From a virus, in the IMG/VR virus record IMGVR_UViG_3300024264_000104, positions 1 to 34,007 of that record: a stretch of DNA of 34,007 bases; one strand, given 5' to 3'. The translations under genes were made by a program, and so were the position numbers. Below the pieces are notes generated by a model. The model saw only the letters and a list, made by a program, of their open reading frames with translations. It ran no database searches and was not told where the DNA came from. The first letter of the stretch is position 1; the number at the start of each line of letters is the position of its first letter. Of this stretch, positions 1-34,007 are shown piece by piece.

Positions 1-424
1 CACACACCAGTTTACCTTTTTTGTCAAACTTGTAGTGCTGGAATGGGGGGAAGTTCACTTTTGAATGATGATCCGCTGTTGTCTTGGGATTTCGTTTCCT
101 CTCGTCGTCCATGGGCACGTGATCAAACATCATGACCCTGAACACCAGATCCGTTTTCTCAATTTTCCTGGGACTGACAGTGTAGTCCACTAATTTTATC
201 TTCTTGAGTCCGGCCGTCTTGGCCTCCTCCCACGCTTCCTGTGTCAGTCGCTTGGCCTTGGCCTTCCTGGCCTGTGCCACTGCATTGGCATTGACCTTCT
301 TTAGGTTGGGCACGATCAAATCATATTGTGCGTCCTCGGGCGTCACGTATGAGCAGTAGGTGTTCTTGCTGGCGTGTATCTGTGCCAGTAGATCTCTGTT
401 GTTTAGGTACTTTACTCTTTTCAT
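1..424 (-). CDS. Unrecognised basic protein, N-terminal part (runs off left edge)
   Basis: An open frame reads leftwards from an ATG at 424-422 without a stop to the window edge, giving 141 codons of a longer protein. It starts MKRVKYLNNRDLLAQIHASK and contains a strongly basic helical stretch (QARKAKAKRLTQEAWEEAK). Later comes a segment with hydrophobic beta-like runs and several His residues (DHVPMDDERKR, then TADHHSKVNFPPFQHY). The start is supported by a minus-strand AAGGA at 432-428, three bases before the ATG. It is the only gene on this strand and is divergent from the baseplate operon, so it probably belongs to a different transcription unit and may mark the edge of the structural module. 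I do not recognise the family. The basic stretch would suit nucleic-acid binding, but that is only a guess. Confidence 0.7.
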   Translation of the reverse strand, partial: MKRVKYLNNRDLLAQIHASKNTYCSYVTPEDAQYDLIVPNLKKVNANAVAQARKAKAKRLTQEAWEEAKTAGLKKIKLVDYTVSPRKIEKTDLVFRVMMFDHVPMDDERKRNPKTTADHHSKVNFPPFQHYKFDKKGKLVC

Positions 425-565
425 AATTCCTTCTCTCTATATTAATATGAATGACCACAAACAGGTCTGTTGAATCGTGTCGTATGGTGAATTAAGTGCG
501 CCTAGATAATGCCTATAAATATAGTTAAAGTATACGAAATTTTACAAAGGAAAGCAACCATTAAG
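425..565. other. Divergent intergenic region
   Basis: This 141-base gap separates the minus-strand gene from the rightward structural genes. It holds the TATAAATA box at 514-521 for the rightward unit. An AT palindrome ATATTAATAT at 439-448 could serve as the -10-like element of the leftward gene. No terminator hairpin or RNA gene is visible. Confidence 0.6.
514..521 (+). promoter_or_regulatory. T4-type late promoter box TATAAATA
   Basis: This is a perfect match to the T4 late promoter element TATAAATA, which is recognised by the gp55-type sigma factor in T4 and its relatives. It lies 44 bases before the ATG of the tail-tube cap gene at 566. Transcription starting several bases downstream would give a leader of about 35-40 bases. 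It would also exclude the in-frame upstream ATG at 509, which precedes the box. Confidence 0.75.
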
Positions 566-1393
566 ATGGCATTCGGAGACATAGGCAAGATAGTCAAGAA
601 CGTGGGAGGGGGCATATTCAACAGGACCCTGGCCAGGCTCACGGGTGCTGGTATTTCCACGGATTCGAGGATCGTCAACGCCAGGGCCAAATGGTCCGGA
701 CGTTCGGACAAGACCGACTGGCGTGTGAGACTACAGATACCAAACGGCGCAGACGCGGTCTACGATTCAATACTGGCCAACAACGACCTATTGAATCCAT
801 TGGTGCCTTCACGTGGCATATTCTGGCCATTGACTCCAGCGGTTGTGATACAGCATTCTGCCAACTACAATCCCTTGTCGCAGACACACAGCAACTATCC
901 GTTCCAGGCATACCAGAACTCACAGGTGGACTCCATGAACATAATCGGAGAGTTCCCCGTGCAGAATTCAGATGATGCCAAGCACTGGGTGGCAACCGTG
1001 AACTTCCTGAGGACCATAACCAAGATGTACTTTGGTAAGGAACAAGCACTCAAAGGCAACCCACCACCGATCATGCACCTGTCAGGGTATGGTGATCACA
1101 TGTTCAACAAGGTGCCGGTTGTAGTTAACACATTCAACGTGGAACTTAGACCAGGCATAGACTACATTTCAACAAAACAAACACAGGTAGGATATGGCCA
1201 AGGCAGGGTAGATCCCACTTTAGCCGCCGCAGTAGAAGAAGGCACTTCGCAGACCTGGGCACCCACACTGTCAAACATATCAGTGCTGGTTACCCCAATC
1301 TACAGCAGGGAATCAATCAAGAAATTCTCACTGTCAGAATTCGCACGTGGCCAATTGAGTGGTAAAGGTGAAGGAGAGATAGGATTCATTTAA
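566..1393 (+). CDS. Baseplate tail-tube cap / tube initiator protein (gp48/gp54-like)
   Basis: The protein has 275 residues and begins MAFGDIGKIVKNVGGG. In T4, gp48 and gp54 are related proteins that sit between the baseplate hub and the tail tube and start tube polymerisation. Marine T4-like phages carry a protein of this type immediately before gp53, as here. Recognisable stretches are the central FPVQNSDDAKHWVATVNFLR and the following HLSGYGDHMFNKVPVVVNTF, which resemble cyanophage tube-cap proteins. An ATG 57 bases upstream is in frame, but it lies before the late promoter box at 514-521, so 566 is the better start; a weak AAAGG sits at 546-550. The stop overlaps the next start (TAATG), indicating translational coupling. 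Whether gp48 or gp54 is the closer match cannot be settled here. Confidence 0.75.
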   Translation: MAFGDIGKIVKNVGGGIFNRTLARLTGAGISTDSRIVNARAKWSGRSDKTDWRVRLQIPNGADAVYDSILANNDLLNPLVPSRGIFWPLTPAVVIQHSANYNPLSQTHSNYPFQAYQNSQVDSMNIIGEFPVQNSDDAKHWVATVNFLRTITKMYFGKEQALKGNPPPIMHLSGYGDHMFNKVPVVVNTFNVELRPGIDYISTKQTQVGYGQGRVDPTLAAAVEEGTSQTWAPTLSNISVLVTPIYSRESIKKFSLSEFARGQLSGKGEGEIGFI

Positions 1394-1692
1394 TGGCCAA
1401 GTATTCAGCAACATCACCGTACTTCTCGACACCACAGAATGATGTGAACTTGGAAACATTCGTTCCCAGAACAATCACGGCGGAGGATGATGATCAGAGT
1501 TACACAATCGAGATGACCTACGCATACAGACCAGACCTTTTGGCCTATGACCTGTACGGCTCACCGAGGCTGTGGTGGGTGTTCGCACAGCGTAACCCAG
1601 ATCAGATAGAGGATCCCATCTACGACTTCAAACCAGGAGTGACCATACAGTTGCCTAAACCCGGCAACGTCAACTCAGACCTAGGAATATAA
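1393..1692 (+). CDS. gp53: Baseplate wedge protein gp53
   Basis: This 99-residue protein carries the gp53 signature: YRPDLLAYDLYGSPRLWWVF, then QRNPD, then the pattern DPIYDF-x-PG-x-x-IQLP. T4 gp53 (about 196 residues) joins neighbouring wedges around the hub. The short form seen here is usual in marine T4-like phages and retains the core. The ATG overlaps the preceding stop by one base. An AGGA at 1381-1384, eight bases upstream, is the likely ribosome-binding site, so synthesis is probably coupled to the tube-cap gene. The C-terminal IQLP-like end resembles the LysM-type closing strand seen in many baseplate linkers. Confidence 0.9.
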   Translation: MAKYSATSPYFSTPQNDVNLETFVPRTITAEDDDQSYTIEMTYAYRPDLLAYDLYGSPRLWWVFAQRNPDQIEDPIYDFKPGVTIQLPKPGNVNSDLGI

Positions 1693-1693
1693 C

Positions 1694-3883
1694 ATGGCGG
1701 AGAAATACACCACATCAGGTTCTGCCAGTAAACCTTTCTTGAAACCCAACGTGCTTCACCAGTACGCATCGTTCAACACCATATTCACGCTGAGTGGCAT
1801 CACCGAGCAGGAGATCAGGACAGCCAAGTTCCTGACCAATCCCGTGCATGACATAGTGGCACGTACCGGAGGAATAGGTGACGCCAATGTGCAGACGAGA
1901 CAGTTCAAGGAAAACAACCAGGAGCCAGAGGCCTTCAGGACCTTGATCAAGGATTTTGAAAAGAAGAAATACTACGAACAGTACCAAGACAGCATAGACA
2001 TATTGGACAGGGCACATGACTTGTTCATAGAGAACGTCAACATGGTGTCAACGGTTGGACCCAACGCGGAACGTAACCTAGGAAACTTCACAAAGATGGA
2101 ATTCGAGATACACGAACCATACGGTATCACTTTCATAGAGAAGGTCAGGGCCGCGACTGCGATCAACGGTTTCCTGGACTACCAAGACGCACCCATGTTG
2201 CTGACCATAGAGTTCAAGGGGTTCGATGAGCAGGGAAGACCATACGCTAGACACAGCACCAACAAGAGCCACACACGTAAGATACCCATACTGATCAGCA
2301 GGGTGGACTTCGACGTCAACGAGGGTGGTGCCAGATATCAGATAATGGCGGTGCCATACACCGACCTTGCGTTCGATGACAGGTTCAAGTATCCACGTAC
2401 TGCTATGCCTATCGAAGGAAATGATCCCTATCAATGGGCCGCGGCCGCGGAACGGGCCTTGTCTGATCAGATGAAACAGGAGTTCGAAGAACAGCGGAGG
2501 TATTATCCAGACTTCTACAAGTTCGAGATAGACGGTGAACTTGAGAAAAAAGGATTACAGTACAAGAATATAGCAGGCACAACTAACAGTGCTGGATCGG
2601 TAGCACAAAACCAAGAAGACTTTTCTGGTTTAAATTCAGACTTTGATGCACCCCCACCTAGACAGAACACCATGTCTGCACAGGCCAGTTCGGGCATAGC
2701 AGTGACCAAGTTCTTCGAGGATGCCATTAGGGCCGGATTCCATTATCAGGAGTTGGCCAACGATTTTTGGACCACATACATCAGGTCCAATTCCGACTAC
2801 ACCAAGGAGAGCCTCACCAAGGAGAAGGTGGCTTCCATAATCAAGAGCAAGGAATTCGAGAAGATATTGTTCAACAACCAGTACATAGACTGGTTCAAGA
2901 TCAAGACCACTGTGTACACGGACACCAGCAAGATCGATCCCATAACCAAGATGCATCCAAAGACCATCACATACAAGGCCATACCCTACAAGATACACAT
3001 CCTTAAGTTCATTGGTCCTGGGGTCAGCATAGCCAACGTGGACTGGGGTCGCAAGGTACACAAGGAATACAATTACATCTACACCGGCGACAACGTCGAC
3101 GTGCAGGGTCTACGAATCAACTACAAGACCGCCTACTACCTAAGGAATTTGAGGGGTGATGACAAGAGTGACACAGAGAAGGGACTGTTCGCACCGCTGA
3201 CGGAAGCGTTCAGGAACGTGTTCGGCAGGGAGCGTGATCCAGAACCGCTGTTGCCTCTGAGACAATACCCGTCATCCATAAAGGGTGCCAACACCGTGCA
3301 GACACTGTCAGGGGAGGCCAACAAGGCCCAGCAGTTCTATGATTACCTGACCAATCCTGAGGTGGACATGATGAGGATCGAACTGGAGATACTGGGAGAT
3401 CCCACCTACATCTGCCAGGACATGTACGTGCCAATACAGGAGGACGGCAAGTCATTCGGTGGCAAGGATGAGTCATTCGACACAGCATCGGCCAGTTTCA
3501 ACGCTGACCAATTCCAACCCATAATCAGCGTGAGATATCGTCTGCCCGATGACATAGACGAGAAAGAGGGCACCATGTTCAATGGTGGCAAGAAACGTTT
3601 CAGGGACGAGAACCTGTTCTTCAATGGACTGTACCAGGTCAACAAGATAGACACAAAATTCGACAACGGACAGTTCCTACAGACATTGCACTGTAGCAGG
3701 TTCAACAACCAACAGGGCGAGGGTGCAGTACCGTTGTTGACAAACGCCTCGATAAAAAGCATAACGGAGATCAAGGACAGTGTGAAAGACAACATCAAGA
3801 AAAAAATAACCAAACCAATAACAAAATTTGACGAGTTCAAGGAATCGATTGATCAGACCAATAGGGACTACCCGGGGGCATAA
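1694..3883 (+). CDS. Large baseplate hub protein, gp27-like candidate
   Basis: This 729-residue protein lies between gp53 and gp5, where marine T4-like phages encode a large virion structural protein. In T4, gp27 forms a trimeric ring that carries the gp5 spike. Two features suit a gp27-type hub. One is an N-terminal tube-like beta domain around residues 130-230 (MEFEIHEPYGITFIEKV, APMLLTIEFKGFDEQGRP, then KIPILISRVDFDVNEGG). The other is a C-terminal segment near residues 620-690 (LFFNGLYQVNKIDTKFDNG followed by FLQTLHCSRF), typical of hub proteins that end in a small beta domain. The middle is helical and charged, making the protein nearly twice the length of T4 gp27 (about 390 residues). 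AGGAA at 1683-1687 gives a well-spaced start. The role is inferred from position and these patterns, not from clear identity. Confidence 0.6.
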   Translation: MAEKYTTSGSASKPFLKPNVLHQYASFNTIFTLSGITEQEIRTAKFLTNPVHDIVARTGGIGDANVQTRQFKENNQEPEAFRTLIKDFEKKKYYEQYQDSIDILDRAHDLFIENVNMVSTVGPNAERNLGNFTKMEFEIHEPYGITFIEKVRAATAINGFLDYQDAPMLLTIEFKGFDEQGRPYARHSTNKSHTRKIPILISRVDFDVNEGGARYQIMAVPYTDLAFDDRFKYPRTAMPIEGNDPYQWAAAAERALSDQMKQEFEEQRRYYPDFYKFEIDGELEKKGLQYKNIAGTTNSAGSVAQNQEDFSGLNSDFDAPPPRQNTMSAQASSGIAVTKFFEDAIRAGFHYQELANDFWTTYIRSNSDYTKESLTKEKVASIIKSKEFEKILFNNQYIDWFKIKTTVYTDTSKIDPITKMHPKTITYKAIPYKIHILKFIGPGVSIANVDWGRKVHKEYNYIYTGDNVDVQGLRINYKTAYYLRNLRGDDKSDTEKGLFAPLTEAFRNVFGRERDPEPLLPLRQYPSSIKGANTVQTLSGEANKAQQFYDYLTNPEVDMMRIELEILGDPTYICQDMYVPIQEDGKSFGGKDESFDTASASFNADQFQPIISVRYRLPDDIDEKEGTMFNGGKKRFRDENLFFNGLYQVNKIDTKFDNGQFLQTLHCSRFNNQQGEGAVPLLTNASIKSITEIKDSVKDNIKKKITKPITKFDEFKESIDQTNRDYPGA

Positions 3884-3897
3884 GGATAAAATAAAGC

Positions 3898-5670
3898 ATG
3901 GCATACACTTCAGCAGGATTCACTGACACACAGGACAACCAGAAGAGCTTCAACGAGAAGTACATCGACAACGATCCAGGTCCGTACATTGGCACGGTAA
4001 AGGTCACTGTCGACCCATTGAAGATGGGCAGACTAGGTGTGAACATACCAGCATTGAGTCAGACCACTAACCCAACTGCGAGCCAGATAATATGGTGCCA
4101 GTACCTGTCACCGTTCTACGGTGCGAAAAGCATCAACGCCGTGTCAGAGATCGATCCTTACCTATACAAGGAAACACAGCACAGTTACGGCATGTGGGCG
4201 GTACCACCGGATGTAGACACGGACGTGTTGGTGATATTCGCCAAGGGAGAACAGTCCAACGCCAGTGCTTTCTGGATAGGTTGTGTGCAGAAACCCTTGG
4301 TCAATCAACAGGTGCCAGGTAACGGCGCCTCGGTCAACACATCCAAGGCCGCGGAAGCACAAGAGGCATCAGAGACCAGCAAGTTGGCCGATTACGGAAC
4401 AGAATTTTTACCGGCAGGTGAGAAGAATCAGCGATTGTACGCACCAGGTGAGATTTTACAGAACATAGACAAATGGAAATATCCTGTCAATGATGTTTTA
4501 GCAGATCAACTGAAAAAGCAGGGACTGGTACAGGACACAGTGAGGGGGACCACATCATCGTCAGCGAGACGTGAATCTCCAAGCAGGGTGTTTGGTATCA
4601 ACACACCGGGCAGGATACGTTCAGACTCACGAGAGCTGAACATAGGATTGGACAACAGCAAGGTCAAGACGGACAGGGATCCAGGTCACAGTTTCGTCAT
4701 GGACGACGGCGCCACGGATGGCACGAACCAACTGACCAGATTGAGGACCGCCTCAGGACACCAACTGTTGATGAACGACTCGGAGGGTGTGGTGTATCTG
4801 GCTAATGGTTCGGGCAAGGCATTCATAGAGATGGACACAGACGGCACTGTCAGTGTGTACTCGGATGGCGGAATAAATCTAAGATCGGGCAGGGATTTTA
4901 ACCTACACTCGGACATGAACATCAACTTCCACGCCAAGGGTGCAATAAATTTTACTTCAGAGACAAACGTGGCCCTTAACGCGGAAGGTTATGTGTTCGC
5001 GATGGGAGAGAAAGGCATACTGAACAGTTCACAGAAGGGCTCAGTTAGGAACTACGCTAGGGACGGGATAAGTTCATTCACGGACGGAACACAACTGCAC
5101 GGAGCGAAGGGCAGGATAGACCTGGCAGGATCACAGGTGCACTTCAACTCGGTGGGTGCTAGTAGCACGTGGGGGCCTGGTTGGCTAAAACCAGATGCCA
5201 TAGGCATCAAGGTCACAGACGGTTTGATAGACATAGATGACGACAATCCTCTACCGCAAGGAAAACCCAACAAGATCGAGAACAAGACCACGGTGTCGGA
5301 CTTCGTCACCCATGAACCATATGACAGGCAGAGTAGCACACAGAGGACAAAGGCATTCATTAATGAAGCAATGGCAGAGATCAAGGCATCCAGCCCGGAA
5401 CTGTCAGCAACAGAATTAAAAATAATCAAGGCGGAACTGTTGAAACAGCCGAGCATAAAGGCAGTGTCTGACAAACTGGGCAAAGTGGTCAAACTCAACG
5501 ATAAGATCAAACTGCCCGTGAAGAATCTCAACACGCTCGTGAGCAAGGCAAATGACATACAAAAATTATTTGAAGATCCAAAAGGTGCGGCGATGAATTT
5601 CGTGCAAGGTAAAATTGCAGACTTGAAAAATCAGGCCATCTCGGCGGTGAGGAGTTTCTTTAGATTTTAG
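3898..5670 (+). CDS. gp5: Baseplate hub spike protein gp5 (VgrG-like, no lysozyme domain)
   Basis: The protein has 590 residues. Residues about 25-140 form the gp5 N-terminal OB-fold (YIGTVKVTVDPLKMGRLGV, later GMWAVPPDVDTDVLVIFAKG and ASAFWIGCV). Residues about 262-420 are a VgrG/gp5-type trimeric beta-helix: HSFVMDDGATDGTNQLTRL, then short repeats such as FIEMDTDGTVSVYSDGGINL and NLHSDMNINFHAKGAINF. The linker where T4 gp5 has its lysozyme domain is short and Ser/Arg-rich, with no recognisable muramidase motif. The spike therefore probably pierces mechanically, or relies on a lysin encoded elsewhere. A helical C-terminal tail (about 480-590) follows. The ATG has only a distant AAGG (3883-3886) upstream; an AT-rich ATAAAATA lies four bases before it. 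Confidence 0.9.
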   Translation: MAYTSAGFTDTQDNQKSFNEKYIDNDPGPYIGTVKVTVDPLKMGRLGVNIPALSQTTNPTASQIIWCQYLSPFYGAKSINAVSEIDPYLYKETQHSYGMWAVPPDVDTDVLVIFAKGEQSNASAFWIGCVQKPLVNQQVPGNGASVNTSKAAEAQEASETSKLADYGTEFLPAGEKNQRLYAPGEILQNIDKWKYPVNDVLADQLKKQGLVQDTVRGTTSSSARRESPSRVFGINTPGRIRSDSRELNIGLDNSKVKTDRDPGHSFVMDDGATDGTNQLTRLRTASGHQLLMNDSEGVVYLANGSGKAFIEMDTDGTVSVYSDGGINLRSGRDFNLHSDMNINFHAKGAINFTSETNVALNAEGYVFAMGEKGILNSSQKGSVRNYARDGISSFTDGTQLHGAKGRIDLAGSQVHFNSVGASSTWGPGWLKPDAIGIKVTDGLIDIDDDNPLPQGKPNKIENKTTVSDFVTHEPYDRQSSTQRTKAFINEAMAEIKASSPELSATELKIIKAELLKQPSIKAVSDKLGKVVKLNDKIKLPVKNLNTLVSKANDIQKLFEDPKGAAMNFVQGKIADLKNQAISAVRSFFRF

Positions 5671-5686
5671 GGAGTAAATATAGCAT

Positions 5687-6100
5687 ATGGCATACGGGGA
5701 TTCAGGATCAGGCGATTTATCAAACAAGTCAGTAACCTTCAAGGGTTTCAGTTCACGTGCGGACAAGCAGAACTTCAAACTGTACGACTTCGAGGTTGCC
5801 AAGCAGGACCTGATCAACAGGTTGAGTGTGCGTAAGGGTGAGAGGGTTGAGAACCCAGAATTTGGTACGATAATTTATGATGCCATATTTGAACCGTTTA
5901 CAGAGCAACTCAAAGACGCCATTGTAGAGGACATAACAGCAAATCTCAACGCAGATCCACGTATCAGCACAGAGGAGATCTTGGTCACGGAAGCGGACAA
6001 GGGCATAGCCATACAGGCCACTATAACCTATGTGCCACTGAACATCACAGAGAAACTGAGATTCAACTTCGATGAGAATTCGTTGTTACGCCTATCTTAA
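5687..6100 (+). CDS. gp25: Baseplate wedge protein gp25 (TssE-like)
   Basis: At 137 residues this is close to the 132 residues of T4 gp25, the wedge component that nucleates the sheath and is homologous to TssE of type VI secretion systems. The conserved core is at residues about 51-70 (GERVENPEFG then TIIYDAIFEP), corresponding to the gp25/TssE loop that contacts the first sheath ring. N-terminal residues LYDFEVAKQDLINRLSV and the C-terminal PLNITEKLRFNFDEN strand also fit. A GGGAG lies 12 bases upstream, rather far, and a TAAATA box (5675-5680) lies exactly six bases before the ATG, as at several other starts in this window. Confidence 0.95.
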   Translation: MAYGDSGSGDLSNKSVTFKGFSSRADKQNFKLYDFEVAKQDLINRLSVRKGERVENPEFGTIIYDAIFEPFTEQLKDAIVEDITANLNADPRISTEEILVTEADKGIAIQATITYVPLNITEKLRFNFDENSLLRLS

Positions 6101-6120
6101 TATACGCACATTTCCTAACA

Positions 6121-6128
6121 TATAAATA
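6121..6128 (+). promoter_or_regulatory. T4-type late promoter box TATAAATA upstream of gp6
   Basis: This perfect TATAAATA lies 14 bases before the gp6 ATG at 6143. If transcription starts about six bases after the box, as in T4 late promoters, the gp6 leader would be under ten bases with no Shine-Dalgarno. A perfect 14-base palindrome (6131-6144) covers the predicted start region. Confidence 0.75.
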
Positions 6129-6130
6129 CC

Positions 6131-6144
6131 ATTGTAATTACAAT
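6131..6144. repeat. Perfect palindrome ATTGTAATTACAAT over the gp6 start
   Basis: The 14-base sequence is self-complementary and runs from just after the late promoter box into the first two bases of the gp6 start codon. The ten-base string TAATTACAAT recurs at 30407-30416, just before another gene start. It could be an operator, or simply AT-rich chance. Confidence 0.5.
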
Positions 6145-9100
6145 GGCTACAACAGATAGACAGAACAGATTATTAGTAGCGGAAGATTGGAGGAAGATCT
6201 ACCGGGCTTTCCAACAGGCCGACTTCAAATCATACGACTTCGAGACCTTGAGAAGGACTATGGTAGCATATCTCAAGGAGAACTACCCAGATGATTTCAA
6301 CGATTTCGTTGAAAGTTCTGAGTACGTGGCACTGATAGATCTCATAGCCTACATAGCACAAGCACTTTCATTCAGGGTTGATCTAAACGCCAGGGAGAAC
6401 TTCCTGGAGACAGCAGAGAGAAGGAACTCAGTTCTAAGGTTGGCAAGGTTGATCAACTACAACGCCAAGAGGAATCAACCGGCAACAGGACTGTTAAAGA
6501 TAGATTCAATATCCACCACACAGGATGTTCAAGACAGTTCGGGAACAAACCTAGCAAATTCAAACATCATCTGGAATGATTCAGCAAACTCAAACTACAG
6601 GGAGCAGTTCACTGCGATACTGAACGCGGCCAACCAATCAGGACAACTGTTCGGCAATCCCAGGGAGTCAGGCACCATAGGTGGAATCAGCACTGAGGTC
6701 TACACCCTGAGTTCAAATCAGTTGGATCTACCCATATTCAAATTCCAGAAAGCAGTTGGAGGCGTGTCCAGATCATTCGAGATAGTGCCCAGCACCATAA
6801 CAGATTCAGACAGCATATACGAATCTTCACCGGTGCCCGGAACGGGACTCACATACACATACAGATCTGATGGATCAGGTGACAGTTCAAATAACACGGG
6901 ATTCTTCTTCCTGTTCAAACAGGGTACACTACAACAGACAGATTTCACAGTGGACACATCAGTGACCAACTACATCAAACCTTTGGACGCATCCAACATC
7001 AACAACACGGACGTGTGGGTGTACAAGTTGGACCAGTTCGGACAGTTGGCAGAGTCATGGACCAAGGTGCCATCACTGTCAGGCAACAACGCGATTTATA
7101 ACTCGTTATCAAAGGCAGAGAGAAACACCTACAATGTGGTAACGAAAAACAACGACACGATAGATCTTGTGTTCGGAGATGGCAACTTCTCGAACATACC
7201 TCTAGGCAACTTCAGGACCTACTACAGGGTAAGTGACAACGCCAAGTATGCGATACAGTCATCAGACATGCAGAACGTACAGTTGACCGTGCCATACACG
7301 GACGCCAACGGTGCACAGCAGAGTTTGACCATGAGTGTGAGCCTCAAGGCCAGTGTCTACAATTCAGCGGCCACGGAATCCAATGATTCAATCAAGGAGA
7401 AAGCGTCTCAGGTCTACTACTCACAGAACAGGATGATCACAGCAGAGGACTACCAAGTTGTACCATTGAGTGCATCACAAGAGATTGTTAAAGTTAGATC
7501 TGTCAACAGGTCCGCTTCCGGAATTAGCAGGGCCAAAGAGATACTAGATCCAACGGGTGCATACTCCAATGTCAGCGTGTTCGCCGAGGATGGAATATTA
7601 TACAGAGAAGAATCAGTACAGCAGTTCACGTTCACGTTCAACAACAAGAGCGACATACAGTCAACAATAGACACATCTGTAGAAGCCAAGTTAAAGGAAG
7701 CATACGCCAGGCAGTTCTACTACTTGAAGTACGGCACGAAAGATGCCAGCACACTTTCCGCAACATGGAATTCTACAACAACATCTACGAACACCAACAC
7801 AGGTTATTTCACTTCCGGCGGAGCGTTGGTCATAGGTGATTCTGCAACTTCCAACATGAAGTTCGCTAAACCAGGTGCATTGGTCAAATTCACTTCTCCA
7901 GACACAAGGAAGTTCCTGAACGGAACATTGGTCACATCATCCACGGACAACGCGGAAGACAGGTTATGGGCCAAGATAGGTGCAGTGGTTCTTGATGGAG
8001 CCAACGGCGGATTGGGAAACCTAGAGTCAGGTGTTGGTCCAGTTACACTTAACAACATAGTGCCAAACGGTTCTGTAATCAATGCAATAATTCCAAATCT
8101 GACCACATCTTTCAGTGCAACGCTAGAAGCAGATATCATATCCAGGATAGAGGCCTACGAAGAATTTGGTTTACGATATGACGCAGATTCAGAAACATGG
8201 AAAGTGATCACTTCTACGAACCTTAGCACCAGTTCGGTATTCAGTCTTGGTAACACAGGTTCGACCACAGGAACAAACGCGGATGCCAGTTGGTGGTTTA
8301 AATTCACCAACGACGGAAACACCTACACCGTACAATACAGGAAACTGGATTACATTTTCGAATCAGAATCACAGAACAAGTTCCACTATGACGTGGAAGA
8401 GAAAATTTACGACTACAAAACAGGAAAGAGTGTCAAGGACACAGTGAAGATATTAAAAACAAACAGTATCGTATCAACGGGAAACAGTGTTGGATACCCA
8501 ATCACGTGGCAAGTGGTCGATGTTGTGACCGAAACAGACGGTTTCCAGGATAACAGGAAAGTCAAGGTTGGTTTCTATGACGATGACGATGACGGTGTTG
8601 TGGACAATCCTGAATTGTTTGACATATACGTTGAACCAACACTTTCAGAATCCACAAAATTCGTGTTCTTCGAGAAGTACACATCATATGATGCCATTGA
8701 AAGATTCAGACCATACGCCGCATCCAACTTCGTTGTTGCGGAAAAAGAAGCAGACATAAATTTAAACACGTCGACCTATACTGATGGGCAACTGTTTTAT
8801 TTCTATGACAGTGCCGAGGATGTGATCAAGAAGTACAGTTCTACAACCAATACCTTGACCACGACAACAGACTACACAGCAAGGAGAGGCAGGAGTTCAA
8901 TAAACTTCCAATACAAACACCATGCCGGCCAAGAGACCAGGATAGATCCCAGCGTGTCGAACATCGTCGACGTTTACTTGTTAGAAAGGACGTATGACAA
9001 CTTGTTCAGGATCTGGTTGCAGGACGGCGGAAGTAAACCGACAACATCCACAGCAGACCAGTTGAGGATCAACTACTCAGGCAAACTTAACCCATTGAAA

Positions 9101-9625
9101 TCTCTATCAGATCAGATCATTTACCATCCTGTCAAATACAAGATACTTTTTGGTTCAAATGCCGAAGAACAACTACAAGCAACTTTCAAGGTTGTCAAGA
9201 ATCCGAAGACCAATGTGTCAGACGCAGTGGTCAAGACCAGAGTCATTGCCGCGATCAATGAATTCTTCGCACTGGACAACTGGGATTTTGGCGACGCTTT
9301 TTATTTTACAGAATTAGCCGCATACATACACAATCAACTAGCACCAGACTTGTTGACAGCGGTTATTGTGCCCAACCAGTCAGGACAGGGTTTTGGGTCC
9401 TTGTTCCAAATTGACTCAGCGGCAGACGAGATTTTCATCAGTGGGGCCACCGTTGATGATGTGTCAATCATAACAGCACTGGGAGCCAACCAACTGGCGG
9501 CATCCGGAACTGTGATCACATCGACATCAACTGCCACGACCAACACCACGACAGGATCAGCAGTGTCAGGCTCTACTACAACAGGTTCCGGTTCAAGCAC
9601 CGGCAGTAGTGGGGCAGGATACTAA
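6143..9625 (+). CDS. gp6: Baseplate wedge protein gp6, enlarged (baseplate_J-like)
   Basis: The protein has 1160 residues, against about 660 in T4. In T4, gp6 dimers form the continuous ring that links the wedges. The N-terminus is diagnostic: YDFETLRRTMVAYLKENYPD, then SSEYVALIDLIAYIAQALSF, then VDLNARENFLETAERRNSVL. The C-terminal J-type end is also typical: SDAVVKTRVIAAINEFFALD followed by WDFGDAFYFTELAAYIHNQL. The extra length lies mainly in a beta-rich region of roughly residues 540-950. This includes an EF-hand-like acidic loop at residues 813-824. The last 40 residues are Ser/Thr/Gly-rich. No Shine-Dalgarno is visible; a late promoter box and palindrome precede the start. The stop overlaps the next ATG by one base. 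Confidence 0.95.
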   Translation: MATTDRQNRLLVAEDWRKIYRAFQQADFKSYDFETLRRTMVAYLKENYPDDFNDFVESSEYVALIDLIAYIAQALSFRVDLNARENFLETAERRNSVLRLARLINYNAKRNQPATGLLKIDSISTTQDVQDSSGTNLANSNIIWNDSANSNYREQFTAILNAANQSGQLFGNPRESGTIGGISTEVYTLSSNQLDLPIFKFQKAVGGVSRSFEIVPSTITDSDSIYESSPVPGTGLTYTYRSDGSGDSSNNTGFFFLFKQGTLQQTDFTVDTSVTNYIKPLDASNINNTDVWVYKLDQFGQLAESWTKVPSLSGNNAIYNSLSKAERNTYNVVTKNNDTIDLVFGDGNFSNIPLGNFRTYYRVSDNAKYAIQSSDMQNVQLTVPYTDANGAQQSLTMSVSLKASVYNSAATESNDSIKEKASQVYYSQNRMITAEDYQVVPLSASQEIVKVRSVNRSASGISRAKEILDPTGAYSNVSVFAEDGILYREESVQQFTFTFNNKSDIQSTIDTSVEAKLKEAYARQFYYLKYGTKDASTLSATWNSTTTSTNTNTGYFTSGGALVIGDSATSNMKFAKPGALVKFTSPDTRKFLNGTLVTSSTDNAEDRLWAKIGAVVLDGANGGLGNLESGVGPVTLNNIVPNGSVINAIIPNLTTSFSATLEADIISRIEAYEEFGLRYDADSETWKVITSTNLSTSSVFSLGNTGSTTGTNADASWWFKFTNDGNTYTVQYRKLDYIFESESQNKFHYDVEEKIYDYKTGKSVKDTVKILKTNSIVSTGNSVGYPITWQVVDVVTETDGFQDNRKVKVGFYDDDDDGVVDNPELFDIYVEPTLSESTKFVFFEKYTSYDAIERFRPYAASNFVVAEKEADINLNTSTYTDGQLFYFYDSAEDVIKKYSSTTNTLTTTTDYTARRGRSSINFQYKHHAGQETRIDPSVSNIVDVYLLERTYDNLFRIWLQDGGSKPTTSTADQLRINYSGKLNPLKSLSDQIIYHPVKYKILFGSNAEEQLQATFKVVKNPKTNVSDAVVKTRVIAAINEFFALDNWDFGDAFYFTELAAYIHNQLAPDLLTAVIVPNQSGQGFGSLFQIDSAADEIFISGATVDDVSIITALGANQLAASGTVITSTSTATTNTTTGSAVSGSTTTGSGSSTGSSGAGY
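8579..8614 (+). other. EF-hand-like calcium-binding loop within gp6
   Basis: Residues 813-824 of gp6 read DDDDDGVVDNPE. This meets the 12-position EF-hand loop rule with Asp at 1, 3, 5 and 9, Gly at 6 and Glu at 12. Such DxDxDG loops bind calcium in EF-hands, dockerins and many secreted beta proteins. The flanking sequence looks like beta strands rather than two helices, so an isolated calcium loop is more likely than a true EF-hand. Confidence 0.55.
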
Positions 9626-9629
9626 TGGC
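9615..9629 (+). promoter_or_regulatory. Stop-start coupling junction CAGGATACTAATGGC (gp6/gp7)
   Basis: The last codons of gp6 (ending Gly-Tyr-stop) contain AGGA five bases before an ATG that overlaps the stop as TAATG. The same 15 bases recur exactly at 23195-23209, at the end of the gp8-type gene. Both upstream proteins end in a Ser/Thr/Gly-rich tail plus Gly-Tyr. The arrangement should give tight translational coupling. Confidence 0.7.
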
Positions 9630-12600
9630 GGACAATACCACCAACGCATTAACCAATAACGAAGTTGTAAAGCAAGGTACTAACGAGTACAGGCGTACAG
9701 TACAACACCTACCCGCTTTCTACAGGACTGACGCCAACCAGCGGTTCCTGGCCAGCACTATGGATCCCTTAGTACAAAAAGGCGCACTGGAGAGGCTGGA
9801 CGGTTACATTGGTAGACAGGACGCATACACAAGGAGTGTCAGTGATAGATATATTACCGCAACAAGCAGGGACAGATTCGCATATCAGTTAGAACCTGCA
9901 GTCACATACACAGATAGAGATACAACGTCGGTGAATCCTGAAGATCAGGTCAAGTTCACAGGAACGTACGATGATTACATAAACCAGATCAAGTATCTGG
10001 GAGGCAAGGTCAACAACCACGACAGGCTCAACAAGGAGACTGTGTACAGTTGGAACCCGGCTATAGACTACGACAAATTGGTCAACTACAGGGAGTACTA
10101 CTGGATGCCGGATGGTCCTGGTTCCATTGAAATTGATTCTGTTGGACCAAGTGTGGTAGCGGAATACAGTGTAAAAAACAACAGTCAATCAGCATACGAG
10201 TTCACGCACAGGGAGAATGAAAACAATCCCATACTGACACTATACAGAGGCAACACGTACAAGTTCAGTGTGAATGCCAAAGGACACCCTTTCTGGATAA
10301 TGACCGAACCCTACAAGAGCAAGGTTTCATTAGACGGATCAACGTCTACTATATTCAACACAGGTGTCACCAACAACGGTGCTGACGAAGGAACGGTCAC
10401 ATTCACCGTGCCCACGACAGGCGCACCAGACACTTTATATTACCAGTGTGGCAACCATGACGACATGTACGGTATACTACAGATAAAAGATGCCACAAGC
10501 ACAACAGCGATAAATGTCGAGGACGATATCATAGGGGTCAAGAATTACAGTATTAGAACTCTGGACCTATCAAACGGTATGAAGATAAAATTCACGAATT
10601 CCCTAGTGACAAGTTCTTATCAAGACAAGGAATACTACGTAGAGGGGGTCGGTGATGCCATAACATTAACTGATGTGGAGGATCTGATCACACCAGGCAG
10701 TTATGCCACCGAATCAACCATACTGTATGATCAGGCAGGATACGATTCACGTCCATACGCCAAAGCGTTCTACACACCAGAAAACAAAGATTACATAACA
10801 ATCAAGAGAGACTCACGTGATCAGAATGCCTGGTCAAGATACAACAGATGGTTCCATCGATCGGTCATAGAGGAAACTGCGAGGGTCGGTGGATTCACGC
10901 CAACCTTGAACGAAGATGACAGGGCCAAGAGACCAATCATAGAATTTGACTCTGGACTTGCATTGTACAATCATGGTACCGTGGCCAAGAGATCTGTGAC
11001 ACTGTATGACACGGTCACAACGGACGCATTCAGCACAGTGGTCAAACAAACAGGTTACATCGTTGACGGACTGGCACTAGCAAACGGAATGAGGGTCATA
11101 TTCGCGGCGGATACAGATCCTACAGTCAAGAACAAGATATATGACGTTAACTTCGTCACAGCGGGAGATTCCACACAAGTCATTAGCCTGACCGAAGCGT
11201 CGGATGCCACTCCCACTGCGAACGATTCGATCTTCATCGAATTTGGAACAAAGAACCAAGGTAAAACTTTTTACTATGACTCGACCACAGAGACTTTCAA
11301 GGAAGCACAACAGAAAACAGGAGTGAATCAGCAACCTCTGTTTGCTATGTTCGATAACGATCACACACCATTTGACGATGATACAGCGTATCCCAACTCG
11401 ACTTTCGCAGGAGCAAAAGTGTTCGCTTTCGCGACGTCAGAAACGGCAACAACGGACACAGTGTTGGGAATCAAGGTCAAGTACAACACAATCAACAATG
11501 TGGGCGACATAGTCTTTGAATCGGACCACACATCGGGAACGTTCACTTACAGGGACGACACAAAGACACTGACAAAAAATTTAGCAGAAGGCCATCTGCA
11601 CTACACAACAGGAAGAGCAACACACAACTCACGTAGTGCCTGGATCAAAAGGACCACGGAGAGCAAACAGCGTGTGATCAGGACTTTCATAGTCGACGCA
11701 ACCGAGAAGCAGTTGTTCCCGATCGACTTCTACAAGAATTCAGCGGAACTAACAGATCTTGAAGTATCGGTATCTGTCAATGGTTCAAGGAAGACACTGA
11801 CCACCGATTACACTCTGGAGACAGGAACAAAAAACAAATACGTAAAATTTAATACTGCCCTGGAAGTCAATGATCAGATCAGGATTGCAGGACACAGCAG
11901 TGCTGACAAGATCGCCGACAAGGGCATATACGAGATACCGGAAAATTTAGCGACAAACAGTCTCAACCAACAGTTGGGCACATTCACATTTGGCCAGATC
12001 ATGGCCCATGTCAGAGACATACTTGACAAGAATCAAGATGTTACAGGGGCGATACCAGGAGTTTCAAATCTACGAGACAAGCCAGATGCGAGATTGAAGG
12101 GCGGTAGCATACACCAACACGAGGGATCATTACTCCCGGCCATGTTTGGTTTAGTGGATCAGAATTCCAACATAACTTCATCGATAGATTACGTCAGCCA
12201 GGAATACGAGAAATGGTACAATGCTTTCTTGACTCACGCCACAAGCACCGCTTACGAAGGCGTGGCCGCAGATAGAGTCGATGAAATAATCACAGCCATA
12301 ACGCCAGGAAGAAACAGCACGTTTCCATTCTTCTATGAGGACATGTTAGGCTGGGGAGAAAATGTTTCAACGAGATCATACACAGTGATGGGATCATCCC
12401 AGACCGAGTATGCACTTGACTCACAACACAACATCACAACATTGAGCAACAGGGCAGTGTACGTTTATCTCAATGGTGTTCAGTTATTGCTAGGAACAGA
12501 TTACACTTTCAGCACAACAGACGACAGTGTCAACATCAGCAAGACCCTTGCCGAAGGTGATAAGATCGTGATCAAAGATTACATAGACACCACAGGCAGT

Positions 12601-15600
12601 TACATGCCACCGTCGCCGACTAAACTGGGAATGTATCCCAAGTTCACACCAGAGACATTCACAGACACCACGTATCTCACAGACACGGCAGTGATCCGTA
12701 AGCACGACGGTTCCATTATCAAGGCATATGGAGATGAACGTGATGATCTAATATTAGAGTTAGAGAAAAGGATCTACAACAACATCAAAGTGACCTACGA
12801 TGCCACTTTGGTAGACGTACACGATGTGTTGCCAAGTGCTTTCACATCAACGGAATACACGCTACAAGAAGTGGACGGGGTGATGGGACCAGACTTCTAT
12901 CAATGGGCAGGTCGCAACAATGTGCAGTACATCAACAACACAGCGTTCACGGAAGGATCACCATTCACGTACAACTATGCCAGATCAAAAGGCAGACTGA
13001 TTGATGAGAACTTACCAGGACACTGGAGGGGAATTTACAAATATTTCTACGACACGGACGCTCCACATGTGAGACCATGGGAGATGCTGGGCCATTCAGA
13101 GAAGCCTAGCACGTGGGACGCGACCTACGGAACCGCTCCATACACATCAGGCAATGATGTATTATGGAACGCCGTTGCGACACAGCCAGGTAGATACGGG
13201 AAATCTTTGATCAGGAACTACCTACCGGTAGATGCTTCGGGTAATCTTCTAGATCCGTTGGCGGCAGGACTCGTTGACAACTTTGACATACCAGGAAGAC
13301 AGAACGCTTGGAAGTTTGGCGATCAAGCACCAGCAGAGACGACATGGAGGAGATCCAGCGCCTACCCATTCACGGTCATAAAAGCATTGGCACTGACTAA
13401 ACCCGCCAAGTTCTTCTCTAATCTTTTTGATCCATCGAGGTTGACAACCAACGTTGCTGGAAATCAAATATACACAGAAACTGGCATAAGGAAAACACTG
13501 GCAACAGCGAAATATCATCTAGAAACGGAAACAAATACAGCAACAGGTGTGACAACTAGATACCAGACGGCAGGATACCAACCTTTTGTGGTCAATTATT
13601 TGATATCTAGGAACCTAGACAGTAAAACTTTTTACTATGACAAGATGAAGAACTTATCTGTACAACTATCGTACAAGTTGGGCGGATTCACGGACAAAGA
13701 CAACATGAAGATCTTAACAGACAGTGTGTCTCCGGGATCCAAGTCAGGATCAAAATTCATTCCGGATGAAAACTACAAGATACTTTTCAGGACATCAAAT
13801 CCTGTAGAGAGTTTTCAATATTCTGGTGTGCTGATAGAGAAGAACACAGATATCAGTCAGGATGGTTCCACCATACTAGGCGGATATAAAATATTAGGCT
13901 ACAGCACTACCAAACCTTACTTCAATTTCAATTATCCGGTCAAGACCACAACAGCAACAGCAGTGTCTGTTCAGGGATCAACGGCGGTAGAGCAGTACAC
14001 AGCATACCAAGAAACCACACAGACCATACCATATGGTCACGTGTTTGACACTATACAGGACGTTGCAGACTTCTTGTTTGGCTATGGACATTGGTTGGAA
14101 TCACAAGGCTTCCGATTCAACAAGTTCTCGAACGAACTCAAAGAAACACTGAACTGGTCAAATGCTGTACGAGAATTTTTATTCTGGACCACGCAGGATT
14201 GGTCACCAGGATCAGCGATAACCGTTTCTCCTGCCGCTGATGGTTTCGAACTAGACACCAACAACAGCATCGTGGGGAAACTGAGGAACCTGGCAGGAGA
14301 CTATTCACTACTAGACTCGGGTGGCAGGAAGATAGACATCAGCGAGGTATCTACCAAGCGAATAGGCAAGACTTTTGAACTGGGGATCAAATCCGACACG
14401 GTTGGACTGTACAACATAGCACTCAACACCGTACAGAAGGAACACGTACTGTTGTTCGACAATAACACTGTGTTCGCGGACATCATTTATGATCCATTCA
14501 CAGGATTCAGGCAACAGAGACTGAAACTGGTGGGGTGGAAGACAGCAGGATGGAATGGAGACTACTACGCACCTGGCTTCGTGTTTGACGCCGCACAGGT
14601 CACATACTGGACTGCCAACACAGACTACAGGATCGGCGACAGCGTGGAGTACCAAGGCAAGTTCTATGTGGCAAAAACTAATCACAACTCGGGTGCCACT
14701 TTTGAAAAAACCAACTGGACACTCAAAGATGAGAAACCAGCACCACAGTTGATACCAAACTTCGAGTACAAGATAGCACAGTTCAACGATTTCTATGAGT
14801 TAGAGACCAACAACTTCGACGAATCACAACAGCAGTTGGCACAGAGGCTCACAGGATACCAATCAAGGGATTACCTAGAGAACCTTTTTGTCAATGATGT
14901 TTCGCAGTACAAGTTCTACCAAGGCTACATCAGGGAGAAGGGCACACAGAACGCCATAGACAAGATCCTCAAGGCCAAGTACGAGGGCGAGGACATCACG
15001 TTGGACCTGTATCCGGAATGGATGATACGTACAGGTAACTTCGGCAACACAGATTCCATAGAGAACATACAGATCACATTGAAAGACGACGAGATAACAG
15101 CAGATCCGCAAAGCATAGAGTTGTTAGACACATCTTCTGATGCAGTCGAATATGCAAGGTCGGAAGCGATAATTAAGGACAATTTCTATTACAAACCGGT
15201 GGAGTACACGGCATCAACAACATTCAAGAGATTGGACTACACCAAGGAAGGTGTCAGTAGGGACACGGCACAGATCTTCAAGACCGCAGGGTATCCTCAA
15301 CTGCAACAGGTACAACATACTGCGTTCAACATAGACGAGATACTGAATCTCGACATGAACGCCATAACAACAAATGACCTGATATGGGTGGCCAACAAGA
15401 GCAACCGTGATTGGGACGTGTTAAGGATTACGAGTGCAGGAATCAAGATAGCAACATTAAATCTGATCAACGATGCAACACAGTTGGAGATCACTTTCAC
15501 AGGTTCTCACAACTTGACGGCAGGGTCAACAACAGTACAAGCAGATTACTTCGGCATATCCAACAGCGAGGAAGCGACACTGAACGGTGTGTACCAGGTT

Positions 15601-18600
15601 AGTTCTACACCAAGCCACAAGACGGTGATCATAGATTATGATGGCAATGTTGGATTTATACCTGCACTGGAAGATGGATCTACAGCGGACAGTTATGGAA
15701 ATGTTTATAAATTTATATCCGTTAGGTTAGCGTCAATGGACAACGTCAATGACCTGTTGGAATACGACCAGTACACTGATAAGAATGACGCAATAGAACA
15801 GCCAGGAGACAAGGTGTTCGCGGACGCGGACAGTTCAGGACTGTGGCGTGTGTATGAGAAACAGGATCCATACACCACAGGATTGGTCCTATCGCCAGAT
15901 GCCAGCACCACGGAACAGGAGTTCGGACACAGGATCGTTGCACGTAATGACGGAAGGACAGTTATTACATCAGCACCAGGCAAAGGACAAGGTGAGGTAA
16001 CCTTCCTGTTTAGGAGACAAGCAGTGGCAGGAGACACATTGCAAGTACAGTTGACTGCAACAATGACAGACAACGATGATAACACCAGCAGACTAGGAGA
16101 ATCTTTGTCGATCAGTACTGATGAAAATTTTGTTGTGGCAGGTGCACCTTACACGAACACAATAGGCGCTGACGGAAGCACGAGGCAACAGAATGCAGGA
16201 TTGTTAAAAATTTACATTTGGGATCCTAGCACATTCAAGTACGGCCTACTTGATACAGTCACAGCACCAACAGACGGGTCAACCTCGAACGAAAATTTAA
16301 ATTTTGGTTGGGATCACAAGATATCAGAGCCGGGCACTAGTTCTGTTAGAACAACTCCTGACAAATACTTGTTCGTATCAGCACCGGGTCATGACAGTGA
16401 TCGTGGTAGGGTCTACATGTACACATGGGGAGTGGGTGCGGATGGATCGACCTATGACACGTGGACATCTGAGACCACCATAGAGGCACCAGACGGCGGA
16501 GGTGGACAGAGATTCGGGCACAGGGTACAGGCCAACGACAACGGTGACATACTTGCTGTCAGTTCATTGGCACCAGGCAATGCGGGCAAGGTAGAAATAT
16601 TCGTAAAAACGTCACAGGCCAATGACGGCAGTACACTTAATTCTTTCTCACTAGCACAGACCATAACAGGTGTGGCCAGTGATGGCTCATCATTGAACAC
16701 TGCTTTTGGTGAATCTATAGCAATGAGCAAGGACGGAACAACATTAGTGATCGGTGCCCCGGGAGTTGACGGAACATCGCATCCAGATTCAGGTGCTATC
16801 TATTATTACAAATGGAACGCAGATGGCTCTACCAATACCTACACACTACAACAGACAATAACTGCACCTAGTTCACACACAAACATGAAATTTGGTACGA
16901 GTCTAGATCTTAACAACAATGGTACAAGACTAGTGATCGGTGCCGAGAACTTTGCGAGTTATACAGAGATGAAATTCGATTCAGGAGAAACCACATTTGA
17001 TCTGCAAGACACGACTATTGTTGACACAAACCTACAGTCAGGTGGAGCATTCACTGCCACGATGTACAACACTAAATTTGTCATAGACGACAGGATGACA
17101 TCGCCAAACATGTCTGAGAACGACGATTTCGGACGTGGAGTGTGCATGATTGATAATTCAGTATTCGTCGGTGCACCAAAGGACGACGGCAATACAGCCG
17201 CAGACGGAAGCACGAAAATCGTCAACGACGGTACAGTTGCCTGCTATGATCTCACGGTGAACAACCAGTACGCTTGGAAAAACCTAGCGACAGAAACAGC
17301 ACTAATGGACATAGATAAGTTGGGTAAAGTTTTTGAATTCGATAGAAAAACAAAACAAATAAGAGACTATTACGACCTATACGATCCGGTCAAAGGCAGG
17401 ATACTAGGTTTAGCAGACAGGGAGATTGACATCAAGACTGCATGGGATCCTGCAACGTATAACGTAGGAGCCAACGCGGACACAAAAACACCATGGGCGG
17501 AGACACACATAGGAGAAGTGTGGTGGGATCTGTCGACGGTCAAATGGCTTTGGTACGAGCAGGCCACACAGGAATACAAGATCAACAACTGGGGCAAGAC
17601 CTTCCCGGGATCAAGCATAGACATCTATGAGTGGGTAGAATCCACATCGCTACCAAGTCAATATGTCACTTCAGGAAATGGCACACCATTACATGCAGAT
17701 GATTCGCAGTACACTGTAGTGCAGAAATACGATTCACGATTAGACAGATTTGTACCTTTTTACTATTACTGGGTCAAAGGCAAGACAACATTGCCTGCAG
17801 ACACGCTTCATGGAGATAGACATATAAATCCGCACAGGAAGAATACAGTGGCGTTTGTGGCCAACTTGATTTCAAACCCTGCAGGGTTTGACAACAAATA
17901 CTATTCTGTCACCGACACTAACAAATTACTATTGAATAACATCTCAAATTTAGCAAATGACGATGTAGTACTTAACATAGATATAAGAGCAAACACGTTC
18001 GAGGGAGATTCACACAGTGTATGGAAGTTGGTCAGGGAAGGTGATGCCGACTACAGGCCAGGTCATAAGATAGAGACACGTTGGTGGGACTCTCTGATAG
18101 GAAAAAATTCAGCAGGAGACATAGTTCCTGACAATAATTTACCACTCAATGAGAGATCCGGTAACAACATTAGACCAAGGCAGAGCTGGTATGTAGACAG
18201 ATTTGGCGCACTCAAAGAGATCATAGACTACGCAAACTCCGTGTTGAAGAAGAATCAATTGGTGGGACAGATCAACTTAACAAACTTAGACTCCAAAGAA
18301 CCAGAACCCACAGCACAGAGTGGAGAGTGGGACGCGACTGTTGACACCTACGCAGAACTGACCTACCTCAACACAGCAGACATTTCAGGAACTGTGAACT
18401 ACTTGGTCAAAGCAGACGAGACGGCAAACAACTATTGGGCCATATACCAATGGGACGGGACTGAATTCACGAGGACAAAATTACAGACCTATAATACTTC
18501 TGCATACTGGAGTTACACCGATTGGTACAAGACCGACGGAGAAATGGCACACGGGGAAAACACCAAAATCGATAAACAGGTCACATATCAATACGATCTG

Positions 18601-21600
18601 GACACTTTAGATCTTGCAGTTGGCAAACACGTGAAGGTCACAAGTGCAGACACAGGTGGATGGAAACTGTTCATGAAGACTGCATCAGGTTGGGAAAACG
18701 TTGGAACAGAAAACGGCACCATAAGATTGAGCACGAAACTATATGATTACACACAGGATGCCACAGGGTTTGCAGGTGCTGATACATTCGATAACAACTT
18801 CTTCGACCAGGAACCAAGCCAGGAAACTAGGAAAATACTCACGGCATTGAGAGATGATTTATTCATCAATGATCTAGCAATCGAATACAACACATTATTC
18901 TTCACAGGTCTGAGAAAAGTTATGTCTGAGCAGACATATGTTGACTGGATGTTCAAGACGTCGTTTATAAATGCCAAGAATAGTGTAAGACAACTTGACC
19001 AGAGAAAAACATACACTACCGGCACGGACAGTTGGATAGAGAGCTACATCAACGAAGTCAAACCTTTCCACACAAAATTAAGAGAGTATAAACTGGGTTA
19101 CGACAAGACGGAAACGCAGGACGGTATATTCTCGGATTTTGACAATCCAACTTTCTATGATGCCGCAACAGGCAAGATCAGGAGTTTGAACTTTGAATTG
19201 GATACAGATAAACTGACACAATATCCACACCAAATGTGGTACGACTATCACAAGAAGTATGTGCAGTCAATCACAGTGACGGCAGGCGGTTCAGGTTACG
19301 AGGTTGCTCCAACGGTGACCATAGTTGGTGGAACAACAGGATCAACAGGACCATTCCAGATACAGGCCACAAGTAGTTCAGGTGCGACAAATGGACAGTT
19401 TGGTTACTACTACCCATTGTTCACTAACGAGAAGCAGGCAGAGATCTACGACACACAGAATTCAGGATCAGGTACAACCAAGACTTACACATTTGATGGT
19501 TACACAGACACATTCTATGGACCAACCGCATCTGTGAGAGAGTCAGAGAGTGACAAGTCAGGCACGTTCAAGATGTACGTGACACCTACCACAACAGCGG
19601 CCACTGCCACTGCTATCATACAAGGTGGTGCAGTTACAAAAATAAATGTCACAGGCATAGGTGCGAATTACACTGCAACACCTACTGTTTTGCTATCAGG
19701 AGGTAAGACGGACGGAACGACACCAACGGACACTGCTAAAGCATATGCAAATCTTAACAATGACCTCGTAAGGGATTTTAACACAACTATAAAATTTGAC
19801 AGGGTGTCAAGCACTTCACGTGTGGTTGATTGGGCGGCATCAACGGCGTACGCTTACAATGACTTATTGAGGTACAATAATCAACTTTACAAAGTAACAA
19901 ATGCATTCACTTCAAGCACGGACTTTGATGACAACATAGGAAGTGTGTACAAGGTGTACGGTGACGAGACAGGACTTACAGCGGCAGACAGGACCAAAGG
20001 TTTCTATACACCAGGATCTGGAATGCCGGGCAATGAACTAGATCAAGTGATGACTGGTGTTGACTATGGTGGCACAATGGTCACAGGATTATTATTCAGT
20101 CAAGAACAGGGTTGGGACAAATCGGGTTGGTATGACTTCCCTTGGGACAACTACGGAGCGTCAAAAATCAAGGCCTTCAGGGCGGATGGGTCGACAGCGG
20201 CATACACATTTGACACAGCACCAGCAAGTAGCGAAGTGTATCAAGTTTATCTAACACAAGATGACAGCACTAGGAAGAAACTGTCAGACGTTATTAGGGG
20301 TGATGGTTCAACAGTGTCATTCACAATCAGTGAGACCCCAGAAGAGAACGCTTTGGTAGAGTTCATTCCGTTTGATGACGATGGTGTGTTGACACCAACA
20401 GATGACAGAACTTTAGATTCAATTGTTAAAGGAGGTCTATTCACATCAGCGTTGGGACACGCACCAAGTGACATAATATTAGAGGGTGATGATTTTGTTT
20501 CTCCTGACACAAGTTATGCACCTGAGGAAACTGTTCCAGGACAACTGTTTGACACACTAGACATAAAAGTGTACACGTCACCCGAATCAGGCGTCCCGTT
20601 CATCAGTGAGAAGAATTACAGAGGAAACGGAAGCACAACAACATTCAGCATAGGTGAATATCCCGGATCATTGGGATCTGTGACAGTCAGTGTTGATGGA
20701 TCTGTGAAAAAATTAACGACAGATTACAGCGTCAACGTCGCAAACAAAACAATAACATTCGCATCAGCACCTGCCAACAATACCATGATATCAACAAAAG
20801 TGTTTGCGATATCGGGCGAGAACTACAGGGTGTTGAATACTTTCACTGGTAACGGAAGTTCTACTTCGTTCTTGACTTCCACAAGGGGAGAGTTCAATTT
20901 AGATTCAACAGCATCGGACATATACATAACTGTTGATGGTGTGCCCACAACAGCGTACACAACGACTACTACTGCTAATACAATCACGGTCGTGTTTGAC
21001 TCGGCTCCTGCCGCAAGTTCTTACATACAGATAGCAGGTTTCAACAAGTCAACTACATCGACAAGAAGTTACGCAAGTGTGAGAAATCAATCAATAACAT
21101 ATGATGGTTCGATCAATAGACACACATTGACATATCCACCAGGTGCGATAGGTCCATTCTCAGGATTGACGATAGTGGAGGTGAATGGAAGAGTGTTGAG
21201 AGGTCCAGACAACACCTACTATGTTGGAGATGGAAGCACTTACACGTATGGTGTGGTGTCAGGTCTGGAAGATGATTCAACAGTTGATCCAGCCAAGACA
21301 ATCACAACGGCAAGCCAAGTACAGGTGTTTGTGAACGGTACTAAAAAAGATTTGAACACACACTACACTGTGGACATTGGAAATCAAAACATTGAATTTG
21401 TAGCGTCATCGGTTCCTACTTCGACAGATGTAATTTGCATATCAACATTGGTAGACAATCAGTATTACAATGAGGGCACAGACATAATTTTAGTTCCGAG
21501 TGCAATAACATCTCCATACAGTTTGAGTGCAAGTGATGTGTTGTCAGTGACTACGTTCAATAATGCACTTGGAATGAAACAGAGAAGGGAAGTTCTCGAA

Positions 21601-22470
21601 GGTAGGCCAAGTGGAATCTTCAAATTAAGATTTAATACACTGAATGCAGGTTATACCTTTGTGTGGCTGAATGGTGAGCAATTGGTACAAGGATCGGATT
21701 ACCTGGCAAGTGGCAACACTATCACAGTCAGCGGCAAGACGATAACTTCAAGCGATAGACTGGATGTCATGTACTTCGCAATCGAATCTGTCACAGGTGC
21801 AACAGGATTCAGGATATTCAAAGACATGTTGAACAGGACGTTCTACAAACGTATATCTAAGACTGCAACAACAAAATTAACTGTAGATATGACAGCAGGA
21901 ACACAGACTATAACTGTGGAAGATGCAAGTGTTTTACAAACACCAAATGCATACACGAATCTTCCAGGAGTCATATTCATAGACAAAGAGAGAATAGAAT
22001 ATTTTACCAAGACTAACAACGTATTAGGACAACTTAGACGTGGAACGCTTGGAACAGGAATTAAGGAGCATGGATCAGGCACTGAAGTGGTAGATGCGTC
22101 TGGTACTCAAACCATCCCTTATGCGGACACTGTATACACCAATACCTTCACAGGCACTGGTTCAGCAGGGCAGACCGTTACACTATCACAAACACCATCA
22201 TCCGCTAGTGAGTTAGACATATTCATTGGTGGCCAACGATTGTTGCTCACTAGCGAGGATGGATCAACTATAAATTATTCTGTGTCAGGCGCAGATGTAA
22301 CTTTAAGTGGAGCAGTTGCATCAGGCACACAGATCAAAATATTACACAAGAAAGGACAGGTATGGTACACGGCACTAGATGGTAATCCAGCGGATGGTAA
22401 AGGATTACAGGCTTCGACTACTCAACAGGCTAAATTCATTGCTAATGAGCCCACAAACGCACCTGAATAA
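9625..22470 (+). CDS. Giant baseplate wedge / virion structural protein (gp7-type, 4281 residues)
   Basis: This single uninterrupted gene encodes 4281 residues, about four times T4 gp7 (about 1030). It directly follows gp6, where T4-like phages place gp7. The N-terminus (YRRTVQHLPAFYRTDANQRF, then STMDPLVQKGALERLDGYIG) resembles the gp7-position structural protein of marine T4-like phages. Domains in order: cupredoxin-like module (about 190-290, ligands H221, C275, H278, M281); beta modules (about 683-755 and 918-990); a carbohydrate-binding-like segment (about 1660-1697); a seven-blade FG-GAP propeller (about 2092-2545); tandem GGSGY-type repeats (about 3215-3360); a second binding-like segment (about 3403); and repeated beta modules (about 3514-4245). 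No signal peptide or membrane segment is visible. It is probably a peripheral baseplate component with host-contact domains. The gp7 identity rests mainly on position. Confidence 0.8.
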   Translation: MADNTTNALTNNEVVKQGTNEYRRTVQHLPAFYRTDANQRFLASTMDPLVQKGALERLDGYIGRQDAYTRSVSDRYITATSRDRFAYQLEPAVTYTDRDTTSVNPEDQVKFTGTYDDYINQIKYLGGKVNNHDRLNKETVYSWNPAIDYDKLVNYREYYWMPDGPGSIEIDSVGPSVVAEYSVKNNSQSAYEFTHRENENNPILTLYRGNTYKFSVNAKGHPFWIMTEPYKSKVSLDGSTSTIFNTGVTNNGADEGTVTFTVPTTGAPDTLYYQCGNHDDMYGILQIKDATSTTAINVEDDIIGVKNYSIRTLDLSNGMKIKFTNSLVTSSYQDKEYYVEGVGDAITLTDVEDLITPGSYATESTILYDQAGYDSRPYAKAFYTPENKDYITIKRDSRDQNAWSRYNRWFHRSVIEETARVGGFTPTLNEDDRAKRPIIEFDSGLALYNHGTVAKRSVTLYDTVTTDAFSTVVKQTGYIVDGLALANGMRVIFAADTDPTVKNKIYDVNFVTAGDSTQVISLTEASDATPTANDSIFIEFGTKNQGKTFYYDSTTETFKEAQQKTGVNQQPLFAMFDNDHTPFDDDTAYPNSTFAGAKVFAFATSETATTDTVLGIKVKYNTINNVGDIVFESDHTSGTFTYRDDTKTLTKNLAEGHLHYTTGRATHNSRSAWIKRTTESKQRVIRTFIVDATEKQLFPIDFYKNSAELTDLEVSVSVNGSRKTLTTDYTLETGTKNKYVKFNTALEVNDQIRIAGHSSADKIADKGIYEIPENLATNSLNQQLGTFTFGQIMAHVRDILDKNQDVTGAIPGVSNLRDKPDARLKGGSIHQHEGSLLPAMFGLVDQNSNITSSIDYVSQEYEKWYNAFLTHATSTAYEGVAADRVDEIITAITPGRNSTFPFFYEDMLGWGENVSTRSYTVMGSSQTEYALDSQHNITTLSNRAVYVYLNGVQLLLGTDYTFSTTDDSVNISKTLAEGDKIVIKDYIDTTGSYMPPSPTKLGMYPKFTPETFTDTTYLTDTAVIRKHDGSIIKAYGDERDDLILELEKRIYNNIKVTYDATLVDVHDVLPSAFTSTEYTLQEVDGVMGPDFYQWAGRNNVQYINNTAFTEGSPFTYNYARSKGRLIDENLPGHWRGIYKYFYDTDAPHVRPWEMLGHSEKPSTWDATYGTAPYTSGNDVLWNAVATQPGRYGKSLIRNYLPVDASGNLLDPLAAGLVDNFDIPGRQNAWKFGDQAPAETTWRRSSAYPFTVIKALALTKPAKFFSNLFDPSRLTTNVAGNQIYTETGIRKTLATAKYHLETETNTATGVTTRYQTAGYQPFVVNYLISRNLDSKTFYYDKMKNLSVQLSYKLGGFTDKDNMKILTDSVSPGSKSGSKFIPDENYKILFRTSNPVESFQYSGVLIEKNTDISQDGSTILGGYKILGYSTTKPYFNFNYPVKTTTATAVSVQGSTAVEQYTAYQETTQTIPYGHVFDTIQDVADFLFGYGHWLESQGFRFNKFSNELKETLNWSNAVREFLFWTTQDWSPGSAITVSPAADGFELDTNNSIVGKLRNLAGDYSLLDSGGRKIDISEVSTKRIGKTFELGIKSDTVGLYNIALNTVQKEHVLLFDNNTVFADIIYDPFTGFRQQRLKLVGWKTAGWNGDYYAPGFVFDAAQVTYWTANTDYRIGDSVEYQGKFYVAKTNHNSGATFEKTNWTLKDEKPAPQLIPNFEYKIAQFNDFYELETNNFDESQQQLAQRLTGYQSRDYLENLFVNDVSQYKFYQGYIREKGTQNAIDKILKAKYEGEDITLDLYPEWMIRTGNFGNTDSIENIQITLKDDEITADPQSIELLDTSSDAVEYARSEAIIKDNFYYKPVEYTASTTFKRLDYTKEGVSRDTAQIFKTAGYPQLQQVQHTAFNIDEILNLDMNAITTNDLIWVANKSNRDWDVLRITSAGIKIATLNLINDATQLEITFTGSHNLTAGSTTVQADYFGISNSEEATLNGVYQVSSTPSHKTVIIDYDGNVGFIPALEDGSTADSYGNVYKFISVRLASMDNVNDLLEYDQYTDKNDAIEQPGDKVFADADSSGLWRVYEKQDPYTTGLVLSPDASTTEQEFGHRIVARNDGRTVITSAPGKGQGEVTFLFRRQAVAGDTLQVQLTATMTDNDDNTSRLGESLSISTDENFVVAGAPYTNTIGADGSTRQQNAGLLKIYIWDPSTFKYGLLDTVTAPTDGSTSNENLNFGWDHKISEPGTSSVRTTPDKYLFVSAPGHDSDRGRVYMYTWGVGADGSTYDTWTSETTIEAPDGGGGQRFGHRVQANDNGDILAVSSLAPGNAGKVEIFVKTSQANDGSTLNSFSLAQTITGVASDGSSLNTAFGESIAMSKDGTTLVIGAPGVDGTSHPDSGAIYYYKWNADGSTNTYTLQQTITAPSSHTNMKFGTSLDLNNNGTRLVIGAENFASYTEMKFDSGETTFDLQDTTIVDTNLQSGGAFTATMYNTKFVIDDRMTSPNMSENDDFGRGVCMIDNSVFVGAPKDDGNTAADGSTKIVNDGTVACYDLTVNNQYAWKNLATETALMDIDKLGKVFEFDRKTKQIRDYYDLYDPVKGRILGLADREIDIKTAWDPATYNVGANADTKTPWAETHIGEVWWDLSTVKWLWYEQATQEYKINNWGKTFPGSSIDIYEWVESTSLPSQYVTSGNGTPLHADDSQYTVVQKYDSRLDRFVPFYYYWVKGKTTLPADTLHGDRHINPHRKNTVAFVANLISNPAGFDNKYYSVTDTNKLLLNNISNLANDDVVLNIDIRANTFEGDSHSVWKLVREGDADYRPGHKIETRWWDSLIGKNSAGDIVPDNNLPLNERSGNNIRPRQSWYVDRFGALKEIIDYANSVLKKNQLVGQINLTNLDSKEPEPTAQSGEWDATVDTYAELTYLNTADISGTVNYLVKADETANNYWAIYQWDGTEFTRTKLQTYNTSAYWSYTDWYKTDGEMAHGENTKIDKQVTYQYDLDTLDLAVGKHVKVTSADTGGWKLFMKTASGWENVGTENGTIRLSTKLYDYTQDATGFAGADTFDNNFFDQEPSQETRKILTALRDDLFINDLAIEYNTLFFTGLRKVMSEQTYVDWMFKTSFINAKNSVRQLDQRKTYTTGTDSWIESYINEVKPFHTKLREYKLGYDKTETQDGIFSDFDNPTFYDAATGKIRSLNFELDTDKLTQYPHQMWYDYHKKYVQSITVTAGGSGYEVAPTVTIVGGTTGSTGPFQIQATSSSGATNGQFGYYYPLFTNEKQAEIYDTQNSGSGTTKTYTFDGYTDTFYGPTASVRESESDKSGTFKMYVTPTTTAATATAIIQGGAVTKINVTGIGANYTATPTVLLSGGKTDGTTPTDTAKAYANLNNDLVRDFNTTIKFDRVSSTSRVVDWAASTAYAYNDLLRYNNQLYKVTNAFTSSTDFDDNIGSVYKVYGDETGLTAADRTKGFYTPGSGMPGNELDQVMTGVDYGGTMVTGLLFSQEQGWDKSGWYDFPWDNYGASKIKAFRADGSTAAYTFDTAPASSEVYQVYLTQDDSTRKKLSDVIRGDGSTVSFTISETPEENALVEFIPFDDDGVLTPTDDRTLDSIVKGGLFTSALGHAPSDIILEGDDFVSPDTSYAPEETVPGQLFDTLDIKVYTSPESGVPFISEKNYRGNGSTTTFSIGEYPGSLGSVTVSVDGSVKKLTTDYSVNVANKTITFASAPANNTMISTKVFAISGENYRVLNTFTGNGSSTSFLTSTRGEFNLDSTASDIYITVDGVPTTAYTTTTTANTITVVFDSAPAASSYIQIAGFNKSTTSTRSYASVRNQSITYDGSINRHTLTYPPGAIGPFSGLTIVEVNGRVLRGPDNTYYVGDGSTYTYGVVSGLEDDSTVDPAKTITTASQVQVFVNGTKKDLNTHYTVDIGNQNIEFVASSVPTSTDVICISTLVDNQYYNEGTDIILVPSAITSPYSLSASDVLSVTTFNNALGMKQRREVLEGRPSGIFKLRFNTLNAGYTFVWLNGEQLVQGSDYLASGNTITVSGKTITSSDRLDVMYFAIESVTGATGFRIFKDMLNRTFYKRISKTATTKLTVDMTAGTQTITVEDASVLQTPNAYTNLPGVIFIDKERIEYFTKTNNVLGQLRRGTLGTGIKEHGSGTEVVDASGTQTIPYADTVYTNTFTGTGSAGQTVTLSQTPSSASELDIFIGGQRLLLTSEDGSTINYSVSGADVTLSGAVASGTQIKILHKKGQVWYTALDGNPADGKGLQASTTQQAKFIANEPTNAPE
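10180..10493 (+). other. Cupredoxin-like domain inside the giant gp7-type protein
   Basis: Residues about 186-290 look like a plastocyanin-type beta barrel: LYRGNTYKFSVNAKGHPFWI, then a TVTFTVPTTGAPDTLYYQC strand, then GNHDDMYGILQIKD. All four type-1 copper ligands are present in order: H221, C275, H278 and M281. The C-x2-H-x2-M spacing is the one found in amicyanin. Related modules occur in marine phage structural proteins, as I recall, but a copper-bound state is inferred, not shown. Confidence 0.65.
14602..14715 (+). other. Carbohydrate-binding-like segment (CBM5/12-type pattern)
   Basis: Residues about 1660-1697 read TYWTANTDYRIGDSVEYQGK, then FYVAKTNHNSGATFEKTNW. The pattern W-x(n)-Y-x-x-GD-x-V-x-Y-x-GK-x-Y-x-A ending in a Trp is that of chitin-binding CBM5/12 modules. 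A looser copy (DWAASTAYAYNDLLRYNNQL then YKVTNAF) starts near residue 3402. Sugar binding is inferred from the aromatic pattern only. Confidence 0.45.
15895..17260 (+). repeat. Seven FG-GAP-like repeats forming a beta-propeller in the giant protein
   Basis: Seven repeats begin at residues 2100 (FGHRIV), 2157 (LGESLS), 2227 (FGWDHK), 2297 (FGHRVQ), 2361 (FGESIA), 2423 (FGTSLD) and 2502 (FGRGVC), spaced 57-79 residues apart. Most continue with a strand such as TLVIGAPG or YLFVSAPG and end in a strand like GRVYMYTW or GAIYYYKW. This is the FG-GAP arrangement of integrin-alpha-type seven-blade propellers, typically used for protein or glycan binding. Confidence 0.75.
20164..22365 (+). repeat. C-terminal array of repeated beta modules in the giant protein
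   Basis: From about residue 3514 a module recurs with the pattern (G)DGST-x-x-F, then a V-x-V-x-V-(D/N)G strand, then a Y-x-V strand, and finally IxF-x-x-AP with a closing I-x-I strand. Clear copies start near residues 3514, 3556, 3665, 3733, 3825, 3996 and 4171, and related copies occur near 683 and 918. The copies are divergent at both DNA and protein level, so the duplication is old. They are likely small beta-sandwich spacers or binding units. Confidence 0.6.
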
Positions 22471-22473
22471 ATA
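22466..22473 (+). promoter_or_regulatory. Late-promoter-like box AATAAATA
   Basis: It overlaps the stop codon of the giant gene and ends exactly six bases before the ATG at 22480. It differs from TATAAATA at one base. A nearly identical arrangement, AATAAATACAC, precedes 24594. If it is a late promoter, the transcript would start at or beside the ATG. Confidence 0.45.
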
Positions 22474-22479
22474 CACTAG

Positions 22480-23205
22480 ATGACACAGGACAACAAACCC
22501 ACAGAAGCAAAAGAAGAGAACCAAAAGCCTCAGGATAACACGGGTGTTATGATGACGGGGCATATCAAGATTTCAGATCCAGAGACAGGTGAAGTTATCG
22601 TAGACAAGAGAAATGCGATACACTACGAGAACATGTCTCAGGCACTTGCTAATAGTTTAGCAAACAAGACAACAGGCTTCGTACACGAGATTGCATTGGG
22701 CAATGGGGGAACAAGTGTTGACCCAACAGGTATAATCACATACCTTACTCCAAATTCAACTGGTACAAATGCCACACTATATAACCAGACTTATTACAAA
22801 GTGGTCGATGACAACAGTGCAACCAACAAAGACACCACAAGGAACAAAATGGAAGTGAGACACACTGCGGGCAACAAGTACACTGACATCGTTGTGACTT
22901 GCACACTTGACTACGGTGAGCCTACAGGACAGGCGGCGTTCGATAACACAACAGATTTCAATGGTGATTATGTGTTCGATGAACTGGGTCTTAAGAGTTG
23001 GGAAGGAACAGAGAACGGAGCAACCAATAAATTATTGACACACGTGATATTCCACCCGGTACAGAAGTCATTGAACAGACTTATACAGATTGATTACACA
23101 TTGAGGATACAGAGTTTAACAACCTTCACCGAGACAAGTTCTACGGCACTGTCTACATCAAACACAGTGAGCGGAACAACGTCAGGTGGTAACACAGGAT
23201 ACTAA
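22480..23205 (+). CDS. Virion structural protein, gp8-like baseplate wedge candidate
   Basis: This 241-residue protein follows the gp7-type gene, the place of gp8 in T4-like phages (T4 gp8 is 334 residues). After a charged, disordered N-terminus (about 1-25) it reads MMTGHIKISDPETGEVIVDK, then AIHYENMSQALANSLANKTT, and later VFDELGLKSW and HPVQKSLNRLIQIDYTLRI. This matches a well-conserved structural protein of marine T4-like phages that I recall by pattern. The gp8 assignment is positional. The C-terminus is a short Ser/Thr/Gly tail ending Gly-Tyr, like gp6. No Shine-Dalgarno is seen; an AATAAATA box lies six bases upstream. The stop overlaps the next ATG. Confidence 0.7.
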   Translation: MTQDNKPTEAKEENQKPQDNTGVMMTGHIKISDPETGEVIVDKRNAIHYENMSQALANSLANKTTGFVHEIALGNGGTSVDPTGIITYLTPNSTGTNATLYNQTYYKVVDDNSATNKDTTRNKMEVRHTAGNKYTDIVVTCTLDYGEPTGQAAFDNTTDFNGDYVFDELGLKSWEGTENGATNKLLTHVIFHPVQKSLNRLIQIDYTLRIQSLTTFTETSSTALSTSNTVSGTTSGGNTGY

Positions 23206-23209
23206 TGGC
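23195..23209 (+). promoter_or_regulatory. Stop-start coupling junction CAGGATACTAATGGC (second copy)
   Basis: It is identical over 15 bases to the gp6/gp7 junction at 9615-9629. AGGA lies five bases before the ATG of the first fibre protein, and the ATG overlaps the upstream stop. It suggests either selection for the same coupling signal or duplication of a boundary cassette. Confidence 0.7.
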
Positions 23210-24563
23210 ATACACTGTAAACAAGACAAGTAGTGGTTCATACACAGTACAGGATGGTGTGTTAAACACACAGACTGATCTTTCATTCATAGGTAAAGGC
23301 TACGCAGGATATGGAGAGACGATTGCAGAGAACTTCCTACATCTATTAGAAAACTTTTCAAACACATCAGCACCAACAAAACCTATAGAAGGACAACTTT
23401 GGTACGACAGCACGAATTCACAGTTGAAGGTTTATTCAGGATCAGCATTTGTTCCTGCAGGCGGAAACGTTCCTTATCAGACAACAGCACCAAGCACTTT
23501 GTCACAGGGTGATCTTTGGATAGACTCAGACACTAACCAACTTTATTTGTATAATGGATCCAGTAACGTACTCGTTGGTCCACCTGCTTCGACGGGAACC
23601 AACAATGGATTCATTTTTGAAACCATACTTGACAGTGTAGACGCATCACAAAACGTGACCAAGTGGTACAATGACGGAAACCTCATTGCTATAGTTTCGG
23701 AGGATGAGTTCACTCCAAAGGTGGCTATATCAGGATTCGCCACAATCAAAAAAGGTATCACTTTAACAACAGCGATAGCGGACACAAAATTCCAAGGCAC
23801 TGCCACAGACGCAGACGCACTGGGCGGTGTTGCCGCGGCCAACTACTTGAGATCAAATACCAACGACACCACATCAGGCACTATCAGTATCGCCAATGAT
23901 GGTGGACTGGTTGTTGGAGCAGACAGTGATTTCACTTTCGCAGTTGATGGCACAGGTGGTGTGATATCCAATGCAGTAAACAACACAGATATTTCTTTCA
24001 AGGTCAACGATGCGGGTGTTACCACAACGGTAATGACCATAGACGGATCTGAATCCAGAGTTGGTATCGGTACGATATCACCAACAACAAAATTAGATGT
24101 TTCAGGTACAGTAACGGCAACTGCATTCACAGGTCCGATCACAGGTGCAGTCAATGGTGATGTGACAGGAAATGTGACAGGTAACGTCACAGGCAATGTG
24201 ACAGGATCTGCCAGCCTCAACTTATTGAAGACAGGCGGAACACTCACAGGAACATTGACAGGACAAACCATACTGCCAAGTGCAGACAGCACATACAACC
24301 TGGGAGCATCTGGAACGGAATTCGCGAATGCATTCGTAGACACAGTTACTTCAACAGAATTAAAGACAGAAGGAGTAACGATCAATGACAACTTGATCAC
24401 TGCTTCGAGATCTAATGACAATCTACAACTTGATGCTACAGGCACGGGTGCCGTTGAGATGATTCCAGCAGTTATTTTAATGGCTAATCTTCCCACTAGT
24501 GACCCCATTAATACGGGACAACTGTGGAATGATTCAGGAACATTAAAAATTAGTGCAGGTTAA
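23205..24563 (+). CDS. Tail-fibre-like structural protein, paralogue 1
   Basis: The protein has 452 residues and is the first of three paralogues (with the genes at 24594 and 27786). The shared N-terminal module covers residues about 1-120: MAYTVNKTSSGSYTVQDGVL, then FIGKGYAGYGETIAENFLHL, then two G-(Q/D)-LW-x-D-x(5)-L-x-x-Y-x-G hairpins (LW at 65-66 and 104-105). A third such motif closes the protein (GQLWNDSGTLKISAG). Residues 150-300 match the other paralogues, including LGGVAAANYLRS. The C-terminal third is distinct and carries four VTGN-type repeats. This family is common in marine T4-like phages as baseplate-attached fibre proteins. The shared head probably attaches to the baseplate, and the variable tail faces out. 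Confidence 0.75.
   Translation: MAYTVNKTSSGSYTVQDGVLNTQTDLSFIGKGYAGYGETIAENFLHLLENFSNTSAPTKPIEGQLWYDSTNSQLKVYSGSAFVPAGGNVPYQTTAPSTLSQGDLWIDSDTNQLYLYNGSSNVLVGPPASTGTNNGFIFETILDSVDASQNVTKWYNDGNLIAIVSEDEFTPKVAISGFATIKKGITLTTAIADTKFQGTATDADALGGVAAANYLRSNTNDTTSGTISIANDGGLVVGADSDFTFAVDGTGGVISNAVNNTDISFKVNDAGVTTTVMTIDGSESRVGIGTISPTTKLDVSGTVTATAFTGPITGAVNGDVTGNVTGNVTGNVTGSASLNLLKTGGTLTGTLTGQTILPSADSTYNLGASGTEFANAFVDTVTSTELKTEGVTINDNLITASRSNDNLQLDATGTGAVEMIPAVILMANLPTSDPINTGQLWNDSGTLKISAG
24159..24206 (+). repeat. Four tandem 12-base repeats coding (D/N)VTG
   Basis: Four in-frame 12-base units of the form AAT-GTG-ACA-GGN (first unit GAT) encode DVTG, NVTG, NVTG, NVTG in fibre paralogue 1. Third-position differences show it is not a fresh slippage product. 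Such repeats typically form a repetitive fibre shaft. Confidence 0.8.
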
Positions 24564-24579
24564 TAACGAGTAAAGGCGT

Positions 24580-24587
24580 AATAAATA
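24580..24587 (+). promoter_or_regulatory. Late-promoter-like box AATAAATA
   Basis: It lies in the 30-base gap after fibre paralogue 1 and ends six bases before the ATG at 24594. The extended string AATAAATACAC is shared with 22466-22476. An AAAGG about 18 bases before the ATG is too distant to be an effective Shine-Dalgarno. Confidence 0.5.
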
Positions 24588-24593
24588 CACAAA

Positions 24594-26009
24594 ATGGCGT
24601 ACACAATAAACAAAACAGACGGAACAGTAGTAACAACCATCACGGACGGAACGGTGGACAACACCACTTCGTTGCAGTTGTTTGGTAAATCATATTCAGG
24701 GTTTGGTGAAGCATTAAACGAAAACCTAGTGAAGTTGTTAGAGAACGCGGCTTCTACTGCGGCACCAACAGCACCACTAAAGGGTGAACTTTGGTTCGAC
24801 ACCACAACGAACCAGGTCAAAGTGTACGACGGCACGAGTTTCAAGCCCACTGGCGGGGCGAAGTCAACCACTACACTTCCTACATCACCATCAGCGGGTG
24901 ATCTTTGGTTGGATGCAACGAATGATCAGGTTTTTGTTTACACTGGTGATTCGAGATCACACCAGGTCAATGACAAATGGGAATTGGTAGGTCCGGCTTT
25001 TACAGCAGGGCAGACGGAATCAGGTTGGAAGATAGAGACACTGGCAAGTGCAGGCGGAAACAAAGTTGTTTCATCCATGTACGCAGGAGGCACGAGGGTA
25101 GCGATACTCTCAAAAGAAACATTCACACCATCAGCATCTCAGTCGGGATTCGCTTCAATCAAGGCAGGTCTTACACTTAACTCTACTTTAGGTGCAGTGT
25201 TCGAAGGATCAACGACAGAAGCATCATCGATTGATGTGTCTAGCACGTCTAACACTTCAGCAACAGTCATCGCAGGCGGAAACTTCCTAAGGGCAGATGC
25301 GGCAGACACCACAACAGGTAGAATTACAATTGATTCAGATACAGGATTAGTTGTTGGTGATGCACAAGAATTAAGCATAACTGTATCAAGCAATGATGTA
25401 ACTATAGCACAGACATCTTTAGACAAGGATTTGAGCTTCACGATCAATGATGGAGGTGTAACAAAGACTCCTCTGGCATTCACGGGTGCATCAGGAAACA
25501 TCGCACTGACTGGTGATGTAACAATCACAGGTAATCTGAACATATCAGGAGAATACAACAGTTCGGTTTCGAACGTATCAACATATGATGATGCATTTAT
25601 CAAAGTCAACTCTGGTAATTCAGAAGCAGATGCTGGACTTATAGTTGACACATCTGACACAGATGATGCAAGGATGTTCTATGATGTGTCTGAGAACTAC
25701 TGGTCAGCAGGACAGAATCAGAGTTACTCACAAGTAATAAGATTAGCAGACGCAGTCGAGGATGGTGATGCCAACAAGGGTAAAGTTTTGAAAACCACAG
25801 CGGGCGGAAATGTCAAAGCAACATCAATGACATTGGGTGCTGTAGGATCGATCACATACACAGACACTTCAAACACCAACGTGCCAACTATAGGTGCGGT
25901 GGCCACTCTAAGTAATCAATGGGGTGGATCCCAAAAAACAGTTTCTACTGCCAATCCAACAGGCAGTGACGGGAACGACGGGGACTTCTGGTTCGTAAGG
26001 GAGGCGTAA
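24594..26009 (+). CDS. Tail-fibre-like structural protein, paralogue 2
   Basis: The 471 residues share the N-terminal module of paralogues 1 and 3 (MAYTINKTDGTVVTTITDGT, then LFGKSYSGFGEALNENLVKL). They also contain two LW-x-D hairpins (GELWFDTTTNQVKVYDG and GDLWLDATNDQVFVYTG). The middle contains TIAQTSLDKDLSFTINDGG, which is almost the same as in paralogue 3, so these two are the closest pair. The C-terminus (PTGSDGNDGDFWFVREA) differs from the others but again ends in a G-x-(F/L)-W hairpin. This points to a fibre or baseplate-peripheral protein with a conserved attachment head. An AATAAATA box precedes the ATG with no Shine-Dalgarno. Confidence 0.75.
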   Translation: MAYTINKTDGTVVTTITDGTVDNTTSLQLFGKSYSGFGEALNENLVKLLENAASTAAPTAPLKGELWFDTTTNQVKVYDGTSFKPTGGAKSTTTLPTSPSAGDLWLDATNDQVFVYTGDSRSHQVNDKWELVGPAFTAGQTESGWKIETLASAGGNKVVSSMYAGGTRVAILSKETFTPSASQSGFASIKAGLTLNSTLGAVFEGSTTEASSIDVSSTSNTSATVIAGGNFLRADAADTTTGRITIDSDTGLVVGDAQELSITVSSNDVTIAQTSLDKDLSFTINDGGVTKTPLAFTGASGNIALTGDVTITGNLNISGEYNSSVSNVSTYDDAFIKVNSGNSEADAGLIVDTSDTDDARMFYDVSENYWSAGQNQSYSQVIRLADAVEDGDANKGKVLKTTAGGNVKATSMTLGAVGSITYTDTSNTNVPTIGAVATLSNQWGGSQKTVSTANPTGSDGNDGDFWFVREA

Positions 26010-26013
26010 TCCC

Positions 26014-27585
26014 ATGCCAACAATAATTAAGACGTTCAATTACAGCGGACAACTTCAGTTAGCCGACTTGCCGGCAGGCACAAAAAGCGTGACCATGCAC
26101 TTATGGGGTGGAGCAGGTGGTTGCGGTGGTCCTGACACAGCGGGTGATGGAGCAGACGGTGCCGCGGGACACTATGTGACAGTAACAGATTTAGATATTT
26201 CAGCATACGCCGGAGTTAAGAAAATTGCCGTAGGCGTTGGAGGTGGAGGTGAGGCCGGAGGAATGGGCCAAGACACCGATGGCGGCAGGAATGGTCAAGC
26301 ACTTACGGGCTATTCAGGCGGAGATGGTGGTAGTTCAGGAAGAGGTTCAGGTGTATCAGGTTCAGGCGGAGGTGGTGGAGGAGCCACGACATTGACATTA
26401 TTCGAATCAGGACAGGCCGCAGACACAATTAAATTAGCCATTGCAGGCGGCGGTGGTGGAGGCGGCGGCACAGGTGAATCATCACGAGGTGGTGCAGGTA
26501 TAAACACAAATTCAGCGACAGGTAATACACCAGGCACACTGGGAGAGAATGGTGCAAACCATTCCGGAGATGGTGGTGGTGGCGGAGCCGGTGGTGGCGG
26601 AGCCGATGGCGGAACAGGTGGTTCAGGAGCCACGGGTGATGCAGGTGGATTCGGCGGCAAGTCAGGATCAAACACGGTGCCATCTGGAGGTTCGGAAAAC
26701 AACGGTTCGGGAAGGACACCAGGTGCTACAGATAACGCTTACTATTCAACAGGAATTGCCCTAGGTGGTCTAGGCGGTAACGCTGGCGGAAACGGCAAGG
26801 CAGTGTTGATATTCAACATACCTTCCGAGTCCAAGTTCAAGGATTCAGGAGAATGGAAAAGTTTCTCAGACATCAAGTACAAGGTGTCTGGCACATGGAA
26901 GAGGATAACCGAAGGATACTACAAGGTCGGCGGGGTATGGAAGAACATATTCACCACAGACATTGAATTCAAGGGCAACTCGGTAGGTTTTGGGAACGTG
27001 TCGGGAGGTTCAACATCAGGCACGGAGGGATCGGGCGGAATACCAACACCGGCCACTATTCCACCACAGGATAGTGAGGGAGGAGGCGTATTCATACCAC
27101 CACCACCTGGCAAGCCTAATTACAAGTGTCGTCAGGAGGATTATGTGGTTGACGGAGACACAGGCAATCCAGTCAGTTCAAAAAGTATCGTGTGCACCAT
27201 GATGAACCAAACCGCAGGCTTTGGTACCTTCAGGAACAGGATCTGGCACAAGTTTTGGCTAGAAAAAGGATCCAATGGCAAGAAATCATTCACACAAGAT
27301 CACAGGATGGAAAAAGGCTATCACGCAGTGTTCCTACCTTTGGTGAGATTCGCTAAAAAAGACGGAACCGTTAGTTTGATCGTCAGGAATATCCTGACAC
27401 ACATGGGAAAACACGTGACGGCGGACTTCTACGGGGAGATGAGAAACAAAAAAAGAGACAATTTGGGTAGGGTTTACAGAGCAATATTTGAACCCATGTG
27501 TTGGGGAATAGGAAAATTCACGAAGAAAAGGACCAATCTACACCGTCTTGGGCAACCAATAAATAATCACAAGGAGAACAAGTAA
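26014..27585 (+). CDS. Glycine-rich adhesin-like tail protein
   Basis: The protein has 523 residues. Residues about 30-265 are extremely Gly-rich with runs such as AGGGGGGGGTGESSRGG, reminiscent of the polyglycine-II sandwich of T-even gp38 receptor-binding adhesins. A linker with repeated Trp hairpins follows (DIKYKVSGTWKRI then YYKVGGVWKNIF, near residue 290), then a Pro/Gly hinge (about 335-368). A distinct C-terminal domain spans about 370-523: KCRQEDYVVDGDTGNPVSS, MMNQTAGFGTFRNRIWHKFW, YHAVFLPLVRFAKK and FEPMCWGIGKFTKKR. I have seen similar C-terminal domains in marine phage proteins but know no function for them. The start has an AAGGGAGG at 25997-26004. Receptor binding is inferred; the Gly-rich part alone is weak evidence. 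Confidence 0.7.
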   Translation: MPTIIKTFNYSGQLQLADLPAGTKSVTMHLWGGAGGCGGPDTAGDGADGAAGHYVTVTDLDISAYAGVKKIAVGVGGGGEAGGMGQDTDGGRNGQALTGYSGGDGGSSGRGSGVSGSGGGGGGATTLTLFESGQAADTIKLAIAGGGGGGGGTGESSRGGAGINTNSATGNTPGTLGENGANHSGDGGGGGAGGGGADGGTGGSGATGDAGGFGGKSGSNTVPSGGSENNGSGRTPGATDNAYYSTGIALGGLGGNAGGNGKAVLIFNIPSESKFKDSGEWKSFSDIKYKVSGTWKRITEGYYKVGGVWKNIFTTDIEFKGNSVGFGNVSGGSTSGTEGSGGIPTPATIPPQDSEGGGVFIPPPPGKPNYKCRQEDYVVDGDTGNPVSSKSIVCTMMNQTAGFGTFRNRIWHKFWLEKGSNGKKSFTQDHRMEKGYHAVFLPLVRFAKKDGTVSLIVRNILTHMGKHVTADFYGEMRNKKRDNLGRVYRAIFEPMCWGIGKFTKKRTNLHRLGQPINNHKENK

Positions 27586-27782
27586 TGACTACAAAACAGG
27601 ACGTAGCGGACTACATCAATGCTAACCTTGAGAGTGCATTGAATGATAATGAAATAGCACACTTACAGGAAAGGGTAGATCCTTACCTTGCACAGGCATT
27701 AATCAAGGTGGTTGGAGATGTGGCTCGACTAATAGAGATCAGAGACAACGTATCAAGGGATCAAACAAATAGAAATTTATAG
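27585..27782 (+). CDS. Small unrecognised protein (65 residues)
   Basis: The ATG overlaps the stop of the glycine-rich gene (TAATG) with AAGGAG at 27572-27577, and the next gene starts three bases after the stop, so it is well embedded in the operon. The sequence (MTTKQDVADYINANLESALN, then EIAHLQERVDPYLAQALIKV) is predicted helical with an even spread of charges and no membrane segment or Cys. It could be an assembly chaperone or a small structural protein for the adjacent fibres. That is guesswork from location. Confidence 0.7.
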   Translation: MTTKQDVADYINANLESALNDNEIAHLQERVDPYLAQALIKVVGDVARLIEIRDNVSRDQTNRNL

Positions 27783-27785
27783 AGA

Positions 27786-29414
27786 ATGGCATACAAGATT
27801 AATAACACATTTGGAACCTTACTGGTAACACTGGCTGACGGCACGATTGACACAGCGACCACTGACCTCGCATTGTTTGGAAAAGGTTATGCAGGGTTTG
27901 GAGAGAGTCTGAATGAAAATCTTGTAAAATTATTAGAGAACTTCAACAACACCACAGCACCTTCTAACAAGATACAGGGACAATTATGGTACGACAAGAC
28001 TAACAGCCAATTGAAGGTGTACACGGGTACAAAATTTAAACCGGTTGGATCGGCCAACTCTTCAGCATCGCAACCAACTGACGCAGTGCTGGGAGATGAA
28101 TGGTTTGACACGACAAACAATCAATATTACATCTATAGTGGATCTGCTTGGACCTTGATTGGACCAACCACTGTGGCTGGTTCAGGTGTAACACAGGTCA
28201 TTCCTGAATCCCCAGAGGACAACACAGGTGTAAAAAGAAGTATTCTTAAACTTGTGGTAAATGACTCAGTGGTGGGTGTGATATCCGACCTAGCATTCAC
28301 GCCTAGCTCAACAGACGTAACTTCGGCCGCATTGATATCAGCAGGTTTCGCCACAGTGGCACAGGGTATACAACTTTCAAGCACAGTGTCTAGTGCGAAA
28401 TTTAGAGGTACGGCAACAGACTCGGATAAACTAGGTGGAGTCGCGGCGGCCAATTACTTAAGGTCAGACGTTGCAGATGCAAACACGGGCGGGATGAACG
28501 TACAGACCGATGCTGGTATAAGAATTGGTGCAGGTAATGATATAACAATGACATTGACCGATGATAATTTTACCATAGCACAGACCACACAAGACAAAGA
28601 CATCATATTCACATTAAACGATGGCGGCATCACTAAAGAAGCACTGAGAATGTCAGGATCAACAGGTAGGATAGAGCACTTGAGAGTGGGAGACCTAACA
28701 GTTGACGGAACGAGCACAATAGTAAACACAAATACATTGAGTGTTGAAGACAACATCATAGAATTGAACAGGAACGTATCGTCAAATGTAGGTATGCCTA
28801 ATTACACAGGGTTGAAAGTGAACAGGGGTTCAACTTCCTCGGCCACAGAACAGAACCTATACTGGGTATGGGACGAGACCTTTGCGGATGATGGTTCAAC
28901 GACTTATGGAAATGCAGGCGGTGCCTGGACAGCATTCAAGTCCGCGGCCACAGACACAGAAATGGAAGCACCAACATTGGTAGATATCAGGGCAAACGTA
29001 GTACATGCGACAACTACAAGTGCCATGTATGCCGACTTGGCGGAACGTTATGAAGCAGATTGCGACACAGAAGTTGGTGATGTCGTTATTTTAGGCGGAA
29101 AAGCAGAGATCACCAAATGCGAAGAAGAACTATCTGACGCTGTATTTGGTGTGATATCCGAATCACCAGCGTTTTTAATGAATGCACAAGCAGGCAACAA
29201 CGACTCACACCCCATGGTGGCCTTAAAAGGTCGAGTGATGCTGAAATTACAAGGAACAGCAAAGGCGGGGGATCGGGTGGTATCAGCAGGCAATGGAGAG
29301 GCAAGAGTGGCTAATCTCGATGAATGTACCGCTTTTAACACCTTGGGTAGAGTGATCAAGGATAAATATAATAAAGAAACAGCACTTACGGAGTGCGTGA
29401 TAGGAGTTAAATAG
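27786..29414 (+). CDS. Tail-fibre-like structural protein, paralogue 3, with Peptidase_G2-like C-terminus
   Basis: The protein has 542 residues. The N-terminal module again matches paralogues 1 and 2 (LALFGKGYAGFGESLNENLV, GQLWYDKTNSQLKVYTG), and the middle shares LGGVAAANYLRS and TIAQTTQDKDIIFTLNDGG. Residues about 415-542 form a different C-terminal domain: MYADLAERYEADCDTEVGDV, VFGVISESPAFLMNA and HPMVALKGRVMLKL, with repeated GD-x-V strands. The D-x-AE-x-(Y/F)-E ... GV-x-S-x-x-P pattern resembles Peptidase_G2-type autocleaving or trimerisation domains at the ends of phage fibres. No obvious cut site is visible, so chaperone-like trimerisation is equally possible. No clear Shine-Dalgarno precedes the ATG (AGAGA only). 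Confidence 0.75.
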   Translation: MAYKINNTFGTLLVTLADGTIDTATTDLALFGKGYAGFGESLNENLVKLLENFNNTTAPSNKIQGQLWYDKTNSQLKVYTGTKFKPVGSANSSASQPTDAVLGDEWFDTTNNQYYIYSGSAWTLIGPTTVAGSGVTQVIPESPEDNTGVKRSILKLVVNDSVVGVISDLAFTPSSTDVTSAALISAGFATVAQGIQLSSTVSSAKFRGTATDSDKLGGVAAANYLRSDVADANTGGMNVQTDAGIRIGAGNDITMTLTDDNFTIAQTTQDKDIIFTLNDGGITKEALRMSGSTGRIEHLRVGDLTVDGTSTIVNTNTLSVEDNIIELNRNVSSNVGMPNYTGLKVNRGSTSSATEQNLYWVWDETFADDGSTTYGNAGGAWTAFKSAATDTEMEAPTLVDIRANVVHATTTSAMYADLAERYEADCDTEVGDVVILGGKAEITKCEEELSDAVFGVISESPAFLMNAQAGNNDSHPMVALKGRVMLKLQGTAKAGDRVVSAGNGEARVANLDECTAFNTLGRVIKDKYNKETALTECVIGVK

Positions 29415-29418
29415 TTTT

Positions 29419-30378
29419 ATGGCATATCAAGCAGGTGATACAATTTTAGATGACGAATACAACACATTCGTAAACAGTGGTTCAAGCCCATTTGGTTTAA
29501 ACCATTTCGCAGGAACAGGTGCGTTAAATTACGGTCTTGGAGAATCAGCAGTTGCAACAGTTAATGCGGGTGAGACAATCAACGCATCATCATGGAACAC
29601 ACTTTTCACGGGCATGGCCACTATCGGAGCACACACAGCAGACACACTTACTTCTAGATCGGCTGTATCAGCCGGTGATACGATTGCCATCAAGGCGGCG
29701 GTAGCGGCGGACTTGGTAACATTGGCGGCTTCAGTGGCGGCAGGATCACCAAACACCACAGCATTGACCACATCAGGAATTCTACAACAACCAGCATCAA
29801 GTTCGACATGGACGGGAAGTTTCACCACACAGGTGAGTGCCACTTTCACAAACGCCAACACTATGAGATACTTTTTTAACGCAGGCGGCAAGCTCAGGAT
29901 CGATCCGATCAGGACAGGGAATGGTGGATCAGACGGTGCATCAGGCAAGGACGGTGCTTGGGACAACCTTTACAACGCAGTAGGAAACCTTGACATAGCG
30001 TCACAGGCAACTACAAGATCAGGCTCAGGTGAGACATTAGACACAAACGGTTTATCAATTGGATTTTACGAATTGACTACCTCATACCAAACTCTTTTAC
30101 AACTTTCAGATGACTCATATCCATACACAGCCAACAACATCAAGATCGAAGCCAAATTGGATGCGGCACCAGGATCATCGACTGTAATGACTTTCCAAAT
30201 CACAGCCACTGACGGATCGGGAGAATTCACGTTCAATGATGCTAGTGCAGACAACAACGCATACAGGAACGGAACACACGAGCACAGGTTGTATTCGATC
30301 AACACCACGACTGGTGGCGGATTGGCCAACGCATACTCACCATCAACCACTAACACTGTGAGTAACAGCACAACGTAA
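29419..30378 (+). CDS. Fibre-like virion structural protein
   Basis: The 319 residues begin MAYQAGDTILDDEYNTFVNS, then PFGLNHFAGTGALNYGLGES. They continue as an Ala/Thr/Ser-rich, beta-prone protein with no Cys until a low-complexity Thr/Asn tail. A C-terminal segment reads STVMTFQITATDGSGEFTF and HEHRLYSINTTTGGGLANA. It is the last of the structural run and lies four bases after paralogue 3. It is probably a tail fibre or virion decoration protein by composition and neighbours; no specific family is certain. AGGAG lies 12 bases before the ATG and a TTAAATA box five bases before it. Confidence 0.65.
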   Translation: MAYQAGDTILDDEYNTFVNSGSSPFGLNHFAGTGALNYGLGESAVATVNAGETINASSWNTLFTGMATIGAHTADTLTSRSAVSAGDTIAIKAAVAADLVTLAASVAAGSPNTTALTTSGILQQPASSSTWTGSFTTQVSATFTNANTMRYFFNAGGKLRIDPIRTGNGGSDGASGKDGAWDNLYNAVGNLDIASQATTRSGSGETLDTNGLSIGFYELTTSYQTLLQLSDDSYPYTANNIKIEAKLDAAPGSSTVMTFQITATDGSGEFTFNDASADNNAYRNGTHEHRLYSINTTTGGGLANAYSPSTTNTVSNSTT

Positions 30379-30415
30379 TAAATTTTATTCGGTTGCTATC
30401 ACTCCATAATTACAA

Positions 30416-30421
30416 TATAAT
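30416..30421 (+). promoter_or_regulatory. TATAAT box in the fibre/enzyme gap (weak)
   Basis: The 49-base gap between the last fibre gene and the enzyme cassette is very AT-rich. TATAAT ends six bases before the ATG at 30428, and TAATTACAAT, also found at the gp6 start, lies just upstream at 30407-30416. No Shine-Dalgarno is visible. It may be a separate promoter for the downstream cassette. Confidence 0.35.
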
Positions 30422-30427
30422 TGTGTT

Positions 30428-30742
30428 ATGGACGTTAATCAATTAAAAGACATTTCTGACAGATCTTATCGTATCGCTGTCAACAAGAAGAATGCTTTAG
30501 AAAAAGCAAGATCTTCCATGATCTTGGCCTATTCTGGACATCTGTTCCAGGCCAACGCAGAGACAATAAATCTCGTTCAGGTGCTGAAAAACAAACTTAA
30601 AAAATTCGTAATATTAGACAGCAATCACAATCCCATGATGGTCGAAGATCCTGATGATTTGTTAGAAAGATTGATCACAAAACAACAGGAAGCCTTGAAC
30701 ATCTATCACCAATCATACGCTGAGTTAACATCTAAAGGATAA
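30428..30742 (+). CDS. Small helical protein of unknown function (104 residues)
   Basis: The sequence MDVNQLKDISDRSYRIAVNK, then ALEKARSSMILAYSGHLFQA, then LLERLITKQQEALNIYHQSY is largely alpha-helical. In the middle is a short FVILDSNHNPMMVEDPDD beta hairpin. It resembles small conserved hypothetical proteins I recall from marine T4-like phages, for which no function is known to me. It opens the unit that continues into the glycosyltransferases, whose first member starts five bases after its stop, with AAAGGA at 30734-30739 lying inside its last codons. Confidence 0.7.
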   Translation: MDVNQLKDISDRSYRIAVNKKNALEKARSSMILAYSGHLFQANAETINLVQVLKNKLKKFVILDSNHNPMMVEDPDDLLERLITKQQEALNIYHQSYAELTSKG

Positions 30743-30747
30743 CCAAA

Positions 30748-31494
30748 ATGACAGGTGTTCTGCTCTACTGTTTCAACACTGAGTTTTATCGCTATGACAA
30801 GATAGCGGCCAAGACCATACCACTGCTGAGGCAAAATCTAGGACTTGAGATCACGGTCGTGACCAACGACGAAACCCGTGTGCATCTACCAGAGCAGGAA
30901 GGTGTGAACTACATGGTGATTACAAACCAAACAGGAAACTATATAAATCAAAAATCTTGGCATAATCTAGACAGGCATAGAGCCTATGAACTTTCACCGT
31001 ATGAGAAAACCATTCTGTTAGACATTGACTATTTTTGTTATTCAGATTATCTACTCACACTGTCCAACACGGATCAAGACTTTATGGTCCATGACAAAGT
31101 TCATGACGTGACAGGACACGACAGTTACAAGTTCGCAAGAAATAGCATGATACCTATGGTATGGGCAACAGTGATCATTTTTAAAAAAACACCAAGGACC
31201 AAAGCCATATTTGACATGGTCAAATATGTTAAAGAACGTTACAGTTATTTCTGTGATCTCTACAGGATAGATTTCAAAAATTTTAGGAACGATTATGCGT
31301 TTGCAATAGCATTACATCAAATAGGAGGATTCAAAGGCTATGAAACCATACCTAACAGATTGCCCACCCTTCCGGCCGCGGCCAAAGTCACTGAGGTATC
31401 AGCAACTCATGTATCATGGAATCATCATGGCCGTCATGGTAAGATAGCAAACAACGACGTACACATAATTGATAAGGGAGTACAGGATGTCTAA
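30748..31494 (+). CDS. GT-A-type glycosyltransferase-like protein (DxD present)
   Basis: The protein has 248 residues. An N-terminal Rossmann-like start (MTGVLLYCFNTEFYRYDKIA, then LGLEITVVTNDETRVHLP) leads to YEKTILLDIDYFCYSD, in which D92-I-D94 is a DxD motif. This motif places a metal and nucleotide-sugar in GT-A enzymes such as family GT8. The downstream region (MVWATVIIFKKTPRTKAIFD and DYAFAIALHQIGG) fits a GT8-like acceptor half. The start has AAAGGA eight bases upstream. The C-terminal end overlaps the next gene by eight bases, and the next gene encodes a paralogue. Its substrate is unknown; candidates are fibre proteins, host surface glycans or modified DNA bases. Confidence 0.7.
   Translation: MTGVLLYCFNTEFYRYDKIAAKTIPLLRQNLGLEITVVTNDETRVHLPEQEGVNYMVITNQTGNYINQKSWHNLDRHRAYELSPYEKTILLDIDYFCYSDYLLTLSNTDQDFMVHDKVHDVTGHDSYKFARNSMIPMVWATVIIFKKTPRTKAIFDMVKYVKERYSYFCDLYRIDFKNFRNDYAFAIALHQIGGFKGYETIPNRLPTLPAAAKVTEVSATHVSWNHHGRHGKIANNDVHIIDKGVQDV
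31474..31480 (+). promoter_or_regulatory. Shine-Dalgarno AAGGGAG deciding the start at 31487
   Basis: AAGGGAG lies six bases before the ATG at 31487, inside the end of the upstream glycosyltransferase gene. It argues against the in-frame TTG at 31469, which precedes this site. Confidence 0.8.
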
Positions 31495-32293
31495 GGGTTT
31501 CTTATGGTTCTGCCAAAATAACGACAAAACAGATTATGTTGAACTTTCAGTGGCCTTAGCAAAGTCTTTAAAAAAATTCAATAAGGATAACAATGTGTGC
31601 GTGATCACAGATGCAAAAACAAAAATAGATTCTCCGTACATAGATCAAATAAAGGTACTTGCATCGGATGAAAGTGAGCACGATGACATTAAATGGGGAA
31701 ATGAATACAAGGCCTTTACCATGTCTCCATTCACTCATACAATCAAACTGGCCGCAGACATGCTATGGACGGCAAACACAGACTGGTGGTGGTACCATTT
31801 ATGGCAACACGACATGGTGTTCTCGGTGAACTGTTACAATTACAAAGACCAGTTGGTCAAAGACATGACATATAGGCCTCACCACGATAGAAACAGACTG
31901 CCAAACATATACAGTGATCTAACCTACTTCAGACGGAGTATGGAAACTGTTAGATTTGGTAGAATATGCGAAGCATTGACAAAAAACTGGAAAAGTGTTT
32001 GCGAAACAATTCTTATTAATTGTCATGACAAGTTCCCCAGCACCGACATGGTGTATGCCCTTGCGTACAGGCTAATGGATCCAACAAACAAAGAGTTAAT
32101 AGATTTCCCATGGTTCAAGATGATTCATAACAAGAAAGCAATTAACGGGTTAACTCATGTAGCAGACCAGAACACCTATCTGTTGCCAACACGTGCAGAC
32201 GACAAGATATTCCTGGGAGGATATGCCATAAGCAGGCCATGGCACTACGTGGATAAAACTACGATTAAGGAGATGGATGCCAGGATTTTTTGA
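31487..32293 (+). CDS. Glycosyltransferase-like paralogue with altered DxD (AAD)
   Basis: The protein has 268 residues from the ATG with an ideal Shine-Dalgarno. It parallels the preceding gene in layout: GFLWFCQNNDKTDYVELSVA, then VCVITDAKTKIDSPYIDQIK, then AFTMSPFTHTIKLAADMLWT. The position matching the DxD (residues 92-94 upstream) is A89-A90-D91, so the first metal-binding Asp is lost. The second half is rich in Trp, Tyr and His (DWWWYHLWQHDMVF and FPWFKMIHNK). It may be a non-catalytic partner of the neighbour, or an enzyme using only one Asp or a different metal site. It overlaps the previous gene by 8 bases and the next by 17. Confidence 0.65.
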   Translation: MSKGFLWFCQNNDKTDYVELSVALAKSLKKFNKDNNVCVITDAKTKIDSPYIDQIKVLASDESEHDDIKWGNEYKAFTMSPFTHTIKLAADMLWTANTDWWWYHLWQHDMVFSVNCYNYKDQLVKDMTYRPHHDRNRLPNIYSDLTYFRRSMETVRFGRICEALTKNWKSVCETILINCHDKFPSTDMVYALAYRLMDPTNKELIDFPWFKMIHNKKAINGLTHVADQNTYLLPTRADDKIFLGGYAISRPWHYVDKTTIKEMDARIF

Positions 32294-32570
32294 AGCACTT
32301 AAAAACATTCCCGAACCCAAGAAAGTTGTTCCTAAGGTAACGATAGATGGCCGAGAGTTTGAAGTTTCTACGGAGTTATTCAAAGAAATACAGAAGCATG
32401 GAGAACAAGAATACACTGTGAGGAACGACAAGATAGTGATGAAACCACGGTCACAGGCAAGGAGTAAGTATCCCGTTTTAGCAAAAGGTGAAAAGGGTCA
32501 CGATTTGCTAGATGGCAACATATTCTGGCCGACAGATAAAGTCGAAGGAGGTTACGAGTGGACAAGGTAA
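32277..32570 (+). CDS. Small unrecognised protein (97 residues) in the glycosyltransferase cassette
   Basis: The start is supported by AAGGAG at 32267-32272, four bases upstream. The gene overlaps both neighbours (17 bases upstream, 13 downstream). The protein (MPGFFEALKNIPEPKKVVPK, VTIDGREFEVSTELFKEIQK, then GHDLLDGNIFWPTDKVEGGY) is basic, with a small beta hairpin and a helix. It has no membrane segment and no cysteine. The nested overlaps imply coordinated, stoichiometric synthesis with the flanking enzymes. No function can be assigned. Confidence 0.7.
   Translation: MPGFFEALKNIPEPKKVVPKVTIDGREFEVSTELFKEIQKHGEQEYTVRNDKIVMKPRSQARSKYPVLAKGEKGHDLLDGNIFWPTDKVEGGYEWTR
32545..32551 (+). promoter_or_regulatory. 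Shine-Dalgarno AAGGAGG deciding a GTG start
   Basis: This is a perfect anti-16S complement six bases before the GTG at 32558. It supports GTG as the true start of the next glycosyltransferase and lies inside the preceding small gene. Confidence 0.85.
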
Positions 32571-33454
32571 AAATCTGTGATTTAGATTTCGTGTACATCA
32601 GTTTCAAAGAACCTAACAAAGAAGAGAATTGGGCGGACCTCAAGAACAAAGTGCCATGGGCAAAACGTGTGGACGGGGTGGTTGGATTCGATTCAGCACA
32701 CAAGGCCGCGGCGGAAAAAGCAGAGACTGATTTTTTCATATCCATAGACGGCGATAACATCATACATGAACGATTCTTGCTTGAAACATTGGATTTCTCT
32801 CTAACAGATCCAACTGCCGTACATAGATGGAGGGCGACCAACAGTGTGAACGGACTGATCTACGGAAACGGCGGTATCGTAGGATGGCCCAAAGACACCT
32901 GTCTAAATATGAAGACACATGAAAACTCAGACAACCAGGAAAACCAAGTTGATTTCTGTTGGGGTGTCCCGCATGAAAACCTATTCAACTGTTACTCTAG
33001 CACAGTTATACATACTACTCCACAGCAGGCCTTTGTTGCAGGGTACAGGGAAGGTGTAAAAATGAGTTTGGATCGGGGCAAGGCAATCACAGCAGAAAAT
33101 TTTAAGAAGAAAATGTGGCCCACCAATCTAAGGACCTTATCAATCTGGATGTCTGTGGGTGCCGATATTCCAAACGGACAATACGCCATGTTGGGAGCAA
33201 GGACAGGTTGTTATGACACAGTGATTGGGGCAATGGACATCAACAGAGTCAAGGACCTAGATTACATGGAAAGTGTGTACAATGCACACACCTACGATGT
33301 CGCCATGGATAAGCAGTTACAGATGTATGGCGAAAGCATAAGACAGAGACTAGACATACCAGTGGCCGAGTACGATGAAAATGAGAGCAAGTTTTTCAAG
33401 TATGCCATGGCAACACACAAGAATAAAGGGGTACAGACACGTGAGCGACAGTGA
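32558..33454 (+). CDS. Glycosyltransferase-like protein (family-2-type GT-A, DGD motif)
   Basis: The protein has 298 residues and starts at GTG. The GT-A-like first half runs DLDFVYISFKEPNKEENWAD, then VPWAKRVDGVVGFDSAHKAA, then ETDFFISIDGDNIIHERFLL, with D64-G-D66 as the metal-binding DxD. Further signatures are YGNGGIVGWPK and LNMKTHENSD, then VDFCWGVPHENLFNCYSS. Proteins of this pattern occur in marine T4-like phages near fibre and radical SAM genes, as I recall, without a known substrate. It is distinct in sequence from the two upstream paralogues, so the cassette holds two glycosyltransferase types. It overlaps the downstream radical SAM gene by 14 bases. Confidence 0.75.
   Translation: MDKVKICDLDFVYISFKEPNKEENWADLKNKVPWAKRVDGVVGFDSAHKAAAEKAETDFFISIDGDNIIHERFLLETLDFSLTDPTAVHRWRATNSVNGLIYGNGGIVGWPKDTCLNMKTHENSDNQENQVDFCWGVPHENLFNCYSSTVIHTTPQQAFVAGYREGVKMSLDRGKAITAENFKKKMWPTNLRTLSIWMSVGADIPNGQYAMLGARTGCYDTVIGAMDINRVKDLDYMESVYNAHTYDVAMDKQLQMYGESIRQRLDIPVAEYDENESKFFKYAMATHKNKGVQTRERQ
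33425..33431 (+). promoter_or_regulatory. Shine-Dalgarno AAAGGGG for the radical SAM gene
   Basis: It lies nine bases before the GTG at 33441, within the end of the upstream gene. It supports the GTG start over the first in-frame ATG at 33510. Confidence 0.6.
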
Positions 33455-34007
33455 TTACAAGACAGACGCACTAAAGGCCAAGGACAAGTTGGCAGAAGTT
33501 TCACCTACGATGTGTCTGGCCAAGTGGAACCAGACATCACTGCATCTCCCTACAGGTATGACCAACTCGTGTTACCACCCGCCACTGCATGAGATAGATG
33601 CAACAAAACTAAAAGACAACCCCGCGGCACTGCACAACACAGCGGAGAAACTGAATCAACGACAACAGATGCTCGAAGGCAAACAGCCCTCGGGTTGTTC
33701 ATACTGTTGGAACATGGAGAAGACCGGGGAGATGTCAGACAGGCACTACAGATCCGGTGAACCTTGGGCCATGCAGGACTTCGATGACATCAGGAAGAAT
33801 CCCATAGATGAAAATCACACCCCCAGGTACGTGGAGGTCAACTTCAGCAACGCCTGTAATTTAAAGTGCAGTTATTGTTCACCACAGTTCTCGACCACGT
33901 GGGGCAAGGAGGTAGACAGGTATGGTGAGTATCCCACGTCGCCACCGCACAACGCACCCGAGCACTTCCAGGGAAGGCGTAAGCCCATACCCAATAGGGA
34001 GGAGAAC
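33441..34007 (+). CDS. Radical SAM enzyme, N-terminal part (runs off right edge)
   Basis: The frame is open for 189 codons from GTG to the window edge. It carries the radical SAM motif at C139, C143 and C146 (NFSNACNLKCSYCSPQFSTT), which binds the [4Fe-4S] cluster that cleaves S-adenosylmethionine. An upstream C86-x2-C89 (PSGCSYCWNMEKTG followed by SDRHYRSGEPW) and earlier Cys residues at C25 and C44 could serve an auxiliary cluster. This layout fits the twitch-domain radical SAM proteins seen in marine T4-like phages. It is translationally coupled to the glycosyltransferase before it, so it may act on the same substrate. The reaction cannot be deduced, and the C-terminal auxiliary domain is outside the window. 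Confidence 0.85.
   Translation, partial: MSDSDYKTDALKAKDKLAEVSPTMCLAKWNQTSLHLPTGMTNSCYHPPLHEIDATKLKDNPAALHNTAEKLNQRQQMLEGKQPSGCSYCWNMEKTGEMSDRHYRSGEPWAMQDFDDIRKNPIDENHTPRYVEVNFSNACNLKCSYCSPQFSTTWGKEVDRYGEYPTSPPHNAPEHFQGRRKPIPNREEN

Follow-up and report, generated by a model that had tools for sequence, protein, structure and literature searches.

Radical SAM enzymes and glycosyltransferases have both been reported from marine T4-like phages. The 183 kb genome TARA_ERS488813_N000010 carries 12 radical SAM genes (PMC5332604): going by its published description, that number resembles the 10-12 radical SAM matches in the longest records analysed here, but there the genes were read as Fe-S protein metabolism, without a link to glycosyltransferases or fibres. 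In pelagimyophages, which are marine T4-like phages, the host recognition cluster combines tail fibres with adjacent GT8 genes and with radical SAM cassettes (PMC7029224); the part of that paper accessible to us describes no gene order or co-inheritance of the kind presented below. In the sequenced 255 kb Vibrio phage K566, a single stretch intermingles GT8 (PF01501) and radical SAM genes with others that are weakly GT4-like, but its radical SAM proteins are only ~24% identical to those analysed here, the order is different, and we found no homologue of the glycosyltransferase we call GTc. In mycobacteriophages, glycans are attached to the C-termini of structural proteins (Freeman 2023, cited in PMC12619734): there it is the capsid and tail tube that are glycosylated, as established by experiment, whereas the candidate acceptor here is a fibre, proposed from comparative analysis.

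A literature search that covered few subscription journals returned no description of the gene order, promoter or fibre-tip co-inheritance presented here, and none of radical SAM enzymes, fibres and glycosyltransferases together in jumbo phages. The original prediction of an undescribed modification system is therefore only partly right: that search found no account of this architecture or of the fibre linkage, but it does not hold for the ingredients and their place in the host recognition cluster, which the two accounts of marine T4-like phages (PMC5332604, PMC7029224) and the K566 sequence already contain. What is new is a conserved sigma70-like promoter and the shared history of the C-terminal two thirds of a tail fibre, a 104-aa protein and the glycosyltransferases GTa and GTb.

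The window, i.e. the whole stretch of DNA that was analysed, is the 34,007-base viral record IMGVR_UViG_3300024264_000104. Its structural gene content is T4-like: the baseplate hub and wedge are encoded, as are fibre-like proteins and a product of 4281 aa, and a late sigma factor gene lies on the minus strand. The carriers of the locus are uncultured marine T4-like phages. A DNA search of positions 22480-34007 against isolated phages gave no match, and neither did tblastn with GTa, GTb, GTc and rSAM1. Identity as a pelagimyophage was considered and set aside, since the best isolate matches of the baseplate wedge protein come from large phages, Atu_ph07 and SCTP-2 among them (35-37%). Contigs with the same phage genes also occur in metagenome-assembled genomes (L063-L066); the bins belong to unrelated phyla, and no host was therefore inferred from them.

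Table 1 Features at the right-hand end of the window.
Feature	Coordinates	Strand	Remarks
Tail fibre-type structural protein, 319 aa	29419..30378	+	N-terminal ~110 aa track the flanking fibre, remainder tracks GTa/GTb; C-terminal tail ...TVSNSTT
Conserved sigma70-like promoter, TTGCTA-17-TATAAT	30393..30421	+	-10 box 6 bases ahead of the ATG of the 104-aa gene; 28/30 distinct upstreams
104-aa protein, operon gene 1	30428..30742	+	Tracks the fibre tip and GTa/GTb
GTa, GT8-type GT-A glycosyltransferase (predicted)	30748..31494	+	Invariant D92-x-D94
GTb, GTa paralogue	31487..32293	+	E-x-D in the family, A-A-D in the window copy
sm97, 97-aa protein	32277..32570	+	Fast evolving; core VTIxG...VSLE...GE conserved; C-terminal W
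GTc, 298 aa	32558..33454	+	GT-A half 1-152, invariant D64-G-D-N67; C-terminal half helical
rSAM1, probable N-terminal twitch radical SAM enzyme, cut by contig end	33441..34007	+	CxxxCxxC 139-146; auxiliary Cys 25/44/86/89

The genes are packed tightly, as had been predicted: in the window the 104-aa gene ends 5 bases ahead of GTa, and the overlaps that follow measure 8 (GTa/GTb), 17 (GTb/sm97), 13 (sm97/GTc) and 14 bases (GTc/rSAM1). GTc begins with GTG at 32558 and rSAM1 with GTG at 33441. Two starts in the open reading frame list, TTG at 31469 and ATG at 33375, are not the conserved ones. The Shine-Dalgarno sites of the original prediction are likewise present, as Shine-Dalgarno-like stretches ahead of every gene from GTa through rSAM1; the 104-aa gene has none ahead of its start. 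Comparison with the closest relative gives dN values of 0.15-0.31, whereas synonymous substitutions have reached or nearly reached saturation; all cassette genes are therefore coding and under constraint.

This five-gene order recurs in ~55 related viral contigs, and so do the overlap lengths: 8 bases for GTa/GTb in nearly all marine loci, mostly 17 for GTb/sm97, 13-22 for sm97/GTc and 8-14 for GTc/rSAM1. The overlaps are not due to chance. Distant phages (L067, L068, L070 and L071), whose GTa is 24-32% identical, keep the fibre, small gene, GTa, GTb and GTc, and in L067 and L068, where the contig continues, radical SAM genes come after the glycosyltransferases. The arrangement of fibre, small gene, glycosyltransferases and radical SAM genes is ancient. 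In relatives the cassette thus stands together in one order rather than scattered.

The five genes of the original prediction are there as stated, but they are only the front part of an operon that is much longer than the window and reaches ~20 kb in relatives. Behind rSAM1 come SGNHa in some relatives, rSAM2-rSAM5, SGNHb, GNATq and a carbamoyltransferase; the labels SGNHa, SGNHb and GNATq were given by sequence appearance alone, without Pfam support. SGNHa, absent from other relatives, is DUF6071-like at 25.1 bits against a cut-off of 27. Eleven records extend far enough past the carbamoyltransferase to show a 434-aa gene (11/11), an epimerase-like SDR (10) and DegT-like aminotransferases (9); some of these records also have Gfo/Idh/MocA. 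At this far end the order of the DegT, SDR and Gfo genes varies, as does their strand, and convergent genes follow. The radical SAM genes show some rearrangement too: L041, L046, L049 and L050 keep rSAM1 in front, L041 and L050 have rSAM5 ahead of rSAM4, and no rSAM1 was seen in the related contigs L042-L045.

GTa is predicted to be a GT-A enzyme of the GT8 type, in line with the DxD glycosyltransferase proposed earlier. Both Asp residues of its motif are invariant in 37 sequences, and the predicted model (pLDDT 92) matches LgtC, glycogenin and LARGE1 with Z ~15 (best 15.7) and rmsd 3.0-3.9 over ~200 aligned residues, LgtC being the top Foldseek match. The likeness to the GT8 family comprises DxD and a predicted GT-A fold across the whole of GTa, but identity is ~10% and a Pfam search including PF01501 gave no match up to E 0.1; we therefore call GTa “GT8-type” only and do not file it as a GT8 member. 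GTb is homologous to GTa (hhalign probability 98.8), and a profile search brought out a weak likeness to glycogenin (E 0.26), but it departs from the GT8 family in lacking DxD: its own family has ExD, with the Glu nearly invariant, and A-A-D was seen only in the window and its closest relative. The paralogue with an altered DxD that had been predicted is thus a true paralogue, while the alteration seen in the window is a local variant of an ExD family.

For GTc, the second-type DGD glycosyltransferase of the original prediction, DGDN is invariant, and the predicted model (pLDDT 91.6) has an N-terminal half that fits a GT-A fold (Z 8-10.4, rmsd 3-4; Foldseek TM-scores are low). Its score against PF00535, the curated profile used to probe a GT2-like assignment, is 13.2 bits, with a cut-off of 23.3. 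We regard GTc as a predicted GT-A enzyme; for both models, then, the fold is the expected one. Searches by sequence found no relative of solved structure for GTa or GTc.

The radical SAM enzyme that had been recognised at the contig end resembles the N-terminal twitch enzymes (N_Twi_rSAM, NCBIfam NF033640). The cut copy in the window scores 152 bits over 151 of the 398 model positions (cut-off 170), the complete rSAM1 homologue in a relative (L002) scores 325, and all five radical SAM enzymes of the relatives lie above the cut-off. CxxxCxxC and the four N-terminal auxiliary Cys are 100% conserved in 51 rSAM1 sequences, and likewise in all five enzymes. Whole records have up to 12 N-terminal twitch matches, weak ones included. 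The name of the NF033640 model carries no function; here five such enzymes stand in a row in one phage operon.

Of the two small proteins, the first was considered as a DUF4376-like fibre assembly protein, but 26 members of the 104-aa family gave no such Pfam match. The second, sm97, has no leader/core pattern; by eye, an sm97-like stretch can be seen in a distant phage, where it forms part of a larger protein encoded at the corresponding position.

Co-inheritance, measured as the correlation of distances among 33 non-redundant loci, divides these genes into two groups. The fibre at 29419, the 104-aa gene, GTa and GTb are mutually correlated at r 0.77-0.88, with sm97 at 0.55-0.62, but the members of this group correlate with the adjacent fibre at 27786 at only 0.27-0.33. 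That fibre, GTc and rSAM1 form the second group (r 0.47-0.68), and values between groups are 0.2-0.4. The group difference holds in 500 of 500 subsamples; a smaller set was also analysed with permutation tests. No more than 5 bases separate the two fibre genes, so the two histories are not a matter of physical distance. The break falls inside fibre 29419 at about residue 110: the part before it tracks fibre 27786 at least as much as the glycosyltransferases, the C-terminal two thirds track GTa and GTb, and the first columns of GTc again track fibre 27786. Further along the operon, rSAM3 is uncorrelated with everything, although its sequences look sound, and rSAM4 is uncorrelated with its neighbours. 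Going by the two histories, GTa and GTb are exchanged between viruses along with the fibre tip, which suggests that sugar and fibre work as a pair. Linkage within an exchanged block needs no functional tie, yet the limits of this block fall within the fibre on one side and at sm97/GTc on the other. The fibre is otherwise ~50% identical, but of 47 distinct C-termini 33 retain an SN-containing tail.

The operon also appears to be transcribed separately. The 104-aa gene is preceded in nearly all distinct upstream regions (Table 1) by a TTG box and TATAAT at a spacing of exactly 17 bases, with the 6-base gap to the ATG in 26 of them, so that transcripts would start at or next to the ATG and be leaderless. 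Inverted repeats, of two types or more, contain or adjoin the TATAAT. Elsewhere in the window, TATAAATA, the late motif of T4, was found twice, at 514 and at 6121, the latter (6121-6128) before a baseplate gene; with 0.54 matches expected, this is no more than suggestive. The glycan operon thus appears to be driven by a host-type promoter of its own, which differs from TATAAATA.

These genes very probably constitute a soluble operon for building and tailoring a glycan. The single pathway that had been predicted is supported by the order fixed in ~55 contigs and echoed in distant phages, by the GT-A models and by the nucleotide-sugar genes. Host RNA polymerase would initiate at the sigma70-like promoter; the SDR, DegT and Gfo/Idh/MocA enzymes would provide a nucleotide sugar of an unusual amino or deoxy type; GTa and GTb, a soluble pair, would begin or lengthen a chain on the acceptor, to which GTc may attach a further sugar; and the five radical SAM enzymes, with the carbamoyltransferase, may modify the sugar, the radical SAM substrates being putative. 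The acceptor would most likely be the tail fibre at 29419-30378, perhaps its Ser/Thr/Asn-rich C-terminal tail, and progeny virions would then bear a glycosylated fibre.

That the glycan targets the virion fibre is our preferred reading, held tentatively and at a little under an even chance. It is favoured by the co-inheritance with the fibre tip, by the conserved fibre C-terminal tail and by the lack of membrane genes: a hydropathy scan of the cassette proteins revealed no transmembrane segment, which fits a cytoplasmic acceptor. A somewhat less probable but serious competitor is that, in the infected cell, the operon alters the LPS core or another glycan of the envelope and thereby stops binding by superinfecting phages and by the phage's own progeny; the GT8-type pair would then travel with the fibre tip, as the two have to suit one and the same receptor. 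GT8 enzymes often act on the LPS core, and LgtC is the top structural match of GTa. The host-type promoter, apart from the late structural operon, favours this reading and would suit early, host-directed expression, which speaks against a virion target; the co-inheritance is likewise expected if the glycosyltransferases change the receptor that the fibre reads, and simple linkage between conserved flanks would also produce it, while the VSN(S/T) tail could serve assembly. The pelagimyophage authors interpreted the GT8 genes of their host recognition cluster in this way (PMC7029224). Against remodelling of the host surface, the cassette lacks a flippase, a lipid-carrier transferase and any membrane protein of the Gtr type, and more than ten enzymes are much for a receptor switch.

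The remaining explanations fare worse. We consider it improbable that the radical SAM enzymes act as SPASM/twitch maturases on sm97 or the fibre, with the glycosyltransferases adding sugars to the peptide: rSAM3 is weakly similar to sulfatase and sactipeptide maturases, sm97 sits mid-cassette with its conserved C-terminal Trp, and the S-glycosyltransferases ThuS and SunS are among the many matches of the GTc model, but the lack of a leader/core pattern in sm97 and the similar stretch inside a larger protein speak against it, as do the nucleotide-sugar and carbamoyl genes of an operon in which no peptidase or exporter gene was seen. A hypervariable island gathering unrelated auxiliary genes would account for the patchy SGNHa, the shifting DegT, SDR and Gfo genes and the uncorrelated rSAM3 and rSAM4; it is highly improbable given a core order and overlap lengths that are fixed in ~55 contigs and echoed in distant lineages. 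Phage glycosyltransferases glycosylate DNA bases in T4 and others, and DNA was one of the targets originally proposed, beside fibres and host glycans. Glycosylation of modified bases in the phage DNA, as a protection from host nucleases, is the least credible reading here: no base-modifying partner gene was seen in the cassette, which lies in the fibre region with GTa and GTb co-varying with the fibre, and we know of no base-glucosylation set that includes nucleotide-sugar, carbamoyl or radical SAM genes. Fibre and host glycan remain as targets, and nothing supports DNA.

A further-reaching proposal, which we think rather unlikely, is that the fibre tip and its dedicated glycosyltransferase pair form an exchangeable module on a constant radical SAM and sugar-tailoring operon, giving each tip a bespoke radical-chemistry glycan that takes part in host recognition. 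If glycosylation of this kind is confirmed, marine phages would tune host recognition by exchanging a fibre tip and, along with it, the enzymes by which it is decorated or protected, and a radical SAM family named by its domains alone would gain a concrete role in sugar tailoring. It would also explain, in a way open to testing, why marine T4-like phages have so many radical SAM genes, hitherto listed as auxiliary metabolism.

Evolutionary distances for rSAM1, 2 and 5, N-terminal-twitch radical SAM enzymes encoded in the window (rSAM1) or in relatives, correlate with those of neighbouring genes, whereas the distances of rSAM3 and rSAM4 correlate with no neighbour, hinting that these two were exchanged separately. 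For GTc, the 298-aa protein with a GT-A half, three related proteins encoded in tandem on a Rhodospirillales MAG contig, one of them with Sel1 repeats, point to a possible cellular relative.

Coordinates of features discussed in the text
Feature	Location	Detail
Baseplate wedge protein	window 6143-9625	
Fibre protein	window 27786-29414	weak Peptidase_G2 match, residues 407-468
Fibre protein 29419, C-terminal tail	window 30343-30378	Ser/Thr/Asn-rich
Region of the TATAAT box with inverted repeats	window 30393-30430 and homologous upstreams	
rSAM3, rSAM4	L002:13584-16266 and relatives	
GTc relatives	L069:2310-5896	

Peptidase_G2 is an autoproteolytic chaperone. SN occurs within the last ten residues in 33 of 47 distinct homologues of fibre protein 29419. 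The nearest isolates for the baseplate wedge protein are the large phages Atu_ph07, SCTP-2 and K64-1 (34-37%).

Upstream of the 104-aa gene, the TATAAT box is held within inverted repeats of differing sequence (for example CCATAATTAT-TGT-ATAATTGTGG and TAACTGTAT-A-ATACAGTTA). It is as if two operator types had been swapped along with the exchanged block of fibre tip, 104-aa gene and GT8-type pair. Similar TTG-N16-18-TATAnT boxes lie a few bases 5' of the ATG of several minus-strand genes in a 196-kb relative (L072-L074), which suggests that leaderless sigma70-type promoters may be more widespread in these phages.
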